A DNA stretch of 64,000 bases, taken from a virus. Within the stretch, counting starts at the first letter, position 1. Every line of letters begins with the position of its first letter. The stretch is from IMG/VR virus record IMGVR_UViG_3300036770_002122, positions 1 through 64,000 of that record, one strand, 5' to 3'. The notes below the pieces were generated by a model, which ran no database searches, had not been told where the DNA came from, and saw only the letters and a program-made list of their open reading frames with translations. This document shows positions 1 through 64,000 of the stretch, one piece after another. Made by a program: the position numbers and the translations under genes.

Positions 1-101
1 ACTAATATCACAAGTCCAATAAAGCCTTTCAAGGGATTTAAATAAAAAATATTGATAGTCTTTCTCCTGTATAAGTATTGTTACTATTCACAGGAAATTA
101 T

Positions 102-809
102 ATGAAGGACTTAATCGATATCAATCAAACACTTGATCTTGTAAAACTTAAACTTTATAACGAATGGCTGTATACTGCTCATATCTATGATGAGGGTAAT
201 AGCAACATGCATCAGGGTCTGACTACAAAAGTAGTTGAGAAGTACATCGACCCACTTAATATACCCAAAGACGCTAAGATACTAGATATAGGTTGCGGTC
301 CTGGTTATTTCCTAGACGAGATGCGAAATCGCGGATACACTGATTTGACCGGTATCACACTAAGTCCCGGTGATATCAAAATATGCCAAGATAAAGGGCA
401 TACGATCAAGAAGTATGATATCAGTTTCCTTCCGCAAAAAGACGGGTATTATGACGAAAGTGTAGACTTCATCTTTTTGCGCCAGGCGCTTGAACATAGC
501 CCATATCCTATCTTTAGTTTGATGGAATATAATCGCATATTAAAGCAAGGATCACGGATCTATATCGAAGTACCTGCTCCAGATTGCGACAGAAAGCATG
601 AGTTCAATCCTAATCACTATAGCATATTAGGAGAAACTCAACTTATCGCATTATTACAAAGATGCGGATTTAAACTTGAAGTCTTCCAAGCAGTAGAGTT
701 CGGTATTGGCATACCCAATGTCACAAATGAAGACGGAACTTTAAAAGAATTTAAGGAAAAATACTTCTGCGCAGTAGCGGTTAAAGATCGTCCGTTAGAC
801 ATCAAATAA
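102..809 (+). CDS. Class I SAM-dependent methyltransferase
   Basis: A 235-residue protein with the glycine-rich SAM-binding motif I (DIGCGPG, residues 62-68) early in a Rossmann-type fold, followed by a FLRQALEHS segment typical of Methyltransf_11/23 proteins. The substrate cannot be read from the sequence; phage enzymes of this type act on small molecules, sugars, proteins or DNA. ATG 102 is chosen because AGGAAA (92-97) lies at Shine-Dalgarno distance. A longer reading from TTG 78 has no ribosome site. The gene stands alone ahead of the late promoter at 823. Fold confident, substrate unknown. Confidence 0.8.
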   Translation: MKDLIDINQTLDLVKLKLYNEWLYTAHIYDEGNSNMHQGLTTKVVEKYIDPLNIPKDAKILDIGCGPGYFLDEMRNRGYTDLTGITLSPGDIKICQDKGHTIKKYDISFLPQKDGYYDESVDFIFLRQALEHSPYPIFSLMEYNRILKQGSRIYIEVPAPDCDRKHEFNPNHYSILGETQLIALLQRCGFKLEVFQAVEFGIGIPNVTNEDGTLKEFKEKYFCAVAVKDRPLDIK

Positions 810-822
810 CCAGCCCAAAAAC

Positions 823-830
823 GATAAATA
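823..830 (+). promoter_or_regulatory. T4-type late promoter
   Basis: GATAAATA 34 nt upstream of the virion gene at 864. It matches the T4 late -10 consensus TATAAATA at seven of eight positions. Its right end overlaps the left arm of the hairpin at 826-861. Confidence 0.75.
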
Positions 831-861
831 CTCTCATAGATTGATTTTTATGAGAGTATTT
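826..861 (+). promoter_or_regulatory. Hairpin overlapping late promoter and abutting start codon
   Basis: A perfect 13-bp inverted repeat (arms 826-838 and 849-861, loop 839-848) ends 2 nt before ATG 864. The left arm overlaps the late promoter, so a late transcript starting near 836 would lose nearly the whole left arm. A read-through transcript would keep the hairpin and bury the weak GAG ribosome site. The T run after it could also make it a terminator for the upstream gene. Confidence 0.6.
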
Positions 862-863
862 TT

Positions 864-2375
864 ATGGCTTATCCGGAACCAGCAAATGTAAGTCCTTGGT
901 ATTTACGCAATATCACGCAGGCCCTCGCTCTAAATGAAACTACGGGTAATGTCTATGTACGCACTGACGCACAGATTGACATAAGCAATGCTAATATCAG
1001 CATAGGCAATGTTGGTATAGATAGTTTTGGTAATGTCGATATATCAGGAAACACTCTCCCTGTAACAGTAGAAGGTGGCATCATTACAGTTGACACTATC
1101 ACAGGTAATGTCAATGTCACACAGGGCACTGATCCATGGATCGTAGAGGGCAATGTATCAATCAGTGGTACTGCCAATGTCAGTTTAGGTGGCACTAACT
1201 TAGACGCATTTGGTAGATTGCGTGTCAGCGATCCATATACATTGTTTGATACAAGAGCCATGTATTATGACCATGAACAATTCGCAAGCAATCTAGTAGC
1301 AGGTGGTAATGTAGCGTATAACGCAAACTCAAGCACATTCCTCATGACTGTTGGAACTTCAGGTGATGCTGTATATCGTGAGACAACAAAGACATTTAGT
1401 TATCAGCCAGGCAAAAGTTTATTAGTATTGAACACATTCTGTGGTAACACACCAACAGCAGGATTGACACAGCGTGTTGGTTATTTCAATGATGAGAACG
1501 GTATATATTTTGAAGTCAATGGCATTACAAAGAACATGGTCATACGCTCAAGCAGCACTGGGTCATTGACTTATGAGACAGTTCCGCAAAGTAGTTGGAA
1601 CGGTGACAGATTGACTGGTTTAGGTGGTGCTAACAATCCATCAGGCATAGCATTGAATGTTGACAGAGATCAAATATTCTGGATGGACATTGAATGGTTA
1701 GGTGTTGGTAGCGTAAGAACAGGTTTCGTCATCAATGGTCAGTTCATTGTATGTCATACATTCCATCATGCTAATGAATCAGGCAATGTCAACACATACA
1801 TGGGCACCGCAAATCTACCTGTGCGTTATGAGTTGATCAGCACAGGCCCTGCAGGTAACCTTAGACAGATTTGTAGCACTGTGATATCAGAAGGTGGTTA
1901 TCAATTATCAGGACAAGCAAAGAGTGCAGGACATACATTTAGTCAAGCAGTAGATTTACCTAACGATGATAGTTATGTTCCTGTATTTTCAATAAGACTA
2001 AAAAGCACTATGCCAGATGCTATAGTGATACCAACAACATGGAGTTTGAGCGTCAGTTCAAACGATCTATATGCTTGGAAGATAATTCGCAGAGCGATAA
2101 CTTCAGGTGGTAGTTGGACTTCAGCAGGCGCAGATAGTCCTGTAGAATACAATATAGAACCAACAGCATTAGTAAGCGGTGATGTAGTTGATGAAGGATT
2201 TATTCGTGCATCAAATCAAAGTGTAAGCAGTCCATCTAATCAAGAGATTACATTTGAGAATCAACTAGTGCGTGATCCATTTACTAATACTATGTACGAG
2301 TTTGTTATCATGGCTGCTACTGATGGCACTAATCAAAATGCGTTGGCTGCTGTACAATGGCAACAGATAAGTTAA
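864..2375 (+). CDS. Virion structural protein, tail-fibre-like
   Basis: A 503-residue protein with an N-terminal region rich in short β-repeats (ISNANISIGNVGIDSFGNV type), then a DAFGRLRVSDPYTLFDT segment that recurs in structural proteins of marine T4-like phages. There are no enzyme motifs or membrane segments. The repeated N/G/V pattern suggests a trimeric β-rich fibre or decoration protein. It follows a late promoter, as expected for a virion gene. The exact place in the particle is not decided by the sequence. Confidence 0.65.
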   Translation: MAYPEPANVSPWYLRNITQALALNETTGNVYVRTDAQIDISNANISIGNVGIDSFGNVDISGNTLPVTVEGGIITVDTITGNVNVTQGTDPWIVEGNVSISGTANVSLGGTNLDAFGRLRVSDPYTLFDTRAMYYDHEQFASNLVAGGNVAYNANSSTFLMTVGTSGDAVYRETTKTFSYQPGKSLLVLNTFCGNTPTAGLTQRVGYFNDENGIYFEVNGITKNMVIRSSSTGSLTYETVPQSSWNGDRLTGLGGANNPSGIALNVDRDQIFWMDIEWLGVGSVRTGFVINGQFIVCHTFHHANESGNVNTYMGTANLPVRYELISTGPAGNLRQICSTVISEGGYQLSGQAKSAGHTFSQAVDLPNDDSYVPVFSIRLKSTMPDAIVIPTTWSLSVSSNDLYAWKIIRRAITSGGSWTSAGADSPVEYNIEPTALVSGDVVDEGFIRASNQSVSSPSNQEITFENQLVRDPFTNTMYEFVIMAATDGTNQNALAAVQWQQIS

Positions 2376-2385
2376 TGGAGTTTTT

Positions 2386-2889
2386 ATGAAGAAGATATAT
2401 TATATCTTACCCGTTGTTGGAATATTCTTTTTCCTAGGTTCTTGCGAGGGACATTATCGTTATCCTTGTCAAGACCCGGCAAATTGGGGTAAGTTAGAAT
2501 GTAATAATGATGTATGTAAGGCAGAGGGTACTTGCACAAGTGATGTACTGGCCCCTGCAGGTAGTAGAGAATATGGAACAAATCAGCAATCTAATATGGA
2601 AGATGAGTCGTCAAACAATTCTTTACAAGATGATGAAAATGAAATAAGTAATAGTGGATGTGCTGCTCCTCAAGAGTTTGAACAAGTTTCTTACAAGGGT
2701 AAGGGCGAAGAGGAACGCATATTCAATGTAAAGAATAAGATGGAGTTGCCAAAAGAAGAAGTTGTAATGGATCCAGAAGGTGATGAGTTTGAACAACCAG
2801 CCAGAACTCCGCCAAGCATGGAAGATGAACAACCATTGTCTATGAATACAGTTGTTGATACCGCAGCACATAACGCTGCCGTAAAGTAA
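2386..2889 (+). CDS. Phage lipoprotein of the lysis cassette
   Basis: A 167-residue protein with a lipoprotein signal: MKK, a hydrophobic stretch, then lipobox L17-G-S-C20. A cysteine-rich segment follows (YPCQDPANWGKLEC type, with more cysteines), a pattern known from lipoproteins of marine T4-like phages. The C-terminal half is acidic and low complexity. GGAG precedes ATG 2386. Its place directly before a small membrane protein and the endolysin suggests an outer-membrane role in lysis, perhaps spanin-like, but no spanin motif is visible. Confidence 0.6.
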   Translation: MKKIYYILPVVGIFFFLGSCEGHYRYPCQDPANWGKLECNNDVCKAEGTCTSDVLAPAGSREYGTNQQSNMEDESSNNSLQDDENEISNSGCAAPQEFEQVSYKGKGEEERIFNVKNKMELPKEEVVMDPEGDEFEQPARTPPSMEDEQPLSMNTVVDTAAHNAAVK

Positions 2890-2898
2890 GAGGTTTTT

Positions 2899-3213
2899 AT
2901 GTCACAGAGATATACAGAATCAGAATTGATGGTAAGAATGAAAGTCGCAATTGGTTTGGCATTAGCCTTTTGCCTAGTTGGCATTGTGTTTGTCATTCTA
3001 TATTCACTAATATTTGTCACTCAACCAATTGGCTATCAAAGTCCAAATGATGCTGAGTTCTTCAAGTTGATTACTCCTATCGCAACATTCTTGACAGGTA
3101 TATTGTCAGGTATCATGTTAGGTAAGAGCAGCGATCAACCAGAAAAGAAAGAAGAGCCAGGTTTAGAACCACACAAGGAACCATTGGAACTTGATGAGGA
3201 TGAAATAGCCTAA
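2899..3213 (+). CDS. Small two-helix membrane protein, candidate holin
   Basis: A 104-residue protein with two hydrophobic segments (about 16-40 and 57-75) and a charged, acidic C-terminal tail. Size, topology and position immediately before the endolysin (its TAA overlaps the endolysin ATG as TAATG) fit a holin or related lysis protein. AGAGG precedes the start. Holins share little sequence, so the assignment rests on topology and context. A second candidate is at 38355. Confidence 0.55.
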   Translation: MSQRYTESELMVRMKVAIGLALAFCLVGIVFVILYSLIFVTQPIGYQSPNDAEFFKLITPIATFLTGILSGIMLGKSSDQPEKKEEPGLEPHKEPLELDEDEIA

Positions 3214-4370
3214 TGAGTTTGAAAAGTTTACAGGCAAAGATTGGCGTAGCAGCCGATGGTGCTTGGGGACCAGGCACATTCAAAGCAGCGATGGCATATT
3301 ATAAACTGTCACCTGCTAGAGCAGCACATTTCTTTGCTCAAACAGCACATGAAACAGGTGGATACAAAGCATTCACTGAAAATCTAAACTATAATGCTGC
3401 TGGATTGATGGGAATATTCAAAAAGTATTTCCCAGATTTAGCAACAGCAAATCGTTATGCTAGACAGCCAGAAAAGATTGCTAACCGTGTATACGCAAGT
3501 CGCATGGGCAATGGTCCAGAAAGTAGTGGTGATGGATGGCGTTATCGTGGTCGTGGCGCATTACAATTGACTGGTAAAGATAACTACGCGGCATTCGCAA
3601 AGTATTGTAATCGTCCAGATGTGATGAGCAATCCAGACATTGTTGCTACAGAGTTAGCCTTTGAGTCAGCAATGTTTTTCTTTGAAAGAAATAAGTTATG
3701 GGCTATTTGCGATCAAGGTATTACAGACAGCGCAATATTATCATTGACTAAAAAGATCAATGGTGGCACACACGGTCTTGCTGATCGTAGCGAGAAAACA
3801 AAAAAATACTTTATGTGGACAGCGGGGGCAGCACCCGTAGTGGCAGTTTCAGCACCTCAAGCAACAGCACCAAGCGCACCTGCATTTGTAGTTACACCTG
3901 ACATGCAACTTAGCCCACATTTCAAACTTAGTGAGTTTACAAAAAGTGACACAGCAATTAGAAAACGTATCGACAACACACCAGGACCAGCACACGCAAA
4001 AAATCTCAAACTTGTCTGTGAGAAAATACTTGAGCCAGTTCGCAATCATTTTGGCAAGCCTGTTCGTATTAACAGTGGCTATCGCGGCCCCGCTCTTAAC
4101 GCTGCCGTCGGAGGAAGCAGCAAGTCTCAGCATTGCAATGGACAGGCCGTAGATTTTGAAATTGATGGATTGCCCAATCCTGAATTAGCAAAATGGGTGA
4201 GTGAGAATTGCGAGTTCGATCAGATCATACTAGAATTCTATGATCCAAAAGAAGGACCTAACAGTGGTTGGGTACATGCTAGTTACGCAGAAGGTGCTAA
4301 TCGTAAGCAGAAACTCACTGCTGTTACAGAGAAGGGTAAAACAGTTTACAAGCCTGGATTTGTAGTCTAA
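3213..4370 (+). CDS. Endolysin, GH19 glycosidase plus M15 peptidase
   Basis: A 385-residue two-domain cell-wall hydrolase. Residues 1-200 match the GH19 chitinase/lysozyme fold, with the HETGG motif (catalytic E47) and the ENLNY motif (E56). A short Ala/Pro linker leads to a C-terminal M15-type D-Ala-D-Ala carboxypeptidase domain with SGYR, SQHCNGQAVDFE (His and Asp ligands) and GWVHASY (third ligand). It should cut both the glycan and the peptide of peptidoglycan. Fusion of the two activities is seen in other aquatic phages. It is the last gene of the lysis cassette. Confidence 0.88.
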   Translation: MSLKSLQAKIGVAADGAWGPGTFKAAMAYYKLSPARAAHFFAQTAHETGGYKAFTENLNYNAAGLMGIFKKYFPDLATANRYARQPEKIANRVYASRMGNGPESSGDGWRYRGRGALQLTGKDNYAAFAKYCNRPDVMSNPDIVATELAFESAMFFFERNKLWAICDQGITDSAILSLTKKINGGTHGLADRSEKTKKYFMWTAGAAPVVAVSAPQATAPSAPAFVVTPDMQLSPHFKLSEFTKSDTAIRKRIDNTPGPAHAKNLKLVCEKILEPVRNHFGKPVRINSGYRGPALNAAVGGSSKSQHCNGQAVDFEIDGLPNPELAKWVSENCEFDQIILEFYDPKEGPNSGWVHASYAEGANRKQKLTAVTEKGKTVYKPGFVV

Positions 4371-4373
4371 ATA
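4366..4373 (+). promoter_or_regulatory. T4-type late promoter, leaderless arrangement
   Basis: TCTAAATA ends 5 nt before ATG 4379 of the large terminase, and no Shine-Dalgarno sequence is present. Transcription would start at or next to the start codon. Confidence 0.65.
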
Positions 4374-4378
4374 TTTGT

Positions 4379-5926
4379 ATGGCACAAGCCGATACATTAA
4401 TAAAAAGCCCCTACGTCAAAACAGTTTTCAAAACTCAAAAAGAGTTAGATGACTTTGTTAAGTGTTGTGATCCAAAAACAGGTTATCTATATTTTATGGA
4501 TAACTTCTTTTACATACAACATCCTACACGTGGTAGCATGTTGTATCATCCTTATGATTATCAAGAAAGACTTATTCACACATATCATAATTATCGCTAT
4601 TCAATAGCACTTATGCCTCGTCAGAGCGGCAAGTCAACAAGTGCTGCAGGATATCTATTGTGGTATGCTATGTTTGTGCCAGACAGTACGATTCTTATAG
4701 CAGCACACAAGTATACCGGTTCACAAGAAATCATGCAACGTATTCGTTACGCTTATGAAAACTGTCCTATGCATATCAAAGCAGGTGTGACTACTTATAA
4801 CAAAGGCAGTTTAGATTTTGAGAATGGTAGCCGTATCGTATCAGCCACGACAACTGAAAATACTGGTCGTGGTATGTCTATCTCGTTGTTATATCTTGAC
4901 GAATTCGCGTTCGTAAGACCATCAATCGCAGAGCAGTTTTGGACATCTATTACTCCAACATTGTCAACAGGTGGTAAGGCTATCATTACCTCAACCCCAA
5001 ACAGTGACGAAGATCAGTTCGCATTGATATGGAAGGGTGCTAATAAAACTGAAGATGAGTTTGGTAACAAGACAGATGTAGGTGTCAACGGATTCAAAGC
5101 ATATAGATCATATTGGAATGAACAGCCTGGACGTGATGAGAAGTGGGCTGAAGAAATGAAAAGTCAATTAGGACTTGATCGTTTCAATCGTGAAATTGGT
5201 TGCGAATTCATCATTGCCGATGAAACACTAATCAATCCTAATACTTTAATTCAACTAGAAGGGGTAGAACCTATCAATCGCATGGGGCAGGTGCGTTGGT
5301 ATAAGAAGCCTGAAAAGGGTAACATCTACGTAGTAGGTCTTGATCCAAGTCTTGGTACAGGAAGTGACCCTGCTGCCATACAGATTTTTGAAGCGAATAC
5401 AACTACCCAAGTCGGTGAGTGGAAACACAACAAGACCGAGATACCTCAGCAGATCAAGTTACTTAGCGAGATAAACAAATATATTGTAGAATGCACAGGT
5501 GAGCCTAACAACCTATATTATAGTTTAGAAAACAACAGTATTGGTGAAGCAGCACTAATATCACTAAATGAATTTGGAGAAAGTAATATTCCAGGAATAT
5601 TCTTTAGCGAGTACGGCAAAAAACGCAAGGGATTCAACACTAGCCATAAGGTCAAATTGACTGCTTGTGCTAAATTCAAGACCTTATTAGAAAGCAAAAA
5701 AATGAAATTACATAGTAGATCACTAATTAGCGAACTCAAGTCATTTGTTGCGTCCGGTGGTAGTTATGCGGCAAAAGTCGGAGATACTGATGATTTGGTT
5801 ATGGCTACATTATTAATTGTACGTATGCTACAGCAATTAACAGATTTCCATTATGATTTAGGAAATCAAATGCGTGACCATGACGAAATCATACAGCCAT
5901 TACCCTTCTTTGCTGTATTGAGTTAG
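4379..5926 (+). CDS. 17: Terminase large subunit gp17
   Basis: A 515-residue packaging motor. The N-terminal ATPase shows Walker A RQSGKST (81-87), Walker B LLYLDE (170-175, D174/E175) and the coupling motif TSTPN (204-208). The C-terminal RNase H-like nuclease shows VGLDPSLGTG (D322), then a SLENN acidic position and DTDDLVMA near the end. Length and motif order fit T4 gp17, which pumps DNA into the prohead and cuts the concatemer. It is about 48 kb from the small-subunit gene at 53719, whereas in T4 genes 16 and 17 are adjacent. Confidence 0.93.
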   Translation: MAQADTLIKSPYVKTVFKTQKELDDFVKCCDPKTGYLYFMDNFFYIQHPTRGSMLYHPYDYQERLIHTYHNYRYSIALMPRQSGKSTSAAGYLLWYAMFVPDSTILIAAHKYTGSQEIMQRIRYAYENCPMHIKAGVTTYNKGSLDFENGSRIVSATTTENTGRGMSISLLYLDEFAFVRPSIAEQFWTSITPTLSTGGKAIITSTPNSDEDQFALIWKGANKTEDEFGNKTDVGVNGFKAYRSYWNEQPGRDEKWAEEMKSQLGLDRFNREIGCEFIIADETLINPNTLIQLEGVEPINRMGQVRWYKKPEKGNIYVVGLDPSLGTGSDPAAIQIFEANTTTQVGEWKHNKTEIPQQIKLLSEINKYIVECTGEPNNLYYSLENNSIGEAALISLNEFGESNIPGIFFSEYGKKRKGFNTSHKVKLTACAKFKTLLESKKMKLHSRSLISELKSFVASGGSYAAKVGDTDDLVMATLLIVRMLQQLTDFHYDLGNQMRDHDEIIQPLPFFAVLS

Positions 5927-5935
5927 GTCTTTTGG

Positions 5936-5943
5936 ACTAAATA
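5936..5943 (+). promoter_or_regulatory. T4-type late promoter, leaderless arrangement
   Basis: ACTAAATA ends 5 nt before ATG 5949, with no Shine-Dalgarno sequence between. It has the same geometry as the element before the terminase gene. Confidence 0.65.
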
Positions 5944-5948
5944 TTACT

Positions 5949-8639
5949 ATGGCCGTAAGTTTAGAAAGTTTAAAATCAGCCCTCTATGACATGCTTGAAA
6001 GCAGGGGTTATGATCCTAAAGGATTGGATAGTACAGGTAAAGAAACTCCTAACCCTGAGGACAGTGATGTGATACGTTTTGAATTAAAAGATCAAAACGG
6101 TATATCAGCGGGTCAAGGTTGGTTAGGTATAGAACTAAAGAAGAATCGTGCAGAAGATAAAAAGAACATTGTGCTTTGGATAGATCCTGCATTGATGAAA
6201 AGCCCAGAATTTGAGACATTTTTCAATCTATTACGTGGTTGGAAGCGCGATAAGAACGCAGGTTTTGAATTAAAGACAAACAAAGGCCAATTAGTACACG
6301 ATATGAAAAAGAGGACGATTATGAAAGAGAAAGAACAACTAGAAGAGGGTTATTATCCTCTAGGTAAAAAATCAAGTTATAGTGATAATGTTCCTACTGT
6401 GAAAATTATCCTTCAGCATACTCGTCAACTTGAAGAAGGTGAACAACGCTTTCGTAATGTCGCACGAATTTTTGTAGAAAATGCTAATGGTGAAAGATTC
6501 TTATTGCCAACCAATCGTCCTGGTTTAGCAAGAGTTTTCGCTAGACATATCGCAGAAGGCGGTACACCATACGATGATAAAGCAAAACACATTACTACAT
6601 TAGTAGAAGAATATCAAAAAATGGCAGGATTTGTTCGTGCCACAAAGAATGGTCAGTTTAACGAATCAGCACAACGTTTAGTCAATGAAGGTGTTAATCA
6701 TTATAATAACTTACGTGAAACTTTAAGTAGAATGACCACGCATAAAGGCTATGTCAAGTATTTTGAAAGTTATACACCTGTATTAAACGAAGAGTCAGAT
6801 GAAAATTCATTAAACGAATTATTCGTAAGAGAAACACTAGACCCACGTATTGAAAGTGTATTACCAATATTAAGTCGTTTATCAAAGAACTTAAACGAAA
6901 TGAATGAAGTTAAAGAATTAGACGAATGGGCACAAAGTTTAATTGAAGGTGGCGACGGCGGCGAAGCAAGTGAAGAAACAGATGGTGATACTGCAGGCAA
7001 CGCAGGCGAAGGTGGCGCAGAAGATGTTAGCGTTAATGAAGAGGATGTCGGCTTAAAAAAAATGGCAGACAGTAATGAAGTAGCCGAAGTTATTTTTCAA
7101 AGTTTAAAAGGTGAAACTGGTTTAAACAGTAATGACATCTATAGCATTATAGATGAATATGAAAGTTTAATGGCTGATGAAGGCTATGAAGTAAACAATG
7201 ATGATGTTGCACAGATATTATTAGATAAACTAGATATCAGTGACGATTTAACTGAAGCACCAGGCGCAGAAACACTAAAACATAATCAAAACACAGTTAA
7301 GTCAAATCTTGATGCATTTGATTTAGATGAAGATTTTCGCTATTATTATCCTGGAGCAACAAAAGCCTCAATAAAGAAAAAAGCAAAAGGATTACATCAT
7401 GGCATTAAAGAAGCTGGTAGCGGAGATGCACCAATAGAAAAAATGTCAGATGCAGATTTGGCAGATTATTTAGGTGTCAGTGTTAAGTTCGTATCACAAA
7501 ATCGCAAGAAAGCAGAACAAGCAGCTAGAGATAAGACAGATGATAATATAGATGAATCTAGCTTGCCTGGCTTGCAAACACTACCATATAAAATAAAACC
7601 AAATGATGGAACACCAAAAATTAAAACTCTCCCACATGAGATAAAACCAAGTGATGGTACACCAAAAATTAAAAAATTACCATATGAAGTTCCTGCAGGT
7701 GAGTATAAAAAAATCAAGGAACAAGATGAAGGTTACAGAGAAATAAGTAATTTAAATGATTTTAAAACTGGAACAGTCGGTTCAGTTGTTCAATATAAAG
7801 ATGGAAAATTTGGATTTAAGTATGGTAATAAATTAAGTCCACAAAAATTTACCAGTAGACGAGATGCAGACAACGCACTGTACGCACATCACAAGCAGGG
7901 TGTGGCGGAAGATATTGACAATTTAAATACTGCCCAACAAAGCGCACAAATGCAAAAGCAAGGCGGCGACATGAAAGTGTCTAGACAAGAGTTTGATACT
8001 ATGATGCAAAATAATCCAAACGCTGCTGGATTAGCAAAAGATAAAGGTATGCAAAGTGATTTAAAATATGCTACAGATAAAGAAGGCAATATAGATCAAA
8101 CAAAACTATTAGCAAGAGGTATTGATAGAATGATGCCTGCTATGGGCGGCGCAGTAAGAGACCTTAATAAAGTTTATTACAGAGACATGCCAGGCAAACT
8201 TCAAGCAGATCAAAAACGTAATCCAGAAGAATTTAAAAAGCAGTATGATGCACTGGACCCAGAATCAAAGGCTGAAGTTGATAGACAACTAGCGATAACA
8301 CCTGCACAAGCCAAAGCAAATTATCAAGCACAACAAGGTGCAGCAGATAAACAAATGACGGATATGGGTTATACAAAATATGGTTATAACTTACAATCAC
8401 GTCCAGTTGTTAATCGTGTAAAAAATGCAGGCGCTTGGGTAAAAGATAAATTTAACGAAGAAGATGAAGAAGTATCAGAAGATTTAGATGCAAATCAAAA
8501 ACGTGCAGGACAATTAGGCCCAACTGAAAAAGTAGGACCAAAAGGCGCAGTAGGAAAATTAGTAGGTGCAAGTGAAAGTATAAATTATGATGAAGATAAA
8601 CTTTTACTTGATCGTATTACAAGATTAGCAGGTAAATAA
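5949..8639 (+). CDS. Large virion-associated protein of unknown function
   Basis: An 896-residue, lysine- and glutamate-rich protein with no enzyme motif I recognise. Residues 1-120 look globular. The middle has acidic low-complexity stretches (about 335-370) and three copies of a 16-residue repeat (LPYxIKPxDGTPKIK). The C-terminus ends in DRITRLAGK, which resembles LAG-containing segments in the giant protein at 54871. Scattered L/V-N-E sites resemble gp21-type maturation sites. The upstream late promoter supports a virion or capsid-internal role, but this is inference. Confidence 0.55.
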   Translation: MAVSLESLKSALYDMLESRGYDPKGLDSTGKETPNPEDSDVIRFELKDQNGISAGQGWLGIELKKNRAEDKKNIVLWIDPALMKSPEFETFFNLLRGWKRDKNAGFELKTNKGQLVHDMKKRTIMKEKEQLEEGYYPLGKKSSYSDNVPTVKIILQHTRQLEEGEQRFRNVARIFVENANGERFLLPTNRPGLARVFARHIAEGGTPYDDKAKHITTLVEEYQKMAGFVRATKNGQFNESAQRLVNEGVNHYNNLRETLSRMTTHKGYVKYFESYTPVLNEESDENSLNELFVRETLDPRIESVLPILSRLSKNLNEMNEVKELDEWAQSLIEGGDGGEASEETDGDTAGNAGEGGAEDVSVNEEDVGLKKMADSNEVAEVIFQSLKGETGLNSNDIYSIIDEYESLMADEGYEVNNDDVAQILLDKLDISDDLTEAPGAETLKHNQNTVKSNLDAFDLDEDFRYYYPGATKASIKKKAKGLHHGIKEAGSGDAPIEKMSDADLADYLGVSVKFVSQNRKKAEQAARDKTDDNIDESSLPGLQTLPYKIKPNDGTPKIKTLPHEIKPSDGTPKIKKLPYEVPAGEYKKIKEQDEGYREISNLNDFKTGTVGSVVQYKDGKFGFKYGNKLSPQKFTSRRDADNALYAHHKQGVAEDIDNLNTAQQSAQMQKQGGDMKVSRQEFDTMMQNNPNAAGLAKDKGMQSDLKYATDKEGNIDQTKLLARGIDRMMPAMGGAVRDLNKVYYRDMPGKLQADQKRNPEEFKKQYDALDPESKAEVDRQLAITPAQAKANYQAQQGAADKQMTDMGYTKYGYNLQSRPVVNRVKNAGAWVKDKFNEEDEEVSEDLDANQKRAGQLGPTEKVGPKGAVGKLVGASESINYDEDKLLLDRITRLAGK
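7581..7700 (+). repeat. In-frame 48-bp repeats
   Basis: Two full 48-bp units (7581-7628 and 7629-7676) and a partial third encode LPYKIKPNDGTPKIKT, LPHEIKPSDGTPKIKK and LPYEV. They lie inside the 896-residue protein and keep the frame. Confidence 0.8.
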
Positions 8640-8640
8640 C

Positions 8641-9486
8641 ATGCCAACATTTGGATCAGGACTTACAATAGGCGCGGGAATTACATTTACTGCTCCGCCA
8701 CAATACTTATTATCAATAACACCATCTGGACAAAGTTCCTACACTTGGGACATGCAGCAAGATGGCCCTCTAACTCTATCTACCGCAAATACATATGATA
8801 TTGTTCCTGGTTCAAATATTACGATGACTACTAAAATGTGGGGAGCAGGTGGAAACGATGATAATGCAGGTGCCGGTGGTGCATCTGTAGGAACTATTAG
8901 TTTTGTAGCAGGCATAACCTACAAATTTGTAGTGGGATCGAAAATTTTGGGAGCAGCCAGCAGTTCACCATCAAAGGCAGCCTCAGGTCAATATAGTGGT
9001 ATCTTTACTACAAGTATACTACAAGCAAATGCAATTATAATGGCAGGCGGTGGAGGTGGTGTTGGATATTCTGTCGGTTGGGCAGATAGTGCAGGTGGTG
9101 CAGGCGGTGGACTCACAGGCGGTGGCGGTGCCGGAGGCGGTGCCGGAGGTGGTGGTGGTACACAATCAGCCGGCGGTGCTAGAGGAGCTTTTGTTGATTT
9201 TAATTGCTACGGTAACACAGGTCAGGCATTACTTGGCGGTAACCCATTTTTTTGCGGCGATTGGGGTGGTGCTGGTGGCGGTGGCTATTGGGGTGGTGGT
9301 AGCGCAGCAGGCGTTAACAATTATCCAGGCGGTGGCGGCGGCGGATCAGGATACATTCATCCTTCACTAGTAAGCAACGGAACATTGTATGGTGGAAGCG
9401 GCACAACTCCGGGCTTAGTTGCAGATCCTCTTAGAGGAAATTCAGGAAGTCCTCTGTACGACGGAAAAATTTATTTGACTCTATAA
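8641..9486 (+). CDS. Glycine-rich adhesin-like protein, type A copy 1
   Basis: A 281-residue protein with a β-rich N-terminal part (about 1-125, containing YTWDMQQDGPLTL) and a C-terminal part dominated by glycine runs separated by single aromatic or Asn/Ser residues (GGGYWGGGS, GGGGGGSGYIH). Such runs pack as polyglycine-II bundles in the receptor-binding tips of some T-even phages. Closely related in layout to the gene at 10839, which shares WDxQxDGPLxL and the GSGY ending. The start follows the upstream stop by 1 nt. Probably a fibre tip or decoration protein. Confidence 0.6.
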   Translation: MPTFGSGLTIGAGITFTAPPQYLLSITPSGQSSYTWDMQQDGPLTLSTANTYDIVPGSNITMTTKMWGAGGNDDNAGAGGASVGTISFVAGITYKFVVGSKILGAASSSPSKAASGQYSGIFTTSILQANAIIMAGGGGGVGYSVGWADSAGGAGGGLTGGGGAGGGAGGGGGTQSAGGARGAFVDFNCYGNTGQALLGGNPFFCGDWGGAGGGGYWGGGSAAGVNNYPGGGGGGSGYIHPSLVSNGTLYGGSGTTPGLVADPLRGNSGSPLYDGKIYLTL

Positions 9487-9506
9487 CATTTTAAAGGAAT
9501 ATTATC

Positions 9507-10451
9507 ATGCCAATATTTTCAGGTGTAACATTTAGCGGCGGCGGCTTTCAAATAGAGGCTCCCCCTACTGCACTTCTAGTTGACTACCTAGCAGTTGCCG
9601 GCGGTGGTGGCGGTGGTGGCGGACAAGATATAGGTGTAGGCCAACAAGCCTCAGGCGGCGGCGGTGGCGGTGGTGGCTTTTTAACAGGTTCGGGCATAGA
9701 ACTGACTTTTGGAGAAACATATATTGTAACAATAGGCGCAGGTGGAAATGCTGGGACATCGCCTGCCTATCAACCAGGCACTGCTGGCAGTCAAGGATCA
9801 AACACATCAATATCAGGAAGTTTAGTATCTATAACTAGTTATGGCGGTGGTGGCGGTGGTGGTGGATACCAATATGGAAGCGCAGACAGAACTGGCGGTA
9901 ACGGTGGTTCAGGTGGCGGTGGTGGATATACTAATACTGGCACTGGTGTCAGTAGTTCCGGCGGATATGGTGTTTACCCTGCAAGTCCTTATATCAACGC
10001 AGCAAGACAAGGTTATGATGGATCGGCTGCTCCCGGCGTCAACGCCCGCGGCGGCGGCGGTGGTGGCGCAGGAACTCCCCGCTCTAGAACGACATATGAA
10101 AATACCGGAGCCGATGGCCTTTATTCAACATTATCAGGGGCTAATGTAGCATATGCCGGTGGCGGTGGTGGTGGCGGAGATGCGTATGGCGGAGCAGGTG
10201 GTGCAGGTGGTGTAGGTGGAGGTGGTACCGGCGGCACTGGAGGCGGCGGTGTATCAGCGGGCACTGCTAATTTAGGTGGTGGCGGTGGCGGAGGTATGAG
10301 AAATGTCGGTGGTAATGGCGGATCAGGCGTTGTAATAATTAGTTGTCCCGATTCTGTGGCACTAGCAACAACTACAGGTAGTCCAACTGTCACAACATCA
10401 GGCGGATATCGCATTTACGAATTTACAGGTTCAGGTTCAATCACATTCTAA
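9507..10451 (+). CDS. Glycine-rich adhesin-like protein, type B copy 1
   Basis: A 314-residue protein starting MPIFSGVTFSGGG, then VDYLAVAGGGGGGGG, many polyglycine runs, and a C-terminal GGYRIYEFTGSGSITF strand cap. The VDYLxVAGGGGGG block and the C-terminal VVIISCP…GYRIY pattern match the glycine-rich domain family common in aquatic phage fibres. A near-identical layout recurs at 11762. AAAGGA precedes the start. Likely an adhesin or tail-fibre tip; the receptor is unknown. Confidence 0.6.
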   Translation: MPIFSGVTFSGGGFQIEAPPTALLVDYLAVAGGGGGGGGQDIGVGQQASGGGGGGGGFLTGSGIELTFGETYIVTIGAGGNAGTSPAYQPGTAGSQGSNTSISGSLVSITSYGGGGGGGGYQYGSADRTGGNGGSGGGGGYTNTGTGVSSSGGYGVYPASPYINAARQGYDGSAAPGVNARGGGGGGAGTPRSRTTYENTGADGLYSTLSGANVAYAGGGGGGGDAYGGAGGAGGVGGGGTGGTGGGGVSAGTANLGGGGGGGMRNVGGNGGSGVVIISCPDSVALATTTGSPTVTTSGGYRIYEFTGSGSITF

Positions 10452-10471
10452 AAATTAGAGGATAGTAGAAA

Positions 10472-10834
10472 ATGGCACATTTTGCAAAATTAGATAGTAA
10501 CAATGTAGTTACAGAAGTAATCGTAGTTCACAATAACGAACTACTTGATAATGGTGTAGAGAGCGAAGCAAAAGGCATTGCTTTCTGCCAAAGTTTGTTT
10601 GGTGGTAACTGGAAACAAACCAGTTATAATGCTACTATGCGCAAGCACTTTGCAGGCATAGGTTTTACTTATGATCAAGGTCTTGACGCATTTATTCCAC
10701 CAAAACCATATAACAGTTGGGTATTGAATACAACAACTTGTTTATGGGAAGCCCCGACTCCAATGCCGTCTGACGGTAAGGTATACAGTTGGGATGAAGC
10801 AACAACTAGTTGGGTAGAAGTACAAGTAGGATAA
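10472..10834 (+). CDS. Small conserved phage protein near fibre genes
   Basis: A 120-residue protein starting MAHFAKLDSNNVVTEVIVV, with CQSLFGGNWKQTSYN and tryptophan-rich ends. Proteins of this type recur beside tail-fibre genes in T4-like marine phages. Their function is not established; a fibre-associated or chaperone role is plausible from position between two glycine-rich gene pairs. AGAGGA precedes the start. Confidence 0.6.
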   Translation: MAHFAKLDSNNVVTEVIVVHNNELLDNGVESEAKGIAFCQSLFGGNWKQTSYNATMRKHFAGIGFTYDQGLDAFIPPKPYNSWVLNTTTCLWEAPTPMPSDGKVYSWDEATTSWVEVQVG

Positions 10835-10838
10835 AAAA

Positions 10839-11741
10839 ATGCCAATGATAGAAGCCGCTACAATCGACGGTGGAATTAATATAGAAGCCCCGGTATTCTA
10901 CTCATTCAACATCAGCCCGTCTGTATCAGGTAAAAGTGTATGGGATCTACAAGCAGATGGGCCCCTTAGTCTAACTACACAAGGCACGTGGACTATTACA
11001 CCAGTTAGTTCATTGAGTGCAAACGTCAAAATATGGGGCGCAGGTGGCGGAAGCTCAACAGGTACCAATGGCGGCGGAGGCGGTGCGGCTACAGCAGAAA
11101 TACTATTCGATGAAACAAAAACTTATACACTAATTGTTGGTAGTACAGGTAATGCTGGCGGAGTATATACAGGTTCAGGCGGTGGTGCAGGTACTGGCAT
11201 CAACAACGGCGTTACTCATATTCTTATTGCAGGTGGCGGTGGCGGTAGTTTAGGCGGTACCGGCGGCGGTGGCGGCGGTACTGCCGGTGAAGCAGGTGGA
11301 CGCGACTTCAATGACGGGTTCGGCGGCGGCGGCGGCACACAATCATCAGCAGGTGGCGGTGGTGCTGGTAGAAGCGGAAGAAACGGCGCTTCCGGCACTG
11401 GTCCGGGAAGTCTAACAGGTGGTAATGGTGGCGACGGTGGTAACCTAGACGGATATATAAACGGCGGCACTGGTTATGGCAATGGCGGTAGGGGCGGTAC
11501 TAGAAATGGTGATGCCGGCGGTAGTGGCGGCGGCGGCGGCTATTATGGCGGCGGCGGCGGAGGTGTAGGTGGCTCAGGTGGTGGTGGTGGTGGCGGTGGA
11601 TCCGGCTATGTCAATACATCACTTACAACAAATGGAACTATCTATTCAGCCACTGGAGGTACACCAGGTAATAATAGTGATGCTGCACGCGGTACAGCAG
11701 GCAATCCAGGAACAGCCGGAAAGATTTACATATCTATATAA
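10839..11741 (+). CDS. Glycine-rich adhesin-like protein, type A copy 2
   Basis: A 300-residue paralogue of the product at 8641. It shares the N-terminal WDLQADGPLSLTTQGTWTI block, an AxVKIWGAGGG transition and a glycine-rich C-terminal half ending in SGYVNTSL and a GKIYISI strand. Polyglycine runs are interrupted by Tyr, Asn and Thr, which would point outward from a polyglycine-II bundle and could contact the receptor. Part of the duplicated A-B layout. Confidence 0.6.
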   Translation: MPMIEAATIDGGINIEAPVFYSFNISPSVSGKSVWDLQADGPLSLTTQGTWTITPVSSLSANVKIWGAGGGSSTGTNGGGGGAATAEILFDETKTYTLIVGSTGNAGGVYTGSGGGAGTGINNGVTHILIAGGGGGSLGGTGGGGGGTAGEAGGRDFNDGFGGGGGTQSSAGGGGAGRSGRNGASGTGPGSLTGGNGGDGGNLDGYINGGTGYGNGGRGGTRNGDAGGSGGGGGYYGGGGGGVGGSGGGGGGGGSGYVNTSLTTNGTIYSATGGTPGNNSDAARGTAGNPGTAGKIYISI

Positions 11742-11761
11742 AATATAAAAGGAAATAATAA

Positions 11762-12652
11762 ATGCCAATCATATCAGGTGTAACAATTAGCGGTGGCGGT
11801 GTAGATATAACTGCACCCCCTCCTCCATCCGTTACGGTAGACTATTTAGTAGTAGCCGGCGGTGGAAGTGGTGGTGGTGGATATTCCGGTGGCGGCGGTG
11901 GCGCCGGCGGATTTAGAACGAATAGTAATGTATCTTTGTCTACGGGATTAATTTACACAGTTACAGTTGGTGCTGGAGGTGCAGGCAACCTAAAACAGGG
12001 ATCATCAGGCAGTAGTTCAGTTTTTGACACAATTACCTCAGCTGGTGGCGGTGCCGGCGGATCAAATTATGAGCCTGGGCCAAGTCATGCAAATGCTAAA
12101 AGCGGTGGATCAGGGGGAGGCGAGCATCGTCGTGCAGATGTGCTGCCAGGAGGCGCAGGTAACACTCCATCTGTGAGCCCATCTCAAGGCAATAACGGTG
12201 GAAAAAACAATGGTGCAAATGCAACAGGAGGTGGCGGTGGTGCTGGAGCAGCTGGCGCAAATGGAATTGCCAGTGCCTCTGGCGCTGGTGGTGCAGGTGC
12301 ATCATCAAGTCTTTCTGGATCGGCTGTAACTTATGCTGGTGGTGGCGGTGGCGGCGGTGGATATAATAATGGTGCACCACGCGGTCTTGGTGGATCAGGC
12401 GGTGGTGGCAACGGAGGACCAGAAAACAATTCTGGTTCAAATGGAACAACCAATACTGGTGGTGGTGGTGGTGGCTGCGGATTTAACCTATCTGCCAGTG
12501 CAAATGGTGGTTCAGGCGGCAGCGGCATAGTAATTATACGTTACTCTGATAACCAACCAGCAGCCACATCAACTACCGGCAGCCCAACTATTACTGTAAC
12601 CGGCGGTTATCGCATTTATAAGTTTACAGGTTCCGGGTCAATCACTTTCTAA
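11762..12652 (+). CDS. Glycine-rich adhesin-like protein, type B copy 2
   Basis: A 296-residue paralogue of the product at 9507, with the same opening (MPIISGVTISGGG), VDYLVVAGGG block, VVIIR strand and GGYRIYKFTGSGSITF ending. The middle differs, with other spacings between glycine runs. AAGGAA precedes ATG 11762. It closes the adhesin block before the replication genes. Confidence 0.6.
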   Translation: MPIISGVTISGGGVDITAPPPPSVTVDYLVVAGGGSGGGGYSGGGGGAGGFRTNSNVSLSTGLIYTVTVGAGGAGNLKQGSSGSSSVFDTITSAGGGAGGSNYEPGPSHANAKSGGSGGGEHRRADVLPGGAGNTPSVSPSQGNNGGKNNGANATGGGGGAGAAGANGIASASGAGGAGASSSLSGSAVTYAGGGGGGGGYNNGAPRGLGGSGGGGNGGPENNSGSNGTTNTGGGGGGCGFNLSASANGGSGGSGIVIIRYSDNQPAATSTTGSPTITVTGGYRIYKFTGSGSITF

Positions 12653-12700
12653 AAACGCAAAATATAATAATTTTATTCTCCCAATACAGGTATAAGTATA

Positions 12701-12728
12701 TTGACATACTGTGATATTCGTGTAGACT
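12701..12728 (+). promoter_or_regulatory. Host-type promoter for gene 32
   Basis: TTGACA (12701-12706), 16 bp, TAGACT (12723-12728). The predicted start near 12735 leaves a leader of about 80 nt before ATG 12817. A long dyad overlaps both elements. Confidence 0.5.
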
Positions 12729-12740
12729 ATCATAGTATGT
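12704..12740 (+). promoter_or_regulatory. 13-bp dyad over the gene 32 promoter
   Basis: Arms 12704-12716 and 12728-12740 pair over 13 positions with one G·U, around an 11-nt loop. In DNA it spans the promoter and could be an operator. In read-through RNA it would be a strong hairpin. Confidence 0.55.
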
Positions 12741-12741
12741 T

Positions 12742-12760
12742 AGTTGTCTCCTAGACAACT
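12742..12760 (+). promoter_or_regulatory. 8-bp hairpin in the gene 32 leader
   Basis: AGTTGTCT (12742-12749) and AGACAACT (12753-12760) pair perfectly around loop CCT. The segment TCTCCT (12747-12752) is complementary to the ribosome site AGGAGA (12804-12809), so the hairpin and an anti-Shine-Dalgarno pairing would compete. Confidence 0.55.
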
Positions 12761-12816
12761 CAACATAAAACACATTTAGGCTCAACATAGGCATTTTTAC
12801 AATAGGAGATTATATT

Positions 12817-13803
12817 ATGGCAAGTCTAGCAGATATCCGTGCCCGTCTCGCGGCACAAGAAAGTAAGAAATCAAATCAGGGTCAACGTACTCAATCAGAT
12901 AACGCAATCTATCCACACTGGAATATGGAAGAAGGCACAACTGCCACTATCCGTTTTCTTCCAGACGCAAATAGTTCAAATACATTTTTCTGGGTAGAAC
13001 GTCAGATCATCAAGTTACCATTCAATGGTGTCAAGGGTGATCCAAATATGAAACAAGTAGTTGTACAAGTTCCATGCGTAGAAATGTATGGTGACAATTG
13101 TCCTATCTTGGCAGAAGTTCGTCCTTGGTATAAAGATGAAACTCTCAAAGAAATGGCTAACAAGTATTGGAAGAAGCGCAGTTATTTGTTTCAAGGTTTT
13201 GTTCGTCAGAACCCAATTGGTAATGACACAACTCCTGCAAATCCAATTCGTCGTTTCGTTATTAGCCCACAAATTTTCACTATCATCAAGTCAAGTTTGA
13301 TGGATCCTGATATGGAAAACATCCCAACTGATTACTTGAATGGTACTGATTTCAACGTCAAAAAGACTAGCAAGGGCGGTTATGCTGATTACTCAACTAG
13401 TAACTGGGCACGTAAAGAAAGCCCACTAACTGAAGCAGAGCAGGCTGCTATTGAAGCACATGGTCTATTCAATCTTGCTGACTTTTTACCCAAGAAGCCC
13501 AGTGAAAGTGAATTGCGTGTTATCAAAGAAATGTTTGAGGCTTCAGTAGATGGTAAGCCTTATGATAATGATAAGTGGGGCGCATATTATCGCCCGTATG
13601 GTCTTGAGGCTCCTACTGGTGCATCAGTACCCCCTCACGTAACTGAAACTTCAACATTAACTGTTTCTGCTAAAAAGCCAGTTGTTGAAGATGAAGAACC
13701 AGTAGAATCAAAGAGTGAACCCGTAGTTGTTCCTAAGAGTACTTCTAGCGATAAGGCACAGGACATTTTAGCGATGATCCGTGCTAGACAGCAGAAGGGC
13801 TAA
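12817..13803 (+). CDS. 32: Single-stranded DNA-binding protein gp32
   Basis: A 328-residue gp32-type protein that coats ssDNA in replication and recombination. The EGTTATIRFLPD strand near residue 40 matches the core OB-fold region of T4 gp32, and the basic N-terminus (SLADIRARLAAQESKK) matches the cooperativity arm. In T4 a Zn site uses C77, H64, C87 and C90; here only a CVEMYGDNC pair is visible, followed by PIL rather than PxC, so the Zn site looks incomplete. The C-terminus is acidic before a basic DILAMIRARQQ end. Ribosome site AGGAGA. It leads the block that contains uvsX and uvsY. Confidence 0.85.
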   Translation: MASLADIRARLAAQESKKSNQGQRTQSDNAIYPHWNMEEGTTATIRFLPDANSSNTFFWVERQIIKLPFNGVKGDPNMKQVVVQVPCVEMYGDNCPILAEVRPWYKDETLKEMANKYWKKRSYLFQGFVRQNPIGNDTTPANPIRRFVISPQIFTIIKSSLMDPDMENIPTDYLNGTDFNVKKTSKGGYADYSTSNWARKESPLTEAEQAAIEAHGLFNLADFLPKKPSESELRVIKEMFEASVDGKPYDNDKWGAYYRPYGLEAPTGASVPPHVTETSTLTVSAKKPVVEDEEPVESKSEPVVVPKSTSSDKAQDILAMIRARQQKG

Positions 13804-13811
13804 TAAAGTTT

Positions 13812-13833
13812 GGGGAGAGAGATATCTCTCCCC
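13812..13833 (+). terminator. Hairpin after gene 32
   Basis: GGGGAGAGA and TCTCTCCCC form a 9-bp stem with loop GATA, 8 nt after the gp32 stop. No T run follows, so it may be an RNA-stabilising or attenuating hairpin rather than an intrinsic terminator. Confidence 0.5.
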
Positions 13834-13856
13834 TCTCCTAAACTGAGGAAACTACC

Positions 13857-14093
13857 ATGACACTACCAGACGAAAGATACCGCGCACTAAAGCAGGGTAA
13901 GAAATTACTTGAGGAATTATGCGATCCGGGCAAGACGCCTAGGGTGCCGAGCATCGTCCGTGATCGTGCGCGTGGTGCATTGCGACACTATCCAAATGAT
14001 TATGAAATTGATCGTATCGCGGACAGTTGTCCGGAGATGCTTGACAAAATAGCATTCAATGATAGAATCGCTAAACGAAATATTTTGAAATAA
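13857..14093 (+). CDS. BPSL0761-family small protein
   Basis: A 78-residue protein starting MTLPDERYRALKQGKKLLEEL, with CDPGKTPRVPSIVRDRARGALRHYP. This DERxRA…L…L.DP..TPRVP..VR..A...LRHYP pattern is the BPSL0761 family of small bacterial and phage proteins of unknown function. GAGGAAA lies before ATG 13857. It sits between gp32 and uvsX, so a role linked to DNA metabolism is possible but unproven. Confidence 0.7.
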   Translation: MTLPDERYRALKQGKKLLEELCDPGKTPRVPSIVRDRARGALRHYPNDYEIDRIADSCPEMLDKIAFNDRIAKRNILK

Positions 14094-14102
14094 GGAGGCC
14101 AC

Positions 14103-15161
14103 GTGGCTAAACCATTTGATGTTAGTAAATTTAGAAAAGATATTACCAAGAGTATTGAAGGTCTCAGCATTGGTTTCAATGATCCTACTGATTGGATCAG
14201 TACCGGTAACCACGCTCTCAATTATCTTATTAGCGGAGACTTTAACAAAGGAGTCCCTCTAGGTAAGGTAACTGTATTTGCAGGTGAATCAGGTTCAGGC
14301 AAATCATACATTTGTTCTGGTAATCTTGTTCGTCACGCACAACAGCAAGGCATTTTCGTAGTATTGGTTGATACTGAAAACGCACTTGATGAAGATTGGT
14401 TGAAGGCACTTGGTGTTGATACCAGCGAAGATAAGTTGTTGAAACTAAACATGGCAATGATTGATGACGTTGCTAAGACTATTAGTGAGTTCATGAAAAA
14501 TTATAAACTTTTACCAGCAGACGATAAGCCGAAGGTATTGTTTATCATTGACAGTCTTGGCATGTTGTTGACTCCAACTGATGTCAATCAGTTTGAAGCA
14601 GGTGATATGAAGGGTGACATGGGTCGTAAGCCTAAGGCACTCACTAGTCTTGTTCGCAATTGTGTCAATATGTTTGGATCACATAACGTCGGTCTAGTCG
14701 CAACTAATCACACTTATGCTTCACAAGATATGTTTGATCCAGATGACAAGATCAGTGGTGGTCAAGGCTTCATCTATGCTTCAAGTATTGTTGTTGCTAT
14801 GAAGAAACTCAAACTCAAGGAAGATGATGAAGGTAACAAGATCAGCGAAGTACGTGGTATTCGTAGTGCCTGTAAGGTAATGAAAACACGTTACGCAAAG
14901 CCATTTGAAAGTGTTCAAGTCAAGATTCCTTATGAGACTGGTATGAATCCTTACAGCGGTTTGCTTGATCTATTTGAGAAGGCAAATATTTTGACGAAGG
15001 AAGGTAATCGTCTTGTCTACACAACTGATAGTGGCGAAGTTATCAAATTCTTCCGCAAAGGTTGGGAAAGCAATGAAGATGGTTGTCTCGACAAAGTAAT
15101 GTCAGAATATCAAAACCGTCAAACAAAGATAAGTAATACAAATTCTGTTGTGGAGGAATAA
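14103..15161 (+). CDS. uvsX: RecA-like recombinase UvsX
   Basis: A 352-residue strand-exchange protein. Walker A GESGSGKS (61-68), a VDTENALDEDW segment, a KVLFIIDSLGML Walker B strand and a DNA-binding loop region (GGQGFIYASSIVV) match T4 UvsX. It loads on gp32-coated ssDNA with UvsY. The start is GTG 14103, preceded by a near-perfect ribosome site AAGGAGG (14092-14098). UvsY is two genes downstream, so the recombination pair is kept together. Confidence 0.93.
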   Translation: MAKPFDVSKFRKDITKSIEGLSIGFNDPTDWISTGNHALNYLISGDFNKGVPLGKVTVFAGESGSGKSYICSGNLVRHAQQQGIFVVLVDTENALDEDWLKALGVDTSEDKLLKLNMAMIDDVAKTISEFMKNYKLLPADDKPKVLFIIDSLGMLLTPTDVNQFEAGDMKGDMGRKPKALTSLVRNCVNMFGSHNVGLVATNHTYASQDMFDPDDKISGGQGFIYASSIVVAMKKLKLKEDDEGNKISEVRGIRSACKVMKTRYAKPFESVQVKIPYETGMNPYSGLLDLFEKANILTKEGNRLVYTTDSGEVIKFFRKGWESNEDGCLDKVMSEYQNRQTKISNTNSVVEE

Positions 15162-15166
15162 CACAG

Positions 15167-15424
15167 ATGAGTATTACTGTTATACATGAAGTTTGGCGAG
15201 CATTGAAAAGCGAAATTGATGAAAATAGTCTTCCAGATGCCGCAGAGTCTCTTGTTGATGTCCTTATTCAAAATGATTACGAAGCAGCAGATATCAAGGC
15301 AGAGTTTCGTAGAGATGGTGATGTGATGGATGCTGTCAAGGCATTTATCGCATCGCAAGAGGATGAAGAAGAGGAATACGAGGAAGAGGAAGAAGATGAT
15401 GAGGATTACGACGATAATTGGTGA
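15167..15424 (+). CDS. Small acidic protein between uvsX and uvsY
   Basis: An 85-residue protein with a folded N-terminal part of about 60 residues and a C-terminal tail of almost pure Glu/Asp. GGAGGAA precedes the start. Acidic tails of this kind occur on ssDNA-binding and DNA-mimic proteins, but no family is recognised. It is co-directional with, and closely packed between, uvsX and uvsY. Confidence 0.65.
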   Translation: MSITVIHEVWRALKSEIDENSLPDAAESLVDVLIQNDYEAADIKAEFRRDGDVMDAVKAFIASQEDEEEEYEEEEEDDEDYDDNW

Positions 15425-15427
15425 TGA

Positions 15428-15886
15428 ATGAACTGGTATACCAGAATCACAACCGATTTAAGCGTAATCCCTGATTTCATAGCACACTATGAATCAGAAT
15501 TAGAGCAAGCAAAATGGGATTGTAGGGTAGGTGGAAAGGTAGAAAAAAATATCTCAAACCTACCCGGCATCACAGAACAGCGTTTCAATCAATTACAAGA
15601 GATTGAAGCGGTGTTGAATTATCTCAACATACAATTGCGTAAGTTGAGGCGTAAATACTTTCAGAAGTATCTAGAAGGATACAATCGCGCACTAACAAGT
15701 CGTGATGCTGAAAAGTATGTTGATGGTGAAGATGAAGTTATTGACTTTGAAGTTCTAATCAACGAGGTGGCACTCTTGCGTAATAAATGGCTAGGCATCA
15801 TGAAAGGTCTTGACAGCAAGCAGTGGCAATTAGGCCATATCGTAAGGCTACGCACAGCCGGCATGGAAGATGTCACGGTCTCCTAA
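15428..15886 (+). CDS. uvsY: Recombination mediator UvsY
   Basis: A 152-residue protein similar in size to T4 UvsY (137). A helical N-terminal half contains LNYLNIQLRKLRRKYFQKYLEGYNR. The C-terminal NKWLGIMKGLDSKQWQLGHI followed by VRLRTAG aligns with the T4 YWGILLDFCSGALDAIKSRG…IKHIQDMR region. UvsY helps UvsX displace gp32 from ssDNA. Position after uvsX supports the call. Its stop overlaps the next start as TAATG. Confidence 0.78.
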   Translation: MNWYTRITTDLSVIPDFIAHYESELEQAKWDCRVGGKVEKNISNLPGITEQRFNQLQEIEAVLNYLNIQLRKLRRKYFQKYLEGYNRALTSRDAEKYVDGEDEVIDFEVLINEVALLRNKWLGIMKGLDSKQWQLGHIVRLRTAGMEDVTVS

Positions 15887-16146
15887 TGATGACAAACATT
15901 ATTCCACTTATCACTTCCTACCTCAATACACAAAAGAACTACCTAGACAGCAAACCACAAGTTTCAACACACAGTAAGTATACCTGTGTGACATTCACAT
16001 ATCACGGTGTTGATATTGAAGTTTGTGTGTATAATGACACTTTTATCAAACTAAAGGTAAATAATATACCATATGCTATATGCGATGGCATGAAAACATT
16101 CAAGTATGAAATTGACAGACTACACACATTGAGGTATCAATGGTAG
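15886..16146 (+). CDS. Small hypothetical protein after uvsY
   Basis: An 86-residue protein starting MMTNIIPLITSYLNTQ, with a β-rich second half (YTCVTFTYHGVDIEVCVYND). ATG 15886 overlaps the UvsY stop. A longer reading from 15823 would overlap uvsY by 64 nt and is not preferred. No family recognised; probably translationally coupled to uvsY. Confidence 0.6.
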   Translation: MMTNIIPLITSYLNTQKNYLDSKPQVSTHSKYTCVTFTYHGVDIEVCVYNDTFIKLKVNNIPYAICDGMKTFKYEIDRLHTLRYQW

Positions 16147-16334
16147 ACCAACGCACACTATTGCAACAAGTGTTGATTGGCATTGAAGATATGTCAATTG
16201 TAGATCAGAACAAATATCCAAACCTACAAAGACTAATACCAGAACTATACAAAGCAATACAAATCGATGATGAATGTGATCACAAATTCATCAACGGTGT
16301 TTGTATCTGTGGATTTACCCAAAACAACAAATAA
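16140..16334 (+). CDS. Small protein with C-terminal Cys/His motif
   Basis: A 64-residue protein. The end reads CDHKFINGVCICGF, a possible half zinc ribbon (C-x-H then C-x-C). The start overlaps the upstream gene by 7 nt and follows GAGGT. Function unknown; small zinc proteins of this kind occur among early genes of T4-like phages. Confidence 0.6.
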   Translation: MVDQRTLLQQVLIGIEDMSIVDQNKYPNLQRLIPELYKAIQIDDECDHKFINGVCICGFTQNNK

Positions 16335-16337
16335 CAC

Positions 16338-16366
16338 TTGACACAACATCTTGTGTCATGTAATCT
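16338..16366 (+). promoter_or_regulatory. Host-type promoter with dyad operator-like site
   Basis: TTGACA (16338-16343), 17 bp, TAATCT (16361-16366). A perfect 8-bp inverted repeat (16339-16346 and 16351-16358, loop CATC) covers the -35 box and spacer. It could be an operator or a hairpin at the end of the upstream transcript. Confidence 0.5.
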
Positions 16367-16401
16367 ATATATTGTGTTCAATAAATCAAAGGAGTATTTT
16401 A

Positions 16402-16614
16402 ATGAAGATTCGTAATAGCGTGTTGTTGAAGATGACCGGTGTTGGACTTGCTACTGTAGGTGTTATTTTAGGACTACAATATATATTAGGAGATTGGGGT
16501 ATTATTATCTTTTGGTCAGGTTTGCTAGCATATTTGCTACGGCTGATGTATCTTATGCAAGTTGATATTGCTACTAGAAAGCAGCAGGATATTGTAGATA
16601 GATTAAAAAAGTAA
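16402..16614 (+). CDS. Small two-helix membrane protein
   Basis: A 70-residue protein with two hydrophobic segments (about 8-27 and 32-50) and a basic C-terminus. ATG 16402 is preceded by AAAGGAG at good distance; a longer reading from 16351 lacks a ribosome site. Early promoter upstream. Function unknown; small early membrane proteins in phages often alter the host envelope or exclude other phages. Confidence 0.65.
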   Translation: MKIRNSVLLKMTGVGLATVGVILGLQYILGDWGIIIFWSGLLAYLLRLMYLMQVDIATRKQQDIVDRLKK

Positions 16615-16636
16615 CGGTAACGTAAGTTATTGATTT

Positions 16637-16686
16637 GTCAAGCCTTTTTTCTGCGTAAAAAGTGGGGAAAAGGCTTGACTTTTTTT
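16637..16686 (+). terminator. Intrinsic terminator fused to next promoter
   Basis: Perfect 12-bp stem (16637-16648 with 16668-16679) followed by seven Ts (16680-16686). The last bases of the stem also form the -35 box TTGACT of the next promoter. Confidence 0.8.
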
Positions 16687-16705
16687 GAGTTTGGGCGCAT
16701 ACTAT
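16675..16705 (+). promoter_or_regulatory. Host-type promoter inside terminator arm
   Basis: TTGACT (16675-16680), 19 bp, TACTAT (16700-16705). The spacer is long, so strength is uncertain. It would drive the two small genes at 16734 and 16939. Confidence 0.45.
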
Positions 16706-16733
16706 CTATATGCTGAACGAACGGAGACAAGAG

Positions 16734-16937
16734 ATGAATAAGCGTCACGGTGGACCTTATGATCGCGGTAGTGCTGATAGTTATTATCGTCGTGGTTGCA
16801 AACCTCACTATTATGTGGGCGATACCTACAGTAGCGAAATCGTTACTGAGGAGCGTATGACCCTTGAAGAAATCAACGAGTATTACAAGGGTTTTGACGA
16901 TAACGAGCAAGACCAAAATTTCAAGGATTGGGGCTAA
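16734..16937 (+). CDS. Small conserved phage protein, GGPYDRGSADSYY family
   Basis: A 67-residue protein with GGPYDRGSADSYYRRG and PHYY, then EEINEYYKGFDDNE and a KDW ending. This pattern recurs in small proteins of many proteobacterial phages. Its spacing of RG..A..YY..G and a later Y.KG. is loosely like ribosome modulation factor, but that link is tentative. ATG 16734 is chosen because GGAG lies 7 nt upstream; a reading from 16710 has none. Confidence 0.65.
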   Translation: MNKRHGGPYDRGSADSYYRRGCKPHYYVGDTYSSEIVTEERMTLEEINEYYKGFDDNEQDQNFKDWG

Positions 16938-16938
16938 T

Positions 16939-17142
16939 ATGGGATATCGTACACTGAGTGAGCGTGAGCAGAAGTGGCAACCCCGCAAGGGCCTCGAAGG
17001 CCCGTTTTTCTACCCCTCGGGTGCGGTGTTATATTATGACCCGAAAGCAGGTCGGTACTGGGATCCTAGTACAGACTTTTATGTAGAACACGATAGAGTT
17101 TCCCAGCTGAAAAACGAGATTTTCGGTATCGTAAGTCGTTGA
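16939..17142 (+). CDS. Small hypothetical protein
   Basis: A 67-residue aromatic-rich protein (WQPRKGLEGPFFYPSG, YYDPKAGRYWDPSTDFYV). ATG 16939 overlaps the upstream stop (CTAATATG region) and gives the compact product. A longer frame from 16864 lies over the upstream gene. Codon use with more CGC, CCC and GGC than the surrounding genes is shared with its neighbours. No family recognised. Confidence 0.6.
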   Translation: MGYRTLSEREQKWQPRKGLEGPFFYPSGAVLYYDPKAGRYWDPSTDFYVEHDRVSQLKNEIFGIVSR

Positions 17143-17162
17143 TTTTGCTGGAATTATAGTTC

Positions 17163-17190
17163 TTGCTATTTTCCTGTAAGTTGATATAAT
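17163..17190 (+). promoter_or_regulatory. Host-type promoter for AAA+ gene
   Basis: TTGCTA (17163-17168), 16 bp, consensus TATAAT (17185-17190). The leader of about 28 nt carries CGGAG before ATG 17225. A small dyad (ATATAA, TAG, TTATAT) overlaps the -10 box. Confidence 0.65.
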
Positions 17191-17224
17191 AGTTATATTG
17201 ATTGTTGACTAACGGAGTATATAT

Positions 17225-18256
17225 ATGTCGATTGTTTTAGTGAAAAGCGGTTCGTATCGCGGCATGCCTGTGATCAATACGCAATTCAAGTTGGTTCGCG
17301 GTTTTCAATCTGGTAAGAAAGGTAACTACATCACTGTTCGCAATGACGGTGTGTTTAGTGATTATGCTGGTATTGACACTGTGAAAATCAAAGTTGAAGA
17401 TCAACATGATTTTGAATTCATTTCAGGAGATGGTCCAGTGAACGAAGTTGTTACACAAGTGCCCGCAGTTGTCGAATCTGATGACGAGGCTATGAATCGT
17501 ATCGCAACACGTTTTGCGATTCTTGACGAAATGGCTAAGGCTACTACGAACGGCGGCATTCGCGCTATGATCGTCAGTGGTCCCCCGGGTGTTGGTAAGT
17601 CGTTTGGTGTTGAGCAGCAGTTAGAGAAGGCGTCAATGTTTGATCGTCTTGCTGGTAAGACACTCAAGTACGAAGTTGTCAAAGGTGCTATGACGGCGCT
17701 TGGTCTCTATGCGTGTCTGTTCAAGCATAGCGACAAGAATCATGTCTTGGTGTTTGACGATTGCGATAGCGTGTTGATGGACGACTTGTCACTCAACATT
17801 CTCAAGGCTGCTCTTGACAGTGGCAAGCGTCGGCGCATCTATTGGAACAGCGATAGCAATATGCTGCGACGAGAGGGCATCCCCGATGCATTCGACTTCA
17901 ACGGTTCTTGCATCTTCATTACGAATATCAAGTTTGAGAACCTGAAGAGCAAGAAGTTGCAGGATCATCTTGAGGCACTTCAGTCGCGCTGTCACTTTCT
18001 TGACTTGACGATTGACACCGAGCGTGACAAGTTGTTGCGCATCAAGCAGGTGCATCGTGATACTGATGGTGGACTCTTCCGTGACTATGGGTTTGAGTTT
18101 GATGAAGGTGATCAGGTGTTGCAATTTATGTGGGACAACAAGTCGCGTCTGCGTGAGTTGTCGATGCGCATGGCGCTCAAGATTGCTGATCTGGTCAAAG
18201 TGAGCCCTGCAAACTGGCGCGCACTTGCTGAGTCAACTGTTATGCGTCGGGCTTGA
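17225..18256 (+). CDS. AAA+ ATPase of unknown role
   Basis: A 343-residue protein with an N-terminal domain of about 85 residues and an AAA+ core: Walker A GPPGVGKS (119-126), Walker B VFDDCD (176-181) and sensor-1 IFITN (N234). It lacks the gp44 clamp-loader signature (no WxEKYRP start), so it is a separate AAA+ protein, perhaps a remodeller or MoxR-like factor. It uses more GC-ending and CGC/CTG codons than its neighbours and has its own promoter and terminator, which suggests a mobile early cassette. Ribosome site CGGAG. Confidence 0.8.
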   Translation: MSIVLVKSGSYRGMPVINTQFKLVRGFQSGKKGNYITVRNDGVFSDYAGIDTVKIKVEDQHDFEFISGDGPVNEVVTQVPAVVESDDEAMNRIATRFAILDEMAKATTNGGIRAMIVSGPPGVGKSFGVEQQLEKASMFDRLAGKTLKYEVVKGAMTALGLYACLFKHSDKNHVLVFDDCDSVLMDDLSLNILKAALDSGKRRRIYWNSDSNMLRREGIPDAFDFNGSCIFITNIKFENLKSKKLQDHLEALQSRCHFLDLTIDTERDKLLRIKQVHRDTDGGLFRDYGFEFDEGDQVLQFMWDNKSRLRELSMRMALKIADLVKVSPANWRALAESTVMRRA

Positions 18257-18280
18257 TACTCCGTTACCCACGCAAAGGCG

Positions 18281-18310
18281 AGAGGGTCGAAAGGCCCTCT
18301 TTCCTTTTTT
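18281..18310 (+). terminator. Intrinsic terminator after AAA+ gene
   Basis: AGAGGGTC and GGCCCTCT pair over 8 positions (one G·U) around a GAAA tetraloop, followed by TTTCCTTTTTT. Confidence 0.85.
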
Positions 18311-18312
18311 GT

Positions 18313-18340
18313 TTGTAAATCAAATTAATAATGTTACAAT
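18313..18340 (+). promoter_or_regulatory. Host-type promoter, leaderless arrangement
   Basis: TTGTAA (18313-18318), 16 bp, TACAAT (18335-18340), ending 5 nt before ATG 18346. No Shine-Dalgarno sequence. Confidence 0.55.
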
Positions 18341-18345
18341 AGTAT

Positions 18346-19341
18346 ATGTTTGCGAATAAAGACCAATTGACTAATTACCTAGTACAAGGGCACTTGCACT
18401 TAAGTAAAAAAGATTATGGGTTTTTTAATAATATCAAAACGATTGTTAATGATAATAAACCTATAACTACGAATCAAGACAAATTATTTAACAAGTTACT
18501 GGTAAAATATCAAAGACAGTTAAACAAATTAGATTTTAATTGCAATGATCTTGCGGCATTGCCCTGGCAAGTTGAATTGATAGAAAGCAAGCAAGACTAT
18601 TTGAACGCACATGTCGTTGTTGATAACGATGTTATTAATATTAGGGCTCCATTTAATAGTAAGTTTATTCAACTATTTCGCAATATACCGTTAAATGAAT
18701 TTATTTGGGACAAGGTCAAAAGAATTTATTCAGCCCCATTAACTACATATCAGTTGCGTATTGCCATTGATACAGTATCTAAATGTTATGAAACGGTTGT
18801 ATACTGTGATAATGTTAAAAACATATTGAAACAGGTAGAGGAATATATCAATATTAAATATTGGCAACCAACACTTGTCAAAATTAATAATAATTTATAT
18901 ATCCTAGCAACTAATCATTCACTAAATGAGGCTATTAAAGATATAGAACTCAAAGAAGATACAAAAACTTTTTATCTACTTAGTCAATATGGTATTACTG
19001 TACATGATGATTTGCTTACTGATGATTGTAAAAAATTCTCAGCAAAATATATAACACAAATAGATGCAGAAAATTTACAAAATTTTAGTGATTACCTACA
19101 ACAACTTAATGTAAAGACTGTTTTTACGTCCAGAGATATTATATATAATAAAGAATTAAGTAATGATTTAAAACTGTCGTTGTTAGAAAAGGGTATAGCA
19201 TGTAGACTTGCTAAAGAAGCGGATAATATTGCTGATGGAGTATTACTAAAAACAATTGTAGGTTATAGCATGCCTTTCGATGATAAAAAATATAATAAAA
19301 TTGTACATTTTACAAATAGCAGGCCTATACACATAAAATGA
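18346..19341 (+). CDS. HARP-like protein preceding UvsW
   Basis: A 331-residue protein with no helicase motifs of its own. Residues about 97-150 (INIRAPFNSKFIQLFRNIP then WDKVKRIYSAPLTTYQL) resemble the HARP domain of SMARCAL1-type annealing helicases, which reads roughly F.V..PF...LI..F..IP…WD…K.W.FPL. The gene overlaps uvsW by 4 nt (ATGA), so the two are probably made together. A DNA-structure-binding partner of UvsW is inferred. No ribosome site; a leaderless start is likely. Confidence 0.55.
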   Translation: MFANKDQLTNYLVQGHLHLSKKDYGFFNNIKTIVNDNKPITTNQDKLFNKLLVKYQRQLNKLDFNCNDLAALPWQVELIESKQDYLNAHVVVDNDVINIRAPFNSKFIQLFRNIPLNEFIWDKVKRIYSAPLTTYQLRIAIDTVSKCYETVVYCDNVKNILKQVEEYINIKYWQPTLVKINNNLYILATNHSLNEAIKDIELKEDTKTFYLLSQYGITVHDDLLTDDCKKFSAKYITQIDAENLQNFSDYLQQLNVKTVFTSRDIIYNKELSNDLKLSLLEKGIACRLAKEADNIADGVLLKTIVGYSMPFDDKKYNKIVHFTNSRPIHIK

Positions 19342-20792
19342 GAGAAGCAAAAATAATAATTAAGGATGAAGTCAATTGCAAGATTGAAGGTCTTGAGTTA
19401 GACTGTCGTAAAGCACTCATGCGTAAATTTGAACATGAGGTTCCCGGCGCAAGATATCTTCCCGCGGTCCGTCTTGGTAGATGGAATGGTAAGGTAAGTT
19501 ATTGTAGTATTGCTGGTAGCACGTATATCAATTTAATTCCAGATATCGTACCCATACTGGAAGAGTATGACTATGATATTGAACTAGTAGACCTGCGCGA
19601 ATACAATACTACTTTTACTTTTAACAAAGTGTCAGAAGATAGTTTTAGTAATAAGTTATGGCCTAAAGGTCATGTCATGGAAGGTCAGCCTATCATGTTG
19701 CGTGACTATCAGGTAGAGATTGTCAATAACTTTTTGAAGAATCCACAATGTATTCAAGAAGTAGCGACTGGTGCAGGTAAGACTATCATGACTGCGGCTC
19801 TATCAAAAAGTATTGAATATTATGGTCGTAGCATAGTCATCGTCCCCAACAAAAGTCTTGTCGTACAGACTGAAGCAGACTACATCAATCTTGGATTAGA
19901 TGTTGGTGTCTATTTCGGTGATCGCAAAGAGTATAACAAGCGTCATACGATATGTACTTGGCAAAGCCTCAACAATCTATTGAAGAATACTAAAGCGGGC
20001 GAAGCAGAAGTCAACATCAAAGAGTTTATTGAGGATGTTATATGTGTCATGGTAGACGAGGTACATATGGCTAAGGCTGACGCACTTAAACAATTGTTAA
20101 CGGGGCCATTCAGTCATATTCCTATACGTTGGGGATTAACTGGAACTATTCCTAAATCTGCATACGAACAAGTATCATTGCTTGTAAGTTTGGGTCCTGT
20201 TATTGGTAAGTTGAGTGCAGCCGAACTACAAGAGAAGGGCGTATTGGCACAATGCCATGTTAACATCATACAAATGCGTGATGGTGTAGAATTTACTAAC
20301 TATCAAAGCGAACTTAAACATCTATTAGAAGATGAAAAGCGATTAGATAAAATAGCCCAACTAGTTGATAAAATTAAAGATAGTGGTAACACGTTGATAC
20401 TTGTTGATCGCGTCAATGCCGGTCGTGAACTTGTATCACGATTGAAAGATAGCGTATTCATTAGTGGTGAAACAAAACTGACTGAGCGCAAAGAAGAATA
20501 CGATGAAGTCAAGACCAGCGACAATAAAGTTATTGTTGCAACATATGGTGTTGCTGCTGTGGGTATCAACATTCCGCGCATCTTTAATCTTGTATTGATT
20601 GAACCGGGCAAAAGTTTTGTCCGCGTTATTCAAAGCATTGGTCGAGGCATTCGTAAGGCGGAAGATAAAGAACACGTAATGATTTGGGACATTACTAGCG
20701 ATTGTAAGTTTGCCAAACGTCACTTGACACAGCGTAAAGCATATTATAAGGAAGCAAAATATCCATTTAGTCAAGAAAAACTTGACTATTGA
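19338..20792 (+). CDS. uvsW: RNA-DNA and DNA helicase UvsW
   Basis: A 484-residue superfamily 2 helicase. Q-motif-like IMLRDYQ (119-125), Walker A ATGAGKT (143-149), DEVH box (240-243), a GLTGT motif III and QSIGRGIRKA motif VI are all present. T4 UvsW unwinds R-loops and branches forks, switching origin-dependent to recombination-dependent replication. The N-terminal 110 residues match the T4 substrate-binding domain position. Its start overlaps the HARP-like gene. Confidence 0.93.
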   Translation: MREAKIIIKDEVNCKIEGLELDCRKALMRKFEHEVPGARYLPAVRLGRWNGKVSYCSIAGSTYINLIPDIVPILEEYDYDIELVDLREYNTTFTFNKVSEDSFSNKLWPKGHVMEGQPIMLRDYQVEIVNNFLKNPQCIQEVATGAGKTIMTAALSKSIEYYGRSIVIVPNKSLVVQTEADYINLGLDVGVYFGDRKEYNKRHTICTWQSLNNLLKNTKAGEAEVNIKEFIEDVICVMVDEVHMAKADALKQLLTGPFSHIPIRWGLTGTIPKSAYEQVSLLVSLGPVIGKLSAAELQEKGVLAQCHVNIIQMRDGVEFTNYQSELKHLLEDEKRLDKIAQLVDKIKDSGNTLILVDRVNAGRELVSRLKDSVFISGETKLTERKEEYDEVKTSDNKVIVATYGVAAVGINIPRIFNLVLIEPGKSFVRVIQSIGRGIRKAEDKEHVMIWDITSDCKFAKRHLTQRKAYYKEAKYPFSQEKLDY

Positions 20793-20810
20793 AAATAACT
20801 GTAGTAAAAT
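20782..20810 (+). promoter_or_regulatory. Host-type promoter, leaderless arrangement
   Basis: TTGACT (20782-20787), 17 bp, TAAAAT (20805-20810), ending 6 nt before ATG 20817. No Shine-Dalgarno sequence. The -35 box lies in the last codons of uvsW. Confidence 0.65.
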
Positions 20811-20816
20811 TACAAC

Positions 20817-21317
20817 ATGCGTATATTAACATTAGAAAACAAATATTACAATTTAGAAACGTTACCAGATGAAATTGATGACTTACGTTTTGCTATACTG
20901 GATAACAGTAATCCGCAGAATGTAGACTATCACTATATTCCATTAATCTTTTTGGAATCATTTAATGCCCCTGCGCTTGTATTGAAGATTGGCAATCGCA
21001 ATATCAAGATGCCACTAGATTGGCAAGTATTGATTGGTGAAAAAGAACACGGTGACTTAGAAACATTGCCATTGAGTAGTTTGAATGATCGCGGGTTCAG
21101 TGCGTTTGAATTTAATCCATTAAGCGCATTCAATCCTAGTTTCTTACCAATCGAAATCGTAGATATCTATCACGATGTAACTTGGTATGCTCCAAGACTA
21201 CGTAACGGGCAGTTCTTGTGTGTACCAATCGACGATGGTGAAAAGCCCCGCTGTGTTTATTTCGTCAAAGAGATAAGCCGCAACTGTGAGATCGTTGACT
21301 ACAATCAAGTATTCTGA
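20817..21317 (+). CDS. Conserved phage protein downstream of uvsW
   Basis: A 166-residue protein. The MPLDWQVLIGEKEHGDLETL and LNDRGFSAFEFNPLSAF segments match a conserved protein found in marine T4-like phages. No catalytic motif is recognised. The mix of β-strands and conserved prolines suggests a compact regulatory or binding domain. Likely leaderless from its own promoter. Confidence 0.65.
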   Translation: MRILTLENKYYNLETLPDEIDDLRFAILDNSNPQNVDYHYIPLIFLESFNAPALVLKIGNRNIKMPLDWQVLIGEKEHGDLETLPLSSLNDRGFSAFEFNPLSAFNPSFLPIEIVDIYHDVTWYAPRLRNGQFLCVPIDDGEKPRCVYFVKEISRNCEIVDYNQVF

Positions 21318-21327
21318 GGAATAAAAT

Positions 21328-21618
21328 ATGAAAAGGTTTTATCGTTGGTTAGGTAGAAATATTAGAAAAGTATTGAATGAAGAGATTATGGAAGTAAAAG
21401 CACAAGATATGATCACTTCAGCGTCAAAAACTTCTGGTGTAGGTGGTCATGGTATGAACTTTACTGTTCATCGTGCTGATGGTGGATACGTTATTGAGCA
21501 AAGAACATATCACAAAAAAACTGAGCATTATGAACACCATCTACATATCGTTACAGACGATAAAGATTTAGGTGAAGAACTTGCTAAGATCATCACATTC
21601 ACTAATCTACGATCATGA
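21328..21618 (+). CDS. Small hypothetical protein
   Basis: A 96-residue protein with a basic N-terminal helix (MKRFYRWLGRNIRKVL) and a β-rich body with GGHGMNFTVHRADGGYVIEQ and a histidine-rich YHKKTEHYEHHLH stretch. GAGGAA precedes the start and the stop overlaps the next gene as ATGA. Family unknown. Confidence 0.6.
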   Translation: MKRFYRWLGRNIRKVLNEEIMEVKAQDMITSASKTSGVGGHGMNFTVHRADGGYVIEQRTYHKKTEHYEHHLHIVTDDKDLGEELAKIITFTNLRS

Positions 21619-21794
21619 AGTATGGTGTAAAAGTTTATTGGCCTGACGGTGACTTTTTATGGGTAACTGAGGGCGATAGCAAGTTTCAAATGCAACCTAA
21701 ACTGTTTGAAACGGAACAAGAAGCACTTGACTATGCTCAGATTTGGGGCGAGAATGCAGTAGTAGAATTGTATGGCGAAAGCAAAGACACCTGA
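21615..21794 (+). CDS. Short hypothetical protein
   Basis: A 59-residue reading frame (MKYGVKVYWPDGDFLWVTEG…ESKDT) that starts in an ATGA overlap with the upstream stop and overlaps the next start by 23 nt. Tight coupling on both sides and a well-formed β-rich sequence with EALDYAQIWG make it a likely gene. Similar short proteins occur among phage early genes. No function known. Confidence 0.6.
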   Translation: MKYGVKVYWPDGDFLWVTEGDSKFQMQPKLFETEQEALDYAQIWGENAVVELYGESKDT

Positions 21795-22359
21795 AGATGA
21801 AAAACTAGACAAGCAAGACTTTGACTTGTTTGAAGCACTTAATGCCATTGATCGTAAAGATTATGAATATTATGACAGGCTATCAGAGGAACAAAAACAA
21901 AAATTCAATCCCTACATGCTTGTTATTTTTATGAGCAGTGTTTCTGGACGTATGGAATTGCAGCAGTACCACTTGTTAAGCACCAATGAATTCAGTAACA
22001 AGTATATGTTTGATGAGCGTATTCAAGATCATCCTAAACTACAATGGATGATGCTATGCGCTAGCGGGTTGGGAAAAGGTAAACAATTTCATAATTACAT
22101 ACCTTCAATTAAAGATAATGTAGCAGCATTAAAAGAAAAAGCAACAATCAAAGATACTAAAGAGTATTATAAAAAAATCTATAAAAATGCTAGCGATCAG
22201 GATATTACTGAAATTGCAAAAATTTACGTTGAATTACAAAACAGAAAATACACCTTAGCAAAAAAGTTTCCTGAATTAAAGTTAGTAGATATTGATGCAT
22301 TAAGCCAAATAGTAACAGATGATGATATACTTAAATATGAAGCAGAGTGCGGTAACTAA
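21772..22359 (+). CDS. 62: Probable clamp-loader small subunit gp62
   Basis: A 195-residue, mostly helical protein. The order DLFEALNAID, then KFNPYMLVIFMSS, then LLSTNEFSNK, then a hydrophobic helix and GKGKQFHNYIP resembles gp62 of T4 and cyanophages (…NPYM…LS…ANEMN…FDFL…KRF.KW). gp62 works with gp44 to load the sliding clamp gp45; neither partner is in this window. Similarity is weak, so the call is tentative. Confidence 0.45.
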   Translation: MAKAKTPEDEKLDKQDFDLFEALNAIDRKDYEYYDRLSEEQKQKFNPYMLVIFMSSVSGRMELQQYHLLSTNEFSNKYMFDERIQDHPKLQWMMLCASGLGKGKQFHNYIPSIKDNVAALKEKATIKDTKEYYKKIYKNASDQDITEIAKIYVELQNRKYTLAKKFPELKLVDIDALSQIVTDDDILKYEAECGN

Positions 22360-23026
22360 ACACCTGTGTGAATTTTGCGGCAAAAGTTTTATTAAAGAAA
22401 CTACCATTGCCAAACATCTTTGTGAAACTAAACGCAGATGGCAAAGTCGAGACCATCATGGTTCTAGAATTGGATATACTACTTGGATTCAATTTTATAA
22501 TAAACATTCTAATAAAAAGAAAAAAGAGTATTCTGATTTTATAACTTCAGCATATTATACAGCATTTGTAAAATTTGGTAATTATTGTATTGATGCACAG
22601 GTATTGAATGTACCCAGATATGTAGATTGGTTATTAAAGAATCAAATAAGCGTTGATACATGGAATAAAGATAGTAACTATACTAAATTCATAATTGATT
22701 ATTTAAAGACTGAAGATCCCTTTGATGCGATAGCACGTAGTATAGAAACTACGGTAGTATTAGCACAAGAGGATAAAATACAAACTAAAGATGTGTTACG
22801 TTATGGTAATCGTAATAAAATTTGTTATGAAGTTACAAAGGGCAAAATAAGTCCATGGATGCTATATCATAGTAAGAGTGGACTAGAGTTTATTGAAAGC
22901 CTGAATGTAACGCAAGAAAAAATGATATTTGATTATATTAATCCAGAGCAATGGGCTATTAAATTTACAAAATCAAAAAATTTAATTCCAGAAATAAAGG
23001 AGTTGTTACATGCCGGTGGTTATTGA
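22337..23026 (+). CDS. Zinc-finger protein of T4-like phages
   Basis: A 229-residue protein with an N-terminal C2HC-type finger (CEFCGKSFIKETTIAKHLC) and a helical body containing FGNYCIDAQVLNVPRYVDWLL and KGKISPWMLYHSKSG. This layout, finger then SPW.L..S, matches a conserved protein of marine T4-like phages whose function is unknown. ATG 22337 gives a 23-nt overlap with the upstream gene; ATG 22319 is also possible. Neither has a clear ribosome site. Confidence 0.6.
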   Translation: MKQSAVTKHLCEFCGKSFIKETTIAKHLCETKRRWQSRDHHGSRIGYTTWIQFYNKHSNKKKKEYSDFITSAYYTAFVKFGNYCIDAQVLNVPRYVDWLLKNQISVDTWNKDSNYTKFIIDYLKTEDPFDAIARSIETTVVLAQEDKIQTKDVLRYGNRNKICYEVTKGKISPWMLYHSKSGLEFIESLNVTQEKMIFDYINPEQWAIKFTKSKNLIPEIKELLHAGGY

Positions 23027-23216
23027 TGATAATAAATATCGCGTAAGAATACATTGGCAAAATTATAATCAAAACTGGAATGAGATTTGCGCAGTTGCAG
23101 TAGAGTACTTTGGATTACCCGGTGAAAAATTTAGTACAAATATTTGCATGGATTATATGGATTTTTGTTTTAAGGAAGAAACTGATGCTATTTGGTTTAG
23201 TCTAAAAGTAGAATGA
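23010..23216 (+). CDS. Small hypothetical protein
   Basis: A 68-residue protein (MPVVIDDNKYRVRIHWQNYNQN…) preceded by AAAGGAG at good distance. It overlaps the upstream gene by 17 nt and the next by 4 nt (ATGA). Rich in aromatic residues; no family recognised. Confidence 0.6.
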   Translation: MPVVIDDNKYRVRIHWQNYNQNWNEICAVAVEYFGLPGEKFSTNICMDYMDFCFKEETDAIWFSLKVE

Positions 23217-23923
23217 AAGAAATAAAAGACAAATTAGAATTAGGAGAAGGATATGTAATTCTTCCTGGGTTTATACCCTCATTGTTAATTGCTGATTATA
23301 AGTCAATACTTAAAGACTTACATCCTGTACGTGCCAGCAGCAGTAAGAAAGTATATGCTGAACGTGACGATATCAAGAACCTAGAAGATATCAGTGTATG
23401 GTGGAGTCAAACTGTACACGATTATAAACCTTTTCAATCAATCAAAAAACTTGTCGATCCACTAATACAAAACAATTTTACTAACCTTACATTCTATGCT
23501 AGCGATACTGTTACTATCAATCCCGGCAGTCAATGGTTAAGCCCTCACGTAGATACTCCCCATAGATTTAATAAATGGAATTTTGATAAACGACTATTAG
23601 GTATTCAATGTATTATCACACTAGAAGATGTGAACAAAAATAACGCTGCTACAGGTTTAGTTCCATTTAGTCAAAAACGTGATTTTGAAATTAGTAAATG
23701 CTATGAAGGTGCATATGACAGATGGTTTACAGAAAATTGTAAACAACATGATATGCCTAAAGGAACATTACTCATCTACAATTGCAGAGTGTTACACAGC
23801 AGTATGCCTAACAATACAAACAACGCACGTTCAGCACTATTGCTCAATTATCTACATAAAAATATTATTGATGAAGTTAGTAAAGTAGATAACGTCTGGA
23901 GTAGCAATGGCAAACATCCCTAA
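23213..23923 (+). CDS. 2-oxoglutarate/Fe(II) oxygenase, PhyH-like
   Basis: A 236-residue protein with the facial triad of phytanoyl-CoA-dioxygenase-type enzymes: H112 and D114 (SPHVDTPH), H195 (RVLHSSMPN), and R206 for 2-oxoglutarate. GTLLIYNCRVLHSS matches the usual G.L.ifd.r..H strand. 2OG oxygenases are frequent in aquatic T4-like phages, where their substrates are mostly unknown. It overlaps the small gene before it and the one after. Confidence 0.8.
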   Translation: MKEIKDKLELGEGYVILPGFIPSLLIADYKSILKDLHPVRASSSKKVYAERDDIKNLEDISVWWSQTVHDYKPFQSIKKLVDPLIQNNFTNLTFYASDTVTINPGSQWLSPHVDTPHRFNKWNFDKRLLGIQCIITLEDVNKNNAATGLVPFSQKRDFEISKCYEGAYDRWFTENCKQHDMPKGTLLIYNCRVLHSSMPNNTNNARSALLLNYLHKNIIDEVSKVDNVWSSNGKHP

Positions 23924-24182
23924 AGATTTTCAAGATTATGATGACGATGATGCTGATATTGAGAAGCGAAAGAACCGCTGGAAATATTGGACTAACTTAA
24001 AAAATCTAAAATTAGAATTTAGACAAGAAACGGGCAGCAGAGATCATAAAGAATACATGAAATGGTTAGTAAACAAATATGGGTTTAGACCAAAAGAAAA
24101 TATTGAAGGTATGCTCAGTGATGACTATGAAGTACTTGACGAAAAGAAATTTTTAGTGTATATTCTTAAATATGGCCAATGA
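23907..24182 (+). CDS. Small hypothetical protein
   Basis: A 91-residue charged protein with an acidic start (DYDDDDADIEKRK) and a helical body with RDHKEYMKWLVNKYGF. It overlaps the oxygenase gene by 17 nt and the exonuclease gene by 11 nt, so it belongs to the same transcript. No family recognised. Confidence 0.55.
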   Translation: MANIPKDFQDYDDDDADIEKRKNRWKYWTNLKNLKLEFRQETGSRDHKEYMKWLVNKYGFRPKENIEGMLSDDYEVLDEKKFLVYILKYGQ

Positions 24183-24720
24183 TATCATGATTGATATGGA
24201 AACACTGGACACAAGTCCCTATTGTGTTATCCTTACTATTGGGTGCGTAAGATTTGACCCCTATGGTAGTGGCGTAGTAGAACGATTAGAGTTACGTCCC
24301 ACTATTGAAGAACAAACAGAAAAATACAATCGTGTTATCAACGATGACACACTACGCTGGTGGGGTGAACAAAGTCCAGAAGCACTTGAAGAAGCAATGA
24401 GTGATCGTGATAGAATTAGTTTTACTGACTGTTTAGAACAACTATATAAGTTTGGTTGGAATCGCAGAGCAGTATGGAGCAATGGTGCAGCGTTTGACGT
24501 TGTAGTAGCAGAGACAGCCTTTAGACAAGTATTTACTGATAAACCTAATCCTATACCTTGGCCATTCTATACTGTGCGTGATACACGCACTCTTTACGAA
24601 CTGGCCGGGGTTAAATTAAAAGACGGCGGACATGTTACTAGCCACAAAGCAGTAGATGACGCAGAACGTCAAGCCATAGTAGTACAAAAGGCATATAGTA
24701 AACTAGGTCTAACACGGTGA
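24172..24720 (+). CDS. DEDDh 3'-5' exonuclease, DexA-like
   Basis: A 182-residue RNase H-fold exonuclease. ExoI D8-x-E10 (MIDMETLD), ExoII D109 (NGAAFD) and ExoIII HKAVDD (H158, D163) give a full DEDDh set. It resembles T4 DexA and the Rv2179c-like family; the substrate could be ssDNA or RNA. It is packed between hypothetical genes in the repair block. The stop overlaps the next start as GTGA. Confidence 0.82.
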   Translation: MANDIMIDMETLDTSPYCVILTIGCVRFDPYGSGVVERLELRPTIEEQTEKYNRVINDDTLRWWGEQSPEALEEAMSDRDRISFTDCLEQLYKFGWNRRAVWSNGAAFDVVVAETAFRQVFTDKPNPIPWPFYTVRDTRTLYELAGVKLKDGGHVTSHKAVDDAERQAIVVQKAYSKLGLTR

Positions 24721-24971
24721 AAGCGATACGCAGACACGTATTACCATATCGTAATTACCGACAAATGTTAAAATGGCTTTGTGATAATATACAAGAAAAT
24801 TATTATCCAGATGGTAGCAAATATAATAGTAGTACTGTAAGTCAATTTATAGAATGGCGTAGCAAAGATCGTGAGAGTTGGGTGTTTAGAATAGTTGGAA
24901 ATCCACCTAAATGCTTAGTCGAGATTATTGACGAAGAAAAAGAAATATTATTTTTATTAGCATGGCAATGA
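24717..24971 (+). CDS. Small hypothetical protein
   Basis: An 84-residue basic protein. GTG 24717 overlaps the exonuclease stop (GTGA). FIEWRSKDRESWVFRIVG and CLVEIIDEEKEILFLL suggest a small αβ fold. No family recognised. It overlaps the mini-DnaE-like gene by 10 nt, so the two may be co-translated. Confidence 0.55.
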   Translation: MKAIRRHVLPYRNYRQMLKWLCDNIQENYYPDGSKYNSSTVSQFIEWRSKDRESWVFRIVGNPPKCLVEIIDEEKEILFLLAWQ

Positions 24972-25540
24972 AGTTTAATAGTGATATTGATATTGATTTG
25001 GGAGATAGAGATAAAATATTATCTTTAATATCTCACACCAAAGCCAGTATACGTAAACAAGATATACGTAAGCATAACACTGGGATATACGTAACAGATA
25101 TTCCATACGATCCCATAAATGATATGTCATCACTTCATTACGAAGATGCTGAAAATAGGGGTTATATAAAGTTAGATTTACTTAACGTTCACGTATATAA
25201 TATGGTTCGTGATGAAAATCATTTAGTATCTTTGATGCGCGATCCAGATTGGAATAAATTAAAAGATAAAAACTTTGTTGAACAGTTAATACATTTGAGT
25301 AACCATTATAATCAAATACAAACTATGCCGGAACCTATAGATAGTATACCAAGACTAGCAATGTTTCTTGCTATTATTCGTCCCGGTAAAAAACATTTGA
25401 TAGGTAAAAGATGGAAAGAAGTAGCAGAGACGGTATGGGAAAAAGATGCTAGTGGCTATAGTTTTAAAAAATCACATAGTATAGCCTACGCACAACTAGT
25501 TGTAGTACATATGAATTTATTGGTGGAAAATGGAAATTAA
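24962..25540 (+). CDS. Mini DnaE-like (C-family polymerase) protein
   Basis: A 192-residue protein whose ordered motifs match the catalytic part of bacterial Pol III α. SDIDIDLGDR (D10, D12) matches PDFDVDF with two catalytic aspartates. HNTGIYVTDI matches RNAGVHAGGV. GYIKLDLLNV (D72) matches GLVKFDFLGL with the third aspartate. LAIIRPG (R140) matches ALFRPG, and GYSFKKSHSIAYA (166-177) matches GYGFNKSHSAAYA. The intervening DnaE regions are greatly shortened and the PHP, β-binding and OB parts are absent. Related short proteins occur in marine T4-like phages, where they are usually left unnamed. Activity is unknown. Confidence 0.65.
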   Translation: MAMKFNSDIDIDLGDRDKILSLISHTKASIRKQDIRKHNTGIYVTDIPYDPINDMSSLHYEDAENRGYIKLDLLNVHVYNMVRDENHLVSLMRDPDWNKLKDKNFVEQLIHLSNHYNQIQTMPEPIDSIPRLAMFLAIIRPGKKHLIGKRWKEVAETVWEKDASGYSFKKSHSIAYAQLVVVHMNLLVENGN

Positions 25541-26027
25541 ATTAGTAAAAGAAAATGATCAAGTGTTGAGAGAAGTTGCGACCCACTGGGATTTCAACTC
25601 TGATGGAGATCCTACCGAACTGATTCGTCATATGGCTAAAACAATGATGGAAAATAATGGTATAGGATTAGCCGCACCCCAAGTAGGAATATCAAAAAGA
25701 TTATTTGTTATGGGTAATGAGCAACGATTATATGCATGTATAAATCCTGAAATTATAGAGGGAACAGGTGAATATATGGACCAAGAAGGATGCTTAAGTT
25801 TTCCTGATTTGTGGTTACATGTAAAACGTTATGAGAAAGTAAAAGTAAAATATTATAATGCATTAGGTGAAGAAATTGTATCAGAGTTTGACGGAATAAT
25901 AGGTAGAGTTTTCCAACATGAAAGAGACCATTTGGACGGAGTTTGTTTTGATACTAAAGTTGGAAAGTTAAGTCTAGAAATGGCTAAAAACAGACGTAAG
26001 AAAAGATTAAGGAAATCTTTTTACTAA
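25530..26027 (+). CDS. def: Peptide deformylase
   Basis: A 165-residue protein with all three deformylase motifs: GIGLAAPQVG (44-53), EGCLS (86-90, metal ligand C88) and QHERDH (129-134, ligands H130/H134, catalytic E131). It removes the formyl group from new proteins. Phage versions are known in cyanophages, where they are thought to support synthesis in the infected cell. The basic C-terminus is short, as in phage enzymes. It converges with the minus-strand gene at 26007, overlapping by 21 nt. Confidence 0.92.
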   Translation: MEIKLVKENDQVLREVATHWDFNSDGDPTELIRHMAKTMMENNGIGLAAPQVGISKRLFVMGNEQRLYACINPEIIEGTGEYMDQEGCLSFPDLWLHVKRYEKVKVKYYNALGEEIVSEFDGIIGRVFQHERDHLDGVCFDTKVGKLSLEMAKNRRKKRLRKSFY

Positions 26028-26390
26028 TGTAATACTTTTTCTTTTCGTCCTGCGCTTATTTAATTCGCTTAAACAGACAATTGGACCATGAAGAATAGTC
26101 AAATTCTTATTATTAAATGTTTTTAAATAGGGCTTAAAGGGAGTCCATTCTTGCTTTAAAAAGATGTTAATTGGAATTTGACGGTTACTTTCCCACCACC
26201 AAACTTCCCCCAATTCTAAAAAAAGTTCCTTGGTTTTCGTGTCTGCTATCGAACCATAGTCATATATGCTGGTACATTGGTCGTCACGGTTTTGAACTAT
26301 ACCCACATAATCTTGTCCGGCAAATGATAATATCGTTATAAAAGGATGATTATCACTTAATTTTTTAAAGAAGTCTTTAGCAATCGTCAT
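26007..26390 (-). CDS. Conserved phage protein on minus strand
   Basis: A 127-residue protein with GEVWWWESNRQIPINIFLK followed by EW and FKPYLKTF, a combination found in a conserved protein of marine T4-like phages. The C-terminus is basic. A late promoter (26398-26405) ends 7 nt before its ATG with no ribosome site. Function unknown. It is one of the few minus-strand genes and is convergent with def. Confidence 0.65.
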   Translation of the reverse strand: MTIAKDFFKKLSDNHPFITILSFAGQDYVGIVQNRDDQCTSIYDYGSIADTKTKELFLELGEVWWWESNRQIPINIFLKQEWTPFKPYLKTFNNKNLTILHGPIVCLSELNKRRTKRKSITLVKRFP

Positions 26391-26397
26391 TGATTAT

Positions 26398-26405
26398 TAT
26401 TTATA
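26398..26405 (-). promoter_or_regulatory. T4-type late promoter, minus strand, leaderless
   Basis: Perfect TATAAATA on the minus strand ending 7 nt before the ATG at 26390. No Shine-Dalgarno sequence. Confidence 0.65.
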
Positions 26406-26440
26406 ATTGGGTAGCCATAAAAATATTTTATTTTTATACT

Positions 26441-26448
26441 AATAAATA
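26441..26448 (+). promoter_or_regulatory. T4-type late promoter
   Basis: AATAAATA 19 nt before GTG 26468; the leader contains AGGAG. It is divergent from the late promoter at 26398. Confidence 0.6.
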
Positions 26449-26467
26449 CAATTAGGAGAGACAATCT

Positions 26468-27268
26468 GTGACAGTTACAAATGTAGGATATTCAACAGCA
26501 GCATTTATTTTTACACAACGTCAGATTGTCGTCCTATTATCAGGAAACAGTCCGAGGGCCTTTATGCCAGTATATGCTAAAACAATGATGCTACACAAAG
26601 GGGTAGACAACAAATTACAGTTTCAGTTCTTGAACCAAGAGCAGAAACCAGTCGATATTACAGGCAAAAACATCATTTGCCGTATTTTAAACTATGACGG
26701 GACTGAAGTATTAATTCGTAAAGGTTTAACATTAGAGTTACCATTGACTGGTATTGCTTATCTTCAACTCAACGCAGCAGAGATAGAAGATATTCCAGCA
26801 CAGATGTGTCATTATAGTCTTGAAATACCAGTAGGAGAATTTGGATATCCTGTATTTGTCGATCCGGCAGCAGGGGCCAGAGGTCAAATCAATATAGTTA
26901 ATAGTGTACTTCCAAGTTTTGTTCCTAGTGAAGAAGTTACTATTCCTACCGGGCAACCATTCCCTAATTTAGACAGCAACAATAGTATTGAAAACGTGTT
27001 GCCAAATGCCAATACATATTACAGTTCAGTAATTAATACTAACGATAATCCTATATTGACAATACAGGCACACTTGCATGAATTTAATGGTGAGGTTGCT
27101 ATAGAAGGAACCTTTAGTAGTAGTTTGACAGATTGGTATCCCATTACCTCAGAAGAATATTTAGAAACAACTGAGACAGTTGGATACACAGTAAAGGGAT
27201 TTCACCCATTTATAAGAATGTCATTCACTAGTAATACAGGTGTGGTATCAAATATTTTGGCAAGATAA
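26468..27268 (+). CDS. Virion structural protein, β-rich
   Basis: A 266-residue β-rich protein. The segment LQFQFLNQEQKPVDITGKNI then CRIL resembles N-terminal domains of baseplate or fibre-attachment proteins (BppU-like: modified polynomial, then ITG). It starts at GTG 26468 after AGGAG. The late promoter supports a virion role. No enzyme motif. Exact location in the particle unknown. Confidence 0.6.
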   Translation: MTVTNVGYSTAAFIFTQRQIVVLLSGNSPRAFMPVYAKTMMLHKGVDNKLQFQFLNQEQKPVDITGKNIICRILNYDGTEVLIRKGLTLELPLTGIAYLQLNAAEIEDIPAQMCHYSLEIPVGEFGYPVFVDPAAGARGQINIVNSVLPSFVPSEEVTIPTGQPFPNLDSNNSIENVLPNANTYYSSVINTNDNPILTIQAHLHEFNGEVAIEGTFSSSLTDWYPITSEEYLETTETVGYTVKGFHPFIRMSFTSNTGVVSNILAR

Positions 27269-27282
27269 ATTACCAATAGTCT

Positions 27283-27310
27283 TTGTTTTTTCGCAACACT
27301 TTGTTATAAT
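27283..27310 (+). promoter_or_regulatory. Host-type promoter, leaderless arrangement
   Basis: TTGTTT (27283-27288), 16 bp, TATAAT (27305-27310), ending 6 nt before GTG 27317. The stretch TTGTTTTTTCGCAACA (27283-27298) recurs with one change at 34389. Confidence 0.6.
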
Positions 27311-27316
27311 TACTGA

Positions 27317-28294
27317 GTGTTTGATATTCTTCAACTGATTCCAGGCAAGAAAAAAGTTACGCAGAGCGGATGGCAAAGTTTCAACGCTGTCTGTTGCCAG
27401 TACCGTGGTCATAAAGCCGATAGACGAAGCCGCGGTGGTATTAAATTTGACGGAGAAAACTGGAGTTATCATTGTTTCAATTGCGGTTTCAAATGTAATT
27501 TTACATTGGGACGCACTATCAGTAAAAATACAAGAACTTTGTTATCTTACTGTGGATTAGATAAAGATGATATAAACAAATATAGTTTAGAAAGTTTACA
27601 ACATAAAGACTTATTAGATTTTGTAAAGGTTACCCGAGAAAAGAAAAAAATTAAATTTAAAGAAATGCATCTGCCTGATGCTGAACTTATAGATGTTAAT
27701 AATCCTAAACACAAAATCTATGTTGATTACTTAACTAAAAGAAAAGTTGATATAACTAGTTATCCTTTTATGTGTACCCCAGATATGGAAGGACGACAAT
27801 CAAATCGTGTAATCATACCCTACACATATGAAAATAAAATAGTGGGACACACTAGTAGGTACTTAGATGATCGCACACCAAAATTTATCAATGAACAGCA
27901 GCAAGGATTTGTATTTGGTATTGATTTACAAAAACCAGAATATAATGTTTGTATTGTAGTAGAAGGTATATTTGACGCATTAAGCATTAATGGTTGCGCA
28001 CTTACGCATAATACTATAAGTGAGCAGCAAGCAGAAATTATAAAAAATTTGAATAAAAAGGTTATTGTAGTTCCTGACCAAGATAAAACAGGATTACAAA
28101 TATGTGATAGAGCATTAGATTTGGGTTTTTATGTCAGTATTCCTAATTGGGAAGATGATGTAAAGGATGTAAACGACGCCGTAATAAAATATGGAAAAGT
28201 CGCTACATTACTAAGTATCTTACAGTCAGCAACGAACAGTAAGATCAAAGTAGAAGTAAAGAGGAAACAACTTGATAAACGACTACAACATTGA
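27317..28294 (+). CDS. 61: DNA primase gp61
   Basis: A 325-residue DnaG-type primase. The N-terminal zinc-binding region has CC (26-27), H32 and CFNC (53-56). The TOPRIM core shows VVEGIFDAL (about 214-222) and VPDQDKTG (about 252-259). T4 gp61 makes RNA primers with helicase gp41, whose gene overlaps this one. The start is GTG 27317 right after a -10 box with no ribosome site, so a leaderless transcript is likely. Confidence 0.88.
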   Translation: MFDILQLIPGKKKVTQSGWQSFNAVCCQYRGHKADRRSRGGIKFDGENWSYHCFNCGFKCNFTLGRTISKNTRTLLSYCGLDKDDINKYSLESLQHKDLLDFVKVTREKKKIKFKEMHLPDAELIDVNNPKHKIYVDYLTKRKVDITSYPFMCTPDMEGRQSNRVIIPYTYENKIVGHTSRYLDDRTPKFINEQQQGFVFGIDLQKPEYNVCIVVEGIFDALSINGCALTHNTISEQQAEIIKNLNKKVIVVPDQDKTGLQICDRALDLGFYVSIPNWEDDVKDVNDAVIKYGKVATLLSILQSATNSKIKVEVKRKQLDKRLQH

Positions 28295-29675
28295 TGTACA
28301 AACGTTATTCTTGCGTATGATGGTAACAAACGCAGAGTTATACACTCGCGTTATGAATATAATGAACGCAGAGAATTTTGATAGGCGTTTGCGTCCAGTA
28401 GCAGAATTTATTACTGAGCATAGTAAAAAATATAACGTTATGCCTGATCCTATACAAATTAAGGCAACAACTGACGTAAGCATAGATAGATTAGAAGAAC
28501 TAGATGATGGACATTATGAATGGTTTTTAGAAGAATTCGAAGCATTTACTAAACGACAAGAACTTGAGAGGGCTATTCTTAAGAGTGCTGATCATCTTGA
28601 GAAGGGCGAGTATGGACCTGTAGAGAAACTGATCAAAGATGCTGTTCAGATTTCTCTACAGAAGGACATGGGTACAGATTACTTTGCTGATCCTCGTGGT
28701 CGTTTGATGGCATTGAAATCAAACAACGGACAGAACAGCACAGGCTGGCCCACACTTGATCAGAAATTGTATGGTGGATTCAATCGCGGCGAACTACAAA
28801 TCTTTGCAGGTGGTTCAGGTTCAGGTAAGAGTTTGATCATGCAGAATCTTGCAGTCAATTGGGTTCAGAATGGATTGAGCGGTGTCTACATCACACTAGA
28901 ATTGAGCGAAGGACTATGTTCGATGCGTATCGATAGTATGATGACTGATACAAGCAGCCGTGAGATTTTCAAAGATATCGATAATGTTGAGATGAAGGTC
29001 AAGATGGTATCAAAGAAGTCTGGTCAGTTGCGTATCAAGTATATGCCAGCACAAAGCAACGTCAACGATATCAGAGCATATGTCAAGGAACTACAGATTC
29101 AAACAGGTATGAAGTGTGACTTTTTGTGTATTGACTATCTTGACTTGATCATGCCGGTAAGTGCAAAGGTCAGTCCTAGCGATCTGTTCGTTAAGGACAA
29201 ATATGTGTCAGAAGAATTACGTAACTTGGCTAAAGAATTGAACGTGTTGTTTGTAACAGCAAGTCAGTTGAATCGTAGCGCAGTTGAAGAAATTGAGTTC
29301 GATCATAGTCACATTTCAGGTGGTATCAGTAAGATCAATACCGCTGATAACGTATTTGGTATCTTTACAAGCCGCAGTATGCGTGAGCGTGGATTGTATC
29401 AGATTCAGTTGATGAAAACACGCAGCAGTTCTGGTGTAGGCCAGAAGATCGAATTACAATTTAACGTAGAGACATTAAGAATAACAGATGAAGGTGAATC
29501 TGCCCCAAAACCACAACCTTCAGGAAGTCAATTATTAAGTCAAATTAAGGTTACTAGTGCTATAGGGTCGTCTACAAACACCGAAAATTCTTCTTTAGAA
29601 GAAGAAAGTAAGAATGTAAGGGCCAACGTGCAAAGCGCAAAACTACGTAGTTTATTGAATAATTTAAAGAATTAA
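28272..29675 (+). CDS. 41: Replicative DNA helicase gp41
   Basis: A 467-residue DnaB/RecA-fold helicase. The helical N-domain is followed by Walker A GGSGSGKS (180-187), a FLCIDYLDLI Walker B strand, a TASQLNR motif 3 and KTRSSSGVGQ near the arginine finger. Start TTG 28272 is supported by AGAGGAAA just upstream; an ATG at 28293 is the alternative. It overlaps the primase by 23 nt, giving a coupled primosome pair. Confidence 0.9.
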   Translation: MINDYNIDVQTLFLRMMVTNAELYTRVMNIMNAENFDRRLRPVAEFITEHSKKYNVMPDPIQIKATTDVSIDRLEELDDGHYEWFLEEFEAFTKRQELERAILKSADHLEKGEYGPVEKLIKDAVQISLQKDMGTDYFADPRGRLMALKSNNGQNSTGWPTLDQKLYGGFNRGELQIFAGGSGSGKSLIMQNLAVNWVQNGLSGVYITLELSEGLCSMRIDSMMTDTSSREIFKDIDNVEMKVKMVSKKSGQLRIKYMPAQSNVNDIRAYVKELQIQTGMKCDFLCIDYLDLIMPVSAKVSPSDLFVKDKYVSEELRNLAKELNVLFVTASQLNRSAVEEIEFDHSHISGGISKINTADNVFGIFTSRSMRERGLYQIQLMKTRSSSGVGQKIELQFNVETLRITDEGESAPKPQPSGSQLLSQIKVTSAIGSSTNTENSSLEEESKNVRANVQSAKLRSLLNNLKN

Positions 29676-29690
29676 AACAGCCCGTTTATA

Positions 29691-29698
29691 GATAAATA
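29691..29698 (+). promoter_or_regulatory. T4-type late promoter, leaderless arrangement
   Basis: GATAAATA ends 7 nt before ATG 29706; no ribosome site. TATAG and CTATA flank it as a weak 5-bp dyad. Confidence 0.65.
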
Positions 29699-29705
29699 CT
29701 ATATT

Positions 29706-29954
29706 ATGCAAAAGCGTACACGTAGTCTGTTGGAAGAACTAGAATCTATAGGTAGTAATAGAGATATTAACCACGTTATTGAAAACAGAGCCAATAACGT
29801 TATCACAAGTGCTATTAATTTAGTAGAATTGATCTATAGAAACTATAGCCCTGAAAAGGCAGAATTATTAGAAAAGAAACTTCTTTCCGCTATTAAGAGT
29901 AAAGAGCCTACACGCTTTGCTAAATCGTTGAAGAAGAAACATGAAAATAAATGA
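29706..29954 (+). CDS. Small late protein of T4-like phages
   Basis: An 82-residue helical protein starting MQKRTRSLLEELESI, with a RANNVITSAINLVELI helix and a basic end. Similar small proteins (KKRTRSLLEEL…SNIIASAINLLEL) occur in marine T4-like phages before structural genes. The late promoter suggests a virion or assembly function. Confidence 0.6.
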   Translation: MQKRTRSLLEELESIGSNRDINHVIENRANNVITSAINLVELIYRNYSPEKAELLEKKLLSAIKSKEPTRFAKSLKKKHENK

Positions 29955-30729
29955 AGGCTGGTTTGATAATATAGAAAATCTTTATAAAGGATTTAAAGGA
30001 AGTAAAAATACTCCCAAAGGCTTTAGTGCCTTTAAAAACTGGCAAGCAAGACGTAAGAGCGGTTTATCCAAAGAACAGCAATTAGCCTACGATAATTTTG
30101 TTAAGAAATTTGTTACTAGCGGTGTTAATGCGATTAACACTGCTGTAAAAGCCGGTCTAGTAGATGTACAATCAGGCAATGTTTCAGGTAGTTATTCAGT
30201 ACCTCAAAAGAAACAAAAGGGTACCACAAATCAACAGCAGGCAAAAAAATCATCTGCTAAAACATCAGCCCCTCCCGCTTACAAACCCGTAGTAAGAAAA
30301 GATAAGACAACAGGGGAATGGTTACCTGTTACACTCACATATGACGGTATAAAATATACTAAAACAAATAAAGGTTGGATGGATGATAAAAATCAACTTG
30401 CAAAGCAGGATTATCAAACACATTTGGATAAAATTTTAGCACAATCTTTAGCAGAAGCCATAGAATATATTAAGATGCAAAGATTATATGAAAATATAGT
30501 TAGCGAAGCGGTTAAAAGTATATCACAATGGACTAAAGATCACTTTGTTATGCCTTACTTACAAGGCATAGATTTATCTTCAGCATCAGAACAAATCAAT
30601 GATATACTTCAAAATTTACCTAACAGTTATGCTAACAATACTTTAGCAGACGATCTTACTAAAATTGCAGATATAGCCTGGGCTATTGAAATGGCTACAC
30701 AAGCAAGAAAAATACCGGGTACATATTAA
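29941..30729 (+). CDS. Hypothetical late protein
   Basis: A 262-residue basic protein. The N-terminal 65 residues are helical, then a Lys/Gln/Ala/Pro linker (about 85-115) and a helical C-terminal domain. GWFDNIENLYKGF at the start and the TYDGIKYTKTNKGWMDD strand are the most distinctive parts. It overlaps the genes on both sides (14 nt and 1 nt), so it is co-translated with the KWDG protein. No family recognised. Confidence 0.5.
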   Translation: MKINEGWFDNIENLYKGFKGSKNTPKGFSAFKNWQARRKSGLSKEQQLAYDNFVKKFVTSGVNAINTAVKAGLVDVQSGNVSGSYSVPQKKQKGTTNQQQAKKSSAKTSAPPAYKPVVRKDKTTGEWLPVTLTYDGIKYTKTNKGWMDDKNQLAKQDYQTHLDKILAQSLAEAIEYIKMQRLYENIVSEAVKSISQWTKDHFVMPYLQGIDLSSASEQINDILQNLPNSYANNTLADDLTKIADIAWAIEMATQARKIPGTY

Positions 30730-31871
30730 TGTTAGATTTCTTTATAAACACAAGAAAGATTTTAAATGATCTTTTAAGTGAAGCAAAAGGCCATCTAGAT
30801 CATCCTGAAGATTTGATTATATTACAGGGTGTGTCGGGTGCAGACAGAGCCATAAATTCTATTATTGCCTGCGCACAATCGCCGCAAGCCATTACTATTA
30901 AATGGGATGGATATCCGGCGTTGATATTTGGAAGGGGTCCAAATAACAAATTTAGCATTATGGATAAACATATGTTTAACCGTAAAGATGGTATGGGACG
31001 CCAAATTTATAGCCCGGAAGCATTTGCTGAATATGATAGACAAAGAGGAGTCGACCGTGCAGAACTTACGAATCTCATTAGGAATATCTGGCCCGGCTTG
31101 CAAAAAGCAAGCAAAGGAACAAAAGGCTATTACTGGAGCGACTTACTCTTCAGCCAACCGCTCAAAAGCCAAAAAGGTGTATACAAATTTAAAGCGAATC
31201 CTAACGGTATAACATATACTGTCGATGTTGATAGTGATGTAGGCCAACTGTTAACTAATAAAATAGCAGGAGTAGCAGTACATCAATTTATTTCTCCTGA
31301 TGCAATGTCAACTGATGACGCTCAAAGTTTAGACGGAACATTGGGAGGATTAGTTAATAACAGTGATGTTGCGATAGTTCCTAGTGCGATGCCTATTGTC
31401 CCCAATCTAACAATCGATAAATCTTTAATCGCCGATGCTAAAAAGAAGATATCTAAATATGGGCGAGCAGTTGAAGAATTGCTCAACTCTGCCCCTCAGG
31501 CTCGCAATACGTTCAATCAACTTTTTACAACATACATTAATAAGAAAATTGTATCAAATGATTTGTCTGATTTAAGCAATGACTTTTTGAACTATTTTGA
31601 ACAAAGACCCATGACTGCTAGTATGAAGAAAAAATTAGCAGATCATATTAATAACAATAAAGAGGGTATAGTTGGATTATTTACAATTTGGGCAGCACTT
31701 TACCAACTAAAAATGAATCTAGTAGAACAATTAAATCAGGCTGCAGAACAAAGTCCCGTTAAGGGCTATTTACAGACCGGACAGCAAAGTCAAGAAGGAT
31801 TTGTCTGTCAGGGCTTAAAATATGTAGATAGATTAGGATTTAGTCGTCAAAATTTAGCAGCAAAACGCTAG
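30729..31871 (+). CDS. KWDG nucleotidyltransferase-like late protein
   Basis: A 380-residue protein with AITIKWDGYPALIFGR: K58-W-D-G61 matches motif I (KxDG) of covalent nucleotidyltransferases (DNA and RNA ligases, capping enzymes). Later blocks KGTKGYYWSDLLFS and YKFKANPNGITYTVDVDS are in the order seen in DUF6267-type marine phage proteins (VKWDGAPA … G.LQGDMMF … ITY.V). The C-terminal third is helical. It lies in a late transcript, which is odd for a ligase. Whether K58 is adenylylated is unknown. Confidence 0.55.
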   Translation: MLDFFINTRKILNDLLSEAKGHLDHPEDLIILQGVSGADRAINSIIACAQSPQAITIKWDGYPALIFGRGPNNKFSIMDKHMFNRKDGMGRQIYSPEAFAEYDRQRGVDRAELTNLIRNIWPGLQKASKGTKGYYWSDLLFSQPLKSQKGVYKFKANPNGITYTVDVDSDVGQLLTNKIAGVAVHQFISPDAMSTDDAQSLDGTLGGLVNNSDVAIVPSAMPIVPNLTIDKSLIADAKKKISKYGRAVEELLNSAPQARNTFNQLFTTYINKKIVSNDLSDLSNDFLNYFEQRPMTASMKKKLADHINNNKEGIVGLFTIWAALYQLKMNLVEQLNQAAEQSPVKGYLQTGQQSQEGFVCQGLKYVDRLGFSRQNLAAKR

Positions 31872-31897
31872 CCAAACCCATGTTTTTATGCTTCAGG

Positions 31898-31905
31898 CAT
31901 AAATA
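31898..31905 (+). promoter_or_regulatory. T4-type late promoter
   Basis: CATAAATA upstream of the structural gene at 31952. The 40-nt leader holds a UACG-loop hairpin and GGAG. Confidence 0.65.
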
Positions 31906-31912
31906 ATAGTAT

Positions 31913-31928
31913 GAGCCTTACGAGGTTC
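31913..31928 (+). promoter_or_regulatory. Leader hairpin with UACG tetraloop
   Basis: GAGCCT and AGGTTC pair over 6 positions (one G·U) around TACG, a UNCG-type loop, at the 5' end of the predicted late mRNA. Confidence 0.45.
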
Positions 31929-31951
31929 AACACAACACGGAGATTTAAAAA

Positions 31952-32341
31952 ATGGCACAATTTACAAAAGTCAATGGCGACTTTCAACAGGTATTACACT
32001 TAGACGCACCAGAATATACAAATGCTGGTCTAAATGCTGTAAATTCAGGTAAGACAGTTCAGCCACAAGGTCCAAAATTGGACTTCGGTACAATCACATT
32101 CACAGGCGCAGCATCACCAACTGGTGCAGACCTAGCAATTGCTTTCCAAACAATTCAGCAATTAGCAACAGTTTACTTGTATGAGTACACTGAAGTAGGT
32201 GCAAACACTGATACACTAGCAGTTGCAGTATATCCAGTAGGCGCATGGGATTTCACTAACGGTGGTGATCTAGATGCCGCTTTAACAGCAGCCCTAGGCT
32301 ATGCTGTAACTACAGCAGCAACAGCAACTTTCACTAACTAA
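31952..32341 (+). CDS. Small, probably abundant virion protein
   Basis: A 129-residue protein starting MAQFTKVNGDFQQVLHLDAP, with GKTVQPQGPKLDF. This opening is shared by an abundant structural protein of T4-like cyanophages. It has its own late promoter, a structured leader, a good ribosome site (GGAG) and a strong terminator right after it, all fitting high expression. Head decoration or tail role not resolved. Confidence 0.65.
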   Translation: MAQFTKVNGDFQQVLHLDAPEYTNAGLNAVNSGKTVQPQGPKLDFGTITFTGAASPTGADLAIAFQTIQQLATVYLYEYTEVGANTDTLAVAVYPVGAWDFTNGGDLDAALTAALGYAVTTAATATFTN

Positions 32342-32365
32342 TAGTTAGTTTTAGTTGAGAGAAAT

Positions 32366-32398
32366 AAGGCCCGAGAAGTAAAATTCTCGGGCTTTTTT
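32366..32398 (+). terminator. Intrinsic terminator
   Basis: GCCCGAGAA (32369-32377) and TTCTCGGGC (32384-32392) form a perfect 9-bp stem followed by TTTTTT. Confidence 0.9.
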
Positions 32399-32403
32399 AT
32401 TGC

Positions 32404-32411
32404 TGTAAATA
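32404..32411 (+). promoter_or_regulatory. T4-type late promoter, leaderless arrangement
   Basis: TGTAAATA ends 4 nt before ATG 32416; no Shine-Dalgarno sequence. It directly follows the terminator. Confidence 0.55.
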
Positions 32412-32415
32412 CGGC

Positions 32416-32859
32416 ATGGCCCATAGAATTAGTTGTTTAACATTGTTTGATATAACAAGAACCGGCATATTAAACAGAGCGAAACCCGGTGATGATATAA
32501 CTGATATAGATCAATGGCTGCGTAAACGAAATACACAGTGTAATTTTGATACTATATTACAAGTTATTTCATTAAGATCACAGCCTGATATAAGTTCAGA
32601 TCCTAAACAAGTTAAACTAAGCAGTTTGTCTGATCATAAATTTGGAAGTAATTACGTTGAAAAACACATTCCTGTATGGACATTTGATTTTGAAGTGCAT
32701 CACTCTTCAGTTTTTGAAGATGGCGTAGAAGAATTAGGATACTTATATAAAGATTGTCATGGAGTTCCTATGGTGAAATGCGATACTCAATACTCTCTTT
32801 TAGACAGTAATTTGGATATAACAAATGAGAAAAGAAACATATACTTTGTTAAATACTAA
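32416..32859 (+). CDS. Conserved late protein of T4-like phages
   Basis: A 147-residue protein. FDITRTGILNRAKPG, RNTQCNFDTILQVISLRSQP and GYLYKDCHGVPMVKC match a conserved protein of marine T4-like phages. No enzyme signature. The likely leaderless late promoter suggests a virion-related function. It overlaps the next gene by 35 nt. Confidence 0.65.
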   Translation: MAHRISCLTLFDITRTGILNRAKPGDDITDIDQWLRKRNTQCNFDTILQVISLRSQPDISSDPKQVKLSSLSDHKFGSNYVEKHIPVWTFDFEVHHSSVFEDGVEELGYLYKDCHGVPMVKCDTQYSLLDSNLDITNEKRNIYFVKY

Positions 32860-33298
32860 CGTGACCAAACACGATTTAAAAAGAAAAATTAAGGATTTGT
32901 TTATAGTCCGTGAGGAAGACGGATCCTACAATCTATTTGGTCGGTATCTAATTGAAAACAAGAACGGCGAATATGTATTACAGGAAAAAGGTGAAAATTC
33001 ACAATATACTTTTTACTTTTTAAAGCATGCGGTAACTTGGTGTGTTTTAAACAATAATAAGAACTACAAATACGTCAAACGTGTATTAGAACTCGACAAC
33101 GAACTAATAAGTTTAGACGCAGCTATAGAAAATCACATGCGTCTTGTACGTCAAAACCCTGAAAATTCTGTCATTTATTATGCTAAATTGCAGGAAGAAA
33201 AACTTAAAAAACGCAAAATGCTGGAAGAAATCAATAATTATACTGCTTTAAGCAAGCATATTCAAAGCAAAAAGTATACCGAAAATCAGGATTTATAA
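32825..33298 (+). CDS. Hypothetical late protein
   Basis: A 157-residue lysine-rich protein with a β-rich first half (GSYNLFGRYLIENKNGEYVLQEK) and a helical second half (ELDNELISLDAAIENHMRL; KLQEEKLKKRKMLEEI) that looks like a coiled coil. Overlaps the upstream gene. Family unknown; probably a structural or assembly factor given its late neighbours. Confidence 0.55.
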   Translation: MRKETYTLLNTNVTKHDLKRKIKDLFIVREEDGSYNLFGRYLIENKNGEYVLQEKGENSQYTFYFLKHAVTWCVLNNNKNYKYVKRVLELDNELISLDAAIENHMRLVRQNPENSVIYYAKLQEEKLKKRKMLEEINNYTALSKHIQSKKYTENQDL

Positions 33299-33310
33299 TC
33301 TAGGATTTGT

Positions 33311-33318
33311 GATAAATA
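33311..33318 (+). promoter_or_regulatory. T4-type late promoter
   Basis: GATAAATA 26 nt before ATG 33345. Confidence 0.65.
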
Positions 33319-33344
33319 TATTATTATAACTTGGGATTTATTTT

Positions 33345-34046
33345 ATGAAAATGAACGATCTATCATCTAAAAATGTCGCAGTCAAGGCACTAAAAGCCAA
33401 TTTTGACTATAACTTTGACCCTTCTAATTTGTCATATGGTCAAACATTGTCCATGATGACTAGAATTAACGGGCTTATTAAAGAAGCACGAATGATGCCT
33501 GATTATTATACAGCACAAAATGATCCTAGTTATTTAAAGTTAATATTCATGAGCGAAGCATTGCTTGAACATTTTAAAACATTGAAGCCTTCAAGAATTC
33601 TTGTTGAAAATGCCGAAGTAGAAAAATCACAAGTTATTTTGGCAGCACAAGATATGATTGATCAATTGCAGAAAATGTTAGAAGAAACTAACAACATGTT
33701 AGTTAAAGAACTACCTGCATTAGTAGACAGCATTCAAAGTGAAATTGGTGCAAATGAAAGTCAAACATTTAATCAAGCAGCAAGTGAGGCATTAACATCA
33801 CTAAATCAATGCTTAAGTCAAAGCAAGCAGTCACTACAAAGTGCTATGAACGCAATGACAGGTCAAGGTGATATGGCAGCACTAGGTGCTCCTGCAGCCG
33901 GCGGAGAAGAAATTGCTGTAACAGATATCGGCGCACAAGCAGAACCAGAAGGTGAAGTTATCGGCGCAGAAACAGTCGCAGCAGAAGTTCCTGCTGAGGA
34001 ACCAGAAGCAGCACCAGTAGGTGGAGTTGGTCGCGAAAAGAGGTAA
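33345..34046 (+). CDS. Late structural or assembly protein
   Basis: A 233-residue protein: a globular helical N-terminal half (YGQTLSMMTRINGLIKEAR), a coiled-coil-like middle (QDMIDQLQKMLEETNNML; QAASEALTSLNQCLSQ) and an Ala/Glu/Pro-rich disordered tail. Proteins of this layout occur in marine T4-like phages. The start is 33345 or 33351. Late promoter upstream. The role is unknown. Confidence 0.6.
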   Translation: MKMNDLSSKNVAVKALKANFDYNFDPSNLSYGQTLSMMTRINGLIKEARMMPDYYTAQNDPSYLKLIFMSEALLEHFKTLKPSRILVENAEVEKSQVILAAQDMIDQLQKMLEETNNMLVKELPALVDSIQSEIGANESQTFNQAASEALTSLNQCLSQSKQSLQSAMNAMTGQGDMAALGAPAAGGEEIAVTDIGAQAEPEGEVIGAETVAAEVPAEEPEAAPVGGVGREKR

Positions 34047-34049
34047 CTA

Positions 34050-34385
34050 GTGTACCTCTTTGAATTCTCAAATCAAGAATTGCTGGTTAACATAATTTCA
34101 GCAACAGACCAACTTAAGCAGGCTATTAAAAAAGGTGAAATTAATAGTAATTGGACATTAGACCAGTTATTAGATTACTTCAATAGTTTTGATGTTGTAT
34201 TGTCTAACCGAGACATTTATAACATGATTCAAGTAGATCCATTAAAATCAGTCATATCTGATGTTAAAGGAAAAGAAGTAGTTTTTAAAGGGGTACCTCA
34301 GCAACCTAAATCGCCTGAAATGCAATCTCCAGAACAAAGTAAAGAGATAGTAGCAAAGATGGCGAAAAAAGCATTGGGTAAATAA
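34050..34385 (+). CDS. Hypothetical late protein
   Basis: A 111-residue protein starting at GTG 34050 after AGAGGT, 3 nt after the upstream stop. Residues 1-75 are helical (QLKQAIKKGEINSNWTLDQLLDYF; DIYNMIQVDPLKSVISD). The tail is Pro/Gln-rich, then basic. Co-transcribed with the gene before it. Family unknown. Confidence 0.55.
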   Translation: MYLFEFSNQELLVNIISATDQLKQAIKKGEINSNWTLDQLLDYFNSFDVVLSNRDIYNMIQVDPLKSVISDVKGKEVVFKGVPQQPKSPEMQSPEQSKEIVAKMAKKALGK

Positions 34386-34388
34386 AAT

Positions 34389-34417
34389 TTGTTTTTTTGC
34401 AACAATTAACATATAAT
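34389..34417 (+). promoter_or_regulatory. Host-type promoter, leaderless arrangement
   Basis: TTGTTT (34389-34394), 17 bp, TATAAT (34412-34417), ending 8 nt before ATG 34426. TTGTTTTTTTGCAACA (34389-34404) matches the primase promoter at 15 of 16 positions. Confidence 0.65.
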
Positions 34418-34425
34418 ATATTGTA

Positions 34426-34746
34426 ATGTTAATAACTATAACTGATAAAGCCAAAGAAAGATTCACTGAACAACTAGAACAGCGCGGCAAAGGCATAGGG
34501 ATCATTGTAGGCGTGAAGAAAACAGGCTGTTCTGGCTACGCATACACCCTTGAGTTTGCTGATTTACCTATCGAAGGCTTTCATAAGCACTACGATAAAT
34601 TCACATTATTTGTAGATCCATTAGCAGAAACATTTTTAGATGGTATTACAATTGACTACGTAAAGCAAGGATTGAATGAACGTTTTGAGTTTATCAATCC
34701 AAACGAAACAGGACGCTGCGGCTGCGGCGAGAGTTTTACAGTTTGA
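34426..34746 (+). CDS. A-type Fe-S carrier, IscA/HesB-like
   Basis: A 106-residue protein with the three conserved cysteines of A-type carriers: C35 (TGCSGYAY) and C98-x-C100 (GRCGCGESF). The length fits IscA/ErpA. Such proteins take Fe-S clusters to apo-enzymes; phage copies are common in T4-like phages of marine hosts and may support viral Fe-S enzymes. Likely leaderless. It overlaps the nuclease gene by 4 nt. Confidence 0.88.
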   Translation: MLITITDKAKERFTEQLEQRGKGIGIIVGVKKTGCSGYAYTLEFADLPIEGFHKHYDKFTLFVDPLAETFLDGITIDYVKQGLNERFEFINPNETGRCGCGESFTV

Positions 34747-35432
34747 TTTACGTACCTAATAAATTTCCATACAAAGAACTAAAGCGTGAAACAGTAAATG
34801 GTTCACGAAAATATATGACTCCAGATGGACATGCAGTTCCCAGTGTCACCACAATATTAGATGCTACAAAACCAGAAGAAGCAAAACAAGCCTTACGTGA
34901 ATGGCGTAAACGTGTAGGTGAAGAAAAAGCAAAACAGATTACTACTGAGGCTGCCGGTCGCGGAACACGTATGCATAAATGGCTTGAAAACCATATCAAG
35001 ACCGGCAGCACAGGACAACCTGGAACTAATCCTTATAGCATACAAAGCCATACTATGGCTAAGACTATCATCGAAAAGGGGTTGAGCAATTGTCAGGAAT
35101 TTTGGGGTACAGAAGTCAGTCTATACTTTCCTGAAGTGTACGCAGGAACTACAGACCTTGTTGGAATACATGACAATAGTGAAGCGATCATGGACCATAA
35201 ACAGACCAACAAGCCTAAAAAGCGCGAATGGATTGATGATTATTTCTTACAATTAGCAGCATACGCTACAGCACATAATGAAGTATGGGGTACTAACATA
35301 CGTAAGGGTGTTATTTTCATGTGTTCAGCAGATAATCAATATCAGGAATTTATCGTAGAAGGTAAAGAATTCGACTATTATAAGGATAAATGGTTTTCTA
35401 GATTAGAAGAATATTACAAGCAATTCATCTAG
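34743..35432 (+). CDS. PD-(D/E)XK exonuclease, RecB-like
   Basis: A 229-residue nuclease. TEAAGRGTRMHKWLE and WGTEVSLYFPEVYAGTTDLVG precede AIMDHKQTNKPKK: the acidic pair and D-x-K of the core are clear. The QLAAYATAHN helix after it is typical of RecB/Cas4-type phage exonucleases. The only start without truncation is TTG 34743, overlapping the IscA-like stop (TTGA), so translation is probably coupled. A role in DNA processing or recombination is inferred. Confidence 0.8.
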   Translation: MIYVPNKFPYKELKRETVNGSRKYMTPDGHAVPSVTTILDATKPEEAKQALREWRKRVGEEKAKQITTEAAGRGTRMHKWLENHIKTGSTGQPGTNPYSIQSHTMAKTIIEKGLSNCQEFWGTEVSLYFPEVYAGTTDLVGIHDNSEAIMDHKQTNKPKKREWIDDYFLQLAAYATAHNEVWGTNIRKGVIFMCSADNQYQEFIVEGKEFDYYKDKWFSRLEEYYKQFI

Positions 35433-35440
35433 CCCATTAG

Positions 35441-35448
35441 CATAAATA
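35441..35448 (+). promoter_or_regulatory. T4-type late promoter
   Basis: CATAAATA 26 nt before ATG 35475; its last base starts the left arm of the hairpin at 35448-35474. Confidence 0.65.
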
Positions 35449-35474
35449 GTTGTAATACCGGTGTAAGTACAACT
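35448..35474 (+). promoter_or_regulatory. Hairpin between late promoter and start codon
   Basis: AGTTGTA (35448-35454) and TACAACT (35468-35474) pair perfectly. The right arm touches ATG 35475. A late transcript starting near 35454 would lose the left arm, whereas a read-through transcript would form the hairpin. Confidence 0.55.
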
Positions 35475-36812
35475 ATGTCTATTATACAGATTTCTAAAAT
35501 TCAGCAACGTTATGGTGAGTTAGTCGATCTCCCACAACTAGATCAAGCAGAGTTTGGTTTTGCAGCAGACGTAAATCGTTTGTTTATTGGCAAAACTACA
35601 GGCAACACAGAAAATGTTGAAGTTTTAACTGCCTATAGCGATATTGCATTTAGTCAATTAGACGGTGCTGGTAATACCAATTTAAATATCACTGATAGTA
35701 CTTTAGCCAATGGTCAAGTATTAGTATACGACGGTGATAATTGGGTTAATCGCGGCGGGGACGCCGGCGGATATATTAATTTAGGTAGTGTAAGCAATGT
35801 CGCTATTCAAGGTGGCGGCATTAATTATGTGCTTACTACTGATGGTACTGGTAATTTAAGTTGGACTCCTAAAGCGTTTGTTACAGCAAACATTGCTAAT
35901 ATTACTAATGCCAACCCTGGCGTTGTTACTACAGCAGAAGATATCTTTCTAACTAATGGATCCGAAGTTACAATTACAAGTGTCACTGGTATGACGCAAG
36001 TAAACGGTAATTCATATTTTATAGGAAATTTAACTAGCAATTCTTTCGCTCTATATTCTGATATTACTTTAACAAGTCCGGTTGATACTACGCTATTTGG
36101 GTCATATGTATCCGGTGGTATTATAACTTGTGCTCCGGGAGGTAGTGAAGGTTCGGCAAACGCAGCAGGGGTAACTACCTCTGTTCAATTCAATACCAAT
36201 AACTTATTAGATGCTAGCGCAAGTTTTACATTTAATAAAACTACAAACAATTTGACAGTAAGTCCGGGTAATATTATTGTTGGAAATAATATATCAGTGG
36301 GCGGCACTGCAAATATTACAAACTTAAATGTAAGTGGCCCGACAGTCACCACCTCAATCACGACCGGTGACCCATCAACACCAGGTACTATTACTGGTAA
36401 TTGGACATTAACATCGGGATCAAGATTAGAATCAACATACGCTGACTTAGCAGAGTACTATTGCGCTGATAAGAATTACCCAGCCGGCACTGTTTTGGCA
36501 TTTGGTGGCGAACAAGAAGTTACATTAGCAGGTATTGAAACAAATAAAGTTGCTGGTGTGGTATCAGCCGACCCTGCTTATGTAATGAATGGTATGATAC
36601 AATGTGAACATCCTGTAACTATAGCATTACAAGGTCGCGTACCATGTAAAGTAAAAGGCAAAGTTTATAAAGGTGATATGATGGTAAGTGCCGGTGACGG
36701 CTTTGCAAAAGCAGCAATTTCAGAACCTAAAATGGGCACAGTTATAGGCAAAGCATTACAAAACTTTGAAGGTGAAGAAGGTATAATCGAAGTAGTCGTT
36801 GGAAGACTATAA
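35475..36812 (+). CDS. Tail fibre-like protein
   Basis: A 445-residue protein. The N-terminal part (LVDLPQLDQAEFGFAADVNRLFIG) matches the tropism-determinant-type N-domain that anchors fibres. The middle is β-repeat. The C-terminal SRLESTYADLAEYYCADKNYP, then GTVLAFGG and VAGVVSADPAYVMN, match a domain frequent at the ends of phage fibres. No Ser-Lys autocleavage motif was recognised. Late promoter. Host-receptor or baseplate-fibre role inferred. Confidence 0.7.
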   Translation: MSIIQISKIQQRYGELVDLPQLDQAEFGFAADVNRLFIGKTTGNTENVEVLTAYSDIAFSQLDGAGNTNLNITDSTLANGQVLVYDGDNWVNRGGDAGGYINLGSVSNVAIQGGGINYVLTTDGTGNLSWTPKAFVTANIANITNANPGVVTTAEDIFLTNGSEVTITSVTGMTQVNGNSYFIGNLTSNSFALYSDITLTSPVDTTLFGSYVSGGIITCAPGGSEGSANAAGVTTSVQFNTNNLLDASASFTFNKTTNNLTVSPGNIIVGNNISVGGTANITNLNVSGPTVTTSITTGDPSTPGTITGNWTLTSGSRLESTYADLAEYYCADKNYPAGTVLAFGGEQEVTLAGIETNKVAGVVSADPAYVMNGMIQCEHPVTIALQGRVPCKVKGKVYKGDMMVSAGDGFAKAAISEPKMGTVIGKALQNFEGEEGIIEVVVGRL

Positions 36813-36820
36813 GATAAATA
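36813..36820 (+). promoter_or_regulatory. T4-type late promoter, leaderless arrangement
   Basis: GATAAATA ends 5 nt before ATG 36826; no Shine-Dalgarno sequence. Confidence 0.65.
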
Positions 36821-36825
36821 ATATT

Positions 36826-37098
36826 ATGGCAGCAGCAATTTACACACCAAGCGGATCAAGTCAACTTACAGCAGTAGCCACAACTGACAAGGTTCGTATT
36901 TCGACTACTACTAGCGCAATAGCCGTAGCAGTAGGTAACAGTTCAGTTACAGCAAATTTAACAGCCTGTGAAATTATTCCAGCAAACACAGTAAACAATT
37001 CATTTATTGTTGGTGAAGGTAATTACATAGCGTTTATTTCAGTTAGTGGTTCAGGCATCTTCTCAGTCACAGAATTAGGCGCACCAGTAGGCGAATAA
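36826..37098 (+). CDS. Small virion protein
   Basis: A 90-residue β-rich protein (AAAIYTPSGSSQLTAVATTDKV…). ATG 36826 is chosen: a reading from 36799 would overlap the upstream stop and contain the late promoter. Its Ala/Thr/Val-rich strands suggest a decoration or capsid-surface protein. Family unknown. Confidence 0.6.
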   Translation: MAAAIYTPSGSSQLTAVATTDKVRISTTTSAIAVAVGNSSVTANLTACEIIPANTVNNSFIVGEGNYIAFISVSGSGIFSVTELGAPVGE

Positions 37099-37124
37099 TC
37101 TCGCGTAATAAAATAGCATTTTTT

Positions 37125-37132
37125 GATAAATA
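37125..37132 (+). promoter_or_regulatory. T4-type late promoter
   Basis: GATAAATA 86 nt before ATG 37219, the longest late leader in the window. Confidence 0.65.
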
Positions 37133-37141
37133 TAACATATT

Positions 37142-37195
37142 CATAACGTTGTTGTTATGAGTTTATGCGGTTCCCGCCGCGTACCGGCTAGAACC
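37142..37195 (+). promoter_or_regulatory. Two hairpins in a long late leader
   Basis: Hairpin 1: CATAAC (37142-37147) with GTTATG (37154-37159). Hairpin 2: outer GGTTC (37169-37173) with GAACC (37191-37195), inner GCCG (37176-37179) with CGGC (37185-37188). GC-rich against an AT-rich background. TAGGAG follows before ATG 37219. Confidence 0.5.
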
Positions 37196-37218
37196 CGGCA
37201 TTATAGGAGAAACAAACA

Positions 37219-38343
37219 ATGGGTCGTCCACTTAAAATCGCAAAAGCCCAAGCAGTCGTAACTATCACAGATACAACTACAGGCACAAATCTAGTAACTA
37301 CAAATGCTAACTTTACTAACTTAGGTATCATTGCAGGTATGCCATTCATCCCAGCAAGTAATATCGGTAATTTAGTTGCAGGTACTACATACTGGATTCT
37401 ATCAGTTGTGAATGCAGGCAACAATAGCACATTTACTGTTTCAGCAACACAACTTTCAGCCAATCCAACATATACTGAATTTGCACTTGCAACTGCATCT
37501 GGTACTGTTTCAGCATCAGTTGGTGTTGTTGACGCATATTTTAACAATCCAATTGGCGGCGCAGGTTATCCAGCAACTAACGCAAATACATATGGCGTAG
37601 TTGGTGGTAACACAGCAATCTATGGTAGTCAAGTATTAGTTGGTGTATGCATGGGTATATCAGGTACTGGTACAATCACAGTAGCAGACGACAGTCCAAA
37701 CATCGACGGTGTTGGCACAGACTTTGCAAACACATTCGTTGACGGTACAATCGTATATGACGTTGATGGTAACATTCTTGGTACTATCGATGACATCGCA
37801 AACGCAAACGCAGTATTCGCTACATTCGCAGCAAATGCTAGTGCAAACGTATCAGGCGGTGCATATACTTATGGTACACCAGAAGCAGGCTTTATCGTTC
37901 GTCAGAAAGGTAAAACAAAGTATCTAGTAACAGGCACAACATCAGGTCTAACTCAGGCTTGCTATACAGCAAATGTTGCTAACACAGCATTAGGTCCTAA
38001 TACATTTAATATCACTGCAACTTATGCCGACACTTCAACAGCATATGTTCAATCATTAAGTGATTACAATAGTGAAGTATTCCCAGCAACTGTGGCTGCT
38101 TCAGCATTGGTAGCAGGTACTGTTTACACTATTGAGTTTGCAGGTGACACGGATTGGACAGCAGTTGGCGCATTTGCTAACATGACTGGTATCACATTCG
38201 TTGCCACTGGTGCTGGCACAGGTACAGGTACAGCAGTATTGTCAAATGTTGATCCTGATGTAATTGCATCATTCAACAGCGCAGTTGCAGCAAACACTGC
38301 AAATGGATTGTTGAACCCTGTTGTAACTATTACTAACGCTTAA
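37219..38343 (+). CDS. Virion structural protein
   Basis: A 374-residue Thr/Ala/Val-rich β-protein starting MGRPLKIAKAQAVVTITD. Repeated TxTT.N..TN strands and a central GTGTITVADDSPNIDGVGTDF block suggest stacked β-domains, as in fibre or head-decoration proteins. TAGGAG ribosome site and a long structured late leader suggest abundant expression. No enzyme motif. Confidence 0.6.
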   Translation: MGRPLKIAKAQAVVTITDTTTGTNLVTTNANFTNLGIIAGMPFIPASNIGNLVAGTTYWILSVVNAGNNSTFTVSATQLSANPTYTEFALATASGTVSASVGVVDAYFNNPIGGAGYPATNANTYGVVGGNTAIYGSQVLVGVCMGISGTGTITVADDSPNIDGVGTDFANTFVDGTIVYDVDGNILGTIDDIANANAVFATFAANASANVSGGAYTYGTPEAGFIVRQKGKTKYLVTGTTSGLTQACYTANVANTALGPNTFNITATYADTSTAYVQSLSDYNSEVFPATVAASALVAGTVYTIEFAGDTDWTAVGAFANMTGITFVATGAGTGTGTAVLSNVDPDVIASFNSAVAANTANGLLNPVVTITNA

Positions 38344-38354
38344 TAGGTGTAATA

Positions 38355-38672
38355 ATGGCTGCTACTGCAAAAAGAATTAAATTTGAACAAACCATTACTG
38401 ATGTGGCAATTCTTCAAACTGAAGTAGAAAACCTACATGAAAAAGTTGATGAATTAAAACTAGATGTAAAAGACCTTCATGAATGTTTAGATAGAAATAT
38501 GGCTGAAACTAAATCACTCCTTAAAGAGTATAGCGATATGTCAACTGAACAACATAAGGAACTTTCAGATAAAGTATCCAGTTTTGAAAAAATTAAATGG
38601 ATGCTAATGGGAGCGGCAGCACTATTGGGTGCTACCGGAATCGAGGCAATTCAAATGTTCTTGTCGCAGTAA
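38355..38672 (+). CDS. Coiled coil plus C-terminal membrane helix
   Basis: A 105-residue protein: a long heptad-like coiled coil (residues about 10-78: LQTEVENLHEKVDELKLDVKDL) and one hydrophobic helix at the C-terminus (WMLMGAAALLGATGIEAI). This is the layout of XhlA-type holin partners and some phage holins. Its distance from the endolysin (34 kb) makes the lysis role uncertain. It ends before a strong bidirectional terminator. Confidence 0.6.
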   Translation: MAATAKRIKFEQTITDVAILQTEVENLHEKVDELKLDVKDLHECLDRNMAETKSLLKEYSDMSTEQHKELSDKVSSFEKIKWMLMGAAALLGATGIEAIQMFLSQ

Positions 38673-38691
38673 AAATAGTCACATGACTAGT

Positions 38692-38717
38692 AAAAACGGG
38701 GCTTAGGCCCCGTTTTT
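38692..38717 (+). terminator. Bidirectional intrinsic terminator
   Basis: AAAAACGGGGC (38692-38702), loop TTAG, GCCCCGTTTTT (38707-38717): 11-bp stem with T runs on both strands, between the convergent genes at 38355 and 38716. Confidence 0.9.
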
Positions 38718-39117
38718 ATTTTGTAAGTATTTCTAATTTTTCCTTAACTATATCTATGTTAACAGTACTGAACAAGCCTGGGTGCATTGGTTTAGGGTGT
38801 TGGCTGTCTCCAATCCATGCATACCCTACATGCTCGTAATTCAATTTTGGCACAAATTCTTCATTAACCGCGCAGAAAAAGGTGTGGTATGTAAAAGTAT
38901 TATTAACAAATTTTTGAATTGGAACTAATTTTGCGTTCTCAGGAAAATAGCCAATTTCTTCTAAACACTCTCTTTCTAAGCCCTCTAACAGAGTTTCATC
39001 ATTTTCTATTTTACCGCCCGGCACACCCCACGCATAATTGGCATCGCTACGTAACAGATATAAAAATCTTTTGGTAACGGTACTATAAAAAAATATTCCT
39101 GCCGAGGTATTTTTCAT
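38716..39117 (-). CDS. Nudix hydrolase
   Basis: A 133-residue protein with a complete Nudix box: G35-x5-E41-x7-R49-E50-x2-E53-E54-x-G56. The leading YAWGVPGGK strand is typical of MutT-like enzymes. Nudix enzymes hydrolyse nucleoside diphosphates linked to other groups; the substrate here is unknown. It follows gp15-like on the minus strand but has its own promoter and probably a leaderless start. Confidence 0.9.
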   Translation of the reverse strand: MKNTSAGIFFYSTVTKRFLYLLRSDANYAWGVPGGKIENDETLLEGLERECLEEIGYFPENAKLVPIQKFVNNTFTYHTFFCAVNEEFVPKLNYEHVGYAWIGDSQHPKPMHPGLFSTVNIDIVKEKLEILTK

Positions 39118-39126
39118 GATAATGTC

Positions 39127-39155
39127 AGTATAGCAAATACAGCATCAAATTACAA
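39127..39155 (-). promoter_or_regulatory. Host-type promoter, minus strand
   Basis: Reading the minus strand: TTGTAA (39155-39150), 17 bp, TATACT (39132-39127), ending 9 nt before the Nudix ATG at 39117. No Shine-Dalgarno sequence. Confidence 0.55.
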
Positions 39156-40521
39156 TACTATAATCACCCTGATCGTACCAACCTTCATATGACTTCATCC
39201 ATTGACCTTCTTGATCAACATAACGATATTGGATATTAGTAGTTAGATTGGTTACATATTCTACATTAGTGCTTTCGCTAGCATCAAAACTTACAACCCA
39301 TTCTCCTGCGCTAGCATCATATTGTATAATATCATTTGCTTCAGCAACTAAATTACCCCAGGCTAATGTGGTATTACCTTCAGTTCCTATATTTTCGACA
39401 ATTAAATATCTACGACCATTAACTGGGCCCGGTAAACCTGCATTAGGACCACTTAGTTGTGGGTTGATAACACTATCTACTGGTTGAAGTGTATTTTGTG
39501 GTAATGTGTCTGGATCAATATTATAAATTAAAAGTCTATCGTCTACCGGATCAGGTACTATTGTACCAACTATGTCAGTTTCCATATATGGATTTTGTAA
39601 CCATATTTGACTGATGCCGGGTTTCCACGCGCCGTATGCGTTTAATAAACTACTCCAATACAAATCAGTATTAGGAGGAGACGGATCATTAAGATCAGTA
39701 TTGGGTGGGTAAAATGCTTCATTAGCAGGTAGTAACTGTAATTTATTACCTATCAATAATAACTTGTAACCAAAAGGACTAATTTTCTGTCTAGTACCTA
39801 ACAATAAATCTTCATCTTGTATATCTTGTAGTGCTGTGCCCTTATAAATGCTAGCAATAACTTTGTGAATAACACCCATCTTTTTAAGTTTAGCACTTGT
39901 ACTAATCCATATAGGCATATAGAATTTCCAACTCAACACATCAATAGGATTACCTGTTCCAATTGGAATAGTTCTTGAACTAAATGTTAACCCATCTTGA
40001 TATACAACTGTTAATGATGTCCAGTCAACAAAATTATCAGTACTTTGAATTTCTAAACTAGGGTTAAACAATGTACCCAATTGTTCAATTAATTCTAATT
40101 TTTGATTATAATTTGTAGTCCAAAAATCTACTTGAAGTCTTAGTGTATAGGGTACCGGCATTAAACGTTCAATAGTAAATGCTTGCCCTTGTGTATTTTC
40201 ATATGCTTCTGTTTCGTTATTATAAGAACGCTGTCTTACTTGTAACTTCTCAACGAAAAAAGGTTCCTGTGTTCGTTTTTGATCATACTCTAAACCTGTA
40301 ATAAAGTACGTAATCATAGGCGCGCTGGGCAATGAACTTGGACTATTATTTTGAATAATAGTTTGTACTTGACGACTTTGATCACCGTACATGACAGGTA
40401 CACGCACTAATATATCATTACCATTAGGATCCTTGCCTTTGGTTACATACCAATTACTAAAAATTTTCGCAAACTGCAATAAGAATCTGCGTATCTGGTT
40501 GTCATAAAAAAATTGTGCCAT
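39145..40521 (-). CDS. Tail sheath stabiliser / terminator, gp15-like
   Basis: A 458-residue protein. The start FFYDNQIRRFLLQFAKIFSNW, the VRVPVMYGD strand, then MPVPYTLRLQVDFWTTNYNQ and KLELIEQLGTLFNPSLEIQ follow the order of T4 gp15 (FRR…LFSNI…IRVPITYA…PSPIKMIYELSIFTRYEDD…QILPYFQP). gp15 caps the tail and joins it to the head. The C-terminal 200 residues are an extension of unknown role. It lies 3 nt after the gp14-like gene, keeping the T4 14-15 order but on the opposite strand to most virion genes. Confidence 0.7.
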   Translation of the reverse strand: MAQFFYDNQIRRFLLQFAKIFSNWYVTKGKDPNGNDILVRVPVMYGDQSRQVQTIIQNNSPSSLPSAPMITYFITGLEYDQKRTQEPFFVEKLQVRQRSYNNETEAYENTQGQAFTIERLMPVPYTLRLQVDFWTTNYNQKLELIEQLGTLFNPSLEIQSTDNFVDWTSLTVVYQDGLTFSSRTIPIGTGNPIDVLSWKFYMPIWISTSAKLKKMGVIHKVIASIYKGTALQDIQDEDLLLGTRQKISPFGYKLLLIGNKLQLLPANEAFYPPNTDLNDPSPPNTDLYWSSLLNAYGAWKPGISQIWLQNPYMETDIVGTIVPDPVDDRLLIYNIDPDTLPQNTLQPVDSVINPQLSGPNAGLPGPVNGRRYLIVENIGTEGNTTLAWGNLVAEANDIIQYDASAGEWVVSFDASESTNVEYVTNLTTNIQYRYVDQEGQWMKSYEGWYDQGDYSIVI

Positions 40522-40524
40522 GTG

Positions 40525-42249
40525 TTACTCTATTGGTGGTAAATTATCCGGCGCTATATCTAAAATACTTGATAGTGGCTGTGCAGAAGGTATTACTTTA
40601 TTACTATTGTTAAAGTATATATCAGACTCATTGTTAATGAATCCCGAAAGTTGTGACTGATCTGTTGCCGTCATGCCTGTTTCTGTTCTTACATTTGTTG
40701 AAATGCGTACCCAAATTTGTCCGTCCCAGCGATATAATATTTGCGGCATATAATCTATGCGCAAGAAATAATCACCGACTTGAGGATTTTGTGGGAATGC
40801 AATACCAGCACCGCTTGATAAACCATTTGGTGGAATAGCGTCACCTGTCAAATATCCTGCACTGTATCCAAAACTTCTAGGACTTGCGCGAGTGATATAT
40901 TGGAATGCAGGATCACAATCAGCGCGATAGTCCATTTGTGTGCTTACAGTTCCTGTAAATCCTGACTGTGTTGGATCTTGATCTGCTGTAGCATAGGTGT
41001 TATCTGCTGTACCATATGGTCCGGTAACAGGACCCATTGATTTCACAGTAAGATATTTGTCACCTTGTAATGCTCTAGTACCAGATCCTCCCTTAAGAAC
41101 TTCTGGTTTGGTTTCTGCTACTTCTAAACTTGCCTGTATAAATTTATCAAACTTATCTGAAATATCACTATCAGCCGTCATATCCCAAATACTTTTAATT
41201 GTTTCTTTACTAATTCGTAAACCTACGCTTGGATTTTTATATTTAGGATTGCGCATGTATACAACAGTGGCGTAACTTCCTGTTTGCGGTGCGCCACCAC
41301 TATATGTGACAACATTGATAGGTGGAGCAGGTTGGTCTAATTTGTCTGATAATACTCCATTGCTTTGATAGATGCCGTATGTAGGTACAACGTACAAGTC
41401 ATTGTTGTTATAACCTGCTTTAGGTAATATACGTTTTGCTTCTTGTAATTGAGCATCGTTAATTTGTAAATTTTTATTATATGTTGAAAGAATATCTTTA
41501 AGATTTTGTTCGTCACTTAACTTCCAATATTCCTCATTAGGTGGATTGATACCTGCAGGTACTTCCTTGATACTTTCATAATTCTTATCACCGTAACTAA
41601 TAATATAGCCAGGTGGATAAACTTTATCTTTATCCCAATCTCCGAGATAATTGTCTTGGTTGATAGGTTCTTTAAGTATGTTACTAAACTCTTGACTATC
41701 AACTAATGGTTCACACTTGATACGCCATAGATGTGGATACCAAGTTTGACTGAATCCTTCACTTGCAAAGTTTGCGTCTGTAATTTGATAGAATCTTTTT
41801 AATGCAACTGGTATAGTTTCATTTAATGGATTATAATCAAGCAAGTGCGGTAGTTCAAGAACGTCGCCCACCATCAATTTTCTACCAATAATATCGATCA
41901 TATCATTGTAGTGAACGGTTATGAATATAATGTCATTATTCAAGAATAAGCCAAACTGACTTAGATCGAAATCTAGGTTCTGCACGTTATAATGACCACG
42001 CAAACGATAAATGTTCGGATCGTACTTGCGATCACGATTTTCTAAAAACAACAAATCTTGTATCTGTAGTGGATCTGGACTAATATATTGTGGCTGTGTA
42101 TAATCCGGACTAGGTGTTTGTGCCACCGGACCTATATATTTGTGTATGTATAGATCCGTCCCGCCCACAGTAAATTGCTCTGATATTACTTTATCAAAGT
42201 ACTTGTAATCATTTGATTTTGTAGGGTGATATAACGAAAGTTTGGGCAT
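40525..42249 (-). CDS. Neck / head completion protein, gp14-like
   Basis: A 574-residue protein. FDKVISEQFTVGGTDLYIHKY, then LLFLENRDRKY and a LSQFGLFLNNDIIFITVH segment, then LMVGDVLELP and LKRFYQITDANFASEG match the order of T4 gp14 (LVAESIQMRG…SNFGMQVQDEVTLSI…GDLIYFP…FEINWVEPYDPFY). T4 gp14 is 256 residues, so the C-terminal half is added. ATG 42249 is chosen over the upstream TTG 42273 because a late promoter (ACTAAATA) ends 5 nt before it. Confidence 0.7.
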   Translation of the reverse strand: MPKLSLYHPTKSNDYKYFDKVISEQFTVGGTDLYIHKYIGPVAQTPSPDYTQPQYISPDPLQIQDLLFLENRDRKYDPNIYRLRGHYNVQNLDFDLSQFGLFLNNDIIFITVHYNDMIDIIGRKLMVGDVLELPHLLDYNPLNETIPVALKRFYQITDANFASEGFSQTWYPHLWRIKCEPLVDSQEFSNILKEPINQDNYLGDWDKDKVYPPGYIISYGDKNYESIKEVPAGINPPNEEYWKLSDEQNLKDILSTYNKNLQINDAQLQEAKRILPKAGYNNNDLYVVPTYGIYQSNGVLSDKLDQPAPPINVVTYSGGAPQTGSYATVVYMRNPKYKNPSVGLRISKETIKSIWDMTADSDISDKFDKFIQASLEVAETKPEVLKGGSGTRALQGDKYLTVKSMGPVTGPYGTADNTYATADQDPTQSGFTGTVSTQMDYRADCDPAFQYITRASPRSFGYSAGYLTGDAIPPNGLSSGAGIAFPQNPQVGDYFLRIDYMPQILYRWDGQIWVRISTNVRTETGMTATDQSQLSGFINNESDIYFNNSNKVIPSAQPLSSILDIAPDNLPPIE

Positions 42250-42254
42250 AGTTG

Positions 42255-42262
42255 TATTTAGT
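42255..42262 (-). promoter_or_regulatory. T4-type late promoter, minus strand, leaderless
   Basis: ACTAAATA on the minus strand ending 5 nt before the gp14-like ATG at 42249; no Shine-Dalgarno sequence. Confidence 0.65.
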
Positions 42263-42287
42263 ATAAAAATCAATGACTTACAAAGGA

Positions 42288-42316
42288 TTGACTTTACCCT
42301 AGTATTTTGCTAGAAT
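42288..42316 (+). promoter_or_regulatory. Host-type promoter
   Basis: TTGACT (42288-42293), 17 bp, TAGAAT (42311-42316), with a leader carrying CGGAG before ATG 42349. Confidence 0.65.
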
Positions 42317-42348
42317 ATATAAATCGATGACAATATCGGAGTCATTTT

Positions 42349-43476
42349 ATGAAGCAGAAATCAGAAATTAAAGAGTTGAAGCCCAAAGACTTTGACTTAA
42401 AGCACATTGGTCCTGAACCCAGTTTCAATAGTGAAACGGTTGTTACAGAATGGGAACTTGCTAGGGCGTTCAATTGGTATAATCACTTTTACGATAACAA
42501 GGACGCTAAAGAATTCATTGCCCAATATCTAGATGTTGCGGGCAAGCAACAAACTGCCAAAACTATTCGTCGCGTCAATGATCGTCAGGTCAAAACTACA
42601 TATGGTTGGTTAGCACGTTGTATCGTTCGCGGCGGTGTTGTTAGTAATGACACTCTTGCTAAACTTCAGAACGAGATTGGTCGTCTTGTGTCGTTTGTCA
42701 CAGTTGATACAAGTGATGATGAAGCCCCGGTAAGCAATCGCCCTAACGTGCAGGAGATCATGCGTGAGCGTACTCAGCAAGTTGGTGGTGAACTTGAGGG
42801 TTTGTGGGACGACTATCTAAAGAATGGTGCCGGTAAGGAAGGCATCAAGGCAATGGATGTGTTGTCTCAACGCAACATTTTGTCGCAGCACGTACCTATG
42901 TTGGTCAGTGCTTGGCAATCTAAGTTGGATGAGTACAATGAAGTTGCTAGTGGCAAAGATGAACAGTTAAACGAAGCCTATGAGCGTTTCGGTAAGATTC
43001 AATTGCGTAACATCATTAGTGCTATTGAAACTGTCATTGCCGATTTAAACGCATATATCGGTATGAAGAAATCAGGCAAGAAGCCCCGCGCTAAGAAGCC
43101 TGTACCGGTCGAGAAGGTTGTCAAGCGTCTCAAGTATCTCAAGACATTCAAGTTAGAGAAACTTGAACTTGAAAGTGTCAGCCCCACTAAACTTCACGGT
43201 TGCAGTGAAGCATGGGTCTACGATACTAAGAAGCGCAAACTTCATCACTATGTTGCCGATGAGTACACTAAGAGCATTGGTGTCAAGGGCAATACTATTC
43301 TTGGTTTCTGTACTAAGGAATCGCAGATCAAAACATTGCGTAAGCCTGAAGAACAGATCAAGCAGATTATGGGTAGCAAACCTGCTGCACGTAAATTCTT
43401 TGATGGTATCAAAGCAGTTGGTGCAGCACCTAACGGACGATTCAACGCTAACATGATTATACTGAGGGCTTTCTAA
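42349..43476 (+). CDS. Early protein of unknown function
   Basis: A 375-residue charged protein. Helical N-terminal region (FNWYNHFYDNKDAKEFIAQYL), a coiled middle, a basic stretch KKSGKKPRAKKPVPVEK (about 238-254), then a conserved C-terminal domain (CSEAWVYDTKKRKLHHYVAD…SKPAARKFFDGI). Its strong host-type promoter and CGGAG site mark it as early. The basic region suggests nucleic-acid contact. I do not recognise the family. Codon use has more CGC, TTG and AAG than structural neighbours, as in the AAA+ gene. Confidence 0.6.
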   Translation: MKQKSEIKELKPKDFDLKHIGPEPSFNSETVVTEWELARAFNWYNHFYDNKDAKEFIAQYLDVAGKQQTAKTIRRVNDRQVKTTYGWLARCIVRGGVVSNDTLAKLQNEIGRLVSFVTVDTSDDEAPVSNRPNVQEIMRERTQQVGGELEGLWDDYLKNGAGKEGIKAMDVLSQRNILSQHVPMLVSAWQSKLDEYNEVASGKDEQLNEAYERFGKIQLRNIISAIETVIADLNAYIGMKKSGKKPRAKKPVPVEKVVKRLKYLKTFKLEKLELESVSPTKLHGCSEAWVYDTKKRKLHHYVADEYTKSIGVKGNTILGFCTKESQIKTLRKPEEQIKQIMGSKPAARKFFDGIKAVGAAPNGRFNANMIILRAF

Positions 43477-43676
43477 TGACTAGTAAATATGAATTCAATC
43501 CCATTGAAGCAAGAATGGAAACTTTGATGACCATTATTGATACTGCTATTCTTTCAGCAAATGATAGTAATGATCAATTGATGTTAGCATGTGCTATGCT
43601 TCAAAGAACGAGAGAAATTTTTGATGCTACATTAGGCGAAAATGGTCGCAAAGAAATGTTTAAGGAGTTAGTATGA
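43476..43676 (+). CDS. Small hypothetical early protein
   Basis: A 66-residue helical acidic protein (ETLMTIIDTAILSANDSNDQLMLACAMLQRTREIF). The ATG overlaps the upstream stop (TAATG) and its end overlaps the MazG gene by 4 nt, so it belongs to the early operon. Function unknown. Confidence 0.6.
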   Translation: MTSKYEFNPIEARMETLMTIIDTAILSANDSNDQLMLACAMLQRTREIFDATLGENGRKEMFKELV

Positions 43677-44125
43677 GTAACAATGTTGATTTGAATAAGT
43701 ATAAGGATTTCGTTGAAGCAGTCACTAGTAAGGAGAGTCAGGACCTTACACTGTTCATGAATCGTCTTGATCGCCTAGATGCTAATTATGAATCATATGG
43801 TGCAGATGGTGAGTACATGCATGGTCCAGATATCAATGTACCACTATTGCTTTGTGGTGCTATTGGACTAGGCAGTGAGACAGGTGAGTTTCAAGAAATC
43901 GTAAAGAAGATGGTATTTCAGGGTAAGCCCCTGTCTGAAGAAACACGTTTTCACATGAAGAGGGAACTCGGTGATATCATGTGGTACTGGGTCAACGCCT
44001 GCAGGGCACTTGACCTAGATCCTAATGAAGTCGTTGCTGAGAATGTAAAGAAACTTGAAGCACGATATCCGGGCGGACAGTTTGACGTTTACTATAGCGA
44101 AAATCGTAAAGCAGGTGATTTGTAA
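43673..44125 (+). CDS. MazG-like nucleotide pyrophosphohydrolase
   Basis: A 150-residue MazG-fold protein. GLGSETGEFQEIVKK supplies the ExxE pair and RELGDIMWYWVNACRAL supplies the second acidic helix (EL.D). Phage MazG proteins hydrolyse NTPs, dNTPs or related nucleotides and may affect host alarmone or nucleotide pools. It is in an operon with early hypothetical genes and the candidate nuclease at 44125. Confidence 0.85.
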   Translation: MSNNVDLNKYKDFVEAVTSKESQDLTLFMNRLDRLDANYESYGADGEYMHGPDINVPLLLCGAIGLGSETGEFQEIVKKMVFQGKPLSEETRFHMKRELGDIMWYWVNACRALDLDPNEVVAENVKKLEARYPGGQFDVYYSENRKAGDL

Positions 44126-44751
44126 TGGCTAACAAAAAGTATCCAAAAATTACAAAAGTTAGAGTAGCAGAACGTAGTTTTGATAAACTTGTAGGACATC
44201 AATTTCCTAACCATCTAAATGAAAATGATGACGGTGCATATGGAAAATATATTGATAGTCTTATTAAAGGTGAACTACGAATTATAGATCCAGGTAATGG
44301 TAATCCTGACCTATCTGACTATGATATTGAATTAAAGTCTAAAAAAGATTCATCCAGTAGTAATTGGACTATTGCAAGTATGACTGCTAATGATATTATC
44401 AATACCGATTATATTAATAGCCCAGTTTATCGTAAGTTACAAGCCCTGTTGTCAATTTCGCATGACACCACTAAAATTACTGATATCAATTTAACTTATT
44501 TGGACAATGACGATGCGCAAGAACGTATTGCCGAATACTATGAAAGTGTAAGGGGTCAACTTACGCAATATGTAAATAAGCATGGGTTAAACTTTAGTGA
44601 TTCGCAACAATTTAAAGAATTTTTAGGCGTATTAGAATATTCAAATAACGGTACAAATTTCAAATTTAGAATAAGACCCCCTAGATTACAAAATATGCTA
44701 AACATGTCAGCAAACGTTTCTATTAGAGATCAGTTTTTTGAGTTTACATAA
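44125..44751 (+). CDS. Candidate PD-(D/E)XK nuclease, MutH-like
   Basis: A 208-residue protein. LVGHQF then a PDLSDYDIELKSKKD segment gives D-x-n-E-L-K, the core of MutH/Sau3AI-type restriction folds (E-L-K preceded by an acidic residue). The rest is helical with SISHDTTKITDINL. No methylase partner is beside it. The fold call rests on this one motif, so confidence is modest. TAATG overlap with MazG. Confidence 0.45.
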   Translation: MANKKYPKITKVRVAERSFDKLVGHQFPNHLNENDDGAYGKYIDSLIKGELRIIDPGNGNPDLSDYDIELKSKKDSSSSNWTIASMTANDIINTDYINSPVYRKLQALLSISHDTTKITDINLTYLDNDDAQERIAEYYESVRGQLTQYVNKHGLNFSDSQQFKEFLGVLEYSNNGTNFKFRIRPPRLQNMLNMSANVSIRDQFFEFT

Positions 44752-44762
44752 ATTTATATCCC

Positions 44763-44770
44763 GATAAATA
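44763..44770 (+). promoter_or_regulatory. T4-type late promoter
   Basis: GATAAATA 20 nt before ATG 44791. CCGAT (44761-44765) and ATCGG (44778-44782) make a 5-bp dyad that covers the promoter and the GGAA ribosome site. Confidence 0.65.
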
Positions 44771-44790
44771 CATAATAATCGGAAATAGAT

Positions 44791-45576
44791 ATGTCAGCAG
44801 ACCCATTATCAACACCAACTAATGCGAACTTACAGCAACTAAAAGAAACGATGTTCAACAACCTAAGATTACGCTTAGGTGGCGATATTGTTGATTTGGA
44901 ATTAGATCCTCAGCATTATGAGGCTGCATATGATTATGCTATTAAGGTGTATCGTCAAAGGGCACAAAATGCTACTATTGAAAGTTATACTTTGATGACA
45001 ATTATTAAGAATGTTGACACTTATACTCTACCGGCAGAGTATATCAATGTTCGTGCCATTTTTCGCAGAACAGTTGGTCTTGAGACTGGTCCAAGTAGTA
45101 CTAGTTTTGATCCATTTAGCAGTGCTATTCTCAATACATATCTATTGAACTATAACTACACAGGTGGCATGGCAACATATGATTTCTATGCCGGCTATGT
45201 AGAATTGGCTGCTCGTATGTTCGGTGGCTATGTCACATATACATTTAATCCTGTTACTAAGGTATTGCGTGTTGTACGTGACTTCAAGGGCACAGGTGAG
45301 CGTGTACTAATTTGGGCAGATATGACTAGACCTGAAACTGAATTATTACAAGATCCGGGTGCTGGTGTTTGGATTGCTGACTTTATACTAGCACAATTAA
45401 AAATTATTATCGGTGAAGCCCGTGAAAAATTTGGAACTATTGTGGGTCCAGGCGGCGGCACCACTCTGAATGGTGCTAATATGAAGGCAGAAGGTAAAGC
45501 AGATCAAGAAAGATTGCTAGAAGATTTGCGCCGTTATCAAGATTATAGTCAGCCATTAACTTGGATTCAGGGTTGA
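44791..45576 (+). CDS. 13: Neck / head completion protein gp13
   Basis: A 261-residue protein. LKETMFNNLRLRLGGDIVDLELDPQHYEAAYDYAIKV matches the opening of T4 gp13 (LK..ILRRLGAPIINVELT…I.DCI..AL). A VWIADFILAQLKIIIGEARE helix and a C-terminal helix rich in Glu/Arg follow. gp13 seals the head with gp14 before tail joining. The gp14-like gene is 2.5 kb away on the other strand, an unusual split. Confidence 0.8.
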   Translation: MSADPLSTPTNANLQQLKETMFNNLRLRLGGDIVDLELDPQHYEAAYDYAIKVYRQRAQNATIESYTLMTIIKNVDTYTLPAEYINVRAIFRRTVGLETGPSSTSFDPFSSAILNTYLLNYNYTGGMATYDFYAGYVELAARMFGGYVTYTFNPVTKVLRVVRDFKGTGERVLIWADMTRPETELLQDPGAGVWIADFILAQLKIIIGEAREKFGTIVGPGGGTTLNGANMKAEGKADQERLLEDLRRYQDYSQPLTWIQG

Positions 45577-45601
45577 TTTTAGTTTAAACATCTATTATAA
45601 T
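45573..45601 (+). promoter_or_regulatory. Host-type promoter, leaderless arrangement
   Basis: TTGATT (45573-45578), 17 bp, TATAAT (45596-45601), ending 6 nt before ATG 45608. No Shine-Dalgarno sequence. It starts in the last codons of gp13. Confidence 0.7.
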
Positions 45602-45607
45602 TACACA

Positions 45608-46225
45608 ATGATCGTAGGAATTGCAGGCTTTATAGGTAGCGGCAAAGATACTATTGCCGATTATCTTATTACATTCAAAGGATTCAAGCGTATGAGTTAC
45701 GCCGGTCCATTAAAAGATGCTGTAGCAAGTATCTTTGGTTGGGATCGTGAACTGCTTGAGGGTACAACAAAGTACAGCCGTGAATGGCGTGACATAGTTG
45801 ATCCATGGTGGGCAGAACGTCTAGGTATCCCTAATCTCACCCCACGCTGGGTATTACAACAATGGGGTACAGAAGTAGGTCGTCGAGCATTCCATGATGA
45901 TATTTGGATCGCCAGTGTAGAAAATACCTTGCTCACAGCAAAAGACAACATCGTTATTAGCGACTGTCGTTTTCCTAACGAACTAAAGTCTATTAAAAGA
46001 ATGGGCGGGCTAACAATCAGAGTAACCAGGGGTGCAAATCCACCCTGGTACGATGCAGCACTTGCCTATAATTTTGGCAATAAAAATAGTTTATCAGTAC
46101 TACAGGAGCATAAAGTACATGCTAGTGAATACAGCAGTGTTGGTCTTGATTATGATTACTATGTTGATAACGGCGGCACAGTAGACGAATTACATCGTAA
46201 GATTGACTCAATAATCAACTTGTAA
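45608..46225 (+). CDS. 1: Deoxynucleoside monophosphate kinase gp1
   Basis: A 205-residue P-loop kinase. GIAGFIGSGKDTIADYL gives the Walker A loop (G7-T15), and VISDCRFPNEL the DxxxP Walker-B-like segment typical of T4 gp1-type dNMP kinases. It phosphorylates dNMPs (including modified ones in T4) for DNA synthesis. It has a host-type promoter with leaderless spacing although it lies among late genes, which fits an early enzyme. Confidence 0.85.
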   Translation: MIVGIAGFIGSGKDTIADYLITFKGFKRMSYAGPLKDAVASIFGWDRELLEGTTKYSREWRDIVDPWWAERLGIPNLTPRWVLQQWGTEVGRRAFHDDIWIASVENTLLTAKDNIVISDCRFPNELKSIKRMGGLTIRVTRGANPPWYDAALAYNFGNKNSLSVLQEHKVHASEYSSVGLDYDYYVDNGGTVDELHRKIDSIINL

Positions 46226-46555
46226 GTCCCCTCGTTTCCAAGTCACTTCTTTACGTTTTACAACCTCTACACAGTTTAAACAGATTGTTCTGAGGTTACT
46301 AAAGTTTGTATTTTTAAGGTTTCCATCAATGTGGAATACCGTCATTTGTGTAGGATACAAACTTTTGAATCCACATATATCACATGTAGGTTTCTTTTTA
46401 TAACCTGCTTTTTCCCAATTTGGTTTTGATGGGCGTTTTTTTACTTTTTTACCACCACACTCATTGCATATACTTCTATAATGGGTAACATCGTTTTTTA
46501 CATAGTTTATAGCACAAAAATTCTTATTACACTCTTTACATATAGGCCTTATCAT
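46208..46555 (-). CDS. HNH endonuclease with zinc ribbons
   Basis: A 115-residue minus-strand protein with two CxxC pairs near the N-terminus (CKEC, CNEC) and an HNH-type core: CDICGFKSLYPTQMTVFHIDGNLKNTNFSN followed by LRTICLNC. Asn/His positions and the flanking cysteines fit a zinc-stabilised HNH fold. Likely a mobile or regulatory nuclease; it sits between gp1 and the sheath gene, converging with gp1 by 18 nt. A late-type element ends 6 nt before its ATG. Confidence 0.75.
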   Translation of the reverse strand: MIRPICKECNKNFCAINYVKNDVTHYRSICNECGGKKVKKRPSKPNWEKAGYKKKPTCDICGFKSLYPTQMTVFHIDGNLKNTNFSNLRTICLNCVEVVKRKEVTWKRGDLQVDY

Positions 46556-46561
46556 AAAAAC

Positions 46562-46569
46562 TATTTACT
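46562..46569 (-). promoter_or_regulatory. T4-type late promoter, minus strand, leaderless
   Basis: AGTAAATA on the minus strand ending 6 nt before the HNH ATG at 46555. Weaker match to the consensus. Confidence 0.5.
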
Positions 46570-46611
46570 GCCTTCGAAGGTATGTTAATCCAATGTTTTT
46601 TATAATTTGCT

Positions 46612-46619
46612 ATAAATAA
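46612..46619 (+). promoter_or_regulatory. T4-type late promoter, perfect consensus
   Basis: TATAAATA 54 nt before the sheath ATG 46674; the leader holds hairpin AGGGT-TGTT-ACCCT and an AGGAAA site. Confidence 0.8.
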
Positions 46620-46673
46620 TATTAAGCATTTAGGGTTGTTACCCTCAAAATATAACATATAGGAAAAACGAAC

Positions 46674-49600
46674 ATGGCATTAACATCACCTGGCGTAGAA
46701 GTTACAATCATTGACCAAAGTCAATATCTTCCAGCCCAAATCGGATCAGTTCCGCTAGTTGTATTCGCAACTGCGGCAAATAAAGCAAACGCTACTGAAT
46801 CAGGGGTAGCAGTAGGTACAACCGCAGCAAATGCTGGTAAGTTATATCTAGTTACAAGTCAGCGCGACTTGGTATCATTATATGGTAAACCATTCTTTTA
46901 TGAATCAACAAATGGTACACCAATTCAAGGCTATGAATTAAACGAATACGGTTTATTAGCAGCATATTCTGCACTAGGTGTAACAAATCGTGTTTATTGC
47001 TTACGTGCTGATATTGATTTATCAAGCCTCGTAGGACAAGCAGGACGCCCAGTAGGTGAGCCAGAAGATGGCGCGTATTGGTTAGATACTACATTAACTA
47101 ACTGGGGCCTATATGAATTTAATGCAACAACAGGTCAATTTACTTTACAACAACCTTTAGTAATTACTGATCCTGAAAACGTAGTTGCAGGTTATCCAGC
47201 AGGATATCTAGGTGCAGTAGGAACTTATGCAGTAATCGCACTACAAACTACTGAAGTACCAACTGCAACAACAGCACAGCAATTCTTCTATAAGAATAGT
47301 TATAACACATGGGTAGTAGTAGGTTCATGCGAATGGCATGAAAGCGTTGCTACTATAGTAGGTTCAAATTCTAATCCTACATTAACAGCAGGTCAAACAT
47401 TTACATTAACTATAGCAGATCAATTTACAAATCCTCAAACAGCAACAATTACTGTTCCTGGATTTGGTTCAAATACTGCTACTGGCGTAGCAAATGCTAT
47501 CAATGCTTTAGGTTGGCAGAATTTAACTGCTGATGTAAATTCAGCAGGTCGCTTGCAGATTTTCACTCATGCATCTGTTGTAGTAGGTGCAGGAACAGGA
47601 ACAGTACTATCTGATCTAGGTATCAGTGCAGGTACATATTATTCTCCAGCATTCTATTATGGAACATCTGCACAACAACCACTATGGCAAACAGGACAGA
47701 CTACTCCAAGACCAAGTGGTTCTGTATGGTTAAAGGTAGGCGCAGCAGGTAACGGCTTTAGCCCTATCATTTCAGAGTATGATGCAAGTGTTAATGCTTG
47801 GATCGCTAAAACTGTTTCATTAGCAACAGGTGATGCTGCAGCCATTGATGCACTAGACGCAACTGGTGGACAGGCTATACCAGCAGGCACAATATATGGA
47901 CAATATTCTTATAATAATGCATTTTCTCCAGATCATCCTGGTCCAATTTATTATTGGAAGCGTCTTGCTACAGGTCCTACAGTAGTTACTGGTACTAATA
48001 CAAGTCCAAACTTTAATGCAGGTCCATATGAAGCAACAGTATATGTAACTATTCCTAATAGCAGTTCATGGCAGGGTCCATACACTGTTTCATTAGCAGA
48101 TAATACATTTGCTGAAGAGTTTGTAGAAGCATGGCAGTTAGCAAGTATTCCTTACACAACAGCCGAAGTAACTACAGAAGGTTCAATTCAAATTACACAT
48201 ACATTAGGTGGTTCAATTAGTGTCAGTGACATTAATCTTGTAACTGGTTTATCTAATGGTTTACTAGAAGAAGCAGGATTTGTTGCAAATGTAACAGCAG
48301 GTTGCAAGCCAGGACTTCTTCAAGGCGATTTATTTGACGTTGCTCAAAGCAGCACAACTTCAATTGCCGGCGCCGGACTACAAATTCAAGTTTTAGTATC
48401 ACAACTTGATCAATATAGACTTGGACCAATTCTTTCAGGCGGTACAAACTATGTTGTAGGTGACATCGTTACTTTTGCTGGTACTGACATGGGTGGTACA
48501 ACTGATAATAACTTAGAAGTTGTAGTAACTAGTGTAGGTGCTGGCGGTGAAGTACTAGGTATAGTATTAGCAACAAATGGTGGTAATCAACCAGCATACA
48601 AATATTCAGTTATGTTAAGTAACTGGGTAGAATTTGATTATACTGCTAACGAAGGTGCACCAACAGAAACACCAGCAAATAATACTAACTGGTACTATAG
48701 TGTAACAAATGAAGTTGACATTATGGTCAACACACAATCAGGTTGGAAGGGTTATCGCAACGTAAACTTTGATAATAATGCTTTCCCACTACCAAGCGGT
48801 ACAAATACAACTGATCCAAACGGTCCAATCGTAAGCGCAAGCATGCCAGAAACACAGAGTGATGGCACAGCACTTGCTTATGGTGATTTATGGGTTGATA
48901 CTAGTGCAGAGGCATTAGAAAACTATCCAGTAATCAGCCGTTGGCAAGAAGTTGATGGTGAAGATCAATGGGTATTAATTGATAATTCAGATCAAACTAG
49001 TTCATCAGGCATCGTATTTGCCGATGCACGTTGGTCAAGTAATCAAAATACAATTAACCCAGCAAACGATCCTATCCCAACAATCAAGTCATTGTTAACA
49101 AGCAATAATCTTGACATAGATGCACCAGCATCTAACTTGTATCCAATTGGATGCTTATTGTTTAATACTCGTCGTAGTGGAAATAACGTAAAACAATACA
49201 GAACTAATTATTTTAATACTGTATCTTTCCCAGACGAAACAATACCAACAATTCGTAGCACATGGGTAACAGTAAGTGGATTGCAAACAAATGGTGCTCC
49301 TTATATGGGTCGTAAGGCTCAAAGAGCAATGGTTGTTGAAGCACTACGTAGTGTATTAGCAACTAATACAGCAATTCGTGACGAAGATAACTTCTTCAAT
49401 TTAATGGCTACACCAAATTATCCTGAGTGTCAGCCTAACATGATTGAAGTTAACGGTGCTCGCGGCGAAACTTGCTACATTCTAGGTGACACTCCAATGC
49501 GTCTACCAGAAAGTGCAACTGCAATTCAAGCATGGGCAACTAATGCAGCAGGTGCAGCAAGCACAGGTGAAGATGGATTAGTAACTCGTAATACTTATAT

Positions 49601-50252
49601 GGGCTTGTTCTACCCAAGTGGTTTAGCAACAGACCTAGATGGTAACGAAGTTGCTGTTCCAGCAAGTCATATGATGTTACGTACTTTCTTACGTAATGAC
49701 ACTATTGCTTATCCTTGGTTCGCAGCAGCAGGTGTTCGTCGTGGTATCATCGACAATGCATTGAGCATTGGATATCTTGACGGCACAACTGGTGAGTTCA
49801 TTTCAACTAAGACAAGACTTGGCATACGTGATACATTGTACGAAAACTTCATCAACCCACTAGTATTCTTTACTGGTAACGGTTTGTTGAACTATGGTAA
49901 CAAGACATCATTCAATAGTCAAAGCGCATTGGATCGTACAAACGTAGCAAGACTAGTTGCGTACATCCGTCGTCAATTGACACTAGCAGCAAGACCATTC
50001 GTATTCGAACCAAACGATACTACAACTCGTCAAGAAATTTCAGGTGTTGTAGAAACATTGATGCTTGATTTAATTGCTAAGAGAGGTATCTATGATTACT
50101 TGGTTGTTTGCGATGAGTCAAATAACACACCAGCAAGAATAGATCGTAATGAGTTGTGGATCGACGTAGCAATTGAGCCTGTCAAGGCTGCTGAGTTCAT
50201 CTACATCCCAGTACGTATATTGAACACTGGTGAATTAGGAAATCAGGGATAA
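46674..50252 (+). CDS. 18: Tail sheath protein gp18, extended
   Basis: An 1192-residue contractile sheath protein. The N-terminus MALTSPGVEVTIIDQS and the C-terminal third (SALDRTNVARLVAYIRRQLTLAARPFVFEPNDTTTRQEI; AEFIYIPVRIL) match T4 gp18. T4 gp18 is 659 residues, so about 500 residues are added in the middle: β-rich, Thr/Ala/Gly-rich domains with repeats of AGQTFTLTIAD type. These would be exposed on the tail surface. Perfect late promoter and AGGAAA site fit the high copy number of sheath. Confidence 0.9.
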   Translation: MALTSPGVEVTIIDQSQYLPAQIGSVPLVVFATAANKANATESGVAVGTTAANAGKLYLVTSQRDLVSLYGKPFFYESTNGTPIQGYELNEYGLLAAYSALGVTNRVYCLRADIDLSSLVGQAGRPVGEPEDGAYWLDTTLTNWGLYEFNATTGQFTLQQPLVITDPENVVAGYPAGYLGAVGTYAVIALQTTEVPTATTAQQFFYKNSYNTWVVVGSCEWHESVATIVGSNSNPTLTAGQTFTLTIADQFTNPQTATITVPGFGSNTATGVANAINALGWQNLTADVNSAGRLQIFTHASVVVGAGTGTVLSDLGISAGTYYSPAFYYGTSAQQPLWQTGQTTPRPSGSVWLKVGAAGNGFSPIISEYDASVNAWIAKTVSLATGDAAAIDALDATGGQAIPAGTIYGQYSYNNAFSPDHPGPIYYWKRLATGPTVVTGTNTSPNFNAGPYEATVYVTIPNSSSWQGPYTVSLADNTFAEEFVEAWQLASIPYTTAEVTTEGSIQITHTLGGSISVSDINLVTGLSNGLLEEAGFVANVTAGCKPGLLQGDLFDVAQSSTTSIAGAGLQIQVLVSQLDQYRLGPILSGGTNYVVGDIVTFAGTDMGGTTDNNLEVVVTSVGAGGEVLGIVLATNGGNQPAYKYSVMLSNWVEFDYTANEGAPTETPANNTNWYYSVTNEVDIMVNTQSGWKGYRNVNFDNNAFPLPSGTNTTDPNGPIVSASMPETQSDGTALAYGDLWVDTSAEALENYPVISRWQEVDGEDQWVLIDNSDQTSSSGIVFADARWSSNQNTINPANDPIPTIKSLLTSNNLDIDAPASNLYPIGCLLFNTRRSGNNVKQYRTNYFNTVSFPDETIPTIRSTWVTVSGLQTNGAPYMGRKAQRAMVVEALRSVLATNTAIRDEDNFFNLMATPNYPECQPNMIEVNGARGETCYILGDTPMRLPESATAIQAWATNAAGAASTGEDGLVTRNTYMGLFYPSGLATDLDGNEVAVPASHMMLRTFLRNDTIAYPWFAAAGVRRGIIDNALSIGYLDGTTGEFISTKTRLGIRDTLYENFINPLVFFTGNGLLNYGNKTSFNSQSALDRTNVARLVAYIRRQLTLAARPFVFEPNDTTTRQEISGVVETLMLDLIAKRGIYDYLVVCDESNNTPARIDRNELWIDVAIEPVKAAEFIYIPVRILNTGELGNQG

Positions 50253-50259
50253 TTAATTA

Positions 50260-50267
50260 ATAAATAA
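50260..50267 (+). promoter_or_regulatory. T4-type late promoter
   Basis: AATAAATA 20 nt before ATG 50288; the leader carries GGAG. Confidence 0.6.
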
Positions 50268-50287
50268 GATTATGGAGAAATACTAAA

Positions 50288-50929
50288 ATGGCTGCAATAT
50301 CATTAAACAGAATGTCAGTTGCTGGTAGTGACGGAGGTTCTGGTAACCAAGGCTTGTTAATGCCAAAACTACAATATCGCTTTAGAGTTAAATTTCTAAA
50401 CTTTGGAGTAGACACACTAGCAGGTTTGGCTCTTACTAGACAAATCGTTGACATAGCAAGACCAACTGTACAGTTTGATCAGGTAACACTACCTGTTTAT
50501 AACAGCACAGTTAAATTAGCAGGCAAGCATCAGTGGACAGATATCACTTGCACAATTCGTGATGAGGCTACTGGTGAAGTTGCTAAGGCTGTAGGTCAAC
50601 AGTTACAGAAGCAATTAGACTTCATGGAACAGGCTTCAGCAGCAGCAGGTCAAGATTATAAGTTCCAAACTAACATCGAAATATTAGATGGTGGTAACGG
50701 AACTTCAGCACCAGTAGTACTTGAAACATGGGAACTATATGGTTGCTGGTTGCGCGGTGCAAATTATCAAACACTAAATTACGGTCAAAGTGATGCTGTT
50801 ACTATTCAGTTAACTATTTGTTACGATAACGCATTGCAAACACCACTAGGTAGTGGAGTTGGTACTGCTGTAGGCAGAACACTTGGCACAAGCGCAATTG
50901 GTATAGGTAATAACAATAACAACCTTTAA
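50288..50929 (+). CDS. 19: Tail tube protein gp19
   Basis: A 213-residue protein. LQYRFRVKFLNFG, then QIVDIARPTVQFDQVTLPVY and KHQWTDITCTIRDEATGE, then VLETWELYGCWL and SDAVTIQLTICYDNA match the gp19 tube fold. The order sheath then tube is as in T4. It has its own late promoter and ribosome site GGAG. Confidence 0.9.
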   Translation: MAAISLNRMSVAGSDGGSGNQGLLMPKLQYRFRVKFLNFGVDTLAGLALTRQIVDIARPTVQFDQVTLPVYNSTVKLAGKHQWTDITCTIRDEATGEVAKAVGQQLQKQLDFMEQASAAAGQDYKFQTNIEILDGGNGTSAPVVLETWELYGCWLRGANYQTLNYGQSDAVTIQLTICYDNALQTPLGSGVGTAVGRTLGTSAIGIGNNNNNL

Positions 50930-50941
50930 TAAGGTGAATTG

Positions 50942-52174
50942 ATGTCTGGAATTTACCAGAATTTGCAGAATGCCCTCGGTGCTTTTTTAGGAACACCGGG
51001 GGCTCCTAGTGGGGCCTACTTAAGAGATTTTCGTCACGCAAGTAAGACTTTTGTAAGTGATAGTTACGCTCTTGCCCCTAAATTTAAATTTCTTTTTCAT
51101 ACATATTTTAATATTAATCCTGCAGCATTAGATTCAACAATGACTGCAAATTTTAACAATTACGGTTTATTGGTAAAAGATATTAGATTGCCTAGTTATC
51201 GTTTTGCTACTCACACATTAAATCAATATAATCGTAAAAGAATTGTACAAACAAAGATTAATTATGATCCAGTAGAAATTACTTTTCATGATGATAACAG
51301 CAATGTCATTAATAAATTATGGTATGCATACTATACATATTACTACAAAGACGCAAGTAAATTAACTAAAAATCCAACTAGTAATACAACACAAAGTACT
51401 CAGGCTGATTTTAATGTAAGAAATACATACACCGATGATGCTCAAGGAAGTTTTGATTGGGGATACATTGGTGAAATTAGTACAAATGCATCAGGTGATA
51501 ATACTAAAAAACCTTTCTTTAATAGCGTGACAGTATATGGATTTAATCAACATCAATATATTGCTTATCAATTAATTAATCCTATTATTGCAAACTTTCA
51601 ACATGATTCATATGATTATGATCAAGGCAACGGTGTCATGCAAAATCGTATGACTTTAGAATACGAAACTGTGCAATATTATGAAGGTGCATTTAATGGT
51701 GAAACATTACCTGATATTGAAACTGGCAACTTTGCTGATGCAGCCAATTATGACAGAGAATTAAGTCCAATTACCATACCCGGTGCTAACGGTAAAATTT
51801 TAGGGCCGAGTGGATTTCTTGATGGTGTAGGCGGATTTGTAAAGGCACTAGGTGAAGGAAATATTTTAGGTGCTATAAAAGTAGCAGGTGCTACTTACAA
51901 TAATTATAAATCGTATAATGCTAAAACAGCATTAAAACAAGAAGCAGAAAATTTATTATTAGGCGCACTGGGACAATTAAAAGTTGGACCAACAATTAGA
52001 AATCAACAAACTCAAACTCCGATAAAACAAGAAACACCCACAAATAATGGAGCAGGTTCACCGACAATAGCAAACGGTTCACAACCCGGTGTTGTTGGTG
52101 GAGATCCAACTGCAGGATCTCAAGTACCATCAACAACTTCTCCGCCTCAACCTAGAGTAAGAGGACCAATTTAA
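50942..52174 (+). CDS. Tube-fold baseplate protein, gp54-like
   Basis: A 410-residue protein. LAPKFKFLFHTYFNI, VKDIRLPSYRF…TLNQYNRKRIVQTKI, and YDPVEITFHDDNSNVINKLWYAYY repeat the tube-protein fold in a longer form, as in T4 gp54/gp48, which start the tail tube at the baseplate. A Pro/Thr/Gln-rich tail follows residue 340. ATG 50942 is used, with AAGGTG upstream. Stop overlaps the next gene by 1 nt. Could be a gp48 analogue instead. Confidence 0.65.
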   Translation: MSGIYQNLQNALGAFLGTPGAPSGAYLRDFRHASKTFVSDSYALAPKFKFLFHTYFNINPAALDSTMTANFNNYGLLVKDIRLPSYRFATHTLNQYNRKRIVQTKINYDPVEITFHDDNSNVINKLWYAYYTYYYKDASKLTKNPTSNTTQSTQADFNVRNTYTDDAQGSFDWGYIGEISTNASGDNTKKPFFNSVTVYGFNQHQYIAYQLINPIIANFQHDSYDYDQGNGVMQNRMTLEYETVQYYEGAFNGETLPDIETGNFADAANYDRELSPITIPGANGKILGPSGFLDGVGGFVKALGEGNILGAIKVAGATYNNYKSYNAKTALKQEAENLLLGALGQLKVGPTIRNQQTQTPIKQETPTNNGAGSPTIANGSQPGVVGGDPTAGSQVPSTTSPPQPRVRGPI

Positions 52175-52536
52175 TGTTATATGATATTCAAAGACAATCA
52201 CAAGAAAATACAGTAAAAATTTTCGATGCTTTTTATAAAACTAATTCCGTAATTCCTACCAACCAGTGGGATTTAGTTAAAAGTTATTTTGATAGTGTAT
52301 GCGACACCAAACAAATTGCAGCAAATTTTACTGCTGTATTTTTTAGAATGGCGCAAGAAAATGGTATAGATGCTATGGTATTGCTTGAAGAACTGCAAGG
52401 CAGAGCAAGAACTAAAGTTGATCTAAGTCAAGTGATGGCATATTATTTCAATAGTTTTAAGTCCAAAACAAGTTTATATGGATTAGCAGTTATACCGGTA
52501 CCTAATCAGGCAGTTGCTAGAAACGTTGTAATTTAA
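52174..52536 (+). CDS. Conserved structural protein beside gp4
   Basis: A 120-residue helical protein. NQWDLVKSYFDSVCDTKQIAANFTAVFFRMAQENG and YYFNSFKSKTSLYGLAV…PNQAVARNVV match a conserved protein next to gp4 in marine T4-like phages. Position between the gp54-like gene and gp4 suggests a baseplate or head-completion role, but no function is known. Confidence 0.65.
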   Translation: MLYDIQRQSQENTVKIFDAFYKTNSVIPTNQWDLVKSYFDSVCDTKQIAANFTAVFFRMAQENGIDAMVLLEELQGRARTKVDLSQVMAYYFNSFKSKTSLYGLAVIPVPNQAVARNVVI

Positions 52537-52537
52537 T

Positions 52538-52975
52538 ATGGCAAATTTTGCTCAAGGCAAATATCAATGTAAGAATAAAGGTAAGTATATAGGCACACAT
52601 GTACCTAGATATCGTAGTGGTTGGGAATTAACATTTATGATGTTTTGTGATAACCACGATAGCGTGATATCCTGGGCTAGTGAATCTATACAAATACCCT
52701 ACAGAAATCCACTAACAGGCAAATCAACAATTTATGTACCTGACTTTTTTGTTCAATATCAGGATAAATATGGCAGACAACGTGCAGAACTTGTTGAAAT
52801 AAAACCTAAAAAACAAAGTCTAATTGAAAGTAGAACCGCTAGCGCAAGAGACAAGGCTGCAGTGGCAGTCAATCATGCAAAATGGGCAGCAGCAACAGCA
52901 TACTGTAAAAAAGCAGGATTAACTTTTAGAGTCATTACAGAGGATGATTTGTTCAGGAACGGAAGGAATAAATAG
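52538..52975 (+). CDS. 4: Head completion protein gp4
   Basis: A 145-residue protein. RSGWELTFMMFCDNHDSVISWASE and IQIPYRNPLTGK are followed by VPDFFVQY…ELVEIKPKKQ, the P-D…E-x-K of the TnsA-like nuclease fold found in T4 gp4 (gp50/gp65). It acts in DNA packaging and head completion. It starts 1 nt after the upstream stop. Confidence 0.88.
   Translation: MANFAQGKYQCKNKGKYIGTHVPRYRSGWELTFMMFCDNHDSVISWASESIQIPYRNPLTGKSTIYVPDFFVQYQDKYGRQRAELVEIKPKKQSLIESRTASARDKAAVAVNHAKWAAATAYCKKAGLTFRVITEDDLFRNGRNK
52967..52974 (+). promoter_or_regulatory. T4-type late promoter
   Basis: AATAAATA inside the last codons of gp4, 16 nt before ATG 52991, with AGGAG in the leader. Confidence 0.5.
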
Positions 52976-52990
52976 TATATAGGAGATCGT

Positions 52991-53722
52991 ATGCTATTTC
53001 TTCAAAATAAATACACATCTTGGTACTTTGCTATTATCAACAAAGCAAAAAAAAGAATAACTGAAGGGTATACTGAAAAACACCACATCATTCCGAAAAC
53101 ACTAGGTGGTAAAAATGATAAATCTAATATTGTAAAATTAACTGCTAGAGAACATTTTATTTGTCATTTACTGTTGACTAAAATGTTAGTTGATGATAAC
53201 AGACATAAGATGATATACGCATTACACATGTTGTCTAATGCATCTAACAAATTACATCAACGTTATGCACCCTCAAGCAAACTATACGAATATGAAAGAA
53301 AAATATTTGCAGAAACTCATTCGTTTAAGATGAAACAAAATCATCCATTAAAAAATCCATTACATAAACAATCGCATCAGTTGGGTATAGATAAAAGAGG
53401 TCCTACTTCTATCAAAGGTATCAAAAGATCAGAGTCGATGAAAGAAAAGATGCGTAACAGAGAATGGACTCAAAAAGCCCTTGATAATCGTCTTGCAAAT
53501 TGCCTTAAATCAGCAGAAGCAAGAAAAGGAAGCAAGTGGTCTTCCGACATGCATAAACGTAGATTCCAGCAATACGTCGAAAAGAACAAGCACCTATTTT
53601 CTCAAGTATTTTCATTAGAAGATCAAGGTTACAGCACCAGGCAAATAGCATTGAAAATGAATATATCCTGGGATAGAATAAATTACATCTTAACAAATAA
53701 ATACCGACTAAATACCCTATGA
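52991..53722 (+). CDS. Free-standing HNH homing endonuclease
   Basis: A 243-residue protein with the HNH core EKHHIIPKTLGGKNDKSNIVKLTAREHFICHLLL (key HH, N and H positions), then NUMOD-like basic blocks (IKGIKRSESMKEKMRN) and a helix-turn-helix end (SLEDQGYSTRQIALKMNISWDRINYI). This is the layout of T4-type free-standing homing endonucleases. It sits between gp4 and gp16. The stop overlaps the gp16 ATG. Confidence 0.85.
   Translation: MLFLQNKYTSWYFAIINKAKKRITEGYTEKHHIIPKTLGGKNDKSNIVKLTAREHFICHLLLTKMLVDDNRHKMIYALHMLSNASNKLHQRYAPSSKLYEYERKIFAETHSFKMKQNHPLKNPLHKQSHQLGIDKRGPTSIKGIKRSESMKEKMRNREWTQKALDNRLANCLKSAEARKGSKWSSDMHKRRFQQYVEKNKHLFSQVFSLEDQGYSTRQIALKMNISWDRINYILTNKYRLNTL
53707..53714 (+). 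promoter_or_regulatory. T4-type late promoter, leaderless arrangement
   Basis: ACTAAATA ends 4 nt before ATG 53719; no Shine-Dalgarno sequence. A second AATAAATA lies at 53696-53703. Both are inside the 3' end of the HNH gene. Confidence 0.6.
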
Positions 53723-54198
53723 CACGTAAACTTGAAGAACTATTCAATCTCTCGCAAAGCGAAGAGACATCTGAACAACTTGAATTACCTCCCGAAACTC
53801 AGGAAGTAACTGAAACGGCTCTTGATAACCTTGAAAAGATAGAAAACGCATTACCTCAAGTGCGTGGATTAGAAACTGCGGATCATGAAATGGACGATCT
53901 AGCGGATTTAGCCAAAAATAGTTATAAAGATTTAATGGATTTGGGTATGCAAGTTGATAGTCGTTATAGCAGCGAAATTTTTAATGTAGCAGGTACTATG
54001 CTAGGTCATGCTATCACTGCAAAAACAGCAAAAGTGCAAAAAAAGTTAAAGATGATTGAATTGCAACTAAAGAAAGCGGGATTAGATCAGAAATTAGCAA
54101 GTAAAGAAGAAAAGATTGAGGCTACCCCATTAGGTGAGGGTAAAGTACTTGATCGTAATGAACTACTCAAATCCCTGACAACTAAAAACATAAATTAG
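53719..54198 (+). CDS. 16: Terminase small subunit gp16
   Basis: A 159-residue helical protein. ALDNLEKIENALPQVR, then MDDLADLAKNSYKDLMDLGM and YSSEIFNVAGTMLGHAITAKTAKVQKKLKMIELQLKKA follow gp16 of T4-like phages (YxxLIxxGQEAxxxLxxLA…PRAYEVLxxxIK…NxxLLxLxKK). It regulates packaging initiation with gp17. Probably leaderless from a late promoter. It is about 48 kb from gene 17. Confidence 0.7.
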   Translation: MTRKLEELFNLSQSEETSEQLELPPETQEVTETALDNLEKIENALPQVRGLETADHEMDDLADLAKNSYKDLMDLGMQVDSRYSSEIFNVAGTMLGHAITAKTAKVQKKLKMIELQLKKAGLDQKLASKEEKIEATPLGEGKVLDRNELLKSLTTKNIN

Positions 54199-54199
54199 T

Positions 54200-54207
54200 G
54201 ATAAATA
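54200..54207 (+). promoter_or_regulatory. T4-type late promoter
   Basis: GATAAATA 19 nt before ATG 54227; the leader carries AGGA. Confidence 0.7.
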
Positions 54208-54226
54208 TTAGATACAGGATATACGT

Positions 54227-54859
54227 ATGAAAAGCCTAAAACAATACATTGCAGAAAGTGTACATTTATATGATGTAACTATTAAAATTGCCGGAGAAGT
54301 TGATAAAAACTTCCTAGATTTGTTCATTCATAATCTTAAGAAGTTTGATCCAGCAACTCCAATCACACCTAAAACACTTCCTATTGCAAAAGATGCATAT
54401 GGTTTTCCGGGTATGAGCAATGAACCAGTAACAGTGTTGCGTTGCAAATTCCGTTATCCTGCTACAGAACCAATGGTACAACAGTTAGCACAATTATTAG
54501 GCTATAATGTCAATTATGTACGTTTGGTCAATAGCGAATACGATGATAGCATCAACCGTGAAAGCGAAGAATATGCTAATCAAATGGAGCACAGTCCTGT
54601 ATTAACTCACACTGAAATGGAAGATGCGGGTGATGCTGCTAAAAAAGCAAGTAAGGATTATGGTAATTCATATTTAGATAGTATCAAAGCACAAAGTAAA
54701 GACGGTTTTCAAGGCAAAGATTTACAGTTTGATGGAAAGAGAACCCCAGACAGTTTTGATCCATTCAAGCCATACTTAGATGACAAATCAAAGGGTAATA
54801 AGAGTCCAATGACTAATATTACACGTCCTGCCAAGCCTAAAACAGGCGCAATGGCGTAA
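54227..54859 (+). CDS. Capsid-internal protein with targeting-like N-terminus
   Basis: A 210-residue protein starting MKSLKQYIAES. This resembles the capsid targeting sequence of T4 internal proteins (MKTxxxFIAE), which gp21 protease cuts after the glutamate. Residues 15-105 form an αβ domain (DVTIKIAGEVDKNFLDLFIHNL; VTVLRCKFRYPATEPMVQQL). The tail is charged and disordered. It is probably packaged inside the head and injected. No enzymatic motif seen. Confidence 0.55.
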   Translation: MKSLKQYIAESVHLYDVTIKIAGEVDKNFLDLFIHNLKKFDPATPITPKTLPIAKDAYGFPGMSNEPVTVLRCKFRYPATEPMVQQLAQLLGYNVNYVRLVNSEYDDSINRESEEYANQMEHSPVLTHTEMEDAGDAAKKASKDYGNSYLDSIKAQSKDGFQGKDLQFDGKRTPDSFDPFKPYLDDKSKGNKSPMTNITRPAKPKTGAMA

Positions 54860-54870
54860 GAGGTTTTATC

Positions 54871-57800
54871 ATGGAATTTAAGAAATTTTTAGAATTAGTA
54901 AATGAGGCTGAGTCAACAGCCGAAAAAGATGATAAAGCCAAAAAAGCAGGCGAAGAAGTCACTAAAGATATTGAATATGATGAAGGTCATAAAGGTAGTG
55001 ATGACGAACGTGCTGAAAAAGCAGGCAAAAAAGTTGCCGCTGATATCAGATACGATGATAAGAAAGATAAAAAGAAATCATTAAAAGAATATTTTGAAGA
55101 AACTGAACAAGAAATTATTAATGAAGGTCAGTTTCCTATTCCAGTAGTTGGTCCAGACAATAAACCAATTGCTGGCCAATCAGGCTTTTTAAACGTAAGT
55201 GTTCCAGGACAAGCAGGCGTAGCAGTCAATGACATGCTGCGTAGATTAGGTGCAAGAGGTTTAAGTATAATTCTTCCACCAAATAGAATTCAACAGCAGC
55301 AACAGCAACAAGCATTGGCTGCTGCTAAAAGAGCATCTGTACAAACTTCAGGCAAACAAGTTGCTGAAGAAACTGTAGATGAAGGCATTGATGATGTTGT
55401 CAAATTAGGTACAAAGTACGGCGACGATATTGCTAAACAATTTAGTAACTTTGCTAGCGGATTTAAAAATCCACAAGGTGCAATGAATTTACCAAATCAA
55501 TCATTAGCATCAAAAGCAGGTGCAGCAACATCAAGAGGCGGTCCTGCAATAGGGGCAGGCGCCGGTGCAGCAGGCATGGCTGCATTAGGTGGTGACGATA
55601 AACCTGCAGCAGATAATAAACCGGCAGCCGTCGCAGCAGACAATAAACCAGCAGCAGCGGCACCCGCTGCACCAGAGGCTCCTGCTGCTCCAGCAGAGCC
55701 TGTCGCTCCAGAGGCACCTGCTGTAGATACAGCACCTCCTGCTCCACCATCTGACGAAATTGATAGAATTCAACAATTGGCTGGTATGAGCGATGAAGAA
55801 AAATATGGTAAGGTAGGAGCAGAGATTCGTAAATTAGATCCTGAAGCCTATAAAAATAGACCAAGAGATTATCAAGGTAATATTGATTTATTAAACAAGT
55901 TAAGAGCGCAAAAAGCAGATGACACCACTGCACCACCTGCAGCAGATACTAAAGCAGATGATAAGCCAGCAGACGCAAAGGCTGATGAAAAACCAGCAGA
56001 TGCAGCAGACGCAAGTGATGAATTAGAACCTGTAACTGTTACCGGTAAGAGAACACAACCTGCTGATCAAGATAAAGAAGGTGACGCTGAATTAGGTCGT
56101 TTACTAAATTTATCTGGCGCAAATACCTATGATGAATTAGGTAATTGGTTAAAGAATAGAGATAAGCCTGCAGGAAGCACTGAAGAACCAAAAGCAGCAG
56201 AGCCGGCAAAAGAACCAGAATCAAAACCTGAAGAACCAGCCGTTGACGCAGCAGGGGAAGAACCAGCCGTTGACGCCGCCGGCGAAGAACCAGCACCCGC
56301 TGCTGCAATTGAACCTAAAACTTCTTATAGAGTTGTTGATCCGTCGACCGGCAGAGCAAGAAATGTTTCAAAAGAAAAATATGATCAAATGGTTGCAAGA
56401 GGCCAAATTGATAAAGATAAAGGTTTAGACTATCAATTTAAAGTCAGAGACCCAGATGGTTCAATTAGAACAGTAAAACAAGGTGATCCAGATTGGCAGA
56501 AGTATGCTGATCAGGCAGAAAAAACTGTAGCATCAAATTACAATCAATTACAAGGCGAACCAGAAGGCGAAGAAGGCGAAGAAGGCGAAGAGAAATCAGG
56601 TAGACCAAGTTTGTTTAGAAGATTATTCAACATCGGCAAAGACGATGAAGGTTATTATCTAGGTAAAAAGCGCGGTCGTGATAATGCTCCAGATGATACT
56701 GAAGAAAAGTCAGAACTATCTGAAGGTAAACTTGCTGAAAAGTGGGAAGGCGATGTTAAAGTTGAACCAACTGGCGAGTATAAAAATAAAACAAAAGCAC
56801 AATTACAGGCAATGTTGGCACGACTACATAAAACTGGTCCTCATAAGAAGGGCAGCAAAGAAGCCAAACAGCAAAGTCAAATTAATTTTGCATTACGTGC
56901 CAAAGGTGGTTGGAAGAAAGGTGAAGGCGCAGCAATGAAATCTGTAGAAGAAGATGCTACAGCAGCACAGCCAAGCAAACTACAGCAAAGACATCAAGAT
57001 AACTTTGCTGCTAAACAACAAGCAGCACATAGTAAACAAGATAGTCAAGCAAAAGATTATCTAGCATCAAAAGGTGTAAGCGATCAAAATGCAGCAAAAC
57101 TAATGGCTAAACCAATGAGAGAAGAAAAAGTCGATGAAAAGTTTGCAAGCCAACAGCAAGCAAAATTAATGTACGCAGCAGCAGGCGATAAAAAAGTCGC
57201 AAAGAAAACTGGCGTAAGTCAAGACGTAGCAAAAGAATTTATTAAAAAGAGTCATGGGCAGAAAGTAAGCAAACTACCCAAGAAAGTAAAAGAAGCAGAA
57301 ATTCCAAAGTCAGGCCCAGATTATGGTGCAGGATTAGGCGCTGGTCGCAGCGACAACGTATTGGAGGCAAAGCCGGATTTCATCGATCTTGATAAAGACG
57401 GTGATAAGAAAGAATCAATGAAGAAGGCAGCAGCCGACAAAAAGAAAAAGAAGGTAAATGAATCTATGAGCAATCTATTAAAAGCAGCATATAGCGAAGG
57501 CTATGTACACGGTCTACGTGAGCAACCATGCCGCGTAAAACACTACCAAGATATGGAAGAAGCAAAGCATTACTTTGAAGGTTACAAATGTGGCCTAGAA
57601 GAATGCTATGGACTCGTTCCAGGTCGCGGCTATGTTGACGAAGAATCATCACAAGATGTTGTAGACAACATGGCAAGTTTCGGTGCAGTAGGTGTTGAAG
57701 AAAATACTAATCAAAACATGGCAGCAGTTCCCGTGCAGAAGGCACAGGCTGGTCAAGTAAACACTTCAGCAACCAATCCTGCTCCGCAACAAAATGTACC

Positions 57801-59814
57801 AGTAAAGCCAACTCCAACTGCAATGCCACAGCAGCCACAAATTAATGTCGGCGGTGTACCTGCAACTAAACAAGATGGCTCATCAAACATGGGTGCTGTA
57901 ATGCAAAGCCGCGCAAACTTAAGCAATATTGGCCAGCAAGCAGCACAACAAATGCAAGAAGATGATTTAGATGAAATGGATAAAGGTGATTGGTTGAAGC
58001 ACAAAGCAAAAACTACACCAGGTGACACATTTAAGGCATTTGGTCAAACATTCAAAGATAAAGACGTTTCAGAAACATATGCATTTGAAGATTTAGAACA
58101 ACAATTAAACGCTTTATTAGAAAATAAAGTTGTTAATGAAGGTCTTTCGGTATCGATGTCAACTGGGCAACAAGGTAGCCCAGACAGCGTAAGCGTAACT
58201 GCTACAGACGGTGATAGTGAAAAACTATTATCATTCATTAAGCAAGTAGGTTTGGGCGGTTTATCAGATGCAGAACCAATTAATACTCCTGCTGAACCAG
58301 CAGTTGTTGCAACAGTAAGTGATTACGGCGCGCCTAAATTCAGCGGTCATGAAATGCCAAGCATGGATGATTTGCTATCAAAATTAACAGGCATCGAATC
58401 ACATGACGATCATGGTCATGATCATGGGCATGGTGATGAAGAATCAACATGTAACGAATGCGGCATGATGGAAAGTTCATGCGGCTGCGAAAAAAAAACT
58501 GAAGAAGTTTTAGAAACTACAGTTGAAGCGCAGGTAAAATCAGATCAACTTGACGAAGCAGCACCTGCATTAGCAGCACTAGGTAGATTAGCAGGTCTTG
58601 CAGGACGCGCAGCATTAGCAAATCCTGGTAAGGCTGCTATGCTTGCAAAGCGTGCCGCAAGCGCATTCAAAAAAGATAAAGAAGAAGTAGACGAAACCGA
58701 AACATTAGATCAACGCGAATTTATGGTCGCTGAAGATGACGGTGAAGGCTATGAACAAAGTCAAGCAGATGCAGGCAAGATTGATAGCGCATTAGCATTA
58801 AGCGGCGCATCAAAGGGCGGCGCAACTAACGAAGATGCCATGGATCTAGGCTTAGGCGGATCAATGAAAGATATGATGTCAAAATTAGGAGACATTGAAA
58901 ATAAATCAATGTCAACTAATACTTCAAATGACACATCATCATATACTGTAGATGGCAAACCAGCAACTAAAGATGAATATGATAATGCTATGAAGAATTT
59001 CAAGATGCCAACAATGCCAACAATGCCGACTATGCCAAAAATGCCTAACATGCCAGCAGGTATGGAACTTCCTGAATTGCCAGAACTTCCTGATTTATCT
59101 GATTTAGGCATGGGCGCTGCTGGCGGTGATGACAATGTAAGCATGTCAAGACAAGAATATAATGATCTTATCAATGCAGCATTACCTGGCGTAACTGTTA
59201 CAGGCAAAAGAGTAGGTGGCGACGATGAGTTGCAACCAGTAACTATTGCTAGCAAAAAGAGAGAATTGCCTGGAAGTGATGATGAGTTACAACCAGTAAC
59301 TATTCAATCAAAGAAGCGTGAAATGCCTGCAGGTGATGACACATTTGTAGCAAAAGCAGATGATGCTGAAATTGCAAATATTAAAAAGTCACTAGACGAC
59401 ATGATGAAAGATATCATGCCTAGAATGGCAGGTCGTGACCAAGATTGGTTAGACGCTCAACAAGATCAACAACTAGCAACACAAGGTGCTGCAGGAGATT
59501 GGTTCAGAAGTGCATTAGGTAGAGGGGCAAATTTAAATGATCCTAATACTAGAGCAAAACTTGATCGTCTTGCTAAGAAAGCACAAACTAATGAGCAAGA
59601 AAAGTTAGATGAATGGGCAAATGATGCAGGTCAAAAAGGCACAGATGCAGCATTCACCCGTGATACAGACTTTATGACTCAAACTATCAGCGGTGGATTG
59701 AACAAGCCTAAGTCAACAGGTCAAACTACAATCCCTGTTATTGCTGGTCAAGAAGCAAGAGAAGGCGACGAAGATGTGCAAGCCTGGAAGAAATTAGCAG
59801 GTCTAGCGAAGTAA
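54871..59814 (+). CDS. Giant multidomain capsid-internal protein (1647 aa)
   Basis: A 1647-residue protein starting MEFKKFLELVNEAE, a targeting-like N-terminus, with a second copy-like segment KKSLKEYFEE (68-77). Long Ala/Pro/Glu/Lys disordered regions alternate with short motifs: RIQQLAGMSDEE, an EF-hand-like DLDKDGDKKE (839-848), an RMF-like motif (877-905), a His/Cys-rich segment (about 1178-1210), four VTVTGKR/VTIxSKKRE repeats, and a C-terminal KKLAGLAK. Many L/V-x-E sites would suit gp21 cleavage, so it may mature into several peptides. Late promoter upstream via the gene at 54227; strong terminator after it. Function unknown. Confidence 0.6.
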   Translation: MEFKKFLELVNEAESTAEKDDKAKKAGEEVTKDIEYDEGHKGSDDERAEKAGKKVAADIRYDDKKDKKKSLKEYFEETEQEIINEGQFPIPVVGPDNKPIAGQSGFLNVSVPGQAGVAVNDMLRRLGARGLSIILPPNRIQQQQQQQALAAAKRASVQTSGKQVAEETVDEGIDDVVKLGTKYGDDIAKQFSNFASGFKNPQGAMNLPNQSLASKAGAATSRGGPAIGAGAGAAGMAALGGDDKPAADNKPAAVAADNKPAAAAPAAPEAPAAPAEPVAPEAPAVDTAPPAPPSDEIDRIQQLAGMSDEEKYGKVGAEIRKLDPEAYKNRPRDYQGNIDLLNKLRAQKADDTTAPPAADTKADDKPADAKADEKPADAADASDELEPVTVTGKRTQPADQDKEGDAELGRLLNLSGANTYDELGNWLKNRDKPAGSTEEPKAAEPAKEPESKPEEPAVDAAGEEPAVDAAGEEPAPAAAIEPKTSYRVVDPSTGRARNVSKEKYDQMVARGQIDKDKGLDYQFKVRDPDGSIRTVKQGDPDWQKYADQAEKTVASNYNQLQGEPEGEEGEEGEEKSGRPSLFRRLFNIGKDDEGYYLGKKRGRDNAPDDTEEKSELSEGKLAEKWEGDVKVEPTGEYKNKTKAQLQAMLARLHKTGPHKKGSKEAKQQSQINFALRAKGGWKKGEGAAMKSVEEDATAAQPSKLQQRHQDNFAAKQQAAHSKQDSQAKDYLASKGVSDQNAAKLMAKPMREEKVDEKFASQQQAKLMYAAAGDKKVAKKTGVSQDVAKEFIKKSHGQKVSKLPKKVKEAEIPKSGPDYGAGLGAGRSDNVLEAKPDFIDLDKDGDKKESMKKAAADKKKKKVNESMSNLLKAAYSEGYVHGLREQPCRVKHYQDMEEAKHYFEGYKCGLEECYGLVPGRGYVDEESSQDVVDNMASFGAVGVEENTNQNMAAVPVQKAQAGQVNTSATNPAPQQNVPVKPTPTAMPQQPQINVGGVPATKQDGSSNMGAVMQSRANLSNIGQQAAQQMQEDDLDEMDKGDWLKHKAKTTPGDTFKAFGQTFKDKDVSETYAFEDLEQQLNALLENKVVNEGLSVSMSTGQQGSPDSVSVTATDGDSEKLLSFIKQVGLGGLSDAEPINTPAEPAVVATVSDYGAPKFSGHEMPSMDDLLSKLTGIESHDDHGHDHGHGDEESTCNECGMMESSCGCEKKTEEVLETTVEAQVKSDQLDEAAPALAALGRLAGLAGRAALANPGKAAMLAKRAASAFKKDKEEVDETETLDQREFMVAEDDGEGYEQSQADAGKIDSALALSGASKGGATNEDAMDLGLGGSMKDMMSKLGDIENKSMSTNTSNDTSSYTVDGKPATKDEYDNAMKNFKMPTMPTMPTMPKMPNMPAGMELPELPELPDLSDLGMGAAGGDDNVSMSRQEYNDLINAALPGVTVTGKRVGGDDELQPVTIASKKRELPGSDDELQPVTIQSKKREMPAGDDTFVAKADDAEIANIKKSLDDMMKDIMPRMAGRDQDWLDAQQDQQLATQGAAGDWFRSALGRGANLNDPNTRAKLDRLAKKAQTNEQEKLDEWANDAGQKGTDAAFTRDTDFMTQTISGGLNKPKSTGQTTIPVIAGQEAREGDEDVQAWKKLAGLAK
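56230..56295 (+). repeat. In-frame 27-bp repeats
   Basis: Two full 27-bp units (56230-56256 and 56257-56283) and a partial third encode EEPAVDAAG repeats in the giant protein. Synonymous changes between units show they are not freshly duplicated. Confidence 0.8.
57376..57420 (+). other. EF-hand-like acidic loop
   Basis: Residues 836-850 read DFIDLDKDGDKKESM: acidic positions 839, 841, 843, 845 and E848 suit a calcium-binding or dockerin-type loop. Only one loop is present, so binding is uncertain. Confidence 0.45.
57487..57615 (+). other. RMF-like motif inside the giant protein
   Basis: Residues 873-915 contain GYVHGLREQPC then HYQ, and FEGYKCGLEE. From the first GY to the last Y is 29 residues, the same as GYQAG…WLGGW in E. 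coli ribosome modulation factor, with G, Y, G, YQ and the aromatic-x2-G-aromatic end in register. Confidence 0.4.
58396..58500 (+). other. His/Cys-rich metal-binding-like segment
   Basis: Five histidines in alternate positions (HDDHGHDHGHG) followed within about 20 residues by CNEC and CGC. Typical of nickel, zinc or copper binding stretches. Confidence 0.55.
59005..59058 (+). repeat. In-frame 9-bp repeats (Met-Pro-Thr/Lys/Asn)
   Basis: Six 9-bp units with silent variation encode MPT, MPT, MPT, MPK, MPN, MPA, followed by a leucine/proline stretch. Likely an extended linker in the giant protein. Confidence 0.8.
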
Positions 59815-59832
59815 TTTGTCGTTAATATAGTT

Positions 59833-59866
59833 AAAAATACCCGGCTAATCACCGGGTATTTTTTTG
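59833..59866 (+). terminator. Intrinsic terminator after the giant gene
   Basis: AAAAATACCCGG (59833-59844) and CCGGGTATTTTT (59852-59863) form a perfect 12-bp stem followed by further Ts. Confidence 0.9.
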
Positions 59867-59888
59867 GCAATTGCTTTGCTATAAAAAC

Positions 59889-59896
59889 GATAAATA
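59889..59896 (+). promoter_or_regulatory. T4-type late promoter
   Basis: GATAAATA 23 nt before ATG 59920; the leader carries AAAGGA. Confidence 0.75.
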
Positions 59897-59919
59897 CTAT
59901 ATTAAAGGATATTGGATAG

Positions 59920-63330
<3,411 letters not shown>

Positions 63331-63339
63331 GGATAACAA

Positions 63340-64000
63340 ATGAGTAATCCAATTACATGGGTTACAGCGTCAGGTATAATAGGTGTATATCCTGCTGAAG
63401 TACCTATGATATATCGTCTTGCTGCGATGGCACAAGACCCATACACTATCACCAAATTTGAAATAATTAGTGGTACATTACCTATAGGATTATCATTTAG
63501 AAGTGATGGTAAAATTTCAGGAACTCCGGACGTTATAACTAATGATATTAGTAGTGAGTTTGTTGTTCGTGTAACTGCCAGTGACGGAATAAACACTGCT
63601 TTTAAAGACAGAACTTTTAGTATTACTATTACAGGTGAAGCCACTCCTCAATTTACTACTACTGAAGGATTATTGTTTACAACTGAAGATAGTAATTGGA
63701 TAGAATTTCCTATACAATATTCAAATCCTATTGAAACAAATCAAGTTTTAATACGTGTGCTTCAGGGTCAATTACCTCCAGGATTAGAAATAAATGAATT
63801 TGGTTTAATAAGAGGATATCCAGAACCACCAATTTCTCAAACTAATTTACAAGAAGTTACTACAACAGCCATAGCCTCAGATAATACAAATAATTCAGTT
63901 ACAGTTTTAAGCACTACAGATTTTTTTATTAATAGACCCATAGTATTTACGGGAGTAAGTTTTGGTGGCATAGAGTCAGACCAAGTATATTATATAAAAA
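63340..64000 (+). CDS. Virion protein with Ig-like domains, truncated by window end
   Basis: Open from ATG 63340 to the end of the window (220 residues so far). FEIISGTLPIGLSFRSDGKISGTP and a second LQGQLPPGLEINEFGLIRGYP are He_PIG-type Ig-like modules (LP.GL….G.I.G.P), which occur in long structural proteins of T4-like marine phages. GGATAA precedes the start and the gene follows the collagen-like fibre by 9 nt, so it is probably on the same late transcript. The rest lies outside the window. Confidence 0.7.
   Translation, partial: MSNPITWVTASGIIGVYPAEVPMIYRLAAMAQDPYTITKFEIISGTLPIGLSFRSDGKISGTPDVITNDISSEFVVRVTASDGINTAFKDRTFSITITGEATPQFTTTEGLLFTTEDSNWIEFPIQYSNPIETNQVLIRVLQGQLPPGLEINEFGLIRGYPEPPISQTNLQEVTTTAIASDNTNNSVTVLSTTDFFINRPIVFTGVSFGGIESDQVYYIK

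Follow-up and report, generated by a model that had tools for sequence, protein, structure and literature searches.

A structured two-promoter leader before gene 32 of a T4-related jumbo phage and its relatives, a candidate site of T4-like control

Self-repression by gp32 is a textbook case of translational autoregulation. In phage T4, gp32 binds to a pseudoknot at the 5′ end of the leader, spreads over an open tract and blocks initiation (PMC3014915), the plan of the leader being that of a 5′ structure followed by an unstructured tract that reaches the ribosome site (PMC3014915, PMC535899). The T4-type pseudoknot is perhaps the only viral example, RB49 is devoid of it, and diverse relatives need study (PMC3014915).

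The window considered here is a stretch of 64,000 nucleotides of viral DNA (positions 1 to 64,000 of IMG/VR record IMGVR_UViG_3300036770_002122). The original prediction, made from the sequence of this window, had taken the open reading frame at 12817–13803 (+ strand) for gene 32, and this identity was borne out by the match of its 328-residue product to phrog_1192 (E 3.2e-65), accompanied by a match to phrog_224 (E 1.9e-9) and by a PF08804 (gp32) score of 26.3 bits, just under the 26.8 cut-off. Downstream of gene 32, uvsX (RecA family) is located at 14103. Gene 32 of the window encodes a gp32-type single-stranded-DNA-binding protein (SSB) of a T4-related jumbo phage, and its cultured relatives are jumbo phages: PA5oct-like (53% identity), Atu_ph07 (51%) and Rak2/GAP32/CBB-like (~45%). 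Just upstream of gene 32, at 8641–12652, there is a run of glycine-rich repeat proteins of ~280–314 amino acids, of which the one tested matches phrog_2295, a family of unknown function. Directly after the gene, at 13812–13833, there is a strong palindrome (GGGGAGAGATATCTCTCTCCCC in the − strand reading) followed by T-rich − strand DNA, which is terminator-like. The comparisons were run with 326 leaders, 210 of them distinct, obtained from five IMG/VR scans and thirteen cultured records. They were classified as group 1 (the clade of the window, with GUUGUCUCC in the hairpin HP1 described below), group 2 (its sister clade) and other families.

The structured stretch located 5′ of gene 32 is, as judged from sequence comparison, almost certainly a real control region. 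Positions 12701–12860 fold at −46.2 kcal/mol, versus −30.4 ± 3.8 for shuffled sequences (z −4.2), and none of 200 shuffles was as stable. The layout formed by a late promoter, a sigma70 promoter within a dyad, HP1 and an A-rich tract recurs across the 326 relatives, and it is this comparison that establishes the hairpins with their conservation, the arrangement of the promoters as motifs, and the gene specificity. Only gene 32 is preceded by this leader. A covariance model built from the group-2 leader gave one strong match per group-2 genome (E 1e-15 to 5e-20), always before gene 32, while the next matches were at noise level in genomes that included a 364-kb record. In the record that contains the window (93 kb), the group-1 motif GTTGTCTCC occurs a single time. 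With the Rfam 15 families there was no match above the gathering score, the best ones being at chance level.

Two overlapping promoters, both on the + strand, mark the beginning of the leader. One of them, not noticed in the original prediction, is a T4-late-type promoter (TATAAGTA, 12691–12698), recognized by its ATAAATA motif, by the layout found in the relatives and by the gp55-type sigma. The window contains 19 copies of ATAAATA (18 on the + strand), most of which precede the starts of virion genes by a few tens of bases, and a gp55-type late sigma is present in seven of eight relative records. The two marks of T4-type late promoters, a TATAAATA-like box whose distance is fixed and a gp55-type sigma, are thus found together, the start sites being predicted ones. 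According to the T4 late rule, the promoter box ends at −6, and the late start would be located at ~12703–12704, i.e., at the G or A of TTGACA, in the first bases of the dyad. ATAAATA has already been predicted as a late promoter in CBB and GAP32 (PMC5259590). The other promoter is of the sigma70 type, TTGACA-16-TAGACT (12701–12728), with boxes at 12701–12706 and 12723–12728 and a 16-nt spacer; in most relatives the spacing is 17 nt and the −10 box is TATAAT or TATACT. Its start is predicted at ~12734–12736, just 5′ of HP1. The late box lies 2–4 nt 5′ of the sigma70 TTG in 31 of 35 group-1 leaders and in 81 of 82 group-2 leaders. A promoter pattern of fixed spacing, scanned over the relative genomes, gave one exact match, because the spacing varies. 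Elsewhere in the window, at 824–864 and 35442–35475, the dyads CTCTCATA..TATGAGAG and AGTTGTA..TACAACT start at the late box itself, 5′ of the predicted start.

A dyad of 13 bp had been claimed to cover the promoter, and it is indeed present. It occupies 12702–12742 (+ strand), with 16-nt arms at 12704–12719 and 12725–12740 that are 88% complementary (12/13 in the first 13 positions), and it spans both sigma70 boxes, TTGACA and TAGACT. In 80 distinct dyads, the inner arms formed 380 Watson–Crick pairs, versus 242 ± 11 when the 3′ arms were swapped between phages. In alignment A2, changes on both sides were seen in 14 of 18 pairs, with a covariation score of 0.363 versus 0.149 ± 0.012, and the double-change cells amounted to 144 versus 53 ± 5 in the control. 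In all families, significant folding starts at the predicted late start (87–96% of leaders with z < −1.5), the first paired base being at +0 to +1; in leaders such as L105, L107 and L113 the hairpin begins at the late start as well, with the sigma70 boxes located downstream of it. As the predicted late start coincides with the beginning of the dyad, the preferred reading of the dyad is a putative hairpin at the 5′ terminus of the late transcript, in which the sigma70 promoter is contained. This match with the late start was another feature that the original prediction overlooked.

Concerning other late promoters, a comparable hairpin was found at 2 of the 15 other intergenic ones of the window, and on this ground the idea of a 5′ hairpin on all late transcripts was rejected. 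The wider control set of late promoters from other loci amounted to 9 leaders only. Two late-type promoters of the window with longer leaders (37126–37219 and 31899–31952) display strong hairpins (z −4.4 and −3.0, respectively) near the predicted start, and a hairpin may be a common beginning of the long late leaders in this phage. In other families, five leaders (L117, L125, L127, L136 and L155) contain a GCGC-rich hairpin at the late start and, after it, a T-run (AAAGCGCA...TGCGCTTTTTCTTTT), ~100–130 nt before gene 32. This combination is intrinsic-terminator-like, and attenuation in the late gene 32 leader is possible.

The 8-bp hairpin that had been said to follow the dyad was also found. 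HP1, AGTTGTCT-CCT-AGACAACT, is located at 12742–12760 (+ strand), near the 5′ end of the predicted sigma70 transcript, with 8/8 pairs formed. Among 61 aligned leaders of group 2, where HP1 occurs as 41 sequence variants, 100% of the cells were paired and 5/8 pairs were changed on both sides. In the variable HP1 stems, all the 240 cells tested were Watson–Crick or G-U; the exceptions being G-U and never A-C, they carry the signature of an RNA of the + strand. The letters of HP1 are nearly invariant in group 1, which places it beyond covariation testing there. In group 2 a third covarying hairpin, HP2, absent from the original prediction, is located 10–15 nt 5′ of the Shine-Dalgarno sequence (SD), with double changes in 3/4 pairs and the variants GAGA-CCA-UCUC, GACA-CCA-UGUC, GACU-CCA-AGUC and AAGA-CCA-UCUU. 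Considered jointly, HP1 and HP2 of group 2 gave a covariation score of 0.396, versus 0.156 ± 0.011 when shuffled, and the structures slid along the group-2 alignment were at most 60% paired. The original prediction had made itself dependent on pairing being conserved in relatives, and the covariation of the dyad, HP1 and HP2 shows such conservation strongly. An extension of HP1 was predicted in which 12737–12742 pairs with 12762–12767 if the upstream arm of the dyad is not transcribed; in group 1 its energy was −5.75, versus −2.8 ± 0.3 with shuffled arms. As a conserved stem, the extended HP1 was rejected, as it could not be separated from swapped partners and is absent in group 2.

After HP1 comes an A-rich, weakly folding tract (12761–12802, + strand), with UAGGC repeats at 12777–12781 and 12788–12792, which leads to the SD AGGAGA (12804–12809, + strand), recognized by sequence and conserved in relatives. 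The post-HP1 tracts contain 46–48% A and ~71–76% A/T, and their mean folding energies of −1.5 and −2.3 kcal/mol over ~50 nt equal those of shuffles (z ~0). The AUG is paired with nearby sequence in the predicted fold of the window itself (P unpaired ~0.01), and in group 1 it is predicted to be partly paired with the coding sequence (P unpaired 0.15). The openness claimed for the A/U-rich rest of the leader applies to the tract only, which folds weakly but to the same degree as shuffles, the AUG being predicted to be paired. The two copies of CTCAACATA that had been pointed out exist, at 12759 and 12781, but conservation within the clade is restricted to the second copy; the first one falls in the extended HP1 stem. 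More generally, SD-like direct repeats (UAGGC, CUAAUAUAGG, ACAUGGC) occur in group 1 and other families at three times the shuffled level, and [AU]GGC appears 1.9 times per leader versus 0.5 in shuffles. The leaders of group 2 are without direct repeats and have HP2 in their place. In two leaders (L178 and L133), the 60 nt that precede the start codon are almost entirely made of tandem repeats of ~10–11 nt (ACTAACATCG and CTAATATAGG), the last of which contains the SD; their spacing is close to the gp32 site size.

By analogy with T4, about an even chance can be given to the interpretation that this is a gene-32-specific two-promoter leader for autogenous repression of the T4 kind plus 5′-end protection. 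From the elements described, we infer the start sites, the binding of gp32 to the leader, the repression and the protection. Early and in the middle of infection, the host-type polymerase would start at ~12735 and the leader would begin with HP1; at late times, the start would be directed to ~12703 by a gp55-type sigma, and the leader would consist of the long dyad hairpin and then HP1. Both mRNAs would thus offer a 5′ helix followed by the A-rich, weakly folding tract that runs into the ribosome site. Surplus gp32 would nucleate at the 5′ structure, spread over the open tract and block ribosome loading, and the paired 5′ end would also shield gene 32 mRNA. The self-repression from the leader put forward in the original prediction agrees with the T4 plan of a 5′ structure and an A-rich tract and with the gene 32 specificity of the leader, but no pseudoknot is conserved in groups 1 and 2. 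It seems rather unlikely that the presence of the sigma70 promoter inside a self-complementary stem makes the choice of start site an RNA switch. If it did, the downstream arm of the dyad (UAUGUUAG) would pair upstream in the late transcript, HP1 staying short, while in the sigma70 transcript, of which it would form the 5′ end, this arm would pair with AACAUA past HP1 to give a long sealed hairpin. In that case, gp32 or nucleases would meet different targets on the two leaders at different infection times.

The hairpins could also be 5′-end stabilisers only, a paired 5′ end slowing pyrophosphate removal and RNase E entry with no autoregulation, which is a possible explanation if not a probable one. 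What is conserved is a helix at or beside each predicted 5′ end, with freely changing stem letters, so in this explanation it is pairing rather than sequence that is needed; mere stabilisation of the message together with efficient initiation would account for a 5′ hairpin and an A-rich leader, too, and no T4 message is more stable than that of gene 32 (PMC3014915). However, end protection requires neither the near-invariance of HP1 in group 1 nor an HP2 placed 10–15 nt before the SD, and such hairpins are missing from most of the window's other late promoters, the leader being confined to gene 32. Taking the dyad as a DNA operator, on which a repressor bound to the palindrome would shut off the sigma70 promoter, would agree with its extension from the −35 box to the start site, but it is quite improbable. 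Apart from the promoter boxes, hardly any sequence is common to the 80 distinct dyads, which would not be so if one repressor bound them all. The G-U:A-C ratio of the inner arms (91:52) equals that of the arm-swapped control (100:59), so it does not single out RNA; it was discarded as proof of RNA in the dyad and is uninformative between the DNA and RNA readings. It is the position that favours the RNA reading, since the fold is at the late start in all families, including leaders of the L105/L107/L113 type, in which the sigma70 boxes come after the hairpin.

An anti-SD switch, with the UCUCC of HP1 pairing with GGAGA to hide the ribosome site and gp32 or another factor picking the fold, had been suggested by the complementarity of TCTCCTA (12747–12753, + strand) to TAGGAGA (12803–12809), which is 7/7 in the window. 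UCUCC is invariant in 35 group-1 leaders despite varying loop length, and the loop-to-downstream energy is −6.2, versus −3.75 ± 0.26 with shuffled loops; there is no SD-loop covariation, because neither side varies. On the other hand, group 2 shares the layout but has no UCUCC, and in one leader (L207) the SD is changed to GGAAA with UCUCC retained. In the nested fold, forcing this pairing costs 7.6–13 kcal/mol, with a probability of at most 0.0002. As a general mechanism it was therefore rejected in view of the sister clade, and as an explanation of the window leader it is hardly likely. The pseudoknot supposed to form between the loop CCT and AGG did not hold up either: it is not conserved, the loop being UCCG in most relatives, and most group-1 leaders can form only CC:GG pairing with AGG. 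In group 2, loop-to-downstream pairing equalled that of swapped and shuffled loops, with no signal of a pseudoknot or kissing loop, and no H-type pseudoknot is conserved as the 5′ element in groups 1 and 2. As a single case in a culturable phage, the leader of Pseudomonas phage PA5oct (L083) plausibly holds an H-type pseudoknot, with a AGTTTTGC/GCAAAACT stem ~30–80 nt before gene 32 and a loop AACCC facing a downstream GGGTT.

Compared with other known systems, the window leader resembles the gene 43 operator hairpin of T4/RB69 in that a replication protein would, by analogy, be under autogenous control via a leader hairpin, but the gene 43 loop is recognised by DNA polymerase, whereas the loops of the window differ and precede an SSB gene. 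With the leaders of T4 gene e and I-TevI it shares that the RNA fold would be set by the promoter at which the transcript started. In those cases it is in the early transcript, the longer of the two, that the ribosome site is hidden, the late one being open, whereas here the longer transcript is the late one, and the 5′ hairpin that it would add leaves the ribosome site uncovered. The clear covariation, the hundreds of jumbo-phage gene 32 loci and the culturable relatives make it testable whether the control was ancestral, re-invented or replaced, and the leader also gives a handle on how a sequence-unspecific protein selects its own message. No sequence similarity to the T4/RB69 gene 32 operator was seen. 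T4 has an H-type pseudoknot and UUAA(A) repeats, while the leaders described here have simple hairpins, either UAGGC repeats resembling the SD or a mini-hairpin, and a late promoter that overlaps a sigma70 one. Both precede a gp32-type SSB gene with leaders of similar length, in which a 5′ structured element is followed by an A/U-rich tract with short repeats up to the SD.
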